From NCBI GenBank assembly GCA_913063435.1, contig CAJXYI010000011.1, positions 1 through 57,269 on the forward strand: DNA of 57,269 nucleotides, written 5' to 3'. Positions 1-57,269 of the stretch are shown in pieces (within the stretch, counting starts at the first letter, position 1; every line of letters starts with the position of its first letter). Source of the DNA: an uncultured Actinomycetales bacterium (lineage in GTDB: Bacteria; Actinomycetota; Actinomycetes; S36-B12). The translations under genes were made by a program, and so were the position numbers. The notes under the pieces are model-generated. The model saw nothing but the letters and a program-made list of their open reading frames with translations, was not told the DNA's origin and made no database searches.

Positions 1-2
1 CG

Positions 3-854
3 ACTGACTCCTACGTCGTGCGACCGCGATTCTTTCCCGGCGGAAACATCGGCGACCTCGCCATCAACGGCACGGTGAACGACCTGGCGGTTACGGGCGC
101 GACGCCGCTGTATCTCACCGTCGGCATGGTGCTCGAGGAGGGGCTTCCTCTCGAGGAACTGAATTCGATCGCGGCAACGATGGGATCAGCCGCTCGTGCC
201 GCGGGGGTCTCGATCGTCGCCGGGGATACCAAGGTCGTCGATTCCGGCCACGGTGATGGGATCTACATCAACACCGCAGGCGTGGGAGTCGTCCCTGAGG
301 GCGTCGATCTAGGGCCGCATCGAGTCCGCCCCGGAGACGTGGTCTTGGTATCCGGACCGATTGCCATGCACGGTATCGCGGTGATGAGCGTGCGCGACGG
401 CTTGGAATTCGGCTCCGACATCGTCACCGATAGCGCACCTCTTCATGGCCTGGTCCACGATCTGCTGTCCGCTGGGATCGATGTGCACATGATGCGCGAC
501 CCCACACGTGGCGGAGTTGCGGCGTCGTTGACCGAGATTGCCCGATCGGCGGAGGTCGGAGTCGAGATCGTGGAGCGCGATGTTCCCGTACCTGACGATG
601 TGCGTGCCGCCTGCGGATTCCTCGGACTCGATCCGCTGTATGTCGCGAACGAGGGGAAGCTCATCGCCTTCGTCGCCGAGGCGGATGGCGATCGCGCACT
701 GGAGATCATGCAGGCACATCCGCTGGGAGGCGGAGCCAAGCGCATCGGGCGCGCCGTCGCCGAACACCCCTCAATCGTGGTGGCCAAGACCGGTATCGGT
801 GGCACCCGAGTCGTCGACCTGCCCCTTGCAGAGCAACTGCCTCGCATCTGCTGA
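3..854 (+). CDS. hypE: HypE, hydrogenase maturation carbamoyl dehydratase (5' end outside window)
   Basis: HypE takes the carbamoyl group that HypF attaches to its C-terminal cysteine and dehydrates it to a thiocyanate, the source of the CN ligands of the [NiFe]-hydrogenase active site. The visible 283 codons begin inside the conserved N-terminal segment TDSYVVRPRFFPGG, so the true start lies upstream of the window. The GTG at 18 is internal. Further support is the AIRS-type ATP-binding pattern (GDLAINGTVNDLAVTGA, then MRDPTRGGVAASL) and the C-terminal PRIC, where the terminal Cys is the modified residue. An intact C-terminus suggests a working protein. By inference, the hydrogenase and other hyp genes lie just left of the window. 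Confidence 0.96.
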   Translation, partial: TDSYVVRPRFFPGGNIGDLAINGTVNDLAVTGATPLYLTVGMVLEEGLPLEELNSIAATMGSAARAAGVSIVAGDTKVVDSGHGDGIYINTAGVGVVPEGVDLGPHRVRPGDVVLVSGPIAMHGIAVMSVRDGLEFGSDIVTDSAPLHGLVHDLLSAGIDVHMMRDPTRGGVAASLTEIARSAEVGVEIVERDVPVPDDVRAACGFLGLDPLYVANEGKLIAFVAEADGDRALEIMQAHPLGGGAKRIGRAVAEHPSIVVAKTGIGGTRVVDLPLAEQLPRIC

Positions 855-1253
855 TCAGGCCAGCGCACCTGGATCGTCGGGGACGTCAGCGGCGTAGGAA
901 CGCAGAACGTCGAGGGGCACGATCCGGGTGGCGGCCCGGTGGGTCGCAGCAAGCACCACCGGTGGCGCAACGCCCGCCTCATGTGCCTGCAGCCACCGTG
1001 CTGCGCACACGCACCATCGATCTCCGGGCTTGAGTCCGGCGAAGCGATATTCCGGGCGTGGGGTGATCAGGTCATTGCCGACGGCTCGCTGCTGAGCCAG
1101 AAACTCCTCGCTGACCACCGCACACACCGTGTGGGAGCCCAGATCCTCCGGCCCGGTGGAGCAGCAACCGTCGCGATAGAAGCCCGTCACCGGATCGGTC
1201 CCACACTCGGCGATGGGCTCGCCCAGCACGTTGACCTCAGGTTCTCGCGTCAC
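855..1253 (-). CDS. DUF2237 family protein
   Basis: This 132-residue protein matches the DUF2237 (COG3651) family, whose biochemical role is unknown. Family signatures are the N-terminal NVLGEPIAECGTDPVTGFYR, the cysteine-rich DGCCSTGPEDLGSHTVCAV, and GLKPGDRWCVCAARW near residue 80. The cysteines could bind metal or form disulfides, but that is inference. The GTG start at 1253 is chosen because a TAGCCT box sits exactly 6 nt upstream, the leaderless pattern seen repeatedly in this window. The gene is convergent with hypE, with its stop directly beside the hypE stop, and divergent from the toxin-antitoxin pair to the right. Confidence 0.9.
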   Translation of the reverse strand: MTREPEVNVLGEPIAECGTDPVTGFYRDGCCSTGPEDLGSHTVCAVVSEEFLAQQRAVGNDLITPRPEYRFAGLKPGDRWCVCAARWLQAHEAGVAPPVVLAATHRAATRIVPLDVLRSYAADVPDDPGALA

Positions 1254-1259
1254 GGGAGC

Positions 1260-1265
1260 AGGCTA
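1260..1265 (-). promoter_or_regulatory. -10 box of leaderless DUF2237 gene
   Basis: TAGCCT on the minus strand with a 6-nt gap (GCTCCC) to the GTG start at 1253. The short spacing implies that transcription starts at or next to the start codon. Confidence 0.5.
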
Positions 1266-1305
1266 TCGGGACTCTTCACACACACCCCATCGCCTCATCT
1301 GACCA

Positions 1306-1958
<653 letters not shown>

Positions 1959-1962
<4 letters not shown>

Positions 1963-2375
1963 ATGCGCTCCATAGGCTGGCCCGTCACTTCGCTGATCAG
2001 GTCGAAGTCCTTATCTCGATGCAGGACAGTGAGTTGGCGGGTCTCTGCTGTCGCCGCAACCAGAAGATCAGGTATTGACGCCGCCCGGTGTTGACCACGA
2101 TCAGCGAGCAGCGCCATCACCTCCATGGCTCGATCCTCGATCATGGGCGTCAACGATTCGATGATGAACGCCGTCATCGGGGGCGTTGCGAGCAATCGGC
2201 GAAGGTCCGCGCCGTTGCGTGCGGTGAAGGCCACTTCGAGACGGGTCGCGGTGCTCAGGTGGACCAGCCCACGTTGGATTCGCTCCTCCCACAGCTCCAC
2301 CTCCGCGGAGCGGGGGAGCACCGCGAGCGCCGAAGCATCGATCAACCACGGCCCCGTGTCGGGTGTTGCCATCAT
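1959..2375 (-). CDS. vapC: Type II toxin, VapC-family PIN-domain ribonuclease (second copy)
   Basis: This is a 138-residue PIN-domain protein of a different subtype from its neighbour. The acidic residues are D13 (LIDASAL), E47 (RLEVAF), D103 (IPDLLVA) and D121/D123 (HRDKDFD). The ATG at 2375 is preferred over longer readings because it overlaps the antitoxin stop (ATGA), the normal layout of vapBC operons. A second in-frame ATG follows immediately. The stop codon TAG is the reverse complement of the same CTAG that ends the neighbouring toxin, so the two toxin genes meet tail to tail with a 4-nt overlap. Confidence 0.92.
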
Positions 2376-2590
2376 TCCCAGGCCTGTCGGCGAATCTCGG
2401 GATCTGCGAGATCTCCGGTGGCCTCGGCGAACCACGTCCAATCGACGCGGCCCACCGACGTCGGGCGTTGGGCCTGCTCGGTGATGAGACGGCGAAGGAA
2501 CTCCACTCGACTCAGTCCTGCCTTTTCGGCCTGCACATCGATCGCCTGGACGACCGGGTCGGGCACGCCTCGGACGAGAAGATCAGCCAT
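2372..2590 (-). CDS. vapB: Antitoxin, VapB/FitA-type ribbon-helix-helix
   Basis: This 72-residue protein starts ADLLVRGVPDPVVQAID, typical of FitA-like ribbon-helix-helix antitoxins: an N-terminal beta strand followed by two helices (LSRVEFLRRLITEQ). The acidic, aromatic C-terminus (VDWTWFAEATGDLADPEI) is the presumed toxin-binding tail. The ATG at 2590 lies 1 nt from a 30-bp perfect inverted repeat containing a TATCAT -10 box, so the transcript is probably leaderless and the protein probably represses itself there. It is translationally coupled to the VapC gene. Confidence 0.9.
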   Translation of the reverse strand: MADLLVRGVPDPVVQAIDVQAEKAGLSRVEFLRRLITEQAQRPTSVGRVDWTWFAEATGDLADPEIRRQAWE

Positions 2591-2591
2591 C

Positions 2592-2621
2592 CCATAATGA
2601 TATCACTAGATATCATTATGG
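2592..2621 (-). promoter_or_regulatory. Autoregulatory operator of vapBC: perfect 13-bp inverted repeat
   Basis: The arms are CCATAATGATATC (2592-2604) and GATATCATTATGG (2609-2621) with the 4-nt spacer ACTA, and the symmetry is perfect. The repeat is strikingly AT-rich for this GC-rich genome. A candidate -10 box TATCAT (2597-2602, minus strand) lies inside it, 6 nt from the antitoxin ATG. A dimeric VapBC complex bound here would block RNA polymerase. Confidence 0.8.
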
Positions 2622-2639
2622 TCTCGTGGTCACTCCCGC

Positions 2640-3853
<1,214 letters not shown>

Positions 3854-3861
3854 TCAGCGCG

Positions 3862-5361
3862 CTAGCGTTCCTCTCGAGTCTTCTTCCGGGACAGGATCCT
3901 GATGGTGTTGGACTTCGTCTCCCCGGAGATGAACGACACCCGGATCTTCTTACCCGTCCGGCGTTTCCAGGCGAAGGTGCCGTCCTCGGCTACGGTCCGG
4001 CGTGCCTTGCCGATCTGCCATTCGGTCTGCCCGGGCAGCTTGTAACGCGGGGTTACCACAGCACCGACGAGCCCGGTCGTCGTGCCATCGACGAAGATCG
4101 TGTTGATCTCGCGCCCGGATCCACGGGTTCCTTCGATGAATATCGTGGCCGGTGGAGCGTCGTTGCTGACCTCGATACCGATGTTCACGACCAGAGTCTC
4201 CCCCTCGACATCCGTTCCCACGAGTTGGAGGGTGTGGGGCCCGGGTGGAATATCCGGGGGGATCGCAACCTCCGCCGACCAGGATCCATCGTCATCGACG
4301 ATGAACTCACCGAGGGGAAATGGTTCAGAGAAGATGGTCATTCGGAACCCACTCGAGGGCTGGAACACCGATAGCGACAGGCTCGGGGCGGAGGACCCGA
4401 CTGTGATCGAGGAGTTCGTGGGAACGGTCGGCAGCGAACTGCTCACACCCGTGGTAACCACGATGGACGCCCGTTCATCAGGCTTGATATCCCAAGTTCC
4501 TGGAGAGGGATTCGTCACCTCTGCCGGGGTCTGTTCGCCACCGGTATCGAAGGATCCCTCTCCCGGCGGGGGTGGATTCACCGGTGGGGTCGGCGGCGGT
4601 GCCGGCTTCGGTGGAACGGAACCTCTGCACTGTTGTGTGAATTCCAAGTCCACGTCGTAGTAAGGGCCCTCCGATGGCCTGGTCCCGCCGCAATTGACGG
4701 TGTGGTCGAAGGCTCCATCCTCCGCGTTGATCGTGTTGTCCCCCGGCTCCCCGAAATGACCATCGTTACCGTCCTCCCCCTCGATGTAGTCGTCGCCCTC
4801 TCCTCCGTAGAGCAGGTCATTGCCCCCACCGCCGAAGATGCTGTCGTTGCCGGCACCCCCCTGGACGCGGTCTGCACCGGCGCCCCCTTGATAGACATCC
4901 GGCCCGCTACCACCGAGATATGTCGCGTCAATCCGGGAATTCTCGTCCCAGGCGACGGTAACGGGCACTCGAACATCACCGAACCTGAAGGAGACGTACC
5001 ACTGGTCGTATGTGGTTCCCGCTTTCTCGCAGACCAGCGTCGTGCTCGGTTGCGAGGCTCCGGCGGAGCAGAGCGGGTCTGAAGTGACGAGCCGCGGTGA
5101 CCCTTCATCGATCACAAGACGAACTCCCCCATCGATCTCTTGGGCGACCAGCTGCTCCTCTAGCGGAAATGGAGCCAGATTCTCTCCGGCTCGGACATAC
5201 ATGACATAAATGTCAGGGGAAGGATTCTGCACCGTGATACGGATCAGACTGCTCTCGTCGACTGCCTGGGAGGGCGCAGCACCGAAGGCGAGCAGGCTGA
5301 GGGGAAGGGCTGCGGCAGCACACCCAGCCGCGATCCGACGCGCAGACATCACTCTTGGCAT
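3862..5361 (-). CDS. Secreted RTX (calcium-binding repeat) protein with C-terminal module shared with the trypsin-like protease
   Basis: This 499-residue exported protein has a Sec signal peptide at about 1-33 (basic MPRVMSARR, hydrophobic core, cut near PSQA). Residues 34-148 form an unrecognised beta-rich N-domain with four cysteines nearby. Residues 149-203 are hemolysin-type Ca2+ repeats (GGAGADRVQ, GGAGNDSIF, GGGGNDLLY, GGEGDDYIE). A Pro-rich linker at about 249-268 is followed by an Ig-like segment and a 95-residue C-terminal module (405-499) that is about 60 percent identical to the end of the protease encoded at 8980-12438. No LPXTG motif is seen. The start is set at 5361 because TAGCCT lies 7 nt upstream. 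Function unknown; an extracellular structural or adhesive role is a guess. Confidence 0.8.
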   Translation of the reverse strand: MPRVMSARRIAAGCAAAALPLSLLAFGAAPSQAVDESSLIRITVQNPSPDIYVMYVRAGENLAPFPLEEQLVAQEIDGGVRLVIDEGSPRLVTSDPLCSAGASQPSTTLVCEKAGTTYDQWYVSFRFGDVRVPVTVAWDENSRIDATYLGGSGPDVYQGGAGADRVQGGAGNDSIFGGGGNDLLYGGEGDDYIEGEDGNDGHFGEPGDNTINAEDGAFDHTVNCGGTRPSEGPYYDVDLEFTQQCRGSVPPKPAPPPTPPVNPPPPGEGSFDTGGEQTPAEVTNPSPGTWDIKPDERASIVVTTGVSSSLPTVPTNSSITVGSSAPSLSLSVFQPSSGFRMTIFSEPFPLGEFIVDDDGSWSAEVAIPPDIPPGPHTLQLVGTDVEGETLVVNIGIEVSNDAPPATIFIEGTRGSGREINTIFVDGTTTGLVGAVVTPRYKLPGQTEWQIGKARRTVAEDGTFAWKRRTGKKIRVSFISGETKSNTIRILSRKKTREER

Positions 5362-5368
5362 ATGCATC

Positions 5369-5374
5369 AGGCTA
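5369..5374 (-). promoter_or_regulatory. -10 box of the RTX protein gene
   Basis: TAGCCT lies 7 nt upstream of the ATG at 5361 on the minus strand. This spacing decides between the ATGs at 5367 and 5361: the first would lie only 1 nt from the box. Confidence 0.5.
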
Positions 5375-5444
5375 ACTCTCAGGCGATGGCGATGCCACCG
5401 TTCCGTCGCCAGAGCGGGAGCACCCCCCGTATCGAGCCGTTAAG

Positions 5445-6152
5445 TCAGCCGATCGATGGCGAGACGACGATGTGCGCGGCTGCGCTGTCCGGCACTCGAA
5501 CCTCACCGGAATCGCGGCGCAAGATCACGCCACCGCCTTCGCGCGTCACACCGACGTCGGCACCGGGGCCGATTCCCGCTGCTTGGAGCGCACCCATCAA
5601 CTCGGTGTCGAACTGAACCGGCTCGGCGATGCGACGCACCGTCCAGGTCGTCGATTCGGGGCTGGCCACGAGATCGAGATGCCGCAACTCGTCAGCCCCG
5701 GCGGCTGCACCGTCGGAATCGACCAAACCTGGTAGGAGTTCACCGAGGCCGGGGATCGGATTGCCGAACGGGGAAACGCGCGGGGTGTTCAACAACTCCA
5801 CGAGGCGACGTTCCACCGTTTCGCTCATCACGTGCTCCCACCGGCACGCTTCCGCGTGAACGTCCTCCAGCGGGATACCGATGACGTCGACCAGCAGGCA
5901 TTCGGCGAGACGGTGCTTGCGCATCACCCGGGTCGCATACTCCCGACCCGCCGGGGTGAGCTCGAGGTGGCGATCGCCGGCGACGTTGAGTAGCCCATCG
6001 CGCTCCATCCGCGCCACGGTCTGGGACACGGTGGGCCCGGAGTGACCGAGCCGCTCGGCGATTCGGGCACGCAGCGGCGTGATGCCCTCCTCTTCGAGTT
6101 CGAACACCGTGCGGAGATACATCTCCGTGGTGTCGATCAGGTCCCCGCTCAC
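5445..6152 (-). CDS. ideR: Iron-dependent repressor, DtxR/IdeR family
   Basis: This 235-residue Fe2+-activated repressor is very similar to DtxR/IdeR. The winged-helix N-domain contains DTTEMYLRTVFELEEEG and HSGPTVSQTVARMERDGL, followed by the metal and dimerisation domain with EACRWEHVMS. Metal ligands equivalent to DtxR M10, C102, E105, H106 (site 2) and H79, E83, H98 (site 1) are all present, shifted by one residue. A C-terminal SH3-like domain spans about 150-235. It should repress iron uptake and siderophore genes when iron is replete, though none of those lie in this window. The GTG start follows TAGGGT by 12 nt, so any leader is very short. It is divergent from the photolyase gene. Confidence 0.95.
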   Translation of the reverse strand: MSGDLIDTTEMYLRTVFELEEEGITPLRARIAERLGHSGPTVSQTVARMERDGLLNVAGDRHLELTPAGREYATRVMRKHRLAECLLVDVIGIPLEDVHAEACRWEHVMSETVERRLVELLNTPRVSPFGNPIPGLGELLPGLVDSDGAAAGADELRHLDLVASPESTTWTVRRIAEPVQFDTELMGALQAAGIGPGADVGVTREGGGVILRRDSGEVRVPDSAAAHIVVSPSIG

Positions 6153-6225
6153 GAGCGGTATTCAACCCTACGGCGCTCGTTCGTGCTGCTGAGCGGGTGG
6201 AGTGGCCCCCTTGGGCCCAGCGGCC

Positions 6226-6231
6226 TAGCCT
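6226..6231 (+). promoter_or_regulatory. -10 box of leaderless photolyase gene
   Basis: TAGCCT is followed by a 6-nt gap (GACCGC) and the ATG at 6238. No Shine-Dalgarno sequence is present in the gap. Confidence 0.5.
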
Positions 6232-6237
6232 GACCGC

Positions 6238-7626
6238 ATGCCCGCCGTGATGTGGTTTCGCCGCGATCTGCGGCTGTCGGACAACCCGGCCCTGGTCGAG
6301 GCAGCCGCGGTCGATGGGCAGGTGGTGCCCCTGTTCGTCATCGACCCCGCGGTGTGGGGACCGGCCAGCGATGTGCGGCGGGCCTATCTCGTCGATTCCC
6401 TGCACGCCCTCGATGACAGCCTCGGCGGCAACCTGCTCATTCGCCACGGTGATCCCACGGTGATCGTGCCCGAGGTGGCCGCCGCTGCCAAGGCGACCAG
6501 CGTGCACCACGCCGCGGACTTCGGGCCCTATGGATCGACACGCGACGCGGCGGTTGCCGACGCACTCGCAGCCACAGGCGTCGAGACCCGCGTCATCGGT
6601 TCGCCCTATGCCGTCGCACCGGGCAGGGTGACCAAGGGCGATGGCACCCCCTACAAGGTCTACACGCCGTTCTACCGCGCGTGGTTGGCCCACGGCTGGC
6701 GCTCCCCTGCTGCCGCCCCGGACACCGAGCCCGATTGGTGGATGGCCACCGAGTGTGATGGCTTCCCCGATCGCCCCGATCTCGGTGGCTCCGATCCGGG
6801 TGGCCCCAATCCGGGCGGAATCGTGCTGCCCCCAGCCGGTGAGATTGCGGCGCTGTCGAAATGGGAGGTGTTCCGCGAACACGGACTGGCCGACTATGAC
6901 GAGTTGCGCAATCGTCCCGACCTAGCCGGCACGAGCCAACTCGGTCACCACCTGAAGTGGGGCGAGATCCATCCGCGCACGATCCTCGCCGATCTCGCCG
7001 ACGGGCCCGGCCATGATGCGTTCCGCCGCGAGATCGCTTTTCGAGAGTTCTATGCCGATGTGCTCGCTCAGCGCCCCGACAGTGCGCGCGCGAGCCTCGA
7101 TGGGCGCTATGACACCGAGTTCGAATGGGAATCGGGGGCGGATGCCGAGGCGCGGTTCGCAGCGTGGTGTGAGGGGCGCACGGGATATCCGTTCGTCGAT
7201 GCGGGGATGCGGCAGTTGCGCGCCGAAGGATGGATGCACAACCGGGTGCGCATGGTGGTGGCGAGCTTCCTCATCAAGGACCTGCATCTGCCGTGGCAGC
7301 GAGGCGCCGCCGAGTTCATGCGCTGGTTGCGTGACGGCGACCTGGCGAGCAACTCCCACGGCTGGCAGTGGACGGCCGGCTGCGGAACTGATGCCTCGCC
7401 GTACTACCGCGTGTTCAATCCGATCACGCAGGGTGAGAAATTCGATCCAGGCGGTGAGTATGTGCGCCGCTACATCCCGGAGTTGGCGCACCTGCCGGGC
7501 AAGACCGCGCACACGCCGTGGGATGTCCTCGGTGGCTACGACCACGGCTATCCCGAGCGCATCGTCGACCACGCGGCCGAGCGCCTCGACGCCCTAGCCC
7601 GTCACTCCGCCCTCCCCAAGAACTGA
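6238..7626 (+). CDS. phr: Deoxyribodipyrimidine photo-lyase (class I CPD photolyase)
   Basis: This 462-residue FADH-dependent enzyme uses blue light to split cyclobutane pyrimidine dimers. The N-terminal antenna-binding domain begins VMWFRRDLRLSDNPAL. The C-terminal FAD domain shows REIAFREFYADVL, GYPFVDAGMRQL, WMHNRVRMVVASFL, HGWQWTAGCGTDASPYYRVF and FDPGGEYVRRYIPEL, all characteristic of class I CPD photolyases. A short Gly/Pro/Asp-rich insert (near 178-195) lies in the inter-domain linker. The stop codon at 7624-7626 forms the first bases of an IS30-associated repeat, so insertion at the 3' end may have changed the last few residues, although length is normal. Confidence 0.95.
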   Translation: MPAVMWFRRDLRLSDNPALVEAAAVDGQVVPLFVIDPAVWGPASDVRRAYLVDSLHALDDSLGGNLLIRHGDPTVIVPEVAAAAKATSVHHAADFGPYGSTRDAAVADALAATGVETRVIGSPYAVAPGRVTKGDGTPYKVYTPFYRAWLAHGWRSPAAAPDTEPDWWMATECDGFPDRPDLGGSDPGGPNPGGIVLPPAGEIAALSKWEVFREHGLADYDELRNRPDLAGTSQLGHHLKWGEIHPRTILADLADGPGHDAFRREIAFREFYADVLAQRPDSARASLDGRYDTEFEWESGADAEARFAAWCEGRTGYPFVDAGMRQLRAEGWMHNRVRMVVASFLIKDLHLPWQRGAAEFMRWLRDGDLASNSHGWQWTAGCGTDASPYYRVFNPITQGEKFDPGGEYVRRYIPELAHLPGKTAHTPWDVLGGYDHGYPERIVDHAAERLDALARHSALPKN

Positions 7627-7670
7627 ACTCCGCAACTATTCGCAGGCGGTCTCAGGTGGTTGTTGCACGG
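7624..7670 (+). repeat. IS30-associated end repeat, copy 1 (right end of the element)
   Basis: This begins TGAACTCCGCAACT at the photolyase stop and continues into GGCGGTCTCAGGTGGTTGTTGCACGG, which also encodes the last residues of the transposase on the other strand. It is homologous, with a short deletion, to 12437-12511 and in inverted orientation to 8254-8315. Confidence 0.7.
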
Positions 7671-8182
7671 AGGACCTGGTTGGGGGCCTCGTGTGGATTG
7701 TTCCATCCGAGTGTCTGTCGGGGTCGGGTGTTCAACGATAGAGCGACCTCGTCGCAGTCGGCTTGGGTGAGGTGGCGCATGTCGCTGCCTTTGGGCCAGT
7801 ACTGGCGTAGCAGCCCGTTGGTGTTCTCGTTGCTGCCGCGCTGCCGGGGCGAGTGGGGGTCAGCGAAGTAGATGTCGATGTCGGCGTCGATGGCGCTGGA
7901 TCCGCGCCGGCTGCGTTTGTGTTGGGAGCGCCCGGACCGTAAATGCCGAGCCAGTTCCTGGCGCAGTTCCCCACGGGCCTGCACGAACAAGGAACGGTAG
8001 ATCGTCTCGTGACTCACCCGCATAGCCTGCTGGTCGGGATACAACTGCGGCGACAACGCCGCGATCTGCCGCGGAGACCAACGGGCCTGCAACAACCCCG
8101 ACACCACCACCCCCAACTCGCCGGTCAACTTGAACGGCTTCGGGCGCCTGCCTCGATCCCGGGCCCGCCGCTGAGCGATCAC
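7652..8182 (-). pseudogene. IS30-family transposase remnant
   Basis: About 176 codons read as an IS30 transposase that has lost essential parts. Retained are the linker and second HTH region (RWSPRQIAALS, VSHETIYRSLFVQARG) and the C-terminal catalytic helix (DPHSPRQRGSNENTNGLLRQYWPKG) with the catalytic Glu. The N-terminal HTH is missing. The central part carrying the first two Asp residues of the DDE triad is deleted between RRGSSAIDADID and YFADPHSP. It cannot be active. The 3' end overlaps the terminal repeat, as is usual for IS30 elements. Confidence 0.88.
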
Positions 8183-8253
8183 CGCCCGCTACCGCGCCGG
8201 TCATGAACCGTCAACCTCGCACCAGCCATCCCAACCTCCCGGCCACATCATGA

Positions 8254-8315
8254 CGTGAAACAACCGGTTGAGATCACCGCATGTTCTCCCCCTAGGGAGT
8301 TGCGGAGTTCGGCTC
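8254..8315 (-). repeat. IS30-associated end repeat, copy 2 (inverted, left end)
   Basis: The reverse complement starts GAGCCGAACTCCGCAACTCC and ends CAACCGGTTGTTTCACG. It matches the repeat at 12437-12511 over most of its length. Confidence 0.7.
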
Positions 8316-8442
8316 GGGTGACGGATGCGCGGGGGGTAATCCCTACCCCGGACTTGTGTGTCAGGTGTGATCCAGGTTTGGTGTGGGAGGTGCTCGAACC
8401 GCATCGAGCACGCTCGTGACCAGCCCATCGGAAGGACGCCTT
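8316..8442. other. Intergenic segment with two hairpin-forming repeats
   Basis: No gene is seen here. It holds GGGGTA-N5-TACCCC (8333-8349) and the perfect 8-bp stem GTGCTCGA / TCGAGCAC (8390-8397 and 8404-8411). A good ribosome-binding site, GGAAGG (about 8430-8435), precedes the GTG of the following pseudogene. Confidence 0.4.
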
Positions 8443-8910
8443 GTGCACCGCGCTCTCGTCTCACTCGCCGCCACCGCCGGACTCGCCGCCACCGCCCTCA
8501 TGGGTGCGCCGGCTGCGTCCGCCAATTCGTACTCCGACACGGAGCAGGGACTGTTCGAGACATGGGCTGAGACGCTGGCTGCGAGCGAGAGCTAGGTTGG
8601 CGAGGCGATGGGCAAGCTGTACCGCCGCGGTGGTGTGCTGCTGGCGACCTTCGACTCGATCGTGCGGGGCCGCGACCAGATCACGGGATATTTCGACGGC
8701 CTTTCCTGCCTGGAGGATCTGCAGGTGGATCTCGACACGTGGCGCGCCGGAGGCTCGGGTCAGATGGTGTGGGCGACCGGGCTCTACACGTTCTCCTTCA
8801 CCGATGATGGCGAGACGGTCGAGGTTCCGGCCCGCTACACCTATGTGTGGAAGGCGAACCGCAAGGGCACCTATCGCATCGTCACGCATCACTCGTCCGT
8901 GGCGCCGTGA
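8443..8910 (+). pseudogene. Secreted SnoaL-like/SgcJ-type protein interrupted by one in-frame TAG
   Basis: Reading from GTG 8443 gives a signal peptide (ALVSLAATAGLAATALM, cut near ASA) and then LFETWAETLAASES, followed by TAG at 8593-8595. The same frame continues without another stop (VGEAMGKLYRRGGVLLATFDSIVRG ... WATGLYTFSFTDDGETVEV ... YRIVTHHSS) to 8910. The two halves together form one SnoaL/NTF2-fold domain of normal length, about 154 residues. The break is a single nonsense codon. A ribosome-binding site precedes the GTG, so the start side looks intact. Sequencing error or stop-codon readthrough cannot be excluded. Confidence 0.8.
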
Positions 8911-8979
8911 AGTAGCGGTGTCAAGATCGGTCAATCATCCACGGGGGGTTCTGCACGTATCACGAAGTGAGGGAGTTCC

Positions 8980-11900
8980 ATGGCTCGCGTCCTGAAGTCT
9001 GTAGCCGCTGCAGTTGCGTCCTTAGCCGTTGTGGCCAGTGCCATGACCGGTCCCGTCCTCGCGGAGGAGGTAAGCGCTCCCGACCCCACAGTCGCGCCCT
9101 ACGTCGTCGGCGGCTCCGATATCCCGATTAGTGATGCGCCATGGCAGATCGCGCTGCGCCGCAACGGGTCCTTCGGCTGTGGGGGCGTCATCCTCGACTC
9201 GCGAACGGTGCTGACGGCCGCGCATTGCGTGCAGGATTTCTCTGAGGGCGGTGTCGTGGATCCCTCGATTGTCTCGATCGGCTACGGCAGTGCTGATCGC
9301 ACGAGCACCACGAATGTCGATGCGGAGTCGATCGTGGTCCACCCGGGATATCGATTTGGCGGTGGCGCGGAATACGACGCAGCGGTCATCAAACTCGCCG
9401 AACCCATGACTCTGTCGGTCGGTGTCGCTGAACCGGTCACCCTGCCGACGAACGCCCCCGACGGGTGGCCGGCCGATGATGACTCGGCGTCCATTTCCGG
9501 TTGGGGTTGGACAGTGGATGACAGTCCGGCGAGTGTGGCCACCATGCTCCAGGGTGCTGAGGTTCGCATCATCGCTGACTGCGCGGGAACGTCCATCGAT
9601 GACTCCGCTCTGCAGTTATGCGCGGGACTTCCCCAGGGCGGGGTCGACACCTGTTCCGGGGATAGTGGCGGGCCGCTGATGGTCGATGACTCCCTCGCGG
9701 GACTGACGAGTTTCGGCACCGGCTGCGCGCTGCCGAATTATCCGGGCGGGTACACCCGCGTCACGGCGGTCGTGGATTGGATCGAGAATCAGATGCTTCC
9801 CGACGAGGCCCTCGGGTTCGTGGGGAGCCTGAGCCTTGATGAGCCCTCGGGAATCGCCGCCCTCCCGACCGGTGGAGTCCTGGCGTCGAACGGTGGGGCG
9901 TCGGATCCAGGAGAGGTGGCACAGTTTGCGGCGGGTGCGACCTCGGGAACCGGTTCGACGATTACCACCGGTGCGGGAACGGGGTTCCCTGACGGCATCG
10001 CGATCACGTCGAGCGGACAGGCGTTCGTGCGTGTGGCCGAAGCCGGCGGCTCCCCACCCCGTGCGGCAGTCGTCGCTCGGATCCCGGCCGGCGCGACAGC
10101 CGCTGATGACACCGTGCAACTGGCTGGTGATGTGAGGTCTACTCCTCTGCGGGAGTCGATAGCCGTATCCGGAGACGACACTGTCGCGGTTCTCAGCAAC
10201 ATCGCCGACTCAGTCTTCCTCCTTCGGGCGGATGACTTGAGCCTGGTGGAAACTGTGTCTGTCAGCAACCCCCACTCCGTCGCAGCTGACTCACTGGGAA
10301 GGTTCTATGTCACATCGTTTACGAGCGGTGATGTCACAGTCATCAGTGCCACGGATGGCGCTGATCTGGGAGCCCTTAACGTGGGCGTCTCCACCGGATC
10401 AATCGCGGTGGGATCTGACGACACGGTGTATATCGGTGAATATGGCGGACATACGACCCCCAGGGCTGTGTACGCTTTCGCTCCGGGAAGGACTACGGGA
10501 ACAGCGGACGACTCCGTGGTTCTCGATGGTATCGCGCACGCTTTGGCAGTGGCTCCCGACGGCAGTATCTACGCTCACGACGGAGCCAATGGCCGGATCT
10601 TCCAGTTGAATCCTGATTCCCTTGATGTGATGGGAGAGGCAAAACTGACGGCGTGCCAGACGGCATTCTCCGTGACAGGTATGGCGGTCGCGATGGATGG
10701 ACTGATCTACATCGACTGCAGCACACCGGGTTCGATTCCTATCGCTGGCACGGTGGGCGTAAGCATCGATGACACGCAGATCCTTGATTCTTCGACCACC
10801 TTGGACGTCACCATCACCGGCCTGGTCTCCGGAGTCGTCGCTGATAACACCACGGTGACCGCGATCAACGTCGGTGACACCCGGATCACGGCTGTGTCGG
10901 CCGTCGGTGACAACCGCTACCGCGTCACTGTGCCGAGTGGTTCGGGATTCCAGCCGGTCAGCGTCGAACTCGATGGTGGCAACACCGTGAATGCGGGGAC
11001 TGTCGAGCGAGTGGCGGCTGGGGCAGGGCTCGCGCCGACTGTGACTGCTCCGATTCCGACTGCAGACGGTGCGGAGTTCCAGATCACCAACTTCGACCCT
11101 GCGTGGACGTGGACGCAAAGTGTCACCGACGGTGGTGCGGTGACGAGCGGCACAGCTGAGGGATCGAATCGGGTGTCGATCGTGTCGGGTCTCGCTGCGA
11201 GCGCGACCGCCACGGTCACGATCGATACGACGAGACGGCTGTATTCCGATGACTCCCTGGAGTTCACGATCACGACTCCGGCAGTGGGGACGCTACCCAC
11301 CGCTCCCGGCGTGTCAGGGCCGAGTGCCGGCAACGCTCAGGTGAGCGTTCCGTGGACTGTCGATGACACCGGCGGCAGCGATCTGACGTATGTGCAGTGG
11401 GCGCTGGATGACACCTATGCCTGGGTCGATGATTCGGTGGCTGTGTCGGGCACGTCCGGTACCGTGACGATCACCGGGTTGTCGAATGGCACGACCTATC
11501 AGGTGCATGTGCGGGCGATCAACGGCAACGGTGCGGGGGAGTGGTCGACCCCGGCGAGCCTGAAGCCGGTGGCTCCCACGCCGCCGGCACCGGTCCCACC
11601 CGCTCCCACGCCGACCCCGACCCCCGCGCCTGAGCCGACGCCGCAACCGGTGCCCGGCCCGGTTCCGCTTGGCCAGGGGCAGGCACTGGTCGACGGTGAA
11701 CCGGCGATGGTGTCGGTGACACCGGATGCCGAGTCCGGTGAGGTGCGACTCTCGGTGGGGGATGCCTCGTTCGGCTTCGGGTCGCGTGATGACTCAGGAT
11801 CTGAGGTTCCGCTCGGTGATGATTCGAGCCTGCAGCTGCGCCCCGGCGGTGGCCTGCGACTGTCCCTCTCCGGCTTGGCCCCCGACTCGACGGGGCTCGT

Positions 11901-12438
11901 GCTCCTTGCACCCGATCCCCTCGAGGGAGCGGCTGTGGCGTTGCCGGGCTTCCTGCGGCAGTGGGTTGCTGTCGCGGCTGATGACTCGGCGGTCACCCTG
12001 GGTGAGGTCACGGTGGGTGACGACGGCCGGCTCGATGACAGCGTGACGATCCCCGCTGAGGTCGCCCTCGGCTCGAGCGTGCTCCAACTCGCGGTCGTCG
12101 ACACCGAGGATCGGCAACTATCGGTGTTCCTGGGTGTGCAGGTGGCCGAAGCGCTGCCGGAGGCGAGCATCGTGATCACCGGGACTCGTGGTGAGGTTCG
12201 GGGTCGTCCGGGGATCCTCGTGCAGGGCGTGACGACGGGTCTGGTGGGCACCACGGTCCTGCCGCGCTTCCGCTTCCCGGGGCAGCTGGGCTACTCCGAT
12301 GGTCTGGCCCGGCGGACTGTCGCCGAGGATGGCACGTTCATGTGGCAGCGGCGTACGGGCAAGAAGATCTACGTCCTGTTCATCACCGAGGACAGGAGCG
12401 TCCAATCGAAGCGGATCATCATCCGACCGCCCAGATGA
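8980..12438 (+). CDS. Large secreted trypsin-like serine protease with beta-propeller, Fn3-like and shared C-terminal modules
   Basis: This 1152-residue protein has a signal peptide at 1-28 (cut near VLA). The S1 peptidase domain spans about 42-270 with H82 (TAAHC), D133 (EYDAAVIKL) and S229 (CSGDSGGP). D223 sits at the trypsin S1-pocket position, predicting cleavage after Arg/Lys. The mature start VVGG follows Tyr, not Arg/Lys, so activation is not self-tryptic. Residues about 280-590 show NHL-like propeller repeats (PHSVAADSLGRFYV, GSIAVGSDDTVYI). An Fn3-like domain lies near 770-865, a Pro-rich linker near 866-895, then an Ig-like segment and the C-terminal module (1062-1152) shared with the RTX protein. 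DDS or DDT occurs 17 times. GGGAG precedes the ATG. IS30 end repeats flank the block. Confidence 0.92.
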   Translation: MARVLKSVAAAVASLAVVASAMTGPVLAEEVSAPDPTVAPYVVGGSDIPISDAPWQIALRRNGSFGCGGVILDSRTVLTAAHCVQDFSEGGVVDPSIVSIGYGSADRTSTTNVDAESIVVHPGYRFGGGAEYDAAVIKLAEPMTLSVGVAEPVTLPTNAPDGWPADDDSASISGWGWTVDDSPASVATMLQGAEVRIIADCAGTSIDDSALQLCAGLPQGGVDTCSGDSGGPLMVDDSLAGLTSFGTGCALPNYPGGYTRVTAVVDWIENQMLPDEALGFVGSLSLDEPSGIAALPTGGVLASNGGASDPGEVAQFAAGATSGTGSTITTGAGTGFPDGIAITSSGQAFVRVAEAGGSPPRAAVVARIPAGATAADDTVQLAGDVRSTPLRESIAVSGDDTVAVLSNIADSVFLLRADDLSLVETVSVSNPHSVAADSLGRFYVTSFTSGDVTVISATDGADLGALNVGVSTGSIAVGSDDTVYIGEYGGHTTPRAVYAFAPGRTTGTADDSVVLDGIAHALAVAPDGSIYAHDGANGRIFQLNPDSLDVMGEAKLTACQTAFSVTGMAVAMDGLIYIDCSTPGSIPIAGTVGVSIDDTQILDSSTTLDVTITGLVSGVVADNTTVTAINVGDTRITAVSAVGDNRYRVTVPSGSGFQPVSVELDGGNTVNAGTVERVAAGAGLAPTVTAPIPTADGAEFQITNFDPAWTWTQSVTDGGAVTSGTAEGSNRVSIVSGLAASATATVTIDTTRRLYSDDSLEFTITTPAVGTLPTAPGVSGPSAGNAQVSVPWTVDDTGGSDLTYVQWALDDTYAWVDDSVAVSGTSGTVTITGLSNGTTYQVHVRAINGNGAGEWSTPASLKPVAPTPPAPVPPAPTPTPTPAPEPTPQPVPGPVPLGQGQALVDGEPAMVSVTPDAESGEVRLSVGDASFGFGSRDDSGSEVPLGDDSSLQLRPGGGLRLSLSGLAPDSTGLVLLAPDPLEGAAVALPGFLRQWVAVAADDSAVTLGEVTVGDDGRLDDSVTIPAEVALGSSVLQLAVVDTEDRQLSVFLGVQVAEALPEASIVITGTRGEVRGRPGILVQGVTTGLVGTTVLPRFRFPGQLGYSDGLARRTVAEDGTFMWQRRTGKKIYVLFITEDRSVQSKRIIIRPPR

Positions 12439-12511
12439 GCCGAACTCCGCAACTCCATATGGGCGAGAACATGCGGCGGTCTCAAGTGGTTGTTGCACGG
12501 AGGACCTGGTT
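12437..12511 (+). repeat. IS30-associated end repeat, copy 3, with transposase tail
   Basis: This begins at the protease stop codon (TGAGCCGAACTCCGCAACTC). It runs through GAACATGCGGCGGTCTCAAG to the complement of the codons for NQVLRATTT-stop, the same C-terminus as the transposase at 7652-8182. It is the right-hand end of a second, otherwise lost, IS30 copy. Confidence 0.75.
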
Positions 12512-12525
12512 AAGGGGCCTGCGCC

Positions 12526-13020
12526 TTGACGATCGAGGCGGCGATGAACAATGGGGACCTCGTGGAAGTCAACCGCGCCTTGGTGCACGCACGAGCGTTA
12601 CTCGAGCAGCCGAATCTCTCACTCCAGGACAGGAGTGTGACATCGCTGCAGGATGCGATCGACGAGCGGATCCCGCAGTGGCGAGGACTCCTCTCCGTAT
12701 CGGTGTCGATGGACACCGACGTTGAGGCACTGTCGGGGGTTCTCGCAGGACACATCGCAGATCTGGTGGAAGAAGGCATCGCGAATGCTATTCATCATGG
12801 AGGCGCCACCGCTGTTGCCGTCGACATCGCACTCCAGGACAACACGATCCATGTCCGCATCGATGACGATGGAATCGGCCCCGGGGTCGGATCTCCGGGG
12901 CTTGGAAGTCAACTCCTGGGGGGATTCGATGCAACCTGGAGCCTGGCAGCATCATCTCCTCGAGGAAGCGTCCTGGACGTTCGCATCCCCTTCCGCAGCG
13001 ACACCCTGGCGAAAAACTGA
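12526..13020 (+). CDS. Histidine-kinase-like ATPase domain, truncated
   Basis: Residues about 70-158 form a HATPase_c (Bergerat) fold: N-box EEGIANAIHHGGATAV, G1-like IDDDGIGPG, and PGLGSQLL as the G2 region. These resemble the NarL-partner (HisKA_3) class of sensor kinases. Sensor, membrane and phospho-acceptor His regions are absent. The 164-residue reading begins at a TTG only 15 nt beyond an IS30 end repeat, so this is probably the 3' remnant of a kinase gene cut by the element. No response regulator is adjacent. It might be expressed as a standalone ATPase domain, but I would treat it as a fragment. Confidence 0.6.
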   Translation: MTIEAAMNNGDLVEVNRALVHARALLEQPNLSLQDRSVTSLQDAIDERIPQWRGLLSVSVSMDTDVEALSGVLAGHIADLVEEGIANAIHHGGATAVAVDIALQDNTIHVRIDDDGIGPGVGSPGLGSQLLGGFDATWSLAASSPRGSVLDVRIPFRSDTLAKN

Positions 13021-13050
13021 AATCCGTAACGCTTCACACGAGTTTGCGTA

Positions 13051-13090
13051 GGAAACCTCACCAAAGCAGGTCGGTTTTCAGCAGGTTTCC
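13051..13090. terminator. Inverted repeat, possible terminator upstream of parA
   Basis: GGAAACCT (13051-13058) and AGGTTTCC (13083-13090) are perfect inverted repeats with a 24-nt loop, in the 117-bp gap between the kinase fragment and parA. There is no U-tract. Confidence 0.35.
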
Positions 13091-13137
13091 CGCGCTAAGT
13101 CGGGATCGGTCTCAGAGCGTGGGAGGATCGGCGGACT

Positions 13138-13947
13138 ATGTCGGTGACGGTGGCGGTGCTGAGCCTCAAGGGTGGCGTCGGCAAGTCCAGTGTCACCGTC
13201 GGCCTCGCCGGAGCCGCCTGGCAACGTGACCGATCCGTCCTCGTCATCGACTGCGACCCGCAGGCCAATTCGACGCTGTGCCTCGACGTTCCACCGCATA
13301 CGTTCACCCTCAGCGATGTGCTCGCCGATGGTCGACCGGGCATCGCGAGCGAAGCGATCGTGCCGAGTGGTTGGGGTCCGCGAGTGCATGTCATCCCGTC
13401 CGAGGAGGCACTCGCACACCGGGACACGGCAACCATGCCTTCGTCGGCAGCGCGCCTGCGCCTGAGCTTGACCGGCGTCGCAGATCGCTATGACCTCGTG
13501 CTGCTGGATTGCCCACCGTCGCTGGGCGAACTCACCCGCAATGCTCTCGCCGCGGCTGACCTGGCGCTCATCGTCACCGAGCCGGGATTCTTCGCACTGC
13601 GCGGTGCGCAGCAGGCGCTGCGGGCCATCGAGGTTGCCAGCACGTCGATCAATCTGGGCTTGCGCCCGGCAGGCATCGTGGTGAATCGGGTGCGGGCCAA
13701 CCTCACCGAGCACACCTATCGCGTCGATGAATTACGGCAGGCGTATCCGAACCTCATCTTGGATCCGGTCATTCCCGAACGCACCGCGGTGCAACAGGCC
13801 CAGGGGGCGTGCGTGCCGGTGCAGGCATGGCCTTCGCCGGGCGCTCGCGAGATCACCGAAGCCTTCGACGACCTGATCGACGCCCTGCTGAGCGCACACT
13901 CAAGGCCTCAGACCGCGATCATCCCAGCGACGAGGGAGCACTCATGA
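13138..13947 (+). CDS. ParA/MinD-family partitioning ATPase
   Basis: This 269-residue protein has the deviant Walker A motif LKGGVGKSS (K11 signature lysine, K16 P-loop lysine), the A' segment VLVIDCDPQANST and the Walker B segment YDLVLLDCPPSLGELT. It is a dimerising DNA-bound ATPase of the Soj/ParA type that positions cargo using a partner protein. GGGAGG lies 12 nt before the ATG. The partner is probably the next gene, which overlaps by 4 nt (ATGA). No chromosomal parB, gid or rnpA genes are nearby, so this is not the oriC parAB locus. The cargo is unknown. Confidence 0.92.
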   Translation: MSVTVAVLSLKGGVGKSSVTVGLAGAAWQRDRSVLVIDCDPQANSTLCLDVPPHTFTLSDVLADGRPGIASEAIVPSGWGPRVHVIPSEEALAHRDTATMPSSAARLRLSLTGVADRYDLVLLDCPPSLGELTRNALAAADLALIVTEPGFFALRGAQQALRAIEVASTSINLGLRPAGIVVNRVRANLTEHTYRVDELRQAYPNLILDPVIPERTAVQQAQGACVPVQAWPSPGAREITEAFDDLIDALLSAHSRPQTAIIPATREHS

Positions 13948-14351
13948 GCGCATCTGATTCCGTGAATTCGAAGAACTCGAAGAAATCGAAGAAGTCCAAG
14001 AAGCCAGGCAATCATGAGCAGCCAGAGAAGCCTCAGCAGTCGTCAGCAGCGACTCCACCACCCCGGCCGGCGCTGAGTCGCGCGGCGGATGCCGATGTGC
14101 ATCCGGTCACCGGGCGCATCGCGCCGTCCATAGGCGCAGGCAGGTCAGCGGGTCGGTCCTTCAAGCCGATGAAGGGAGGCCCGACGACCGCCGACTCGAT
14201 CATGGGAGAAGCGGGCGACAAGCTCGTCGACCTCGGAGTGCGGGTGCCGAAATCGTTGCGCAAGAAGCTGCGTCAGCAGGCCAAGGCGCGAGGAGTGAGC
14301 ATCGATGATCTCGTCGCGAGCATCCTCGCCGCCGCCCTCCCCCGCGACTGA
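13944..14351 (+). CDS. Small Lys/Ser-rich protein with C-terminal ribbon-helix-helix-like segment, ParA partner candidate
   Basis: This 135-residue protein has a low-complexity basic N-terminus (repeated SKK units, residues 8-22), a disordered Pro/Ala-rich middle, and a conserved-looking C-terminus: LVDLGVRVPKSLRKKLRQQA and then GVSIDDLVASILAAALP. The latter reads as a strand plus two helices, as in ribbon-helix-helix DNA-binding proteins. ParA ATPases are often paired with small RHH or ParB-like adaptors of this kind, and a basic N-terminal tail can stimulate ParA ATPase. Translational coupling to parA supports partnership. The ATG at 13944 is chosen over longer readings because of the ATGA overlap. 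Confidence 0.75.
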   Translation: MSASDSVNSKNSKKSKKSKKPGNHEQPEKPQQSSAATPPPRPALSRAADADVHPVTGRIAPSIGAGRSAGRSFKPMKGGPTTADSIMGEAGDKLVDLGVRVPKSLRKKLRQQAKARGVSIDDLVASILAAALPRD

Positions 14352-14368
14352 TCTCACGGTCATCGGCA

Positions 14369-15070
14369 TTACGGGGACAGACGCTGGATCGACCAGGCAT
14401 CGGCATCATCGAGTGAAGCTGACGATTCAGGCGTGACGTAACGCAGCCGGTCGTGCAGGCGCGACGCACGGCCCTGCCAGAACTCCACCGACACCGGGCG
14501 GATCAACCACCCACCCCAGAACTCCGGCATCGGCACCTCGCCATCGGCGAAGCGTTCCTCGAGACGGGCGTACCGATCATCGAGTGCGGCTCGGTCGGCA
14601 ACGACGGTGGACTGCCGGCTCGCCCATGCACCGATCTGCGATGCGCGCGGTCGGGAAGTGAAGTACGCGGTGGCCTCTTCGCGCGGCATCGGCTCCACCC
14701 TGCCGGATACGATCACCTGGCGATGCAGGGGATACCACCCGAACACCGCGGTCACCTGAGGATTCGCCTCGATCTGGCGGCTCTTGGTCGAGGTGAGATT
14801 CGTGTAGAACGTGAAGCCGCGCGCATCGGCCTGCTTCAGCAGCACCGTCCGCGCGGTCGGCACGCCTTCGGCATCAGCGGTCGCCACCACCATCGCATTG
14901 GGCTCCAGCACCTCAGCCGCATGAGCCTGGGCGAACCAGTCGCGGAATTGCTCGAGGGGGGTCGCGGCGAGGTCGGACTCATACAACTCATCGAGGTCGT
15001 AGTGGACTCGCAGATCGGCGAGTTTCGGCTGCCCAGTGCTGGACTCAGGGCGTGACTCGAGATCGGACAT
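14369..15070 (-). CDS. pdxH: Pyridoxine/pyridoxamine 5'-phosphate oxidase
   Basis: This 233-residue FMN enzyme oxidises PNP/PMP to pyridoxal 5'-phosphate. Diagnostic motifs are LREF-like LEQFRDWFAQA, NAMVVATADAEGVPTARTVLLK, GFTFYTNLTSTKSRQIEANP, GRVEPMPREEATAYFTSRPR and the C-terminal RPVSVEFWQGRASRLHDRLRY. The ATG at 15070 is taken because GATGAGGG lies just upstream. Much longer in-frame readings run antisense through citrate synthase and are not real. It is divergent from citrate synthase with a 45-bp gap, an arrangement common in actinomycetes. Confidence 0.95.
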   Translation of the reverse strand: MSDLESRPESSTGQPKLADLRVHYDLDELYESDLAATPLEQFRDWFAQAHAAEVLEPNAMVVATADAEGVPTARTVLLKQADARGFTFYTNLTSTKSRQIEANPQVTAVFGWYPLHRQVIVSGRVEPMPREEATAYFTSRPRASQIGAWASRQSTVVADRAALDDRYARLEERFADGEVPMPEFWGGWLIRPVSVEFWQGRASRLHDRLRYVTPESSASLDDADAWSIQRLSP

Positions 15071-15115
15071 GACCCTCATCCCACCATGGATCGCCCCACA
15101 GGGTTGAATGAAGCC

Positions 15116-16264
15116 ATGGCTGATTTCGTTCCCGGACTCGAAGGAGTCGTGGCATTTCAAACCGAGATCGCCGAACCGGATCGTGATGGCGGTGCACTGC
15201 GCTACCGCGGGGTGGACATCGAGGATCTCGTCGGCCGGGTCTCCTTCGGCAACGTCTGGGGGCTGCTCGTCGATAACGAGTTCAATCCCGGCCTGCCTCC
15301 GGCCGAGCCCTACCCCCTCCCGGTGCACTCCGGTGACGTGCGCGTCGACGTGCAGTCCGCCATCGCGATGCTCGCTCCCGCCTGGGGCTTGAAGCCCCTG
15401 CTGGACATCGACGACGACACCGCCCGGGAGAACCTCGCCCACACCTCGGTGATGGCGATGTCGTTCGTCGCCCAGAGTTCGCGCGGGCTCGGTGTCCCGA
15501 TGGTTCCGCAGACCGAAATCGACCGGGCCCGCACCATCGTCGAACGCTTCATGGTGCGCTGGCGCGGTGAGCCGGATCCCAAGCACACCCAAGCCGTCGA
15601 CGCCTACTTCGTCTCCGCTGCCGAACATGGCATGAACGCCTCGACGTTCACCTCGCGGGTCATCGCCTCGACCGGTGCCGATGTCGCCGCGGCGATCTCC
15701 GGTGCCATCGGGGCGATGAGCGGTCCGCTCCATGGCGGCGCACCCTCGCGTGTGCTCGGCATGATCGAGGAGATCGAACGCACCGGAGACGCGGGTGCCT
15801 ACGTGCGTCGCGTTCTCGACTCGGGACAGCGGCTCATGGGTTTCGGCCACCGGGTGTATCGCGCAGAGGATCCGCGCGCGCGAGTGCTTCGCCGAACCGC
15901 TCAGGAACTCGATGCACCGCGATACGAGGTCGCCGAGGCCCTCGAGGCGGCAGCGCTCGAGGAATTGCGTAATCGCCGGCCCGACCGGGTGCTGGAAACC
16001 AACGTGGAGTTCTGGGCCGCGATCGTGCTGGACTTCGCCGAGGTGCCCCCGGATATGTTCACCTCGATGTTCACCTGTGCGCGCCTTGCCGGGTGGAGTG
16101 CCCACATCCTGGAGCAGAAGAAAACCGGTCGGTTGATCCGGCCCACAGCCAAATACGTCGGGCCACGCCCGCGCCGCCCCGAGCAGGTGCCCGGTTGGGA
16201 TGCCGAGATGGTCGCTCCCAGCGGTTACGGTCCGATCCCCCGTTCGACCGGCTCGCGCGAGTAA
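15116..16264 (+). CDS. citA: Citrate synthase, CitA type
   Basis: This 382-residue enzyme condenses acetyl-CoA and oxaloacetate. Family motifs are the N-terminal FVPGLEGVVAFQTEIAEPD, ALRYRGVDIEDLVG, the first catalytic His in GPLHGGAPSRV, the second His in MGFGHRVYRAEDPRA, and NVEFWAAIVLDF, where the usual catalytic Asp is Glu. That Glu is normal for the actinobacterial CitA branch. The ATG at 15116 is preferred to one at 15086 because homologs begin close to ADFVPGLEG. The gene is followed 25 bp later by serC, which has its own -10 box. Confidence 0.94.
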   Translation: MADFVPGLEGVVAFQTEIAEPDRDGGALRYRGVDIEDLVGRVSFGNVWGLLVDNEFNPGLPPAEPYPLPVHSGDVRVDVQSAIAMLAPAWGLKPLLDIDDDTARENLAHTSVMAMSFVAQSSRGLGVPMVPQTEIDRARTIVERFMVRWRGEPDPKHTQAVDAYFVSAAEHGMNASTFTSRVIASTGADVAAAISGAIGAMSGPLHGGAPSRVLGMIEEIERTGDAGAYVRRVLDSGQRLMGFGHRVYRAEDPRARVLRRTAQELDAPRYEVAEALEAAALEELRNRRPDRVLETNVEFWAAIVLDFAEVPPDMFTSMFTCARLAGWSAHILEQKKTGRLIRPTAKYVGPRPRRPEQVPGWDAEMVAPSGYGPIPRSTGSRE

Positions 16265-16277
16265 CCAGCGCACCCCC

Positions 16278-17414
<1,137 letters not shown>

Positions 17415-17494
17415 TCGAACGGCAGGACACCCTGACTACGACCCTGCATACCCCGATCCGACCGAAGCGGGATCGGCGCACCTATCTGTCGTAT

Positions 17495-18631
17495 GTGCAG
17501 ATGGGCATGTTCGGCTGGTTCCTCTACACCCTCGGGCCGTCCATGGCGTTCTTGCGCGACGAGACCGGCATGAGTCGCACGCTGTCTTCGCTCTATCCGG
17601 TGATCGCCTCCGTCGGTGGCATCATCGCCGGCTTTCTGGTCGCACCCATCGTCGCGCGCTACGGCCGCGGCTGGCTGCTGCGCGGCGGCTCCATCTCTTT
17701 GGCTCTGGGCATCTCGCTATTCATCTCCGGTGGGCCGTTCGCCGTCACGGTTGCCGGCCCGTTCTTCTCTGCAGCGGCAGGTGCTGGATGCGTGGTCGGA
17801 GTCAGCGCATTCCTGTCCGCTCAGCAGCGCGGCGCAGGAGACGCGGCGATCACCGAGGCGAACACCGTGGCCGCCGCCTTCGGCATTCTGGGGCCGATCG
17901 CCCTAGGCGTCGCCGCCACCTGGCTGGGCGGCTGGCGGTTCTCGCTGCTGCTGCTGGTGATCAGCCTCGTCGTGCTCGAGATAGCACGCGGGCGAGACCT
18001 GACTGTCTATCGGATCGATGATCGCGTCGAACGCGACGCCACCGGTCAGCGTCCGGCGATGCCCGCGCTCACCTGGTGGGCCATCCTCACCCTGGTCTTC
18101 ACCACCGCCATCGAGATGAGCTACATCTTCTGGGCCACCGACCTGCTCGCATCCCGGGGAACCTGGGAGACAGCAGCGGCTGCAGCGGGACTGTCGGCGC
18201 TGCTGCTGGGACTCTTCGTCGGCCGGGCCGGCGGCTCCTGGCTGGTCGAACGACTCGATGCTGAACGCAGCCTGCTGCTCGCCCTGGCCACCCTCGCGAT
18301 CGGTTTCGCATTCACCTGGATCTGGCCGGTGGCCTGGGTGATCCTCATCGGTCTGTTCATCGTGGGGCTGGGCATCAGCGTGCAGTTCCCCCTCGGCATG
18401 GCACGCGTCATGCGCGCATCGGCCGGTCAGGCAGACAAGGCCGCGGGTATCGCCAGTTCCGGGGTCGGTGTCGCCGGCATGATCATCCCGTTCGTCCTCG
18501 CCGTGCTGGCTGACAGCATCGGAGTGCACTACGCGTTCTTGATCGTGCCCGCGCTAATCGCGGTATCGGTGCTCCTGCTGCGGATGCGCCCCGTTCCCGC
18601 TGCGGTGGAACCGAAGGTCACGAACGGCTGA
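17495..18631 (+). CDS. MFS transporter
   Basis: This is a 12-helix major facilitator protein of about 378 residues, with the loop-2-like motif VAPIVARYGRGWLLRGG and clear hydrophobic helices throughout. The substrate is unknown. The GTG at 17495 would put the first residues straight into helix 1. The frame is open upstream to the serC stop and encodes a plausible basic cytoplasmic start (TPIRPKRDRRTYLSYVQ), so the real start may be a rare CTG at 17432, which has CAGGA 4 nt before it. The gene sits in a conserved run (serC, MFS, DUF2530, DUF3027) that is common in actinomycetes. Confidence 0.85.
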   Translation: MQMGMFGWFLYTLGPSMAFLRDETGMSRTLSSLYPVIASVGGIIAGFLVAPIVARYGRGWLLRGGSISLALGISLFISGGPFAVTVAGPFFSAAAGAGCVVGVSAFLSAQQRGAGDAAITEANTVAAAFGILGPIALGVAATWLGGWRFSLLLLVISLVVLEIARGRDLTVYRIDDRVERDATGQRPAMPALTWWAILTLVFTTAIEMSYIFWATDLLASRGTWETAAAAAGLSALLLGLFVGRAGGSWLVERLDAERSLLLALATLAIGFAFTWIWPVAWVILIGLFIVGLGISVQFPLGMARVMRASAGQADKAAGIASSGVGVAGMIIPFVLAVLADSIGVHYAFLIVPALIAVSVLLLRMRPVPAAVEPKVTNG

Positions 18632-18710
18632 CCCACGCGGCAACCACGCCAGCAGTGAACAACCCGATCAACACACCGAGGGTCACGAATCGGCGTACGC
18701 GAGGGGACAC
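18618..18710 (-). CDS. Putative 30-residue single-helix membrane peptide
   Basis: A GTG at 18710 with GAGG about 3 nt upstream opens a 30-residue frame: SPRVRRFVTLGVLIGLFTAG then VVAAWVSRS. It has a basic N-terminus followed by one hydrophobic helix, which looks like a real small membrane protein. It overlaps the last 14 bases of the MFS gene on the opposite strand and fills the only gap in this region. There is no homology evidence, so this is a tentative call. Confidence 0.35.
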   Translation of the reverse strand: MSPRVRRFVTLGVLIGLFTAGVVAAWVSRS

Positions 18711-18761
18711 GAACCTCAGCCTATGCACCGGTTGACCCGTCACCCGACGGGGAGGCACGGC

Positions 18762-18767
18762 TACGGT
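18762..18767 (+). promoter_or_regulatory. -10 box of leaderless DUF2530 gene
   Basis: TACGGT lies 7 nt before the ATG at 18775 and favours that start over the GTG at 18766. Confidence 0.4.
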
Positions 18768-18774
18768 GGTGGAT

Positions 18775-19071
18775 ATGGGCGATCAACACCCGCAGGCGCA
18801 GCCTGAGGAGGGACCGCACACTGAGGTTTCGGCTATCGATCGAGTGCGCCTCGATCCTCGCCTGCGAACCCGCGACGACAGTGGCATCGCCGCGATCACC
18901 ATCGGCACTGTGGCCTGGGCTGTCGCGTGGCTAGTGCTCACGTTCGGATTCCCTGACGCCCCACAGTCATGGCGAGCGGTCAGCGCGGCCGGGTTCGTCC
19001 TCGGCCTGATCGGTGGGGTGCTGCTCGTGTTGCGCCATCGCCGCATCACGCGGCGCCACGGTCAGGAGTGA
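18775..19071 (+). CDS. DUF2530 membrane protein
   Basis: This 98-residue protein has a hydrophilic N-terminus, DPRLRTRDDSGIAAITIGTV leading into a first membrane helix (AWAVAWLVLTFGF), and a second helix (AAGFVLGLIGGVLLVL) ending in the basic RHRRITRRHGQE. This matches the DUF2530 family, a two-helix protein of unknown function conserved beside DUF3027 in actinomycetes. It overlaps the convergent DUF3027 gene by 10 bp at the 3' end. Confidence 0.75.
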   Translation: MGDQHPQAQPEEGPHTEVSAIDRVRLDPRLRTRDDSGIAAITIGTVAWAVAWLVLTFGFPDAPQSWRAVSAAGFVLGLIGGVLLVLRHRRITRRHGQE

Positions 19072-19850
19072 CCGAGATCGAGGGCGTCGTAGGCGAGTTC
19101 GTCGGTCACCGGCGCAGCGATCGCCGGGGCACCCGATGTCACCGAGGTCTCCCCTATCTGGGAGTGCGCGCCACAGCCGTACGCCAACGAGACGACGCGC
19201 CCATCAGCCGGTGACATCTCCTGGGCGCAGACCCCGAACGCCTGACCAAGCGGACCACCGATCGTGATGAGGAATCCGCAGCTGGCGCAGGTCGCCTCGA
19301 CTGAACGCGCCATCGCCGAGCCCGGACCGAATTCCCCGTCCTGCCATCGGTCGGCTGCACCCTCGAGCCCCTCGGCGGACAGCACCCGCTCGCGACCGAG
19401 CCCGATCTCCCACTGCGACGGGTGCACCGGTGCTCGGGACGCGAATCCTTCGAGGTCATCCATCCCCGTGAAACCAGGAATCAGCCGCACATCGTCCGCG
19501 GGGGTGGGCCACACGATCCCCACCACGAGATCTCCCGGTTGCACCCGCTCGCTCCACGGCACCCAGGCGGGAGCGGTGATCGAACCTTCACCGGGCAGCA
19601 GCACGACCTCGTCGACGGTGACGTTCTTGGCTCGAGGTGCTCGCGCGACGGTGACCGCCCACTGCCACCCGACATAGCCGGGATCGGTGCACGCGAAGGT
19701 GTGGGTGACGACTCGCTCGTCGTCTGCGGCGACACCCAGATGATCGCCGACCGTGCCTGCAGGTGCTTCGGCTTCGGCCGCGGCACGGGCGAGGTCCACG
19801 GCCTTGGCTGTCGCTGAGTCCAGCTTCGCGGTGGCCTTCATCGTCGTCAC
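19062..19850 (-). CDS. DUF3027 family protein
   Basis: This 262-residue protein belongs to a conserved actinobacterial family of unknown function. Recognisable parts are HTFACTDPGYVGWQWAVTVAR, VVLLPGEGSITAPAWVPWSE and RVQPGDLVVG, then a probable metal-binding C-terminal region with CASCGF, VCAQEMSPADGRVVSL and YGCGAHS. The CxxC plus Cys/His arrangement suggests a zinc ribbon. The GTG start overlaps the TGA of the upstream lipoprotein gene by 4 nt, so the two are translationally coupled. Confidence 0.88.
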   Translation of the reverse strand: MTTMKATAKLDSATAKAVDLARAAAEAEAPAGTVGDHLGVAADDERVVTHTFACTDPGYVGWQWAVTVARAPRAKNVTVDEVVLLPGEGSITAPAWVPWSERVQPGDLVVGIVWPTPADDVRLIPGFTGMDDLEGFASRAPVHPSQWEIGLGRERVLSAEGLEGAADRWQDGEFGPGSAMARSVEATCASCGFLITIGGPLGQAFGVCAQEMSPADGRVVSLAYGCGAHSQIGETSVTSGAPAIAAPVTDELAYDALDLGHS

Positions 19851-20317
19851 TCGATGCCCGGTCGCGGAACGAGACGGAAGATCCAGATGCCCTGGGTGGA
19901 GTCCCCGCTGCCGGCCACGATCTGCAGCGGCAAACCATCGACGGGAACCTCCTGCAGATCAGGGAAGGAGAATCGGTAGTAGGTCGAGGTCGTCGGGGTC
20001 TGCAGGATTCGCTGGCTGCCGACCACCGGGGTCCAGCCCTCACGCGCCACGCTCGGATCGACGCTGATACCGATAGTTTCACCGGGCACGACCGGAATCG
20101 TGCCGACTCCGCCCCCGCGCAGCGCGTTCTCCACGACGTCCTGGGCGCAGGCGGTCGAGTCGAGGGACTCACCGGTGAACGACCAGCACAGGGCCTCGCT
20201 GTGCGCTGAGGTCTGGCCGGAGAACACCGTCACCCCTGGGCTGGGCTTCTCGCAGGCGCTGAGCGCGAACACCGATGCACCTGCCGCAGCAATGAGGGCT
20301 ACCCGACGCATATTCAT
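19847..20317 (-). CDS. Small lipoprotein
   Basis: This 156-residue exported lipoprotein has the basic start MNMRR, a hydrophobic core and the lipobox ALSAC, with lipid attachment expected at that Cys. The remainder has three more cysteines (LCWSF, STACAQD region) that could form disulfides and a beta-rich character (TSTYYRFSFPDLQEVPVDG). In Streptomyces a DUF2771 lipoprotein occupies this place beside DUF3027, and this may be its counterpart, although I cannot confirm the family from sequence. The ATG at 20317 is chosen because TAGGGT lies 7 nt upstream. Confidence 0.75.
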   Translation of the reverse strand: MNMRRVALIAAAGASVFALSACEKPSPGVTVFSGQTSAHSEALCWSFTGESLDSTACAQDVVENALRGGGVGTIPVVPGETIGISVDPSVAREGWTPVVGSQRILQTPTTSTYYRFSFPDLQEVPVDGLPLQIVAGSGDSTQGIWIFRLVPRPGIE

Positions 20318-20324
20318 GATCCCC

Positions 20325-20330
20325 ACCCTA
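20325..20330 (-). promoter_or_regulatory. -10 box of leaderless lipoprotein-DUF3027 operon
   Basis: TAGGGT on the minus strand lies 7 nt before the ATG at 20317. Confidence 0.5.
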
Positions 20331-20353
20331 TGCAATGGGGGAATGCAGCGCGA

Positions 20354-20737
20354 TCAGACATCGAAGTCGTCGGCGACAGCGCGCATGAGTGCGGCGATCT
20401 TGCGCGCGTGCTCATCGCTGGGATAGCGCCCCCGACGCAACTGATTCGACGTGGCATCGAGCAACTTGATCAGGTCCTCGACGATGGGTGCCATGTCCTC
20501 GGCCGGTTTGCGCCCGGACTTCACCACCGACGGCGCCGGTTCGAGCAGGGTGAGCGTCAAGGCCTGCTTGCCGCGCTTGCCGTCGACGATGCCGAAGTCG
20601 ACGCGCGCACCCTGCTTGAGGCTGGTCGTTCCTTCAGGCAGCGCTGAGGCGTGGACGAAGACATCCTCACCGTCATCGGTGACGAGGAAGCCGAAGCCCT
20701 TCTCCACGTCGTACCACCGGACCTTGCCCGCAGGCAT
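20354..20737 (-). CDS. Cold-shock domain protein with C-terminal extension
   Basis: This 127-residue protein has a CspA-type OB fold over residues 1-67: GKVRWYDVEKGFGFL with the RNP1 motif KGFGFL, and VFVHASAL as RNP2. It binds single-stranded RNA/DNA as a chaperone. The remaining 60 residues form a helical extension (PIVEDLIKLLDATSNQLRRG ... HARKIAALMRAVADDFDV) seen in a longer class of actinobacterial cold-shock proteins. A strong ribosome-binding site, AGGAGGTGA, lies 4 nt before the ATG, in contrast to the leaderless neighbours, which suits a highly expressed gene. Confidence 0.92.
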   Translation of the reverse strand: MPAGKVRWYDVEKGFGFLVTDDGEDVFVHASALPEGTTSLKQGARVDFGIVDGKRGKQALTLTLLEPAPSVVKSGRKPAEDMAPIVEDLIKLLDATSNQLRRGRYPSDEHARKIAALMRAVADDFDV

Positions 20738-20804
20738 GGCTCACCTCCTACCTCTCCTTGTCGAACCCCGCGCTCCACCTGAACCTGATCGATAAGGCTA
20801 GCCG

Positions 20805-20810
20805 TAGTCT
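20805..20810 (+). promoter_or_regulatory. -10 box of small membrane-protein gene
   Basis: TAGTCT lies 6 nt (GTGCAG) before the GTG at 20817. Confidence 0.5.
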
Positions 20811-20816
20811 GTGCAG

Positions 20817-21056
20817 GTGAGCACATCGCGGCCCCCCGCCGGAGATCGCCTGCTGCGCGCCGGTGCGATCGTGACCGTGATCGGGATCATCGCCACCATG
20901 GTCGCGATGCTTCCCCTGGTCATTCCCAACCTGACCCTGCCGCCGGCGATGTGGTTCGCGTCCATGATCATCGGGATCGGTCTGGCGATGGTCATCGCCG
21001 GCTTCGCGGTGTCGGCTCGCGCTCGCGGCCGCTCCTCCCGCCAGAGCGACAACTAA
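20817..21056 (+). CDS. Small two-helix membrane protein
   Basis: This 79-residue protein has two predicted membrane helices (AGAIVTVIGIIATMVAMLPL and MWFASMIIGIGLAMVIAGFA) and a basic cytoplasmic tail (RARGRSSRQSDN). It is hypothetical, and similar small proteins occur at this position in other actinomycetes. The GTG at 20817 rather than 20811 is chosen from the spacing to TAGTCT. The stop overlaps that of the convergent S53 peptidase gene by 4 nt. Confidence 0.7.
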   Translation: MSTSRPPAGDRLLRAGAIVTVIGIIATMVAMLPLVIPNLTLPPAMWFASMIIGIGLAMVIAGFAVSARARGRSSRQSDN

Positions 21057-22861
21057 TCGGTCAACCCCAGCAGGACGTCGAAGTTCGGTGCCCCCAGCCC
21101 GCTGGCCATGTCGTATCCCTTGATAGCCGGGCAGCAGGCCGGCTCGGGATCGACCATGTTGTCGCCGTCGACGATGTCATAGAACGCCGAGCTGTAGTCG
21201 CTTTGCGCGAGGGAATACAGCCAGGGGTTCAAGAATCCCAGCCGACCCTTCTCAGAGGCGATCAGGGCGATGTTCGCCGCGGTGAACGGAGACGCCGCGC
21301 TCGTGCCACCGATCGGTGCGATTCCCCATTCCGCGCCCGGAGGCAGCGCCGGCCAAGGTCCGGTGGCGTACTGCGCCGGGGTCATCACCACCGGCCAGCC
21401 CGGGCTGACCGCGGCATGCGCCACGACATCGGGAACGAGTCGCCGATCGGCCGAGCTGATCGACCGCTGATACCACGGCGAGGGGTAGGGGGCAGGCGCG
21501 CCACCACCGCCAGCCTGAAGCTCCGGATCCCAGGTGGTGGAGTTCCACACGACCTCATTCACCCGCTCGTTGCCCTCGCCCAGGATGATGCGCGTTCCCC
21601 CGACGGCTGTCGCCCATGGGGATGCGGCGGGGTAATCGGCCTGGATCGACGCATCCGTTCCGCCACCGTGCAGACAGCCACTGGACCCTGAATCGCCCGC
21701 GGCGATGAGCACCGACGTCCCCACGATCCCGGCGAACGCGAACAGGTCATCGACATACCGACGCGGCTGCCAGTCGCCGGATTCCTTCAACTCGGATACG
21801 CATTCTCCATAGGACAGGGTCAGCACATCCGGGTCGAGCACGGTCAGCGCGGTGGTGTAGCCCTGGATCAGGTTCTGCATGAAGGACAGGCTCCCCACCG
21901 TTTCGACGAACGCGACCGCCGGCGCATCGGGTAGCACCGCGGTCGACACCTGGACGTCGAGGTTGCTTTCCACGCCGATCGTCGGTCCGGCAATGACCGG
22001 CAGATCACCGATTCCCGGCGCTCCCACGACGTCGAGGCGCGGCACCTCGTAGTCGAAGCATTCACCGGCGACCTCAGCGAGACCGGGATCGAAGACCTGT
22101 CCGATTCCGATGACCCCGAGACGAGCACCCTCACCGCTGATTCCCTGTTCATGCAGGGCCGTCGTGCCGTACGGCACATGCAGTTGATTCGGTGAGTACA
22201 TGTAGTCGCGGTTGCCCTCGAGGATGCAGTCCGTACCGGGACCGAATGGGGTGCCCTCGTTAGTCGGTGGCTCGACCGCAGCCGAAACCAACTGCGGCAC
22301 CACCTCCGTGTCGATGGGGAACACCTTCTGTACGACGCCACTCAGCACATCCGGAACCTCCGGGGCGTAGTTTCCGGTGTCATCGGTGTCGGGGATGTAG
22401 ATCGACAGCGCCTTGGGGGCAGCGGGAACCTCGATGAATTTCCGGCCGTAGATCGCCACCCAGGTCTCCAGCGGGGCCGTGAGCTCAGCCGTGAGCCCGG
22501 TGGCGTCGAAGGCCACGTCGATACCCAGTTCTCGCGCGCGCTCGCGCAGGTCCCGGCGCGCCTTGCGAGTGGCACCGACCTGTGCAGCCGCCTGCTCGAG
22601 GGTGAGGAACTGCCGGAACCTCCGGCCATCGGGACGCGACACCTGGCGGGCCAAGCGACGCAGCGCTGGTCGGTCGTAGGGCACGACCGCGGTGAAGGTC
22701 GCGGTCGGCACGTCATCCTCGGATGTCGTCACCCAGGAAGCGGTCGTGGAGGCCGATTCCTCGGCGGAGGAGGTCGTCGCGGTCGCGGTCAACGACCCAG
22801 CGAGCAGGGCCCCGGAGGCCACAGCGATCGGAAGGACTCGGATAGTTCGGCGCAGGGTCAT
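21053..22861 (-). CDS. Secreted S53 (sedolisin/kumamolisin) peptidase
   Basis: This 602-residue acid serine-carboxyl protease has a signal peptide at about 1-33. The pro-kumamolisin activation domain spans about 55-190 (VVPYDRPALRRLARQVSRPD, RQFLTLEQ). The catalytic domain follows, with E298 and D302 (GVESNLDVQ), the oxyanion D390 (AAGDSGSSG) and nucleophile S521 (GGTSAASP). A C-terminal Ca2+ site is indicated by FYDIVDGDN and KGYDMASGLGAPN. All key residues are present, so activity at low pH is expected. The start has AGGTG 7 nt upstream and lies 8 bp after the HAD gene stop, so the two are probably cotranscribed. Confidence 0.94.
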   Translation of the reverse strand: MTLRRTIRVLPIAVASGALLAGSLTATATTSSAEESASTTASWVTTSEDDVPTATFTAVVPYDRPALRRLARQVSRPDGRRFRQFLTLEQAAAQVGATRKARRDLRERARELGIDVAFDATGLTAELTAPLETWVAIYGRKFIEVPAAPKALSIYIPDTDDTGNYAPEVPDVLSGVVQKVFPIDTEVVPQLVSAAVEPPTNEGTPFGPGTDCILEGNRDYMYSPNQLHVPYGTTALHEQGISGEGARLGVIGIGQVFDPGLAEVAGECFDYEVPRLDVVGAPGIGDLPVIAGPTIGVESNLDVQVSTAVLPDAPAVAFVETVGSLSFMQNLIQGYTTALTVLDPDVLTLSYGECVSELKESGDWQPRRYVDDLFAFAGIVGTSVLIAAGDSGSSGCLHGGGTDASIQADYPAASPWATAVGGTRIILGEGNERVNEVVWNSTTWDPELQAGGGGAPAPYPSPWYQRSISSADRRLVPDVVAHAAVSPGWPVVMTPAQYATGPWPALPPGAEWGIAPIGGTSAASPFTAANIALIASEKGRLGFLNPWLYSLAQSDYSSAFYDIVDGDNMVDPEPACCPAIKGYDMASGLGAPNFDVLLGLTD

Positions 22862-22869
22862 TGCAGCAC

Positions 22870-23505
22870 CTAAGCGAAGTGGGAAAGCGGTGTCAACGCG
22901 GTCAGACTCGGATGGACCTCATGGGCACCGGCCTCGACGAGCTGATCCAACGTCGACGGCCCCGTCGTGACACCGATCGCACGCGCCTGGGCCAAGCGGG
23001 CCGCACGCATATCCCCGGGGTGGTCACCGACATAGACGCGCGCATCATGCTGCTGCAGCACCGTTGCTTTCTGCTCGGCGAAGGCTTCGCCCACGACGAC
23101 GTCCACTCGCAACCCGGCGACCTCGAGCACGTGCTCCGCGATCGGCCCGTGCTTGGCGGTGACCACGACGATGCGCGAACCCGATTCACGCACCGCCGCC
23201 AGCACATCGGCCGCACCGGGCATCGCCAGACTCAACGGCACACCATGCTCCGCGTAGTGCTCGCGATAGGCCGCCAGCAACACGTCATACGGCTGATCGG
23301 GCAGCCACCGCGGGAAGACCAGGTCGAGAGGCAGACCGATCGTCGCACCGATCTCGTCGGCATCCGCATCGACACCGAACTGCGTGCACACATGCTGAAC
23401 CGAGGCGATGATCCCCGCGGCGGAATCGACCAGCGTCATATCCAGGTCGAAACCGATCGTGGCGCCTTCGCGCAGGATCGGTGTGTCCTTGGTGGCTGAG
23501 CCCAT
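22870..23505 (-). CDS. HAD-superfamily phosphatase
   Basis: This 211-residue hydrolase has the DxD nucleophile in IGFDLDMTLVDSAAG, motif II VVVTAKHG, and motif III/IV in VYVGDHPGDMRAARLA. The layout is that of the phosphoglycolate-phosphatase-like group with an alpha-helical cap. The substrate cannot be told from sequence. The ATG at 23505 is taken because TAGGCT lies 8 nt upstream. A far longer in-frame reading continues antisense through the next gene and is not credible. The S53 peptidase gene follows by 8 bp. Confidence 0.88.
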   Translation of the reverse strand: MGSATKDTPILREGATIGFDLDMTLVDSAAGIIASVQHVCTQFGVDADADEIGATIGLPLDLVFPRWLPDQPYDVLLAAYREHYAEHGVPLSLAMPGAADVLAAVRESGSRIVVVTAKHGPIAEHVLEVAGLRVDVVVGEAFAEQKATVLQQHDARVYVGDHPGDMRAARLAQARAIGVTTGPSTLDQLVEAGAHEVHPSLTALTPLSHFA

Positions 23506-23513
23506 GGTCGATG

Positions 23514-23519
23514 AGCCTA
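23514..23519 (-). promoter_or_regulatory. -10 box of HAD phosphatase gene
   Basis: TAGGCT on the minus strand lies 8 nt before the ATG at 23505. The spacing is one longer than in the other examples. Confidence 0.35.
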
Positions 23520-23549
23520 GGGGGCCGATAGGCGGGTGACACCCCTCGG

Positions 23550-23555
23550 TAACGT
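23550..23555 (+). promoter_or_regulatory. -10 box of helicase-associated protein gene
   Basis: TAACGT lies 7 nt before the ATG at 23563 and supports that start over the GTG at 23536. Confidence 0.4.
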
Positions 23556-23562
23556 TGCAAGG

Positions 23563-25830
23563 ATGCGCAGCCTCGCCGATGATCTGCGGCACCGCGACGA
23601 TGACGCCCTCGCTGAGTTGCTGCGCGCCCGACCCGATCTGCTGCACCCAGTGCCGGTCGACATCGCAGCGTTGGCCACGCGCGCGGGATCGGCCGCATCG
23701 GTGGCTCGCGCCCTCGACACCCTCGACCGGTTCACCCTGCAGGTCGCCGAGACGCTCGCCGCGCTCGACGAGCCGACATCCGCCGAGACCATCCGGGCCT
23801 GCTTCGATGCCGACCTGCGCGATGCCGTCGATGCCGCAGTGTCCCGACTGGTATCGCTGGCACTGGTGTGGGGTGAGGATCCGTATCGGATGGTGCGCAC
23901 CGCGCGAGATGCCTTCGGACCGCACCCCGGCGGCCTCGGCCCTTCCTGCGTCGATATCCGCCCGAAACTCGCCGTAGTGACCGCTGAATCCCTGAGCGCC
24001 ACCCTGTCCGAGGCGCCCGACCGAGTGATCGAACTGATCGATTCGATGATGTGGGGCCCACCCGTCGGGCAGGTGGAACGAGCCGACCGTGTGGTCACCA
24101 TCGAGTCGGCGAGCACTCCGATCGAATGGCTGCTGGCTCGGGATCTGCTCGTCGCGCGCGGCCCGAAAACGGTCACACTTCCCCGAGAGGTGGGTCTCGC
24201 GCTGCGAGAGATGCGCACGGGCGCGCCCCGGGTTATCCGCGAGACAGCATGGCCGCCACGTGAGCCGGTCATCGGGCGCGAGCATGCAATCGCCGACATC
24301 GACCGCTCCTGCGGCCAACATGCCCACTCCGCCATCGATGCCATCGCAGAGCTGCTGGAAACCTGGTCGGTTGACGCTCCAGCCGTCTTGCGCAGCGGTG
24401 GTCTGGGGGTGCGCGATCTCGCCGCCGCCGCTCGCACCCTCGACACCGATGAGGCGACCGCCGCGTTCTGGCTCGAACTCAGCCTCGCCGCAGGGCTGCT
24501 CGCCCGTGATGGACAGTTCGATGAAGCATGGCGTCCGACCAAGGCCTATGACGACTGGCTGGCCGACGATCCCAGCGAACGGTGGGCGCATCTGGTGCAG
24601 TCCTGGTGGCGCACGGACCGTGCCCCCGAACTCGTGCGCGGGGCTGCACAGGCCGATCCCGCGCCGCACGCCCTATCCGATGCAGCACGTGTGTCCCACC
24701 TGGACCTCCTGCGCGCCGAGGTTCTGGGGGTTCTCGACGCTGGCCCGCCCGGTGGAGCATGGGATGCCGACGACGTCGTCGGCGTGCTCGATGACCGGCG
24801 GCCTCGACTGCATTCCGCCGCTCGAGCAGGTCACATCCATGCCGTGCTGGATCAAGCGGAACTGCTGGGCGTCACAGGATTTCGCGCGTTGGGTTCCGCC
24901 GGTCGAACTCTCGTCGATGACGCGTCGATCGAGCAACTCGCCGAGGCGATCGCGCCGATGCTGCCTGAACCTGTCGACCAAGTGCTCGTCCAGGGCGATC
25001 TCACCGCGATCGCACCCGGTCCTCTCCGCCTCGATGCTGCGCGGCAGATGCGCCTCCTCGCCGACGTTGAGAGTTCCGGTGCTGCAACGGTGTTCCGCTT
25101 CAGCGAATCGTCACTGCGTCGAGGATTCGATGCCGGACGCGACGCGCAGGACATACTCGCCACGCTCACCGAATTGTCAGCGACTCCCCTGCCGCAAGCG
25201 CTGGAATACCTCGTGGCCGATCTCGGTCGTCGCCACGGGCGACTCCGTGTGGGACTCGCCGGCAGTTATATCCGATCCGAGGACACCGCCCTCGTTCGTG
25301 CGACGTTGGCTGAGACCCACGGCATCGATCTCGTCGAACTCGCCCCCGGGGTGCTCGTCAGCACCGAGCCTCCCGATCGCGTCCTCGCCGCGCTGCGAGC
25401 TTCCGGTTTGGCACCCTTGGCCGAGACCCCCGATGGACGCGTGTTGGCGGAACCCACCCGACCCCAGCGAGCACCCACCCGATCGCCAATCGGTGAATCA
25501 CGATCATCACCCCGATCGGCATTGATCGATGCTGCAGTCTCGACGCTGCGGGCCACGGCCGGTGACCCTCGAAGCGATTCAGCAGACTCAGACGCCGACT
25601 CCGTGATCCCGAGCGGATCGACGAGTCAGACGCTGACAACCCTGCGCGATGCGTTATCCCAGGGTCAGGTCGTGCGACTGGGTTACGTCGATTCCGATGG
25701 CGATCAACGGTCACTGCTGGCCACCCCGGTCCGACTGGCTCCGGGAACCTTGACCGCGATGGATCACAGCGTGGGTCAGGTCCGCGCGTTCACCCTGGCC
25801 CGCATCACCGGCGCGGTCATCGCTCGATGA
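23563..25830 (+). CDS. Helicase-associated (Helicase_C_3/WYL-like) domain protein
   Basis: This 755-residue protein of a conserved actinobacterial family is usually found close to the XPB helicase gene. It starts RSLADDLRHRDDDALAELLR, a helical segment typical of the family. The middle part reads as winged-helix units, a Helicase_C_3-type region covers about 470-640 (VDQVLVQGDLTAIAPGPL, VFRFSESSLRRGFDAG), and a WYL-like strand segment ends the protein (VVRLGYVDSDGDQRSLLATPVRL). No helicase motor motifs are present. A role in DNA repair with XPB is inferred from the conserved neighbourhood. The 3' end overlaps the convergent racemase gene by 14 bp. Confidence 0.82.
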   Translation: MRSLADDLRHRDDDALAELLRARPDLLHPVPVDIAALATRAGSAASVARALDTLDRFTLQVAETLAALDEPTSAETIRACFDADLRDAVDAAVSRLVSLALVWGEDPYRMVRTARDAFGPHPGGLGPSCVDIRPKLAVVTAESLSATLSEAPDRVIELIDSMMWGPPVGQVERADRVVTIESASTPIEWLLARDLLVARGPKTVTLPREVGLALREMRTGAPRVIRETAWPPREPVIGREHAIADIDRSCGQHAHSAIDAIAELLETWSVDAPAVLRSGGLGVRDLAAAARTLDTDEATAAFWLELSLAAGLLARDGQFDEAWRPTKAYDDWLADDPSERWAHLVQSWWRTDRAPELVRGAAQADPAPHALSDAARVSHLDLLRAEVLGVLDAGPPGGAWDADDVVGVLDDRRPRLHSAARAGHIHAVLDQAELLGVTGFRALGSAGRTLVDDASIEQLAEAIAPMLPEPVDQVLVQGDLTAIAPGPLRLDAARQMRLLADVESSGAATVFRFSESSLRRGFDAGRDAQDILATLTELSATPLPQALEYLVADLGRRHGRLRVGLAGSYIRSEDTALVRATLAETHGIDLVELAPGVLVSTEPPDRVLAALRASGLAPLAETPDGRVLAEPTRPQRAPTRSPIGESRSSPRSALIDAAVSTLRATAGDPRSDSADSDADSVIPSGSTSQTLTTLRDALSQGQVVRLGYVDSDGDQRSLLATPVRLAPGTLTAMDHSVGQVRAFTLARITGAVIAR

Positions 25831-26947
25831 GGGCGCTCCATGTCGTCAACTCCGCAAGGATCTCGGGAATCGGATCGACCCCGATCCCGGGTGCGGTCGG
25901 GACGGTGAGACGTCCATCGTCGAGGATGAATGGCGGGGTGACGTCGACCGCGTAGTACCGATTCGAGGCGCTGGTGTCACCGGGCAGCGTGAATCCCGGG
26001 AGCGCTGCGAGACCGACATTGGCCGCCCGCCCGACGCCGGTCTCGAGCATCCCCCCGCACCAGACGGGAATACCCCGCTCACGACACAGGTCGTGGATCT
26101 GCACCGCGGTGAGATATCCACCCACGCGTCCCGGCTTGATGTTGATCACCGATGTCGCCTCGACCGCGAGCGCTGTCTCGGCCACGGCCACCGAGGTGAT
26201 CGATTCGTCCAAGCACACCGGGGTGGTGATCTCACGCGCGAGGGCTGCGTGACCGAGCAGATCATCCTCAGGCAGTGGTTGCTCCACCAGCAGCAGGTCG
26301 AAGGGGTCCATCGCGGCGAGCAGGTCGCCATCGCTTCGGGTGTAGGCCTGGTTGGCGTCGGTCTGCAGCAGCATGTCCGGCCATGTCTGGCGCACGGCAC
26401 GAACCGGCTCCACATCCCAGCCCGGTTCGATCTTCAGTTTGATGCGTCGATAACCAGCATCGACATACCCGGAGACCTCATCGAGGAGTTCTGAGATCGA
26501 TTCGCTGGGCGGAATGCCCACGCTCACCCCGCAGTCGACCTCATCGCGTATCTGTTCGGGGTATTGCGCGCCGAGGAAGTCAACCAGTCGGATATTCCGT
26601 ACTCGCAGCCAGGCATCGAGGATCGCGGTCTCCAGCGCGGTCTTCGCCATCGGGTGACCCTGCACGCGTACGAAACGTCCATGTGCCTCGAGGGGATCGG
26701 CCGTGCCGTCACGCAGCACCAGCGGCACCAGGTGCTCGGTGAGCACATCGACGCAGCCGTCGACATATTCATAGGAATAACCCGGCCACGACATCGCGAC
26801 GCATTCCCCCCAGCCGGACACGCCCTCGCTGGTAATGGCCTCCACCAGCAGGATGTCACGCGTCTGCTGAGTACCGAAGGATGTGCGAAACGGTCGAACG
26901 AGTGGCATGTCGATGCGGTGCAGGCGAATACGGTCGATGCGCGTCAA
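25817..26947 (-). CDS. N-succinylamino-acid racemase / o-succinylbenzoate synthase (enolase superfamily)
   Basis: This 376-residue muconate-lactonising-type enzyme has the acid/base lysines in RRIKLKIEP (K170, K172) and K271 (NIKPGRVGG), and metal ligands D197 (QTDAN), E222 (LVEQP) and D247 (CLDES). MenC (OSBS) and N-succinylamino-acid racemase activities occur in the same subgroup and cannot be separated by motif. No other men genes are in the window. The neighbours are a GNAT (overlapping 4 nt) and an M20 hydrolase, exactly the set of the D-to-L amino-acid conversion pathway described in Geobacillus, so NSAR activity is favoured. OSBS or dual function remains possible. Confidence 0.9.
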   Translation of the reverse strand: MTRIDRIRLHRIDMPLVRPFRTSFGTQQTRDILLVEAITSEGVSGWGECVAMSWPGYSYEYVDGCVDVLTEHLVPLVLRDGTADPLEAHGRFVRVQGHPMAKTALETAILDAWLRVRNIRLVDFLGAQYPEQIRDEVDCGVSVGIPPSESISELLDEVSGYVDAGYRRIKLKIEPGWDVEPVRAVRQTWPDMLLQTDANQAYTRSDGDLLAAMDPFDLLLVEQPLPEDDLLGHAALAREITTPVCLDESITSVAVAETALAVEATSVINIKPGRVGGYLTAVQIHDLCRERGIPVWCGGMLETGVGRAANVGLAALPGFTLPGDTSASNRYYAVDVTPPFILDDGRLTVPTAPGIGVDPIPEILAELTTWSALIER

Positions 26948-27762
26948 AGCGATTCTCCTTCGACGGTCGAGGGCCGAAGGACATACGAGCCCTCATCGGT
27001 GATGCCGTCGATAACCCAGCCATCGGCGAATGACCGCTGCAATTGCTCTCGGACATCAAGGCGCCACTGTCGTGCAGCGATGGGGTCCGTGGCTCGCAAC
27101 GTGACGATGTCTTCGGGAGTAGCGACTATTCGAACATCGGATCGCGCACGCACTGCTTCATCTGACAGCGGAGTCAAATTGCCCTCGGCTGCTAGCCGTG
27201 TCCGATCCGAATCGACCGGCCACCACGCAACCAATCGGTCGGAAGGATCACCGGCGTTGATGGCATCGTTCATCTCCCCGTAGAAGTTCTCGTGATACCC
27301 GCGCACCTCGATGCCGAGCTTGACCAGGTTGACGAACGCATTGCGTCGCACCAGCGGGTCGAAGGTCCAGGACACGACGGGGATGTCATGCACCCACGCC
27401 CATGCCCGTTGATGCTGCTTCATCGTCGTCCCAATATGTCGGTTGCGAGCAGCATCGATCACCGCCGACATGTGACTGTGCAGCATCAAGGTGCCGTCTT
27501 CGGCCCGTCCGAGAAATGCGAGGGTCGCCCCGAGTAGGTCCCGACTGGACGAGTCGTATGCCGCCACGCAGTAACCACCCGCGTGGACCAGGGCCCGAAG
27601 CAGGTTCGGGCGGACCTGGGTTGCTCCATCCTCTGCCGGCCACACCACATCGAAGACAGCACGCGCATCTGCCTGACTCTCCGGCGTCGTGAGCTCGACG
27701 ATCTCGATTCCGGCGCGCTCGGCTGAACCCTCAGCGATCCGCCATGCGTATGAGGAGGTCAC
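26944..27762 (-). CDS. GNAT-family acyltransferase, candidate amino-acid N-succinyltransferase
   Basis: This 272-residue COG3375-like protein has an acetyl/acyl-CoA binding segment RNRHIGTTMKQHQRAWA and the family-typical SWTFDPLVRRNAFVNLVKLG. Its gene overlaps the racemase start by 4 nt, so the two are coupled. In the Geobacillus pathway a GNAT N-succinylates D-amino acids before racemisation; that role is inferred here from gene order. The GTG at 27762 is chosen because TAGCGT lies 7 nt upstream. The C-terminal third (about 175-272) is less conserved-looking. Confidence 0.85.
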   Translation of the reverse strand: MTSSYAWRIAEGSAERAGIEIVELTTPESQADARAVFDVVWPAEDGATQVRPNLLRALVHAGGYCVAAYDSSSRDLLGATLAFLGRAEDGTLMLHSHMSAVIDAARNRHIGTTMKQHQRAWAWVHDIPVVSWTFDPLVRRNAFVNLVKLGIEVRGYHENFYGEMNDAINAGDPSDRLVAWWPVDSDRTRLAAEGNLTPLSDEAVRARSDVRIVATPEDIVTLRATDPIAARQWRLDVREQLQRSFADGWVIDGITDEGSYVLRPSTVEGESL

Positions 27763-27769
27763 GCAGGGC

Positions 27770-27775
27770 ACGCTA
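27770..27775 (-). promoter_or_regulatory. -10 box of GNAT-racemase operon
   Basis: TAGCGT on the minus strand lies 7 nt (GCCCTGC) before the GTG at 27762. Confidence 0.45.
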
Positions 27776-27792
27776 GCCCACGGGGTGCGAGC

Positions 27793-28923
27793 ATGGTCCC
27801 CGTGACCGATGCCCTGCTGAGAGACGAGACGTTGACCGACCGCATGCTCGACTCGCTGCGTCGACTCGTCGAGACCGAATCACCCAGCGCCGACCCCGCC
27901 GCGTGCCGGGCCTGCGCTGAGGTCGCAGTCGATGTCATCGGCTCCTGGCTGGGATCACCGGCAACCTTGCTCGAGCATCGTGGGCGCGCCGCCGTACGGT
28001 TCGGGGAGCCTGAACCGCGCGTCCTGCTCATCGGACACCTCGACACCGTGTGGCCGATCGGCACCCTCGAGCGCCTGCCCTGGCGAGTGGACGGTGACCG
28101 CGTCCGCGGGCCGGGGGTCTTCGACATGAAGGCCGGGATCATCCAGGGGATCGCCGCACTCGCCGCACTCGGCTGCCCCGATGGAGTCGGCATGCTCCTT
28201 ACCAGCGACGAGGAGATCGGCTCGGGCACATCGCGCGACCTCATCGAAGCCTCCGCCGCTCGAGCGCAGGCGGTCTTCGTCCTCGAACCCTCCGTCGAGG
28301 GTGAACTGAAGAGCTCACGCAAAGGCACCTCCTGGTACGAGGTCGAGATCATCGGACGCGCGGCACACGCCGGACTCGAACCGGAGAAGGGCATCAATGC
28401 GCTCGTCGAAGCCGCCGCCCTGGTCACCTCCGCCACGACGTGGGGTGATCCCCAACTCGCCACGACCGTGACGCCGACGACGGCCCGAGCCGGGATCACC
28501 GACAACACCGTGCCCGATCGTGCCGTCGTGGGCATCGATGCACGCGCCTGGTCACATGACGAGCAGGTCCGCGTCGACGACCTCATCCGGGGCTGGCAAC
28601 CGATTCATCCGCAGGCGCAACTCAGCGTGATCGCCGGTGGGATCAATCGACCAGCGATGGCCGCGTCAGAGCACCTGCTGGATCTGGCCGTTGCCGCTGC
28701 GTCTTCGCTCGCATTGGGTGATCCCGGTCATCGAGCCGTCGGTGGCGGCAGCGACGGCAACTTCACCGCCGCGATCGGTGCGCCGACACTCGATGGACTG
28801 GGTGCAGTCGGTGACGGCGCGCATGCCGATCATGAATGGGCCAGCGTCGAGGGGATGCGTGAACGTGCCGCCCTGCTGGCAACCCTGATCGAACTCGTTC
28901 TCGCTGAGGAGCCGACGCCATGA
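27793..28923 (+). CDS. M20-family metallohydrolase, candidate N-succinyl-amino-acid desuccinylase
   Basis: This 376-residue zinc peptidase/deacylase belongs to the ArgE/CPG2 group. Zn ligands lie in LLIGHLDTVWP and GPGVFDMKAG, the catalytic Glu in LLTSDEEIGSG, and a later ligand in FVLEPSVEG. The dimerisation domain follows, with GRAAHAGLEPEKGIN. The last ligand region is DGAHADHEW. It is encoded divergently from the GNAT-racemase pair, and together they make up the known D- to L-amino-acid pathway in which the hydrolase removes the N-succinyl group. Its 3' end overlaps the XPB start by 4 nt. The start could also be GTG 27802. Confidence 0.9.
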   Translation: MVPVTDALLRDETLTDRMLDSLRRLVETESPSADPAACRACAEVAVDVIGSWLGSPATLLEHRGRAAVRFGEPEPRVLLIGHLDTVWPIGTLERLPWRVDGDRVRGPGVFDMKAGIIQGIAALAALGCPDGVGMLLTSDEEIGSGTSRDLIEASAARAQAVFVLEPSVEGELKSSRKGTSWYEVEIIGRAAHAGLEPEKGINALVEAAALVTSATTWGDPQLATTVTPTTARAGITDNTVPDRAVVGIDARAWSHDEQVRVDDLIRGWQPIHPQAQLSVIAGGINRPAMAASEHLLDLAVAAASSLALGDPGHRAVGGGSDGNFTAAIGAPTLDGLGAVGDGAHADHEWASVEGMRERAALLATLIELVLAEEPTP

Positions 28924-30563
28924 CCGACGGCCCACTCATCGTCCAAAGCGATAAGACCCTGCTACTCGACGTCGATCACCCCCGTTCGATCGACGCTCGC
29001 CGGGCTATCGCACCCTTCGCCGAACTCGAACGCGCCCCCGAACACATTCACACCTACCGCATCACGCCTCTTGCCCTGTGGAACGCACGTGCTGCCGGCC
29101 ACGATGCCGAGGGTGTCATCGATGTGCTCATCACCTTCTCGCGCTTCCCGGTTCCCCATGCCCTGCTGGTCGACATCGCCGAGACGATGGACCGATATGG
29201 GCGACTTAGCCTCACCCAGCATCCGGTGCACGGACTCGTTCTGATCACCACGGATGTGCCCGTGCTCGAAGAAGTGCTGCGGAATAAGAAGATCGCACCG
29301 ATGGTCGGCAGCCGTGTCGATGACGACACCGTCATCGTGCATCCCAGCGAACGTGGCCATCTCAAGCAGGTGCTCCTCAAACTTGGCTGGCCTGCCGAGG
29401 ATCATGCCGGATACGTCGACGGCGAAGCACACTCGATCGCCTTGACCGAAGATGGCTGGCACCTGCGTGATTATCAGCGCGATGCCGTCGAAGGATTCGC
29501 CAGTGGTGGATCCGGGGTCGTAGTACTACCGTGCGGGGCCGGCAAGACCATCGTCGGCGCGGCAGCGATGGCACGGGTGCAATCCACGACGCTCATCCTC
29601 GTGACGAACACCGTATCCGCCCGACAGTGGCGCGATGAACTCATCCAACGCACAACCTTGACCGAGGATGAGATCGGCGAATACTCCGGTGCCCGCAAGG
29701 AGATTCGCCCGGTCACCATCGCGACATACCAGGTGCTCACCACGAAGAAGAAGGGCGCGTATGCGCACCTCGACCTGTTCGACACCCGCGACTGGGGACT
29801 GATCATCTATGACGAGGTGCATTTGCTGCCCGCGCCGATCTTTCGATTCACCGCCGACATCCAATCGCGTCGACGACTCGGCCTGACTGCAACCCTGGTG
29901 CGCGAGGATGGTCGCGAAGGAGATGTCTTCAGCCTGATCGGACCCAAGCGCTACGACGCGCCATGGAAGGAAATCGAGGCGCAGGGGTACATCGCTCCTG
30001 CCGACTGCGTCGAGGTTCGAGTCACACTCCCCGAAAGCGAACGGCTCGTCTATGCCACCGCCGAATCCGAGGATCGCTATCGACTGGCGTCATCGACCCC
30101 TATGAAGAACACCATCGTGGAATCGCTAGTCGCTCAGCACTTCGATGATCAGGTGCTCGTGATCGGGCAATATCTCGATCAACTCGCTGACATCTCCGAG
30201 CACCTCGCAGCCCCGCTCATCACGGGTGAGACCCCGGTGAAGGAACGCGAGCGGCTCTTCGCAGCGTTTCGCTCGGGTGAGGAACGCGTGCTCGTCGTGA
30301 GCAAGGTTGCGAACTTCTCGGTCGACCTGCCCGAGGCCGGCGTGGCGATCCAGGTCAGCGGCGCTTTCGGTTCGCGTCAGGAAGAGGCCCAGCGCCTCGG
30401 GCGCCTCCTGCGCCCCAAGGGAGATAAGCGCACGGCGCACTTCTATGCCGTCGTGGCGCGTGACACCGTCGACGCCGACTTCGCCCAGCATCGCCAACGA
30501 TTCCTCGCCGAGCAGGGTTACTCCTATCGCATCATCGACGCCGAAGACCTCGCTCGCGACTAG
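28920..30563 (+). CDS. DNA repair helicase XPB (SF2)
   Basis: This 547-residue bacterial XPB/Ssl2-type 3'-5' helicase has an N-terminal DRD-like damage-recognition region (about 1-170), Walker A in VVLPCGAGKTIVG (about 200-212), motif II YDEVHLLP, the RED motif in LVREDGREGD, and motifs V/VI in ANFSVDLPEAG and RQEEAQRLGRLLRPKG. It is common in actinobacteria and implicated in DNA damage repair. The ATGA overlap with the M20 gene implies cotranscription, which is probably accidental functionally, since XPB is usually associated with the helicase-associated protein encoded 3 kb upstream. Confidence 0.95.
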   Translation: MTDGPLIVQSDKTLLLDVDHPRSIDARRAIAPFAELERAPEHIHTYRITPLALWNARAAGHDAEGVIDVLITFSRFPVPHALLVDIAETMDRYGRLSLTQHPVHGLVLITTDVPVLEEVLRNKKIAPMVGSRVDDDTVIVHPSERGHLKQVLLKLGWPAEDHAGYVDGEAHSIALTEDGWHLRDYQRDAVEGFASGGSGVVVLPCGAGKTIVGAAAMARVQSTTLILVTNTVSARQWRDELIQRTTLTEDEIGEYSGARKEIRPVTIATYQVLTTKKKGAYAHLDLFDTRDWGLIIYDEVHLLPAPIFRFTADIQSRRRLGLTATLVREDGREGDVFSLIGPKRYDAPWKEIEAQGYIAPADCVEVRVTLPESERLVYATAESEDRYRLASSTPMKNTIVESLVAQHFDDQVLVIGQYLDQLADISEHLAAPLITGETPVKERERLFAAFRSGEERVLVVSKVANFSVDLPEAGVAIQVSGAFGSRQEEAQRLGRLLRPKGDKRTAHFYAVVARDTVDADFAQHRQRFLAEQGYSYRIIDAEDLARD

Positions 30564-30582
30564 GCGACCGCCACCTCCGGAA

Positions 30583-31068
30583 TCAACCCTCGGACAAACC
30601 GACCAGACCGTCGAGGGTGAACGTCACGCTCGAAATGCCCGACAACCCCGGGATCGGGATCTCGACGTCCTCCATCGTGACCGTGCCACCGAGCTTCAAC
30701 TGGCGCGGCGCATCCGGCGGGTTCGGTGTGGCCTCCACGCTCATCGGGATGTCCACCGTGCCGGCACGCGCCTGACCACTCACCTGCCACGGCACCGTGG
30801 TGATCGCACCGTTCGCATCGAAGATCAGTGCATCACCGTCGTAGCGCTTCACCAACGCTCGCGCTGCACCCTGCATGAGGAAGTTGGACGCCTTCAGCTT
30901 CGCCAGTGACAACTCCAGACGCAGCAGCGCCTTCTTCGCCGTGACCTCCAGTCGGCCCCCGGTGACCGGGGCGCGGACTTCCAGCGAGGTCGGCCCGATC
31001 TTCTCGGTCGTGAGGGTCACCAGACTGGTCGGCTCGATGATCCAGTTGCCCGTGGGATGCGATGCCAT
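30583..31068 (-). CDS. YceI-like protein
   Basis: This 161-residue cytoplasmic protein, with no signal peptide, opens GNWIIEPTSLVTLTTEKIGP and continues as alternating strands ending VTMEDVEIPIPGLSGISSVT. This resembles the lipocalin-like beta barrel of YceI proteins, which bind isoprenoid-type lipids. Similarity is judged by eye and is modest. It is convergent with XPB and divergent from the RHH-Doc module. ACAGGA lies 7 nt before the ATG. Confidence 0.6.
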   Translation of the reverse strand: MASHPTGNWIIEPTSLVTLTTEKIGPTSLEVRAPVTGGRLEVTAKKALLRLELSLAKLKASNFLMQGAARALVKRYDGDALIFDANGAITTVPWQVSGQARAGTVDIPMSVEATPNPPDAPRQLKLGGTVTMEDVEIPIPGLSGISSVTFTLDGLVGLSEG

Positions 31069-31119
31069 ACCCGCATCCTGTCACCCTGTGTGCCACGCGT
31101 GGCGCAGCAACCCAGCACC

Positions 31120-31153
31120 GTGATACCAGGCGTGATACCAATGCGAGTATGAT
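31120..31153 (+). promoter_or_regulatory. Promoter and candidate operator of the RHH-Doc module
   Basis: Two direct repeats of GTGATACCA (31120-31128 and 31132-31140, 12-bp period) are followed by the -10 box TATGAT (31148-31153), 6 nt before the ATG at 31160. Repeats overlapping a leaderless promoter are expected for antitoxin autoregulation. Confidence 0.55.
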
Positions 31154-31159
31154 GGTGCC

Positions 31160-31363
31160 ATGGCTATGACGCTTCGCCTGCCCGAGGAAGACTCCGCCGC
31201 ACTTGCGCGCATCGCCGAACTTCAATCCCGATCCCAGACTGACGTCATCGTCACCGCGCTGCGGGAATACATCGAGCGCCAGAGCCGGACCGCCCTCATC
31301 GAGCAGGTCATGGACACCCAACTACCGCGGTACGCCGAGGCACTCGAACGCCTCGGCCGATGA
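31160..31363 (+). CDS. Ribbon-helix-helix antitoxin
   Basis: This 67-residue CopG-like protein has a beta-strand start MAMTLRLPEE, then two helices (DSAALARIAELQS, SQTDVIVTALREYIERQSR) and a tail (LPRYAEALERLGR) that probably binds the toxin. It overlaps the doc gene by 4 nt (ATGA). Phd is the usual partner of Doc, but RHH-type antitoxins also pair with Doc toxins in actinobacteria. The leaderless start at 31160 is supported by TATGAT 6 nt upstream. Confidence 0.85.
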   Translation: MAMTLRLPEEDSAALARIAELQSRSQTDVIVTALREYIERQSRTALIEQVMDTQLPRYAEALERLGR

Positions 31364-31737
31364 TCTACCTCACCCTCGAGGAGATCCTCACCGTCGCTGC
31401 ACGAGCCATCGGCAACGACATCGATGTGCGTGACGCCGGTCTGCTGGAATCTGCCCTCGCTCGACCTCAGGCCACGGTCTACGGAGTCGACGCCTACCCG
31501 GATCTGCACTCCAAGACCGCGGCCCTCGCCCTCTCGATCTGCCAGAACCACGCGCTCGTGGACGGGAATAAGCGCCTCGCGCTAGCCGCCATCCTCGTGA
31601 TGCTCGGTGTCAACGGCTGGAACCTGGTCATGTCCAATGACGAGGCATACCACCTCATCATCGCGATGGCCGATGGTGAACTCACCGACGTCAGTGACGT
31701 CGCCGCCCGCTTGAAAGCCGGCTCGCAACCCTCCTGA
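31360..31737 (+). CDS. doc: Doc-family (Fic fold) toxin
   Basis: This 125-residue Doc protein carries the Fic core motif HALVDGNKR (64-72; consensus HxFx(D/E)GNKR, with Leu for Phe) inside an all-helical fold. Doc toxins phosphorylate elongation factor EF-Tu and arrest translation. The upstream RHH gene is the matching antitoxin. The gene ends before a strong bidirectional hairpin terminator shared with groEL. Confidence 0.92.
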   Translation: MIYLTLEEILTVAARAIGNDIDVRDAGLLESALARPQATVYGVDAYPDLHSKTAALALSICQNHALVDGNKRLALAAILVMLGVNGWNLVMSNDEAYHLIIAMADGELTDVSDVAARLKAGSQPS

Positions 31738-31760
31738 GCCAGACACTGTCCCGACACGCA

Positions 31761-31798
31761 GAAGGGGCACGTGAGCGGATCAGGCCACGTGCCCCTTC
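31761..31798. terminator. Bidirectional hairpin terminator between doc and groEL
   Basis: A perfect 13-bp stem GAAGGGGCACGTG / CACGTGCCCCTTC (31761-31773 and 31786-31798) encloses a 12-nt loop. It lies between two convergent genes. There is no long U-run, as is usual in high-GC actinobacteria. Confidence 0.75.
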
Positions 31799-31837
31799 GC
31801 AAGGTGTGTACTTTTCGGACTTCTTCCTGCGGGGCTC

Positions 31838-31859
31838 ACCCGGGGCTTACGCCCCGGGT
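31838..31859 (-). terminator. Second hairpin downstream of groEL
   Basis: A 9-bp stem ACCCGGGGC / GCCCCGGGT with loop TTAC, 11 nt beyond the groEL stop on the minus strand. Confidence 0.55.
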
Positions 31860-31869
31860 TCACTCCTCG

Positions 31870-33588
<1,719 letters not shown>

Positions 33589-33596
33589 CTAACTGG

Positions 33597-33623
33597 TTAT
33601 CACTCGAGCAGGTCGAGTGCTAA
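33597..33623 (-). promoter_or_regulatory. CIRCE element 1 (HrcA operator)
   Basis: TTATCACTC-N9-GAGTGCTAA. The right arm is perfect and the left arm has one change from the consensus TTAGCACTC-N9-GAGTGCTAA. It lies about 93-119 nt upstream of groEL. Confidence 0.8.
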
Positions 33624-33631
33624 CGACAGTT

Positions 33632-33658
33632 TTAGCACTCTGCCCCCGCGAGTGCAAA
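33632..33658 (-). promoter_or_regulatory. CIRCE element 2 (HrcA operator)
   Basis: TTAGCACTC-N9-GAGTGCAAA. The left arm is perfect and the right arm has one change. It starts 8 bp after the first element. It is also about 30 bp from the divergent gpgS start, so it may influence that gene. Confidence 0.82.
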
Positions 33659-33688
33659 TCGCTGGTCATAGGGGCAGACTCCTCTTCC

Positions 33689-34669
33689 GTGCACTCCACC
33701 GCGCGCAGTTGGCTGGATCGGCGCACCTTCGCAGGGACCGACTTCCCCCTGGAGTCCCTCCTGGCAGCCAAGGGCACCCAGCGCATCACCGTCATCTCCC
33801 CCGCCCTCGATGAGGAATCGACCGTAGGGGCGATCGTCGAGGAGATCCGGGTCCACCTCATGACCCCGACCGCATCCCTGGTCGACGATCTCGTCATCGT
33901 GGATTCCGGTAGCACCGACGCCACGGCGCGCATCGCCGCAGATGCCGGTGCCCGGGTGATCGCGCGCGAAAGCGTCTTTCCCGACATCCCCGTGCTCCCC
34001 GGCAAAGGCGAGGCGATGTGGCGGGCCCTGGCCGCCACCGAGGGCGATCTCGTGGTGTTCGTCGACGCCGACCTGCAATCGTTCACCCACCACTACATCA
34101 CCGGACTCCTCGGCCCCCTCCTCACCGATCCCAGCACTGACCTGGTCAAGGCGGTCTATGAGCGGCCACTCGTCGAGGACGCCCGGACCGTTCCCGCCGG
34201 CGGTGGTCGCGTGACCGAACTCGTCGCCCGGCCCTTACTCAACGCCCACTGGCCGCACCTCGCCGGAGTCGTCCAACCGCTGGCGGGGGAATACGCCGGA
34301 AGGCGTTCGCTACTGGAATCGCTGCCCTTCGCTACCGGCTACGGCGTGGAGTTCGCCCTCCTGGTCGATACCGATGCCGCGCTGGGCGCCGATGCGATCG
34401 CCCAGGTCGATCTCGGGGTCCGGTTGCACCGCCATCACGACGAGCAGCGGCTGGGGCGGATGGCCGCGGAGATCTGGGCCACGGCGCTATCGCGACTCGA
34501 TCCTGATGGACGGATCCGGCGCAATCACGCCGGGAACACCGAGGGAACGACGACGCTGGTGCAGTTCAGCCACGACGCGCAGGGTCTGCATCCGCATGAG
34601 TATCCGATCACCACGACCGAACGACCTCCACTGATCACGATGCCCCCGAATGGCGGCGGAGGCGATTAG
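33689..34669 (+). CDS. gpgS: Glucosyl-3-phosphoglycerate synthase
   Basis: This GT81-family enzyme of 326 residues transfers glucose from a nucleotide sugar (UDP/ADP-glucose) to 3-phosphoglycerate, the first step of glucosylglycerate and polymethylated polysaccharide synthesis. Motifs are VISPALDEESTVG, VIVDSGSTDATARIA, the metal-binding DxD in VVFVDADLQSF, GVVQPLAGEYAGRR and ATGYGVEFALLVD. The GTG at 33689 is chosen because longer readings start inside the CIRCE region. The 3' end overlaps the convergent DUF3263 gene by 4 nt. Glucosylglycerate is a compatible solute, in keeping with otsA nearby. Confidence 0.92.
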   Translation: MHSTARSWLDRRTFAGTDFPLESLLAAKGTQRITVISPALDEESTVGAIVEEIRVHLMTPTASLVDDLVIVDSGSTDATARIAADAGARVIARESVFPDIPVLPGKGEAMWRALAATEGDLVVFVDADLQSFTHHYITGLLGPLLTDPSTDLVKAVYERPLVEDARTVPAGGGRVTELVARPLLNAHWPHLAGVVQPLAGEYAGRRSLLESLPFATGYGVEFALLVDTDAALGADAIAQVDLGVRLHRHHDEQRLGRMAAEIWATALSRLDPDGRIRRNHAGNTEGTTTLVQFSHDAQGLHPHEYPITTTERPPLITMPPNGGGGD

Positions 34670-34959
34670 AGGTCGATGCCGAGGCGGCGGGCGGAACGAG
34701 CGCGCTGACGTGCCGCACGCATCCGGCGCAGCCGCTTGACCAGCATCGGATCGAAGGCCAGCGCCTCCGGTGTGTCGATGAGGGTGTTGAGGATCTGGTA
34801 GTAGCGCGTGGAACTCATCTCGAACAGATCGCGAACGGCCTGTTCCTTGGCTCCGGCGTACTTCCACCACTGCCGCTCGAACTCCAGGATCCGCCGATCG
34901 CGCTCGGATAGTGCTGCTTCGGCTGCCTGTGCGTCCAGCCGTGCCCGCACCGATTCCAT
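34666..34959 (-). CDS. DUF3263 family protein
   Basis: This 97-residue protein matches DUF3263: LSERDRRILEFERQWWKYAG, AKEQAVRDLFEMSSTRYYQIL (an HTH-like segment), ALAFDPMLVKRLRRMR and the basic end ARSARRLGIDL. The family is conserved in actinobacteria and probably binds nucleic acid, but its function is unknown. The ATG at 34959 is chosen for the strong GGAGG 6 nt upstream, rather than the ATG at 34983, which lacks one. Confidence 0.88.
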   Translation of the reverse strand: MESVRARLDAQAAEAALSERDRRILEFERQWWKYAGAKEQAVRDLFEMSSTRYYQILNTLIDTPEALAFDPMLVKRLRRMRAARQRARSARRLGIDL

Positions 34960-35045
34960 CGTGCCTCCGCGATCGATCGTCATGTGTTCGGTAGGGCCCC
35001 CTCGAGCCCTGTGTCCGTCATCGTAGGGGGCGAATCCCATCGATG

Positions 35046-35894
35046 TCATTCACCCCCACCGGGGCGCGTCGAACTCTCCTGGGGCTTCGCTTCACGATGC
35101 ACTCCCAGATGGGAACTGATCGCCTCGACCTGGGCGGTGAGGTGCTCGATCCGTTCATGCAGCGCCGCCATCACCTCCTCATCCGGTCCCGCACTCGCAT
35201 CGCCGGTTGCCGATGCCTGCGCGGCCTCACTCCTGCGGTGCACCCGGGAGGAGAAGAACGAGGCCAACGCGGCCGTCAAGGCGCCAACCGCGGCAGCTCC
35301 GGTGAACATGATCACCACAGCGATGGTGCGACCGGTCACCGTCACCGGGGTGAAGTCGCCGTAGCCGACCGTCGTGACGGTGACGAATGCCCACCAGACC
35401 GCGTCACCGAAGGAGTCGATGTTCGAACCCGACGCATCGATCTCGGCCGACAGGGTGAACGTGGCGCCGAGGAACACCACGAGCGACACCGCATACAAAG
35501 CTGAGAGACCGATCTGCTTGGCCAGCCCGCCGGCATCTCGACCCAAACGCAACAGGGCGTTGATGACGAACAGGATGCGCAGCGGTGGGATGAAGACCGC
35601 GATCACCAGATACCAGTTGCGGCGCAGGAAGGTGCGCTTGTGCGAGTCGAGAATGAATCGAATACTCAGATCCCCGACGAAGGCCAGGAACACGAACCCG
35701 TTGAGGACGAATCCTTGGAGTCGATAACTCGGGCTCAACGACGGACTGAACTCGAACAGGATCGCGATGATCCACACCAGGGTGAGAGCGAAGATCGGCA
35801 CGATGGACCAACGCTCATAGAGGACCTCGGCCCGCGACTTAACGGCGGCGACCTTGTTTTCGACGGTCTTGACTGCTGATGAGTAGTCCGGCAT
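35046..35894 (-). CDS. Voltage-gated-type potassium channel
   Basis: This 282-residue ion channel has a selectivity filter TVTTVGYGDFTPVTVTGR preceded by the pore helix GDAVWWAFV. Four helices before it (IFALTLVWIIAILF, LNGFVFLAFVGDLSIRFIL, WYLVIAVFIPPLRILFVI, SALYAVSLVVFLGATF) form a voltage-sensor-like unit, and the FLRRNW...LRILFVINALLRLGRD segment supplies S4-like basic residues. The last helix is followed by a coiled-coil-like tail (EEVMAALHERIEHLTAQVEAI). It lies 4 bp after the CPBP gene stop in the otsA run, consistent with an osmotic/ionic stress operon. Confidence 0.9.
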   Translation of the reverse strand: MPDYSSAVKTVENKVAAVKSRAEVLYERWSIVPIFALTLVWIIAILFEFSPSLSPSYRLQGFVLNGFVFLAFVGDLSIRFILDSHKRTFLRRNWYLVIAVFIPPLRILFVINALLRLGRDAGGLAKQIGLSALYAVSLVVFLGATFTLSAEIDASGSNIDSFGDAVWWAFVTVTTVGYGDFTPVTVTGRTIAVVIMFTGAAAVGALTAALASFFSSRVHRRSEAAQASATGDASAGPDEEVMAALHERIEHLTAQVEAISSHLGVHREAKPQESSTRPGGGE

Positions 35895-35898
35895 CCGC

Positions 35899-36720
35899 TC
35901 AGTCTGGCATCGCATTCGACGCTGGGGGTGGCTCTTCACCCTGTGCGGTTCTCCGGTGTCGGCGAGCGCGAGTGCGAATGATGGTCCAGGAGAAGAAGTA
36001 ACCCATCCCGTTGGTCGCCCAGTGCAGCCCCATAGGCGCCAGGACGCTGCCTGACAGCAGTCGCATACCCGCGAAGATCACACCGGCCAACGTCGTGGTG
36101 AACACTGAGGCGACGACCGCAAGGATCGCACCCCGGCGCCCCTGGCCGACCACGCTGCCCAACGCGGCACTCTGCTGATGGGTTCCGATCGACGGCAGGA
36201 TGTGCCATAGGCCGAACAGCACCGCGGTGATGACCAGCGCCCACACCACCCCGAATCGTCGGGCCAGCATCGAGAACAGCACCGCACGGAACGCGATCTC
36301 CTCGAACAGCACGGTCCCGAAAGGCACCTCGACGAGTGCGTTGAACATCAGCCTCGGGCCACTGAGCGTGCTGACCCGCTCATCGTGCATCGCATCACGA
36401 CCCTTACGGAATGTCGCGACGACGAGGTAGCCGAGAGTGACGATGACGATGCTCGCGATCGCCCAGAGCAAACCCCAGAACAAATACCCCCAACCCAGTC
36501 CCATGTCGGTCCACGAGTTGCCGTCGAGCAATCCGAGGGCGAGCAGGAAGAATGTCCCCCCCAGGGCCCACAGCAGATGATGCGCCTGAGGGGCCACCCG
36601 GTGATACAGCAGGTTGAACAAGACGAGGGTGATGACCACCAGCACCGGCGGCCACCAGGCCAGTCCCGTGATCTGTTCGGGAGCGATGATCGAGAACATG
36701 AAGGGAAATCCCGCGCTCAC
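35899..36720 (-). CDS. CPBP-family intramembrane glutamic endopeptidase
   Basis: This 273-residue membrane protein has about eight helices. The CPBP (Abi/CAAX-like) active-site motifs are EEIAFRAVLF (EExxxR), FGLWHILPS and GLHWATNG. Such proteases cleave within the membrane, and bacterial members have been linked to protein prenylation-like processing and bacteriocin immunity; the substrate here is unknown. The GTG at 36720 overlaps the otsA stop (GTGA), so it is translationally coupled to trehalose-phosphate synthase. Confidence 0.88.
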   Translation of the reverse strand: MSAGFPFMFSIIAPEQITGLAWWPPVLVVITLVLFNLLYHRVAPQAHHLLWALGGTFFLLALGLLDGNSWTDMGLGWGYLFWGLLWAIASIVIVTLGYLVVATFRKGRDAMHDERVSTLSGPRLMFNALVEVPFGTVLFEEIAFRAVLFSMLARRFGVVWALVITAVLFGLWHILPSIGTHQQSAALGSVVGQGRRGAILAVVASVFTTTLAGVIFAGMRLLSGSVLAPMGLHWATNGMGYFFSWTIIRTRARRHRRTAQGEEPPPASNAMPD

Positions 36721-38162
36721 ACGGCCGCGAGCGCGTCGAGGAAGCTCTTCGCCCAGTAGGCGACATCGTGGCGGGTCAGATGGGCGCGCATCGCAGCCAT
36801 TCGGCGACGTCGGTCGCCATCGGTCGTGCCGATCGCGGTCATGATGGCTTCCTTGACCGATTCCTGCGAGAACGGGTTGACCAACCATGCCTGGGGGAAT
36901 TCCAGGGCCGCACCGGCGAATTCGCTGAGGACGAGGGAGCCGTTGTCATCGACCTGACAGGCCACATACTCTTTTGCGACCAGATTCATGCCGTCGCGAA
37001 ACGGTGTGACCAGCATGACATCGGCAGCGACGTAGAACGCGACCAATTCCTCCCTCGGCAGCCCCGAATACATATAGCGCAGGGGCATTTCGCCGATGTC
37101 CCCCAGCGCTCCGGCGGCTCGCCCCACGAGGAGTTCGACGTCTTCACGCAGTCGTTGATATTCCTCAACCTGTTCGCGACTCGGTGTCGCGATCTGCATG
37201 AGCACGACAGTCCCCGGGTCGAGCATCTGGTCCTCGAGCAGTTCCACGAACGCACGAAGCCGCACATCGATGCCCTTGGTGTAGTCCATCCGGTCGACAC
37301 CGAGAAGCAGGAATTTAGGATCACCGAGTTCCTTGCGAATCTCTCGGGCACGTTGCTGAACCTCGGGAGTTCCGGCAAGTGAGGCATAGGAGGTGACATC
37401 GATGGAGATCGGGAACGCATCAACGCGCACCCGTCGACCTCCGTCGAGATCAACCCAGCCGCCCATATCCCGATCGAAGTTGTTCTCGATCTGCAGGAGC
37501 AGCGAGGCGACCTCGCAGAAATTCCCTGCGCCGAAAGGTGTCTGGAACCCGACGAGATCCGCCCCGAGCATGCCTTCGATGATGCGCTGTCGCCACGGCA
37601 GTTGGAGAAAGAGTTCCGCCGGCGGGAACGGGATATGCAGATAGAACCCGATGCGCAGATCCGGTCGCAGCGAGCGCAGCATCGACGGCACCAATTGCAG
37701 TTGGTAGTCATGCACCCACACGGTCGCACCGGGCGCAGCAACGGCTGCCGTTCGTTCCGCAAACAGCAGGTTGGCCTCGACGTAGGCGTTCCAGGTCTCA
37801 CGGTGATATTCCGGAGCGACGATGCGGTCGTGATACAGCGGCCACAGGGTCGAGTTCGAGAAACCCTCGTAATACTGCTCGACCATCTGCGCGGTAAGAG
37901 GGACATCGACGAGGTGGTAGGACTCCATCATGGCCGGTGGCGAGACGGGTCGTTCGTCCGTGGCGACCCCGGACCAACCGATCCACACGGCCTCACGCCC
38001 GGCGAGCACCGGCGCGAGCGCCGAAACCAATCCGCCGGGTGAGTCCGACCAGGTGATCGAGCCGTCGTCCTCGATCGTCGCATCGACCGGCAGCCTGTTG
38101 GCCACGACGACGAAGGAGGCAGCGTCGTCGCCGATCGGTTGAGGCTCACCACCGGGCTGCAT
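36717..38162 (-). CDS. otsA: Trehalose-6-phosphate synthase
   Basis: This 481-residue GT20 enzyme makes trehalose-6-phosphate from a nucleotide glucose and glucose-6-phosphate. Motifs are VVVANRLPVDA, SPGGLVSALAPVL, WIGWSG, VWVHDYQLQLVPSMLR, FYLHIPFPP, LLLGVDRMDYTKGID, and TPFRDGMNLVAKEYVACQ near the C-terminus. GGAGGAG lies 3 nt before the ATG. It leads a run with the CPBP protease and K+ channel. The phosphatase OtsB is not in the window. Confidence 0.96.
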   Translation of the reverse strand: MQPGGEPQPIGDDAASFVVVANRLPVDATIEDDGSITWSDSPGGLVSALAPVLAGREAVWIGWSGVATDERPVSPPAMMESYHLVDVPLTAQMVEQYYEGFSNSTLWPLYHDRIVAPEYHRETWNAYVEANLLFAERTAAVAAPGATVWVHDYQLQLVPSMLRSLRPDLRIGFYLHIPFPPAELFLQLPWRQRIIEGMLGADLVGFQTPFGAGNFCEVASLLLQIENNFDRDMGGWVDLDGGRRVRVDAFPISIDVTSYASLAGTPEVQQRAREIRKELGDPKFLLLGVDRMDYTKGIDVRLRAFVELLEDQMLDPGTVVLMQIATPSREQVEEYQRLREDVELLVGRAAGALGDIGEMPLRYMYSGLPREELVAFYVAADVMLVTPFRDGMNLVAKEYVACQVDDNGSLVLSEFAGAALEFPQAWLVNPFSQESVKEAIMTAIGTTDGDRRRRMAAMRAHLTRHDVAYWAKSFLDALAAV

Positions 38163-38207
38163 GACTCCTCCACCCTAGTGGCCGATCCGATCCCCACGGG
38201 CGCCCCG

Positions 38208-38213
38208 TAGACT
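38208..38213 (+). promoter_or_regulatory. -10 box of tRNA-Thr
   Basis: TAGACT ends 12 nt before the mature tRNA 5' end, an appropriate distance for a short 5' leader. Confidence 0.45.
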
Positions 38214-38225
38214 CTGGCTCCGCCC

Positions 38226-38300
38226 GCCCCTGTAGCTCAGTGGTAGAGCAACCGCCTTGTAAGCGGTAGGTCGTCAGTTCAATCCTGACCGGGGGCTCCA
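38226..38300 (+). tRNA. tRNA-Thr (anticodon TGT)
   Basis: A 75-nt cloverleaf with encoded CCA. Acceptor arms GCCCCTG and CGGGGGC pair with one G-T wobble. The D arm is GCTC...GAGC. The anticodon stem ACCGC/GCGGT encloses CTTGTAA with anticodon TGT at 38258-38260 (codon ACA, Thr). The T arm contains the usual GTTCAATC loop. Confidence 0.97.
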
Positions 38301-38339
38301 CCCATTCGAAAACCACCGCCTCGAGATCGCTCTGAGCGA

Positions 38340-38345
38340 TACGGT
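38340..38345 (+). promoter_or_regulatory. -10 box of DUF1801 fusion gene
   Basis: TACGGT lies 6 nt before the ATG at 38352. Confidence 0.4.
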
Positions 38346-38351
38346 CCCGCC

Positions 38352-38942
38352 ATGGCGGGCTCTAAGAGCGATACTGCATTCGATGCTGAAATCGCCGACC
38401 TGATCGGAGCATTTCCCGCCGCGCAGGCTCAAGCCCTCTCGACGCTCCGATCTACATTGCTTCGCCTACTCCCCGGCGCAGTCGAAATAGTCGCCTGGGG
38501 TATGCCGACGGTGAAAATCGGTACCGACCAGGTGCTGTCCTATTCCGGTTTCACCCAGCACAACAGTCTCTTTCCTGGGCCCGTTGTCGCAGCAGCTATC
38601 GCAACGGAGTTCCCTCACGTGACCACGACGAAGGGCACCGTTCATATCGATCGGGACAGACCGGCTCCGATCACGCTGGTGCGCCGCGCTGTCGCATTGC
38701 GCCTTGATGAGATCAACGCGTCCTATCCACGAGCCAACGGCAAGACCCGCAGGTACTACAGCAATGGCGTGACCGAGTACACCGGCAGCATTCGGAACGG
38801 GCAAATGCACGGTTACTGGGAGTGGTTCCGCCGTGATGGAACACGGAAAAGGTCGGGGAAATTCAAGGCCGGTGATCCGATAGGCGACTGGACCACCTAC
38901 GACACGAGTGGCCAACCCCACAAGGTCACACGAAAGGGCTAG
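38352..38942 (+). CDS. DUF1801 domain fused to YwqK/MORN-like repeats
   Basis: This 196-residue protein has an N-terminal DUF1801 (YdhG-like) domain at about 1-125: LSTLRSTLLRLLPGAVEIVAWGMPTVKIG, SGFTQHNSLFPGP and IDRDRPAPITLVRRAVALRLDE. The C-terminus has YwqK/MORN-like repeats, each with a turn of the type NG..HG.W..(YNGVTEYTGSIRNGQMHGYWE, FRRDGTRKRSGKFKAGDPIGDW). Such repeats occur in toxin-immunity and membrane-associated proteins. The combination is uncommon in my experience. The start follows TACGGT by 6 nt. It is convergent with the DUF2510 gene, sharing 4 bp at the stops. Confidence 0.75.
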   Translation: MAGSKSDTAFDAEIADLIGAFPAAQAQALSTLRSTLLRLLPGAVEIVAWGMPTVKIGTDQVLSYSGFTQHNSLFPGPVVAAAIATEFPHVTTTKGTVHIDRDRPAPITLVRRAVALRLDEINASYPRANGKTRRYYSNGVTEYTGSIRNGQMHGYWEWFRRDGTRKRSGKFKAGDPIGDWTTYDTSGQPHKVTRKG

Positions 38943-39241
38943 CGATTCACCACCCAGGCCAGGCCGAGGAACACGATCAGCAGAACTCCGAGCGTCCCGC
39001 CAGCCCACCACCAGGCGGCCGGAGAGGAGTTGAGGCCGCCTTGTTGGGCTGGGGGTTCATGCAGTGTCGAGGGTGCCTGCTCCATCGGCGGTACCGGCTG
39101 CGTCGGTTGCGTTTGCGGCATCGGGGGCAGCGGCGCGGACCCGACCTCAGGCGGATGCACCCATCCGGTCCATGCTGCACCATCGAAATAACGCCAACGG
39201 GTGGGCAGCCAAGGATCTGGATACCAGCCGGGCGGACTCAT
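38939..39241 (-). CDS. DUF2510 membrane protein
   Basis: This 100-residue protein has the short DUF2510 motif at the N-terminus (PPGWYPDPWLPTRWRYFDGA, AWTGWVHPP), then a Pro/Gln-rich disordered linker, and one C-terminal membrane helix (WWWAGGTLGVLLIVFLGLAWVV) with an outside-facing stub. It is common in actinobacteria, of unknown function. The ATG at 39241 is chosen for the upstream GGGGGG tract and because DUF2510 begins right after it. Confidence 0.82.
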   Translation of the reverse strand: MSPPGWYPDPWLPTRWRYFDGAAWTGWVHPPEVGSAPLPPMPQTQPTQPVPPMEQAPSTLHEPPAQQGGLNSSPAAWWWAGGTLGVLLIVFLGLAWVVNR

Positions 39242-39341
39242 CCCCCCATCATGCCTTCTCTCTCGAGCCGGGCGATACCGAGCATCGTCGGGTGTTCCCC
39301 AGACCGAGCATCGACCCGTGATCGATGTCAGACCGGATGCA

Positions 39342-39347
39342 TAGCGT
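39342..39347 (+). promoter_or_regulatory. Surviving -10 box of the DUF222 pseudogene
   Basis: TAGCGT lies 6 nt (CCGCTC) before an ATG at 39354, the apparent original start of the broken gene. Confidence 0.4.
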
Positions 39348-39353
39348 CCGCTC

Positions 39354-40279
39354 ATGGACGACTTCACGAACAACACCACTTCCGACAACTCCACTTCCGA
39401 CAACACCGCATCGGGTATCTATTCCTCGGATATGTCGGCAGCGTCGACTTCCCGGATGGTGTCGACCTCTCGGATCCGGCCGGATGGGCGTCATCTGCGC
39501 GCTGTCTCGTGGACCTGCCGGTGATCCGGTCGCACTTCGCCTCGGGGTCCCTGTCGTACTCGCAGGTGCGTGCACTGATTCGTGGTGCCGGGCTCATCCC
39601 CGAGGACGAATTGGTGGATCTCGCCCGTCACGCCACCGGTGCCCAGTTGGAGCGGCTCGTGCGTGCACTGCGCCGGGTTGCCTCCGATGAGGACGAGCAG
39701 GCCGCACAGGCGCGACAGCGCGCGCAGTGGCACGTCGATGATGACGGCAGTCTGGTGATCAGTGCCCGATTGTCGGGGGAGTGGGCTGCAGCATGGTTGG
39801 CCGCTCTGGAACAGGCCGAAGCCCAAGCCCGCGCCCAAACCGGCGGCCAGGTGACCCAGGCCGCGGTCATGGCGACCGTGGCTGGTCGGGCGATTTCCGC
39901 CCCGGCTGACATTGACGCCCCTGCACCGACGGTGGCGATCATCGCTGATCTCGAGGCCCTCACCGCAGCCACCGAACTGATCGAACAGGGCGCAGCCAAC
40001 CCAGCCGATGTTTCCGCGGAAAGCACGGCCGGTGTTTCCGCGGAAAGTCCCTCGAATGAGGCTGGCCCATCGATCCACTGGGAAACCACCGGCGCTGCAG
40101 CGTCGATCATCACCCTGGCCGCTGTGCTGCACCATGCCCAGATCGACCTCATCGCGCGCCTGAACGATGGAACCCTGGTCGATCTCGGGCGATCCCGGCG
40201 CCGGCCCTCAGCTCGCCTGGCCCGCACGGTGCTACGCCGTCGGCGTCCTGCTGCACGACCGACGGTGACGCGTACCGCC
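39354..40279 (+). pseudogene. DUF222 (HNH endonuclease-type) protein, broken at both ends
   Basis: The frame that begins at ATG 39354 (DDFTNNTTSDNS...) stops within 60 codons. From about 39450 another frame reads as a DUF222 core: DPAGWASSARCLVDLP, GSLSYSQVRALIRGAG, LARHATGAQLERLVRALRR, DDDGSLVISARLSGE and LNDGTLVDLGRSRRRPS. Most of the normal N-terminal domain is missing, and the sequence ends just before the HNH part, where the DHA2 transporter gene begins on the other strand. A frameshift with deletion near the start plus a 3' truncation explains this. Coordinates are approximate. Proteins of this family are multi-copy in actinobacteria. Confidence 0.75.
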
Positions 40280-41806
40280 TCACTCCTCCACACGAGAGAC
40301 GCGATCAGGGAAGCCACGCCAGGCCACCACCGCGCCGATCAGCGCCACGACCGATGCCACCGCGAGTGCGATGTCCATCCCCGAAACGAAAGCCTGCCCC
40401 GTCGCTACTCGAACCGGTTCGGCGAAACCTTCGGGAAGTTGGCGAATCGCGAGCGACGCAGAGGCGAGGGACTCACGGATCGACTCGATCACCGCAGCGG
40501 GCACGTCTGCGAGCGAATCCCCCGCCGCCGCGATGTCCGTATCGATCTGCGACCGATAGGACGCCGCGAGCACCGCCCCCAGCACCGCCACTCCCAGCGC
40601 CCCACCGAGTTCGCCCATGCCGTCGTTGACCGCAGAACCCAATCCAGCCCGCTCGCGTGGCACGCTCGCCAGAACCCCGTTCGTCGCCTGGGGAAGCACG
40701 AGCCCGAGGCCGAGTCCCATGAGCATCAAGCACGAACCCAGATGAAGATATGGCGAGTCGACGCCGAGGGGAACTGCCGCACCAAGGCCGATGGCGACAG
40801 CGAGCAATCCGATCACGACGGTTCGACGGGTCCCGATACGTGCGGCCAAACCCGGGCTGAGCAGCGACGCCACGAATAATCCGGCGGCACCGGGCAGCAC
40901 CGCGAATCCCGATTGCAGCGGGGTGAACCCTTGTACGAGTTGCAGGAACTGCGGCAGGAAGAACATCACGCCCATCAGCGCGAAATACACCAGTGCCACC
41001 GATGCGATCGCGACGACGAACAGTCGCTGACCGAACAGCGGCATGGGGAGCAGCGGCACCGGCGTACGCCGTTCCCAGAAGACGAAGCCGACCAGTGCGA
41101 TGACGGCAGTGACGGCCGCGGTCACCGTTGTCATCGAAATACCCTCATCCGGAACCTCGATGATCGTGACGACGAAGGCAACGAGTCCGATGCTGGACAG
41201 TGCGGCACCGATGAGGTCCAGTCGTGGTTTCGCAGGATCGGTCGATTCCGGTACGAATAGCAGCGCGAGGATGATCACGATCACTGCCAGGGGTGGGTTC
41301 ACCCAGAAGATGCTGCGCCAGTCTGCTACCGCCAAGAGCGCACCACCCAGGATCGGACCGAGACCCACCGCCGCACCGGCCACGGCCGCCCAGATTCCGA
41401 TCGCTCGCGCACGCTCGTTCCGGTCGGTGAACACCTGGGCGAGGATCGACAGGGTCGAGGGCATGATGAACGCTGCACCTATCCCCATCACGGCTCGGCA
41501 GGCGATCAAGGCCGAAGCGCTCGAGACGAGGCCCGCGGTGAACGAGGCGACCGCAAAGACGATCAAACCGAACAGCAGGGCGCGCCGGCGGCCGAAACGA
41601 TCACTCAAGGTGCCTGCGAGGAGCAGAGTGCCGGCGAACAGGACCGAATAGGCGTCCACCACCCACTGCAGTTCCGCGGTCGATGCTCCGAGGGATTCCT
41701 GCATACTCGGTAGGGCAACATTCACGATGGTGTTGTCCAGCGATATCAGTGCAAGGGCCCCGCCCAGGATCGCCAGGACCACATTGCGGCGGGGGGCACG
41801 TGTCAC
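40280..41806 (-). CDS. DHA2-family (EmrB/QacA-type) multidrug MFS exporter
   Basis: This 508-residue, 14-helix drug:H+ antiporter has motif D1 near helix 1 (LDNTIVNVALPSMQ), motif A GTLSDRFGRRRALLFG, and motif C GIWAAVAGAAVGLGPILGGAL. A periplasmic loop near the end (SYRSQIDTDIAAAGDSLADV ... GFAEPVRVATGQAF) is typical of the EmrB/QacA group. The substrate is unknown. The GTG at 41806 is chosen because TAGCCT lies 7 nt upstream. It is divergent from the DUF4032 pseudogene, and the two -10 boxes lie within 20 bp of each other. Confidence 0.92.
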   Translation of the reverse strand: MTRAPRRNVVLAILGGALALISLDNTIVNVALPSMQESLGASTAELQWVVDAYSVLFAGTLLLAGTLSDRFGRRRALLFGLIVFAVASFTAGLVSSASALIACRAVMGIGAAFIMPSTLSILAQVFTDRNERARAIGIWAAVAGAAVGLGPILGGALLAVADWRSIFWVNPPLAVIVIILALLFVPESTDPAKPRLDLIGAALSSIGLVAFVVTIIEVPDEGISMTTVTAAVTAVIALVGFVFWERRTPVPLLPMPLFGQRLFVVAIASVALVYFALMGVMFFLPQFLQLVQGFTPLQSGFAVLPGAAGLFVASLLSPGLAARIGTRRTVVIGLLAVAIGLGAAVPLGVDSPYLHLGSCLMLMGLGLGLVLPQATNGVLASVPRERAGLGSAVNDGMGELGGALGVAVLGAVLAASYRSQIDTDIAAAGDSLADVPAAVIESIRESLASASLAIRQLPEGFAEPVRVATGQAFVSGMDIALAVASVVALIGAVVAWRGFPDRVSRVEE

Positions 41807-41813
41807 GATCGGG

Positions 41814-41819
41814 AGGCTA
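41814..41819 (-). promoter_or_regulatory. -10 box of leaderless DHA2 exporter gene
   Basis: TAGCCT on the minus strand lies 7 nt before the GTG at 41806. Confidence 0.5.
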
Positions 41820-41827
41820 CCGACACC

Positions 41828-41833
41828 TAGTCT
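41828..41833 (+). promoter_or_regulatory. -10 box of DUF4032 gene
   Basis: TAGTCT lies 7 nt (GTATCGG) before the GTG at 41841. Confidence 0.5.
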
Positions 41834-41840
41834 GTATCGG

Positions 41841-42918
41841 GTGGGGCTCACGCTGACCGGTTCACCCGACGAACCCGATCTGCTGTTCCTGCCGTGGGAT
41901 GTGCCCCTGGAGGACTGGCCGCCCGATCTCGTTGTGTCACTGCCCCGCGGAATCTCGCGACACATCGTCCGCTTCGTTCAGGTGAACGACCGGGTTTATG
42001 CGATCAAAGAGGTCGAACAGCCCCTCGCCGAGCGGGAGTACCACCTGCTGTTCGACCTAAACCGCAGGGCCGTTCCTGCGGTCGAGCCCATCGGGGTCGC
42101 CTCGGGACGCACCGATGCCGATGGTGAGCCGCTCCCCGCCTGCCTGGTGACCCGGCATCTGCAGTTCTCGCTTCCCTACCGCGCACTGTTCTCCTCCACG
42201 CCGCGCGCAAGTACCGTCAACCGGCTCATGGACGCACTTGTCCTATTGCTCGTGCGCCTGCACCTCACGGGCTTCTCGTGGAACGACTGCTCGCTGTCCA
42301 ACACGCTGTTTCGTCGCGATGCCGGGGCATTCGCGGCCTATCTCGTCGATGCCGAAACCGGTGAGATGCACTCGCGGTTAACCGAAGGCCAGCGCCATCA
42401 CGACATCGATGTCGCGGCAGTGAATGTCACCGGAGAACTCATGGACCTCGAGGTCGGTGGGGCCCTGCATCCATCCATGGATCCGCTGACCCTGGGTGAT
42501 CAATTGCGGGATCGATACGCCGCGCTGTGGAATGAACTGACCGAGCCGCTTGCGATCGGCAGCGGCGAACGGTTCCTCCTCGACGCCCGCATCCGTCGAC
42601 TCAACGACCTCGGCTTCGACATCGCCGAATTGCAGGCCAGCCGCAGTGAGAACACCGTGCATGTGCAACCGAAGGTGGTTGACGCTGGTCACCACTCGAT
42701 TCGAATTCGTCGCGCAATCGATCCCCGACACCCTGCGCGGCAAGCTCGAACCCGCCGAGGTCTTCCACGAGGTGCTGGAGCATCAGTGGTTCGCGTCTGA
42801 GGCCGCCGGTCGTGATGTCGGCCTCGAAGCCGCACTCGAGGATTACCTGGAGACGGTCCTGCCGCACCGACGCGATGAAATGGCCATCCTCGGCGAGGCT
42901 GAACCAGTCGAGGACTAG
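41841..42918 (+). pseudogene. DUF4032 kinase-like protein, frame broken by an internal deletion
   Basis: From GTG 41841 the DUF4032 sequence is well preserved for about 285 codons: LPRGISRHIVRFVQVNDRVY, AIKEVEQPLAEREYHLL, FSLPYRALFS, DCSLSNTLFRRDAGAFAAYL, ARIRRLNDLGFDIAELQ and VHVQPKVVDAGHH. Right after that the frame turns to nonsense. The remainder of the family sequence continues in the +1 frame (IPDTLRGKLEPAEVFHEVLE, AAGRDVGLEAALEDYLE) to the stop at 42918. From memory of the family, about 50 residues that normally lie between these parts are missing, so an out-of-frame deletion near 42690-42720 is likely. An assembly error is possible. Confidence 0.75.
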
Positions 42919-42921
42919 GGT
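42916..42921 (+). promoter_or_regulatory. -10 box of leaderless antiporter gene
   Basis: TAGGGT (overlapping the TAG stop of the DUF4032 sequence) lies 7 nt before the ATG at 42929. Confidence 0.5.
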
Positions 42922-42928
42922 TCCGCGC

Positions 42929-44128
42929 ATGAGCGAAGGGGCCCTCGAGGTCGAGCTGTCCTCCCTGTTCGTGATCATCACCATCGCGGTCGTCGTCCCC
43001 ATTGCCATCCGATACCTGCGTATTCGGCTCGCCGAAGTGGTGCTGCTCATCATCGCCGGGATCGTCTTCGGCCCGGAGGTCCTCGACCTCATCACCGTCG
43101 ATCCGGCGATCGACCTCATCGGGCAATTGGGGCTGGGGTTCTTGTTCTTCCTCGCCGGCCTCGAACTCGAGCCCGCAGTCCTTCGCGGGCGCACCGGCAA
43201 GCTCGCAGGCACCGCCTGGGGGATATCACTCGCCATGGCTCTCGGTGTCTCCTACACGCTGCTCGCTTTCGGCATCGTGGATGAGGCGATCGGGTTCGCC
43301 ATCGTGCTCACGAGCACAGCGCTGGGCACTCTGCTGCCGGTCGTTCGTGACAACGGGGAACTGACCACTCCCTTCGGTCGCATGTTCATGGGTGCCGGTG
43401 CCTGGGGAGAATTCGGGCCGATCGTCGCCGTTTCCTTATTCTTGAGTACGCAGAACGCCTTCGCGGCCCTTCTCTCCCTCGCCGCGTTCAGCGTGGTGGC
43501 ACTCCTGATCGCTTTCATTCCTCACCGTTTTCGCGGCAAGGGATTCGAGAAATTTCTCGAGCAGAGCCATCACACCTCATCGCAGACTGCGGTGCGTATC
43601 ACCATGCTTCTGCTGATCGCTCTCCTTGCGATGGCTGCAGGTTTCGGCCTGGACATCGTCATGGGTGCCTTCATCGGTGGAGTCATACTGCGTCGGTTCC
43701 TTCCGCAGAATCAGGAGACCGCCCTGCAGTCGAAGGTGGAGGCGATGGGCTTCGGGTTCTTCATCCCGGTCTTCTTCGTACTCTCAGGCGTCAACCTGGA
43801 CATCAGGTCGATCCTGGAAAACCCCTGGCCGATGCTCGCGGTCTTCCTACTGCTCCTGATCGTCCGCGGCCTCCCGACGTTCCTGCTGTACCGCGGCGTG
43901 CTGCCGGACTTGCGCGATCGAACCCGACTCACCCTGTTCACCGCAACGGGGCTGCCCATCATCGTCGCGGTGACCTCCATCCAGGTGAAGGCCGGATTGA
44001 TGACCACCAACGATGCCGCCGAACTCGTCGCTGCCGGCACGCTATCGGTCATGGTCTTCCCACTCATCGCCTCGCTACTGCGTCGACGTGAGACTCCTCA
44101 GTCCGACCGCAGTGACGCGACCGCATAG
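42929..44128 (+). CDS. CPA2-family cation:proton antiporter (KefB/Na+-H+ exchanger type)
   Basis: This 399-residue integral membrane protein has about 12 helices with the CPA2 pattern: LLIIAGIVFGPEVL, LGLGFLFFLAGLELEPAVLRG, GFAIVLTSTALGTLLPVVRD, MGAGAWGEFGPIVAVSLF, IVMGAFIGGVILRRF, and GFGFFIPVFFVLSGVNLDI. There is no RCK/TrkA-N domain, so it is a short form. It probably exchanges K+ or Na+ for H+. The start is set by TAGGGT 7 nt upstream. Its last 31 bp overlap the convergent rlmB gene. Confidence 0.9.
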   Translation: MSEGALEVELSSLFVIITIAVVVPIAIRYLRIRLAEVVLLIIAGIVFGPEVLDLITVDPAIDLIGQLGLGFLFFLAGLELEPAVLRGRTGKLAGTAWGISLAMALGVSYTLLAFGIVDEAIGFAIVLTSTALGTLLPVVRDNGELTTPFGRMFMGAGAWGEFGPIVAVSLFLSTQNAFAALLSLAAFSVVALLIAFIPHRFRGKGFEKFLEQSHHTSSQTAVRITMLLLIALLAMAAGFGLDIVMGAFIGGVILRRFLPQNQETALQSKVEAMGFGFFIPVFFVLSGVNLDIRSILENPWPMLAVFLLLLIVRGLPTFLLYRGVLPDLRDRTRLTLFTATGLPIIVAVTSIQVKAGLMTTNDAAELVAAGTLSVMVFPLIASLLRRRETPQSDRSDATA

Positions 44129-45063
44129 AGCGCGATACCAGCAGCGACACTCGCATTCAATGATTCCGTGTCAGCCGCGATCGGAATCGACACCAGCAGA
44201 TCGCAGGTCTCACCCACAAGGCGACCCAGGCCCTGGCCTTCGGCTCCGATCACGACGATGAGTGGCCCTCTCGCCAATTCCGGGTCGAGGTCGACCAGTG
44301 AGGTTGCGCCATCTGCAGCAAGACCCACGACGAAATAGCCGGATTTCTTGGCCGCTGCGAGGGTGCGGGTGAGATTGGTGGCCTGGGCGACCGGGATGCG
44401 CGCTAAGGCGCCTGCGCTGGCCTTCCATGCTGATGCGGTCACACCGGCGGCTCGACGCTCCGGGAGGATCACACCACTCGATCCGAACGCTGCGGCCGAT
44501 CGAGCCACGGCTCCCAGGTTGCGGGGATCGGTGACACCATCCAATGCGATGAGAAGCGGCGCGGAAGGGGCACCCAGGGCCGAGTCGATCAGTTCCGCCG
44601 GATCGGCGTAGTCGTAGGGCGGGACGGACAGCAGCACCCCCTGGTGTGCTCCACCATCAGCGCTGCGATCGAGTTCGCCGCGGGTCACCTCCAGGATCGG
44701 CAGGTCGCGCTCGACTGCGAGTGCGACGGCTTCGCTGACACGGTCATCGGCGTCGATGTACTGCATCACGGTCAACGATGTCGCGGGGACTCCTGCGCGC
44801 AGGGCTTCCAGAACCGGATTGCGCCCGAAGAGGAGCTCCGTAGACCGCCCTGCGCTCGGTCGCGCAGGAGTCGGGCGCTTACCAGCGGACTTCGCTGCTG
44901 CCTTCGCGCGACGTGCCGCCGGGTGGCTGGTCCGCTCGGTTGCTTTGGGAGTTGGCCCTTTGCCTTTCAACGCCTTGCGACGTTGGCCACCGGAACCGAC
45001 GACCATGCCCTTCTTCGACCCGGACTTTCGCATTGCGCCACGGCGCTGACTGTTACCTGCCAT
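44098..45063 (-). CDS. rlmB: 23S rRNA 2'-O-methyltransferase RlmB (TrmH/SpoU family)
   Basis: This 321-residue SPOUT enzyme is expected to methylate G2251 of 23S rRNA. A basic N-terminal tail (residues 1-65, rich in Lys/Arg, typical of actinobacterial members) is followed by the substrate-binding domain (TELLFGRNPVLEALRAG) and the knotted methyltransferase domain with LIALDGVTDPRNLGAVARSA, VVIGAEGQGLGRLV and IPIAADTESLNASVAAGIAL. It lies 6 bp after the cysS stop, the usual actinobacterial order. Confidence 0.95.
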   Translation of the reverse strand: MAGNSQRRGAMRKSGSKKGMVVGSGGQRRKALKGKGPTPKATERTSHPAARRAKAAAKSAGKRPTPARPSAGRSTELLFGRNPVLEALRAGVPATSLTVMQYIDADDRVSEAVALAVERDLPILEVTRGELDRSADGGAHQGVLLSVPPYDYADPAELIDSALGAPSAPLLIALDGVTDPRNLGAVARSAAAFGSSGVILPERRAAGVTASAWKASAGALARIPVAQATNLTRTLAAAKKSGYFVVGLAADGATSLVDLDPELARGPLIVVIGAEGQGLGRLVGETCDLLVSIPIAADTESLNASVAAGIALYAVASLRSD

Positions 45064-45069
45064 CGCCGA

Positions 45070-46461
45070 TCAGTGCTCCCGCGTCAGAGACCATCGGACG
45101 CCATCAGGGGTGTCCTCCAATGCAATTCCGGCTGCCGCCAGTCGATCGCGAATCGCGTCAGCCGCAGCGTAGTCCCTGTCCTCTCGGGCCTGAGCGCGAT
45201 CAGCCAAGGCTGCCTGCACGAGTGCATCGATCACGTCGTGCATCCCGTACGCGTCACCGTCCCGGTCTTCCCAGGACAGCGGATCCAGTCCGAGGACGGA
45301 CATCATCGCGCGCACCTCGGCAGCTCGCGCTCGCGCTGTCGCTTCATCTCCTGAGTCAAGTGCGGCATTTCCTGAACGCACAGTGTCGTGAACAACCGCT
45401 AGTGCCTGCGGCACACCAAGGTCGTCGTCCATCGCGTCGGAGAACGCGGGGGGCAACGGACCCGGGGGCATTTCACCGAGCCGGTCGACCGCTCTGCGCA
45501 GGAATCCTTCGATCCGCCGGTATGCCGCCGCTGACTCGGACATCGCCTCGTCGGAGAACTCCAGCATCGACCGATAGTGCGCGCTGCCGAGGTAATACCG
45601 CAGTTCAACGGGTCGGACACGCTGGATGACCTCGCTGACCAGCAGCGAATTGCCCAGCGATTTGCTCATCTTCTCCCCCGACGTCGTGACCCACGCGTTG
45701 TGCAGCCACAACTGCGCGAATTCGTCCCCCGCGGCGCGAGACTGGGCGATTTCGTTCTCGTGATGCGGGAACAGCAGATCCATACCTCCGCCGTGAATAT
45801 CGAAGGCCGGACCGAGATACCGCGTCGCCATGGCCGAACACTCCAGATGCCATCCCGGTCGACCCCGACCCCACGGCGTGGGCCACGAAGGCTCCCCTGG
45901 CTTGGCCGACTTCCACAGGGCAAAGTCTCGTGGATCACGCTTATCGGTCACCGCCGAATCCGAAGCCGGCTGCATGTCATCAAGTCGCTGTCCGCTCAAC
46001 GAGCCATATTCGGCGAAGGACCTCACATCGAAGTACACATCACCCTCGTGGACGTACGCATGACCGTCATCGATAAGTCGATCCATGAGTTCGACCATCT
46101 CGGTGATGTGACCCGTGGCGCGCGGTTCATAGGTCGGGGGGATGCAGCCGAGCGCGTCGTAGGCCGCGGTGAAAGCGCGCTCGTTGCGCATTGCCACAGA
46201 CCACCACGGTTCGCCGAGTTCCTCTCCCCTCGCAAGAATCTTGTCGTCGATATCGGTGACATTCCGGATCAGCGTCACTTCATAACCCGACGCCTTCAAC
46301 CATCGGGAGAGGATGTCGAAGACAAGTCCGGAACGGACATGACCGACGTGTGGTGGCGCCTGCACGGTCGCGCCGCACAGGTACATGGAGACCTGCCCGG
46401 GGATCAGCGGTTCGAAAGTGCGCACCTCGCGGGTGGCCGTGTCATACAGGCGAAGACTCAT
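45070..46461 (-). CDS. cysS: Cysteinyl-tRNA synthetase
   Basis: This 463-residue class I aminoacyl-tRNA synthetase has the HIGH-type motif region [20 protein letters not shown], the zinc site (the C28 region, [11 protein letters not shown], the [13 protein letters not shown] His cluster), and [12 protein letters not shown] as KMSKS. The C-terminal helical domain ends [20 protein letters not shown]. This is the full CysS and not the shorter MshC ligase of mycothiol synthesis, which it resembles. It lies between the PPOX gene and rlmB with short gaps. Confidence 0.96.
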
Positions 46462-46474
46462 GGGGTTCGACGAC

Positions 46475-46888
46475 TCATAGCGCCCTGGTGATGACCTTCG
46501 TCGGAGTCACCCGGCAGACAACGCGTACGTGGTCGGTGCCGTCGTCGCCGGGGAAACGGCCCCCGGTGTATTCGTGGGACAGCTCATGGATGAACTCATC
46601 GCCACCCTCCTCGGTCATCGACACGGTGCCACGGATCTCAACGTATGCATAGGGGTTGTCCTTGTCGTACACCATGACCGACGCGCGTGGATCGCGTTCC
46701 ATGTTCAGTGTCTTGCGTCGTCCACGAATCGTGCTGAACAACACATCATCCCCATCGGTCTTGACCCACACCACGGTCTGCTGGGACGAGCCATCCGGCT
46801 GGGTCGTCGCAACGGTCGCGAAATGCGGGGCATTCAACAGCCGGCGGGCTGCTTCGGGGATCGTGGCGTGGGTCGTGGTCGCAGACAT
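46475..46888 (-). CDS. PPOX-class F420-dependent oxidoreductase
   Basis: This 137-residue split-beta-barrel flavin/deazaflavin protein has [59 protein letters not shown] and [12 protein letters not shown]. These match the PPOX-class family that uses F420 in actinobacteria (TIGR03618-like). The substrate is unknown. The ATG at 46888 has TAGCCT 6 nt upstream, so it has its own leaderless promoter within the isp-cysS run. Confidence 0.88.
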
Positions 46889-46894
46889 GGGGAC

Positions 46895-46900
46895 AGGCTA
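46895..46900 (-). promoter_or_regulatory. -10 box of leaderless PPOX gene
   Basis: TAGCCT on the minus strand lies 6 nt (GTCCCC) before the ATG at 46888. It overlaps the 3' end of ispF. Confidence 0.45.
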
Positions 46901-47368
46901 GCGGTGGAGCAGGGCGGTAGCGATGGCTGCCAGCCCTTCGCCACGTCCGGTCAGACCGAGTCCGTCGGTCGTGGTGGCTGCCACACTCACCGGCACTCCG
47001 GCCGATTCGCTGAGGACGGACTGCGCCTCTTCGCGACGAGGACCCAGGCGTGGTCGGTTGCCGATCACCTGCACGGCGATGTTGTCGATCGTCCAGCCGG
47101 CTGAGCGCACCCGGGCGGCAGCCTCCGCCAGCAGTGCTGTGCCGCGGGCTCCCGCCCAAGCCGGATCATCGGTGCCGAAATTGCTGCCCAGATCACCCAG
47201 GCCGGCAGCCGACAACAGCGCATCGGCTGCGGCGTGAGCTGCCACATCCCCGTCCGAGTGCCCCGAAAGCCCCGGCTCCTCCCCCGGCCATAGCAACCCC
47301 GCCACGTTCATCGGGCGACTCGGATCGGAGTCGAAAGGGTGCACATCGACCCCGATTCCGGTGCGCAT
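46898..47368 (-). CDS. ispF: 2-C-methyl-D-erythritol 2,4-cyclodiphosphate synthase
   Basis: This 156-residue MEP-pathway enzyme forms the cyclic diphosphate from CDP-ME 2-phosphate. Zn ligands are in GIGVDVHPF (D, H) and [19 protein letters not shown], the fold motif is [15 protein letters not shown], and the C-terminus has [21 protein letters not shown]. The ATG at 47368 gives the normal length. GTG codons at 47374 and 47395 are alternatives, the latter overlapping the ispD stop. It follows ispD by 13 bp in the same operon. Confidence 0.95.
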
Positions 47369-47381
47369 CTGCACACGTCCG

Positions 47382-48086
47382 TCAGGCGACGACACCGCCG
47401 GCCCTCCTTCGAGACAGAACCGCTTCGGCGAGGACGAGATCCATAGGGCGGGTGACCTTGAATGCCTCTTCGTGCCCGGCCACGGTGGCCACCTCGACGC
47501 CCTGGCGTTCCACCAGTCCGGCATCATCGGTCACGTCATCCACCTCGGCATGGGCGTGCGCCTGCTGCAGCACCGAACGGGTGAATCCCTGCGGGGTCTG
47601 CACCGCGCGCAACTGCGCACGATCCGGTGTCGCCACTACGCGACCTTCGGCGTCGACGGTCTTCACGGTGTCGACCAGACCGAGTACCGGGATCACTGCG
47701 GGCGATCCTGCACGCACGGCCGCAGCGACCCGTTCGACCATTTCCACGGGGACGAGCGGGCGGGCAGCATCGTGAACGAGGACGACATCGACATCGGCAG
47801 GGAGCGCGATCAGGGCGCGAGCGACTGACGACTGGCGGGTGTCGCCGCCGGCGACAACGGTCAACTCCGCATCGCTGACGACCCCACTGAGGAGCGTGCG
47901 GACCATATCGACCTCTTCCTCTGGCGCCGCCACCACAACGACATCGACGCCACGGGCGAGGGAGAGAGCTCGAACAGCGTGAACGAGTAGAGGTGAACCA
48001 CCGAGTGGCCGCAGGGCCTTGGGGGCTCCAGGCCCCAACCTCATGCCCTTGCCGGCAGCGGGGACGACCGCTGCGGTGCGATTCAC
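47382..48086 (-). CDS. ispD: 2-C-methyl-D-erythritol 4-phosphate cytidylyltransferase
   Basis: This 234-residue nucleotidyltransferase couples CTP to MEP. It starts [20 protein letters not shown] (the CTP-binding GxGxR-type loop), has [33 protein letters not shown], and [16 protein letters not shown], and ends with [16 protein letters not shown]. It is downstream of carD by 17 bp and followed by ispF, the order found in Mycobacterium and Streptomyces. Confidence 0.96.
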
Positions 48087-48103
48087 CGGCGCCGAGTCGG
48101 CAC

Positions 48104-48586
48104 CTACGAAGCCAAGACCTCGTCGAGGATGGCCTCGGCCTTGTCCTCGTTGGTCTTCTCCGCGAGAGCCAACTCGCTCACCAGGATCTGGCGAGCCTTC
48201 GCCAGCATCCGCTTCTCGCCCGCCGACAGGCCACGCTCACGCTCGCGGCGCCACAGGTCGCGAACGACCTCAGCGACCTTGATCACGTCGCCGGAGGCGA
48301 GCTTCTCCAGGTTGGCCTTGTACCGGCGTGACCAATTGGTCGGCTCCTCGGTGTACGGCTGCCGCAAGACGTCGAAGACCCGATCGAGCCCCTCGGCATT
48401 GACGACGTCGCGGACCCCTACGAGGTCGACGTTATCTGCCGGAACCCGGACGGTCAGATCGCCCTGGGCGACCCGAAGAACGAGGTACTCGCGCTCGACT
48501 CCCTTGATCACCCGGACCTCGACATCCTCGATGAGGGCGGCCCCGTGGTGGGGGTAGACGACCGTGTCGCCAACCTTGAAGGTCAT
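48104..48586 (-). CDS. carD: CarD-family transcriptional regulator
   Basis: This 160-residue RNA-polymerase-binding factor stabilises open complexes, notably at rRNA promoters. The N-terminal RID domain is [20 protein letters not shown] with [19 protein letters not shown]. The C-terminal helical DNA-minor-groove domain has [18 protein letters not shown] and [47 protein letters not shown] precedes the ATG. It heads carD-ispD-ispF. Confidence 0.97.
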
Positions 48587-48613
48587 AAAGAAATTCCCCT
48601 TTCCAGGTCCTCA

Positions 48614-48619
48614 AGGTTA
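48614..48619 (-). promoter_or_regulatory. Candidate -10 box of carD
   Basis: TAACCT on the minus strand lies about 27 nt upstream of the carD ATG, leaving a short leader that contains the ribosome-binding site GGAAAGGGG. Confidence 0.4.
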
Positions 48620-48669
48620 GCACGGGTCGATCTCGCCCCCGGTCGGGATTCCCCAGGCTCACGCTCGGC

Positions 48670-48675
48670 TAGAGT
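48670..48675 (+). promoter_or_regulatory. -10 box of leaderless lipoprotein gene
   Basis: TAGAGT lies 6 nt (GATCTC) before the GTG at 48682. Confidence 0.5.
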
Positions 48676-48681
48676 GATCTC

Positions 48682-49224
48682 GTGACCTCGCGCACTCGTC
48701 GATTCGGCAATCGCATCCTCGTCGCCGGCATGGCCACCGTCGCCGCCCTGACACTGTCGGGTTGCTTCAACGGCTTCCAGGCCACCACCAATACGCAGAA
48801 CACGATGAGCACCGGCAATGGGGTCCAAGCCCAGGTTGGCGATGTGCGCATCGAGAACGCGACACTCGTGCGCGGCGAGGGTTCCGCTCTCACCCTGATC
48901 ATGACGATCGTCAACGTCGGCGCCGATCCGGATTCGCTCGCCGATGTCGCCATCGCCGGTCAGCGCGCGGTCATCACCGACGGCACAGCCGCAATCGGTC
49001 CCGTCGAGATCGCCTCGGGTGCCGCGGTGCCCTTCGGGTACGGCCAGGATGGTGCGGGAGCCAGTCGTTGGGTCAACGCCTACACCGTCGAGGTTCCCGC
49101 AAGCGGTTTCGTTCCCGTGCAGGTCTTCATGACCAATGCCGGGTTGGCCGAACTCGAAGTACTCACCGTCCCACCGGTCGGCTTCTACGACGGAATCTCT
49201 CCGCAGCCGCCCACTGCGCCCTAA
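48682..49224 (+). CDS. Secreted lipoprotein, possibly PCu(A)C/DUF461-like
   Basis: This 180-residue lipoprotein has the basic start TSRTRRFGNR, a hydrophobic core and the lipobox LTLSGC. The mature part is beta-rich (VGDVRIENATLVRGEGSALT, LIMTIVNVGADPDSL, VPVQVFMTNAG) and looks immunoglobulin-like. Similar lipoproteins lie beside carD or the phosphate regulators in other actinomycetes. No His/Met copper motif is seen, so a metal role is doubtful. It is divergent from carD and convergent with regX3, and it has a leaderless promoter. Confidence 0.78.
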   Translation: MTSRTRRFGNRILVAGMATVAALTLSGCFNGFQATTNTQNTMSTGNGVQAQVGDVRIENATLVRGEGSALTLIMTIVNVGADPDSLADVAIAGQRAVITDGTAAIGPVEIASGAAVPFGYGQDGAGASRWVNAYTVEVPASGFVPVQVFMTNAGLAELEVLTVPPVGFYDGISPQPPTAP

Positions 49225-49228
49225 CGCT

Positions 49229-49909
49229 TTAGATCTCGAACTTGTAGCCCAGCCCTCGCACCGTGACGATGTGCACCGGGTTGGCAGGGTCGTCTTCGAT
49301 CTTGGCGCGCAACCGCTTGATGTGAACATCGAGGGTCTTGGTGTCCCCGACATAGTCCGATCCCCACACCCGGTCGATGATCTGACCGCGGGTGAGTACC
49401 CGTCCCGCATTGCGCATCAGCAGCTCGAGCAGATCGAATTCCTTCAGGGGCATCGAGGTGACATCGCCGCGGACCGAGACCACGTGGCGGTCGACATCGA
49501 TACGCACGGGTCCGGCTTCCAGCACTGTCGGCAGCAACTCATCCGGCTCGCCGCGACGACGCAGCACCGCACGGATGCGAGCAACGAGTTCGCGAGAGGA
49601 GAACGGCTTGGTGACGTAGTCATCGGCACCGAGCTCGAGACCTACGACCTTGTCGACCTCGCCGTCCTTGGCGGTCACCATGATGATGGGCACCGCCGAC
49701 CGCTGGCGCAGCGTGCGGCACACCTCCGTTCCAGAGATCCCCGGCAGCATCAGGTCCAGCAGCACAAGGTCGGCTCCGTGGCGATCGAATTCCTCGATAG
49801 CCTGGACGCCGTCTATGGCGATACCGACCTCATAGCCTTCACGCCGCAGCATGAAGGACAGCGCATCGGAGAACGATTCCTCGTCCTCCACCACCAGGAC
49901 TCTGGTCAC
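49229..49909 (-). CDS. regX3: Phosphate-responsive response regulator RegX3/PhoP (OmpR family)
   Basis: This 226-residue OmpR-type regulator has a receiver domain with VVEDEESFSDALSF, the phospho-acceptor Asp in LVLLDLMLPGISGTEV and the conserved Lys in YVTKPFSSRELVARIRAVL, then a winged-helix domain ending DVHIKRLRAKIEDDP and VRGLGYKFEI. It overlaps the senX3 stop by 4 nt. By homology with Mycobacterium RegX3 or Streptomyces PhoP it activates Pi-scavenging genes on phosphate limitation. It lies downstream of senX3 here. Confidence 0.96.
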   Translation of the reverse strand: MTRVLVVEDEESFSDALSFMLRREGYEVGIAIDGVQAIEEFDRHGADLVLLDLMLPGISGTEVCRTLRQRSAVPIIMVTAKDGEVDKVVGLELGADDYVTKPFSSRELVARIRAVLRRRGEPDELLPTVLEAGPVRIDVDRHVVSVRGDVTSMPLKEFDLLELLMRNAGRVLTRGQIIDRVWGSDYVGDTKTLDVHIKRLRAKIEDDPANPVHIVTVRGLGYKFEI

Positions 49910-51057
49910 GGGTGTGATTCTCCCTCGGTCATGCCCACCAACGACGTGGGGGCAGGTTGAGCGTCATCATCATCGACGGGCGCCGATGATGTGCGAATAA
50001 GGGGAAAGCGCAGGGTGAAGGTGGAGCCAACTCCTACCTCCGACCACACCCGGCACTCCCCGCCGTGATTTCGACAGACGTGCTTGACGATCGCTAGGCC
50101 CAGGCCGGTGCCACCGGTGCCACGTGATCGGGCGGGATCGACACGGTAGAAACGCTCGAAGATTCGTTCCAGGTCATGTTCGGGAATTCCCACACCCTGG
50201 TCTTTGACGTCCACCTCGATGATCGATTCATTGACCCGCATGGCGATTGCGACCCTGGTGTGGGCAGGGGAATACGCGATCGCGTTGGCCAGCAGATTTC
50301 GTACCGCCATCAATACCTGTCCGCGGTCTCCGAGCATGCGGACATTCGGTTGCACGCCCTCGACGATCTCGATGTCCTGGGCCACCGCGAGCGTGCGCAC
50401 CTCCTCAACGGCCTGGGAGACGACTTCGGCGACGTCGATCTCCTCAGCGTGACTAAGCGGATCGTCGCTTTGCAGCCGGGACAGGTCGATGATGTCGTTG
50501 ATGAGATTCGACAATCGGGTGGATTCGGATTGCATGCGCTCCGCGAAACGACGCACCGACTCCGGATCATCCGCTGCGCTCAAGATCGCTTCAGCAAGGA
50601 GAGAGAGCGCACCGACGGGGGTCTTAAGCTCATGGCTGACGTTCGCCACGAAATCCCGGCGAACCGCATCGACGCGACGCTCATCGGACAGGTCGTTGAC
50701 CAGCATCAAGTACATGCCACCCGACAGCGGCGCGACCTGGACTCGCAGATCGAGCAGGCCCCTTCCCAGCGGTGGGCGCCGCACTCGCACCTCGCGTTCG
50801 CGAGCTGCCCCGTCACCGGCTACTCGGCGCACCAATTCGCGCAGGCTCGCCACTGACACCTGCTCGCGGCGAACGAGGCCGAGGGCTTCGGCGCGAGGGG
50901 TGGCCCGCAGAATCGCAGAATCCGCGTCGACCACCAGGGATGCCCCCGGCAGAACCGACAGTACGCGGACGACCTCGTCGGGTACGACCGGAGCAGGGCG
51001 TAGGCCAGCGGCAGAGCCAGGCTCCTCGCGTGACTGCTTGCGCCGGCGCACCACCAT
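49906..51057 (-). CDS. senX3: Phosphate-sensing histidine kinase SenX3/PhoR
   Basis: This 383-residue sensor kinase has a PAS-like segment at about 40-150 (VRVLSVLPGASLVVDADSAI, GGMYLMLVNDLSDERRVDAV), the HisKA phospho-acceptor His in DFVANVSHELKTPVGALS, the N-box AVRNLLANAIAYSPAHT, G1 VDVKDQGVGIPEHDLERIFE and G2 RGTGGTGLGLAIVKHVCRNH. No membrane helix is evident. The ATG at 51057 is supported by TACGCT 7 nt upstream. It is coupled to regX3 and divergent from phoU across a PHO box. Confidence 0.94.
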   Translation of the reverse strand: MVVRRRKQSREEPGSAAGLRPAPVVPDEVVRVLSVLPGASLVVDADSAILRATPRAEALGLVRREQVSVASLRELVRRVAGDGAAREREVRVRRPPLGRGLLDLRVQVAPLSGGMYLMLVNDLSDERRVDAVRRDFVANVSHELKTPVGALSLLAEAILSAADDPESVRRFAERMQSESTRLSNLINDIIDLSRLQSDDPLSHAEEIDVAEVVSQAVEEVRTLAVAQDIEIVEGVQPNVRMLGDRGQVLMAVRNLLANAIAYSPAHTRVAIAMRVNESIIEVDVKDQGVGIPEHDLERIFERFYRVDPARSRGTGGTGLGLAIVKHVCRNHGGECRVWSEVGVGSTFTLRFPLIRTSSAPVDDDDAQPAPTSLVGMTEGESHP

Positions 51058-51064
51058 GATTCCT

Positions 51065-51070
51065 AGCGTA
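51065..51070 (-). promoter_or_regulatory. -10 box of leaderless senX3
   Basis: TACGCT on the minus strand lies 7 nt (AGGAATC) before the ATG at 51057. Confidence 0.45.
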
Positions 51071-51139
51071 GGGCCCGGCTCACGTGCTGCAGTCGTATCG
51101 AAGCGGTAGGTTGGCAGGGATTGGTTGAGCATTCATCGG

Positions 51140-51183
51140 GTGTCACCCGGGGTTCACCTCACCGCCCCCGGATGTTCACTCGG
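51140..51183 (+). promoter_or_regulatory. PHO box: 11-bp direct repeats for the phosphate regulator
   Basis: Successive 11-bp units read GTGTCACCCGG, GGTTCACCTCA, CCGCCCCCGGA and TGTTCACTCGG. The first, second and fourth match the actinobacterial PhoP/RegX3 unit GTTCACC; the third is degenerate. The array lies between senX3 and phoU, 34 nt before the phoU ATG, and could control both. Confidence 0.7.
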
Positions 51184-51216
51184 GTACCCAACCCTCTACA
51201 CGTGAAGGGTGAGCCC

Positions 51217-51888
51217 ATGCGCCAGGAGTACTACGAGCAACTCGATGCCATCAGCGACGACCTGGTGGACCTGACGCGCCTCGTCGGTTCGGCGATGAAC
51301 CTTGCCACCCAATCGCTGCTTGATGCCAACCTCCAACTCGCCGAGAGTGTCATCGCGGCCGATGCGGATGTCGACGCGGTGGCCGCGGAAGTCGAGGCGA
51401 AGTGCTCCGAGGTCATCGCCTTGCAGGCACCCGTCGCCACGGATCTGCGCATCGTGGTCGGCGCTCTGCGGATTTCGGCCTCGCTGGAACGGATGGGCGA
51501 TCTCGCCGAGCACGTCGCCAAGCAGGCCCGCATGCGCTATCCGCACGTGGCCATCCCGACGGAGTTGCGGGCGACCTTCGCCGAGATGGGGGGCATCGCT
51601 GAGGTCATCGTGTCCAAGACCGGCGCGGTCATCTCCACCAAGGACGTCGCACTCGCGGCCGACATCGCCGCCCACGACGAGCAGATGGACCGACTGCATC
51701 GCGAACTGTTCACCATCGTGCTGTCACCATCGTGGAGTCATGGTGTCGAAGCCGCGATCGACGTGACGCTACTTTCTCGCTATTACGAACGTTTTGCAGA
51801 TCATGCGGTGTCGGTCACCCGACGGGTGGTCAACATCGTGACCGGCGAGCCCTACGTCGCCGTCAGTTTGGAAGACCAGCAGCCGTAG
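51217..51888 (+). CDS. phoU: Phosphate regulatory protein PhoU
   Basis: This 223-residue all-helical protein is made of two similar three-helix bundles, each with the metal-binding ExxxD-type signature, seen here as RISASLERMGDLAEHVAKQA and LLSRYYERFADHAVSVTRR. PhoU represses the phosphate regulon under Pi excess by acting on the kinase and the Pst transporter. The ATG at 51217 has AAGGGTGAG just upstream. It lies directly behind a PHO box and is divergent from its regulators. Confidence 0.95.
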   Translation: MRQEYYEQLDAISDDLVDLTRLVGSAMNLATQSLLDANLQLAESVIAADADVDAVAAEVEAKCSEVIALQAPVATDLRIVVGALRISASLERMGDLAEHVAKQARMRYPHVAIPTELRATFAEMGGIAEVIVSKTGAVISTKDVALAADIAAHDEQMDRLHRELFTIVLSPSWSHGVEAAIDVTLLSRYYERFADHAVSVTRRVVNIVTGEPYVAVSLEDQQP

Positions 51889-51918
51889 TCGCACCACGTT
51901 GATCTCGAGACCGAAAGT

Positions 51919-51933
51919 GCCGATGAGATCGGC
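51919..51933 (+). terminator. Small hairpin after phoU
   Basis: GCCGAT-GAG-ATCGGC, a 6-bp stem 30 nt after the phoU stop and before mshA. It is weak, with no U-run. Confidence 0.35.
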
Positions 51934-51975
51934 TTAGGCCACACTGGGGTCTTGATCAACTTGGGAGGACCCAGC

Positions 51976-53262
51976 GTGCGAGTACGAGGGCAGCAGGCGA
52001 CGCCGCGCCGCATCGGAGTGGTGTCACTGCATACGTCTCCGCTCGAGCAACCCGGTACCGGCGACGCCGGGGGTATGAACGTCTACGTTCTCGAGACTGC
52101 ACGAATGCTCGCCGCAAGCGGGGTCGAAGTAGAGATCTTCACCCGAGCAGTGTCCTCCGACATTCCACCGGTCGTCGAGGTGACACCGGGTGTGACGGTC
52201 CGACACCTGCAAGCCGGCCCTCTGGAAGCTCTGCGCAAAGAGGACCTGCCCGCGCAGTTGTGTGCCTTCAGCGTTGCCCTGTTGCAAATCGAGGCCGGTC
52301 GACCCGAGGGTTGGTTCGATCTCCTCCACTCGCACTACTGGCTGTCCGGTCAAATCGGCTGGCTGGCCTCGGGGCGCTGGCAGGTCCCGCTGGTGCACTC
52401 GATGCACACGATGGCGAGGGTGAAGAACGCCGAACTTGCCACTGGTGACTCACCCGAACCGAAGGTTCGCATCATCGGTGAGCAGCAGGTGGTCGATGCC
52501 GCCACGCGGCTCATCGCCAACACCGGTGAAGAAGCCCATCAACTCATCGAGTTGTATGGCGCCGATCCTGATGATGTCGATGTAGTCCATCCTGGCGTCG
52601 ACCTCGACGCCTTCCAGCCGGGAGAGCGCACTGCTGCCCGATCAGAACTCGGCATCGACCAGAACGCCGTCGTGTTGCTGTTCGTCGGTCGCATCCAACC
52701 CCTCAAAGCCCCCGATCTCCTCATCGAATCGGTGGCGAAGGTGCTCGCTGAGCACCCCGAACTTCCCGTGATCGTCGCGGTCAACGGCGGGCCCTCCGGT
52801 TCGGGATTGGCTCACCCCACGGCATTGGTCGAACTCGCGAATCAACTCGGCATCGCTGATCGGGTCCGATTCGAACCACCTTCTGACCGCACCCGATTGG
52901 CGACCTGGTATCGCGCTGCCGACTGGACCGTTGTGCCGTCCTATTCCGAATCATTTGGGCTCGTGGCAATTGAATCCCAGGCCTGCGGCACTCCCGTCAT
53001 CGCTGCCGATGTCGGTGGCTTGCGGACCGCCGTTGCCGATGGAGTCAGTGGAATCCTCGTTCCCGGACACGACCCTGGCGACTGGGCCCGAATCATCAGC
53101 AGTGCCGCGCAGCAACCGGCGCTGCGTAACCAACTCGCAGCACAGGCTCGTGCACACGCCGAGAGCTTCAGTTGGTCAGCCACCGCAGCAGGATTGCTGT
53201 CGTCCTATCGACTCGCGATGAACCAGGCACGCCCGCTGTCCCTGGCCGCTTCCGAGGGCTGA
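51976..53262 (+). CDS. mshA: D-inositol-3-phosphate glycosyltransferase MshA (mycothiol biosynthesis)
   Basis: This 428-residue GT4 enzyme joins GlcNAc from UDP-GlcNAc to 1L-inositol 1-phosphate, the first step of mycothiol synthesis. Motifs are [82 protein letters not shown] and [22 protein letters not shown]. The GTG at 51976 is taken because GGGAGG lies 7 nt before it. Its presence marks the organism as a mycothiol-producing actinobacterium. It is followed by ybjN and gpmA as in Mycobacterium. Confidence 0.96.
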
Positions 53263-53270
53263 TTCCTTCG

Positions 53271-53759
53271 ATGGCGACCCCACAGGATGTCACCGAACGC
53301 GTGGCGGAGTACCTCGGTTCGACGGGGCTCGATTTCGAGCAGTCCAAGCCCGGAACATTCGTCGTCACCCTTCCTGGCGAACGCAAACTCCTGACGACCG
53401 TGTCGATCGTCGTCGGCAATCATGCGGTGAGCATCAACTCGTTCGTCGCGCGGGCACCGGAGGAAAATCACGTCGGGGTCTACCGCTGGATCCTCGAGCG
53501 CAACCGCAAGACCTATGCTGTCGCCTACGCCCTCGACCATCTCGGCGACATCTATCTCAGTGGTCGCCTTTCCCTCGACGCCATCAGTGCGGAAGAACTC
53601 GATCGGGTGCTCGGTTGCATCCTGGAATACAGCGATGGTTCGTTCAACACGCTGCTGGAACTCGGCTTCACCACCGCGATCCGCAAAGAGTGGCAGTGGC
53701 GGGTCGAGCACGGTGAGCCGACGACCAATCTCGAGGCATTCCGGCACCTGATCGAGTGA
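53271..53759 (+). CDS. YbjN-domain protein
   Basis: This 162-residue protein has the YbjN/type-III-secretion-chaperone-like fold: VAEYLGSTGLDFEQSKPGTF, VVTLPGERKLLTTVSIVVGN, SINSFVARAPEENH, VYRWILERNRKTYAVAYALD and LGDIYLSGRLSLDAISAEEL. The family is conserved between mshA and gpmA in actinobacteria (for example Rv0487), with no defined function. The ATG at 53271 lies 8 bp after the mshA stop, so the genes are probably cotranscribed. Confidence 0.9.
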   Translation: MATPQDVTERVAEYLGSTGLDFEQSKPGTFVVTLPGERKLLTTVSIVVGNHAVSINSFVARAPEENHVGVYRWILERNRKTYAVAYALDHLGDIYLSGRLSLDAISAEELDRVLGCILEYSDGSFNTLLELGFTTAIRKEWQWRVEHGEPTTNLEAFRHLIE

Positions 53760-53777
53760 CTCCGGCAGGATGGGGTC

Positions 53778-54527
53778 ATGACTCACACGCTGATCCTGTT
53801 GCGCCACGGCGAGAGCGAATGGAACGCCGCCAATCTGTTTACCGGTTGGGTGGATGTCGGCCTGACCGATAAGGGCCGAAGCGAAGCGGTCCGCGGTGGT
53901 GCGCTGCTGCGCGACGCCGCAATCACCCCCGACATCGTGGTGACCTCACTGCTCAAGCGCGCGATCACGACCGCGAACCTCGCGCTCGAAGAGGCCGGCC
54001 TGTCCTGGCTTCCGGTGCAGCGGAACTGGCGATTGAACGAACGCCACTATGGCGCCCTTCAGGGCAAGAACAAGAAGGAAACGCTCGAGGCCTACGGCGA
54101 GGAGCAGTTCATGCTGTGGCGGCGTTCCTATGACACTCCACCCCCACCCATCGCTCCCGACAGTGAGTTCGCCCAGACACACGATGCTCGATACGCCCAT
54201 CTGCCACCCGAGGCCCGCCCTTCCACCGAGTGCCTTGCCGATGTCGTCACCCGACTCATCCCCTATTGGCAGGATGTCATCGTCGGGGAGCACCTCAGCG
54301 CAGGCCGCACGGTTCTCGTTGCAGCACACGGTAATTCCTTGCGCGCACTGGTCAAACATCTCGATGGCATCAGCGACGCGGACATCGCTGGGCTGAACAT
54401 CCCCACCGGGATTCCACTCGTCTATCGCCTGGATGACGAATACCGACCCATCACTCCCGGCGGGGAATACCTCGACCCGGTGGCCGCTGCGCAAGCAGCA
54501 GCTGCCGTTGCGAATCAGGGAAGGTAG
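53778..54527 (+). CDS. gpmA: 2,3-bisphosphoglycerate-dependent phosphoglycerate mutase
   Basis: This 249-residue glycolytic enzyme has the phospho-histidine motif [42 protein letters not shown] (second active-site segment), [10 protein letters not shown] and the second His in [28 protein letters not shown] precedes the ATG. It is the last of the mshA-ybjN-gpmA run and overlaps nothing. The length is normal for dPGM. Confidence 0.97.
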
Positions 54528-54532
54528 GCACA

Positions 54533-55264
54533 GTGAGCGACCACGTCCGCACCCATCGCCTCGAACTAGCCGATTCCACGCTGCGCGAGTGGACTGCGAC
54601 CGTGCTCGCTGTCGATCCCGAGCAGGGCATCGTGCTGGACCGGTCGGCGTTCTATCCCGGTGGCGGCGGACAGCCGCCCGATCACGGGGTCCTGCTGTGG
54701 GGTGGCGTGCAGACCCGAATCGAGGATGTGCGTCGAGGTGATGATCTGTGGCTCATTCCGGCTGAGGGCGATCCACTCCCGCCGGTCGGAACACAGGTGC
54801 AGGGAGCGATCGAGGATGAACGTCGCACCGCGTTGATGCGCACGCACTCTGGTCTGCACGTGCTGTCCGGCGTAGTGTTCCGCGACTTCGGTGCACTGGT
54901 CACGGGGTCGAATATGGAACCGCTGACCGGGCGCTTGGATTTCAATCTGGAGGTCGTGCCCGACGGCTTCAAAGAGTCGGTGGAGGAGGCACTGAACGCC
55001 GAGATCGTGGCTGACCGTGCGATCAGTTCCTATGAACTACCGCGTGAGGAAGCATTGGCGATTCCCGATGTCATCCGCACGGCCGCGAACCTGCTCCCCC
55101 CGACGATCGAGATCGTCCGGATCGTCGATATCGCCGGATTGGACGTGCAAGCAGATGGCGGTACTCATGTCGCATCTACCCGCCAGGTCGGACGGATGCG
55201 CGTCGCCAAGATCGAGAACAAGGGCAAAGGCTTCCGGCGCATCCGTGTCTTGGTTGAGGACTAG
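54533..55264 (+). CDS. Alanyl-tRNA editing protein (AlaX family)
   Basis: This 243-residue trans-editing hydrolase deacylates mischarged Ser- or Gly-tRNA(Ala). Motifs are DRSAFYPGGGGQPPDHGVL, the zinc-site HxxxH in MRTHSGLHVLSG, and GLDVQADGGTHVASTRQVG. The second metal motif is DxxxH here, where many AlaX and AlaRS proteins have CxxxH, so Asp or water may replace the Cys ligand. GGAAGG lies 7 nt before the GTG start, 5 bp after the gpmA stop. Confidence 0.9.
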   Translation: MSDHVRTHRLELADSTLREWTATVLAVDPEQGIVLDRSAFYPGGGGQPPDHGVLLWGGVQTRIEDVRRGDDLWLIPAEGDPLPPVGTQVQGAIEDERRTALMRTHSGLHVLSGVVFRDFGALVTGSNMEPLTGRLDFNLEVVPDGFKESVEEALNAEIVADRAISSYELPREEALAIPDVIRTAANLLPPTIEIVRIVDIAGLDVQADGGTHVASTRQVGRMRVAKIENKGKGFRRIRVLVED

Positions 55265-55268
55265 CCGA

Positions 55269-57017
55269 TCAGAACGCTGACTCGTCCAGGGTGACGTAGA
55301 GGTTGTCGTTGTCGGCCAACACATCGAACATCGAGTCGACTTTGGGTAGTTCGCGGGTGAAGAAGTACTGCGATGCCATCCGCTTACCGACATAGAAGTC
55401 GTCGTCGCCGATCGCAGCCAATTCCACATCGAGCCACAACCACGCGACCACCACGTGTCCGACTGCGTCGAGATAGGTGGTCGCGTCCGCGAGTGCGGTC
55501 GTGGGATCACGATCAGCCCACAGGGATCCGGTGACCTCGAGCATCCGCTGCATGCGGGCAGCCAGTGCCTGCGCGTGCTCGGCAGCGGCACCCCCGGCAG
55601 CAAGCCCGCGATCGATGGTGGCCTGCATACGTTGGGCTAGTGCGATGAGCGCTGCACCGTTATTCATCGTCACTTTGCGGCCGAGTAGATCGAGGGCCTG
55701 GATCCCGTGCGTGCCCTCATGGATGTGGTTGAGTCGGTTATCCCGCCAGCGTTGCTCGACGGAGTATTCACGGGTGTAGCCGTATCCACCGTGGATCTGG
55801 ATCGCATGGTCATTGGCGCGCAGGCACCATTCCGAGGGCCAGCTCTTCGCGATCGGGGTCAGCATCTCCAGCAGCAGGTTCGCAGATTCGGGATCCTCAC
55901 CCCTTTCGAGTTCATCGACGAGGGTGCCGCAGTACAACTCCAGCGCCAGCCCGCCTTCGACGTAGGCTTTTGATGCCAGCAGCATCCGACGCACATCAGG
56001 ATGCTCGATGATCGGCACCATGGGCGCATTCGGGTCCTTGCCGGCGACGGGGCGGCCCTGCGTGCGAACGCGTGCGTATTCCAAAGCGGTGAGATACCCG
56101 GCGTAGCCCTGGGCGACGGCACCGCTGCCGACGGCGATCCGTGCCTCGTTCATCATGTGGAACATGTACGCCAGGCCCTTGTTCTCTTCGCCGACGAGGT
56201 AGCCGATGGATCCATCATTCTCGCCGAAGTTGAGTAGGCAGTTCGTCAGCCCGCGCTGACCCATCTTGTGGTTGAGACCGGCAAGGCTCACATCGTTGCT
56301 GGAGCCATCGTCGCGGAACTTCGGCACGATGAACAGTGAGATTCCCTTGACCCCGGGTGGGGATCCGGGGACACGAGCGAGGACGAGGTGCACGATGTTC
56401 TCGCTGAGATCGTGGTCACCACCGGAGATCCACATCTTGTTGCCACGGATGCGATACGTGCCGTCGTCTTGAGGCTCTGCTTTGGTGGTGATGTCCGATA
56501 GTGACGATCCGGCCTGCGGTTCACTGAGGCACATGGTGCCGAAGTAGCGACCTTCGATCATCGGTGGCACCCAGCGTTGGATCTGTTCCGGGCTTCCGTG
56601 TGCGAGCAGCAGATTGGCGTTGGCACGGGTCAGGAAGGAGTATCCGCTGGTCGCGACGTTGGCGGCAGAGAACCACATGCCGATCGCCTGGGTGATGATG
56701 GTGGGCAGCTCGATGCCACCGACATCTTCGGGCATCGACAGGCCACCGAAGCCGGCCTCGAAGTAGGCGGTGAGTGCCGGGCCGACGGCATCGTTCACTC
56801 GCACGGTGGTGCCATCGAAGGTCGGTTCTTCCTCATCGTTTTGATGGTTGTGGGTAGCGAACTTCTCTTCGGCGAGTTGCTCGGCGAGGTCGATCAGGGC
56901 ATCGACCGTCTCACGATCGAGGTCGCCGTAGGCACCGCTCGCGAAGACCTTCTCGGTGGCCAGCCACTCATACAGCAGGAAGTCGACATCGCGACGAGAA
57001 AGCAGCGGTGATGACAT
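55269..57017 (-). CDS. Acyl-CoA dehydrogenase (long form, DmdC/FadE-like)
   Basis: This 582-residue flavoprotein has an N-terminal helical domain (FLLYEWLATEKVFAS) and the FAD/substrate region TMCLSEPQAGSSLSDITTKA, with the second signature motif QIHGGYGYTREYSVEQRWRD. A C-terminal extra domain ends KVDSMFDVLADNDNLYVTLD, characteristic of the long acyl-CoA dehydrogenases with a C-terminal dimerisation domain. The exact substrate (a medium- to long-chain acyl-CoA or methylmercaptopropionyl-CoA) cannot be determined. GAGG lies 6 nt before the ATG at 57017. It is convergent with alaX. Confidence 0.93.
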   Translation of the reverse strand: MSSPLLSRRDVDFLLYEWLATEKVFASGAYGDLDRETVDALIDLAEQLAEEKFATHNHQNDEEEPTFDGTTVRVNDAVGPALTAYFEAGFGGLSMPEDVGGIELPTIITQAIGMWFSAANVATSGYSFLTRANANLLLAHGSPEQIQRWVPPMIEGRYFGTMCLSEPQAGSSLSDITTKAEPQDDGTYRIRGNKMWISGGDHDLSENIVHLVLARVPGSPPGVKGISLFIVPKFRDDGSSNDVSLAGLNHKMGQRGLTNCLLNFGENDGSIGYLVGEENKGLAYMFHMMNEARIAVGSGAVAQGYAGYLTALEYARVRTQGRPVAGKDPNAPMVPIIEHPDVRRMLLASKAYVEGGLALELYCGTLVDELERGEDPESANLLLEMLTPIAKSWPSEWCLRANDHAIQIHGGYGYTREYSVEQRWRDNRLNHIHEGTHGIQALDLLGRKVTMNNGAALIALAQRMQATIDRGLAAGGAAAEHAQALAARMQRMLEVTGSLWADRDPTTALADATTYLDAVGHVVVAWLWLDVELAAIGDDDFYVGKRMASQYFFTRELPKVDSMFDVLADNDNLYVTLDESAF

Positions 57018-57080
57018 GAGTGGCCTCGATTCAGTGAAGGTAGTTTCGCTAACCCCACCCTGCCACATCCTGGCGATCGG

Positions 57081-57269
57081 TCATTCACGTTTTCGCTGGT
57101 CATGGCCTCGGAGTTCGGGCCGCCTCGGTGGTCGGTTGGTCCAGTGTTGGCCGGTGGTCGTGTTGGTCAGCGTCAGTTCGTGGTTGGCGTCACCGGTGAG
57201 GGTCCAGTGCCCGTGATGGATCATGTGGTGGTGGAACCAGCACAACCCGGCCAGGTTGTCCATCGTGGT
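57081..57269 (-). CDS. C-terminus of a DUF222/HNH endonuclease-type protein (start outside window)
   Basis: About 62 codons enter from the right edge: TTMDNLAGLCWFHHHMIHHG, HWTLTGDANHELTLTNTTTG, then a basic end. This is the last part of an HNH motif (N-x8-H-x3-H type, with LC..HH..IH..HW) as found at the C-terminus of DUF222 proteins. It may be an intact relative of the pseudogene at 39354-40279, but its N-terminal part cannot be seen. Confidence 0.8.
   Translation of the reverse strand, partial: TTMDNLAGLCWFHHHMIHHGHWTLTGDANHELTLTNTTTGQHWTNRPPRRPELRGHDQRKRE

Follow-up and report, generated by a model that had tools for sequence, protein, structure and literature searches.

The window (here the whole analysed stretch of 57,269 nt) carries three open reading frames across positions 25817-28923, which the earlier note had read as genes for a racemase, a GNAT acyltransferase and an M20 hydrolase, and all three were found intact at these coordinates. 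Between their two conserved borders the features are arranged as follows:

23536-25830, + strand: Helicase_C_3/WYL-domain protein (PF13625 and PF13280), a conserved neighbour that forms the left border of the cassette, outside the pathway
25817-26947, - strand: NSAR/OSBS-type enzyme of the enolase superfamily, 376 aa, a probable N-succinylamino-acid racemase (1SJA match, TIGR01928, kept residues)
26126-26137, - strand: codons from the catalytic lysine K271 to R274, the latter the equivalent of Amycolatopsis R266 by alignment
26944-27771, - strand: GNAT acyltransferase, 275 aa, a probable D-amino-acid N-succinyltransferase (AlphaFold model, PF00583 relatives, Geobacillus icigianus GNAT)
27772-27792, no strand: divergent gap of 21 bp between the GNAT and M20 genes (30 bp if GTG 27802 is the M20 start)
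27793-28923, + strand: M20 metallohydrolase, carboxypeptidase-G2-like, 376 aa, a probable N-succinyl-L-amino-acid desuccinylase (PF01546 and PF07687, carboxypeptidase G2, Streptomyces M20)
28920-30563, + strand: XPB-type DNA repair helicase (NF045503, 863.8 bits), a conserved neighbour that forms the right border of the cassette, outside the pathway

The coupling of racemase and GNAT genes by a 4-nt overlap, also claimed earlier, is seen as TTGA at 26944-26947, where the TTG start codon of the racemase gene (26947) overlaps the GNAT stop codon. The GNAT gene starts at GTG 27771, and the M20 gene does diverge from it on the + strand; the 30-bp gap originally given applies only to an M20 start at GTG 27802, and a start at ATG 27793 leaves 21 bp. 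The last 4 nt of the M20 gene (28920-28923) are shared with the start of the XPB-type helicase gene, and this metabolic hydrolase and DNA repair helicase are therefore probably cotranscribed; M20 genes beside XPB genes are widespread in the order. Two further genes of the window were noted in passing. A small Fic/DOC-family protein (PF02661) with an H-x-x-x-DGNKR motif is encoded between the XPB gene and groEL (31360-31737, + strand), and a 602-aa secreted protease that matches subtilases weakly (PF00082), with a layout resembling that of pro-kumamolisin (S53) peptidases, is encoded at 21053-22861 (- strand).

The racemase and its menC label

A search of the PDB placed the Amycolatopsis NSAR/OSBS (1SJA, 4A6G, 7S8W) as the top solved relatives of the window racemase (445 bits and 58% identity to 1SJA); next came other chains whose deposited name is N-acylamino acid racemase, and the Listeria-type lin2664. 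We aligned it with the Amycolatopsis, Geobacillus, Streptomyces, Arthrobacter, Priestia and Deinococcus members and with a dedicated MenC, and the claim that all catalytic residues are present holds: the catalytic lysine pair K172 and K271 (Amycolatopsis K163 and K263) and the metal ligands D197, E222 and D247 (Amycolatopsis D189, E214 and D239) are kept. The window enzyme also shares Amycolatopsis R266, as R274, and arginine stands there in the Geobacillus, Streptomyces, Arthrobacter, Priestia and Deinococcus members as well; chain 7s8w is unlike 1SJA at this position. R266 is named as a second-shell residue with a role in NSAR specificity in the title of Truong et al. 2021, as listed in PMC10975908. 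A difference from the Amycolatopsis enzyme lies at its position 323, Phe there and Tyr in the window enzyme; the G291 site is unchanged. From these similarities the gene at 25817-26947 probably encodes an N-succinylamino-acid racemase. NSAR/OSBS enzymes are catalytically promiscuous (PMC4215206), and the substrate therefore cannot be fixed from sequence alone.

The same protein scores 312 bits, above cut-off, with the NCBIfam equivalog TIGR01928 (menC_lowGC_arch), and public records of its relatives read "menC: o-succinylbenzoate synthase", just as had been expected of default annotation. Could the window gene then be a true menC that makes o-succinylbenzoate for menaquinone, with incidental neighbours? 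Its passing of TIGR01928 and the labels of its relatives speak for this, as does the assignment of OSBS as the biological function of the Amycolatopsis relative (PMC4215206). The search for men genes that the earlier note had proposed as a check gave a different picture. In the same genome MenD (368 bits) lies on another contig, and the genome's second enolase-superfamily match adjoins it; open reading frames and NCBIfam scans there revealed menG, menF, menD, menC, menB, menE and menA together within ~12 kb (menE under its curated cut-off, all others above the cut-off of some model). The MenC of this cluster is of the actinobacterial type (332.8 bits to PRK02901) and is placed between MenD and MenB. 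It shares the enolase superfamily and a partial alignment with the window enzyme and differs from it in its ~31% identity, its location in the men cluster and the Pro, not Arg, at the R266 position. Since this complete cluster has its own MenC, and since a dedicated MenC is present across the order (152/166 genomes) with or without the racemase, the genome has no need of the window gene as a menC; the gene is neither located with men genes nor the sole OSBS candidate of its genome. A dedicated MenC accompanies 91 of the 97 racemase-bearing genomes, the six without a match being draft genomes, and presence of the racemase follows the GNAT (below) and not the men genes. We therefore reject a menaquinone role and regard true menC function as highly improbable; the separate menC favours NSAR. 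The futalosine pathway was likewise rejected as a menaquinone route, as no PF02621 match was found in the genome.

The GNAT and M20 proteins and the proposed route

The GNAT sequence by itself gave no Pfam match, no NCBIfam match and nothing significant in the PDB with phmmer, and because such single-sequence scans were uninformative its assignment required a family alignment and a structural model. Among 25 members of its family, 16 match PF00583. The AlphaFold model (pLDDT 92.3, pTM 0.88) retrieved N-acetyltransferases as its top Foldseek matches in the PDB (TM-score <=0.83 by target length), and by this predicted structure the protein at 26944-27771 has a GNAT fold. The invariant core of the family includes W134, D137, P138, N143, N147, Y163, G164, D177 and R178. 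The family also includes the Geobacillus icigianus GNAT, 33% identical to the window protein, and the latter is probably a D-amino-acid N-succinyltransferase.

The third protein has PF01546 and PF07687 in Pfam scans, and its best PDB relative is carboxypeptidase G2 (CPG2), with which it aligns at the CPG2-type metal and catalytic residues H82, D111, E140, E141, E165 and H344. Its best NCBIfam models, PRK07338, PRK07473 and PRK06133, are all under cut-off. We considered whether it is the direct equivalent of the Geobacillus M20D amidohydrolase and rejected this on the subfamily scores: with TIGR01891 (cut-off 153.75) the window protein scores 34.7 bits and the Geobacillus M20 284.6 bits, and the two are 30% identical over 145 aa only. 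Its counterpart in an M20-GNAT-menC operon of Streptomyces is 49% identical to it over nearly the full length. Homology suggests that it is probably an N-succinyl-L-amino-acid desuccinylase, and it is the least tightly linked of the three members.

Taken together, there is a good probability that the three genes constitute an N-succinyl-dependent route for conversion of D- to L-amino acids, a reading built on gene content, intact active sites, order-wide GNAT-NSAR linkage, occurrence of all three genes together in other phyla, and the separate MenC. The GNAT would transfer succinyl from succinyl-CoA onto the amino group of D-amino acids; NSAR would convert N-succinyl-D- and N-succinyl-L-amino acids into one another, with K172 and K271 as the partners in a 1,1-proton transfer on a metal-bound enolate; and the M20 enzyme would hydrolyse the N-succinyl-L form and so draw the reaction towards the free L-amino acid. 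We infer the substrates, acyl group, stereospecificities, direction and physiological role of this route from sequence, and the words "complete" and "D-to-L" in the earlier note likewise describe predicted activity. RpiR/MurR-type regulators, amino-acid ABC transporters and a beta-lactamase-family hydrolase stand beside the GNAT-NSAR pair elsewhere, and salvage of D-amino acids, perhaps from peptidoglycan, would fit such company and is the likely purpose.

Linkage across the order

Among 166 genomes of the order the GNAT is present in 99 and NSAR in 97; 94 have both, five the GNAT alone, three NSAR alone and 64 neither. With only eight discordant genomes this co-occurrence gives a Fisher p of ~6e-36, uncorrected for shared ancestry. 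Of the 94 genomes with both, 88 have the two genes as direct neighbours on the same strand, with the GNAT first in 86 and a median gap of 17 bp, an arrangement far beyond chance. The window-type M20 is found in 69/166 genomes, and these include 63 of the 94 with GNAT and NSAR and 6 of the remaining 72 (also uncorrected for shared ancestry); 31 genomes have the pair without this M20 and three have the M20 without the pair.

The 31 genomes with a pair that lacks a close M20 are one argument for a rival reading, in which the pair handles different N-acyl groups (as in N-acetylation) or works in a different direction, such as from L to D. The acyl groups that NSAR enzymes tolerate include N-acetyl, N-formyl and N-carbamoyl, among others, and L- and D-specific succinylases both exist (PMC7431475). 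The native Tyr at the F323 site is, moreover, the residue of an engineered Amycolatopsis racemase variant, G291D/F323Y (PMC7431475), but the G291 site of the window enzyme is unchanged. Against such alternative chemistry, the NSAR of Geobacillus kaustophilus has been employed alongside an L-succinylase from the same species (PMC7431475), and both the GNAT and the NSAR of the window have homologues in the Geobacillus gene set. We consider the alternative unlikely and retain the N-succinyl-dependent D-to-L route.

Fifty neighbourhoods were read, and these define a conserved slot with the order cold-shock gene, Helicase_C_3/WYL gene, [NSAR-GNAT, M20], XPB gene and groEL. The slot is kept with the M20 only (G031, G032 and G130), with an NSAR-like gene only (G019), with GNAT-M20 and NSAR elsewhere in the genome (G002 and G003), and with NSAR-GNAT and no M20 (genera g2 and g18). 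Genus g39 belongs to another family and has small genomes (1.1-1.8 Mb); its NSAR-GNAT pair is located away from the usual slot, and no window-type M20 is near the pair at loci L061-L065, L067 and L068. At two loci (L169 4935-8021 in G002 and L171 4591-7808 in G059) the out-of-slot NSAR gene lies directly downstream of a same-strand gene for a 660-700-aa protein, one of the Abhydrolase_9 family and the other without a Pfam match.

The three genomes in which the M20 gene lies between the helicase genes but GNAT and NSAR are both absent, and the 4-nt overlap of M20 with XPB, could mean that the pathway comprises the GNAT and NSAR only and that the M20 is an unrelated hydrolase belonging with the XPB gene. 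However, the same M20 type leads an overlapping M20-GNAT-menC run in Streptomyces, GNAT-M20 is retained in G002 and G003 although NSAR has relocated, and across the order M20 is strongly associated with the GNAT-NSAR pair. An unrelated M20 is thus quite improbable, and we keep the enzyme as the third step of the proposed route.

Other lineages and known systems

Members of the GNAT family lie beside or near "menC" on plasmids of Priestia, Sulfitobacter, Deinococcus, Arthrobacter and Streptomyces. Of the 80 best GNAT loci in named genomes, among them Bacillales and Chloroflexota, 58 have NSAR close by and 46 an M20, the latter counted with an M20D profile; an earlier count of 34/88 was too low because its profile was built solely from carboxypeptidase-G2-like members. 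The M20s of these named loci are all of the M20D type, and the window type accompanies GNAT-menC on Streptomyces and Arthrobacter plasmids. It is about an even chance that two M20 subfamilies, M20D in Bacillales and the CPG2-like type in the window's order, Streptomyces and Arthrobacter, were recruited independently to finish one GNAT-NSAR pathway, which would make the latter an uncharacterised type of L-specific desuccinylase.

The route and its gene set are already known from Geobacillus. The present analysis contributes a firm case from the window's order, which the PRK02901-type MenC and the NF045503-type XPB mark as probably actinobacterial, together with a separate MenC and a third enzyme from another M20 subfamily than that of Geobacillus. 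Automatic annotation by TIGR01928 as "menC" assigns the wrong pathway, and the neighbourhood and the second menC correct it across the order and several phyla. No curated Pfam or NCBIfam model recognises the window GNAT, so a model of the GNAT family would help to separate NSAR from menC. The carboxypeptidase-G2-like M20 is, in addition, a candidate new desuccinylase for L-amino-acid production.

Comparison with Geobacillus bears out part of the earlier note, which had equated the three genes with the Geobacillus gene set. An N-succinylamino-acid racemase pathway was reportedly described in Geobacillus kaustophilus by Sakai et al. in 2006 (pmid 16584181, a title listed in PMC8762209), and GNAT, NSAR and M20 occur together there as in the window. 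We measured homology on the genes of Geobacillus icigianus, where M20D (334-1503), GNAT (about 1484-2317) and NSAR (2314-3438) have overlapping ends, and it is this overlapping M20D-GNAT-NSAR run that connects the genes of the window with the reported route. The GNAT (above) and NSAR (46% identity) are homologous, as the note implied; the M20 is not orthologous to M20D. The Geobacillus M20D is an amidohydrolase within one overlapping run, whereas the window M20 is CPG2-like and divergent; M20D orthology is a trait of the Geobacillus version and not a requirement of the pathway. The M20-GNAT-menC run on a plasmid of Streptomyces sp. SYP-A7193 (NZ_CP045548.1) has the same three families, including the 49% identical M20; unlike in the window, the genes there overlap along a single strand and follow a gene for a dipeptidyl-peptidase-like "serine hydrolase".
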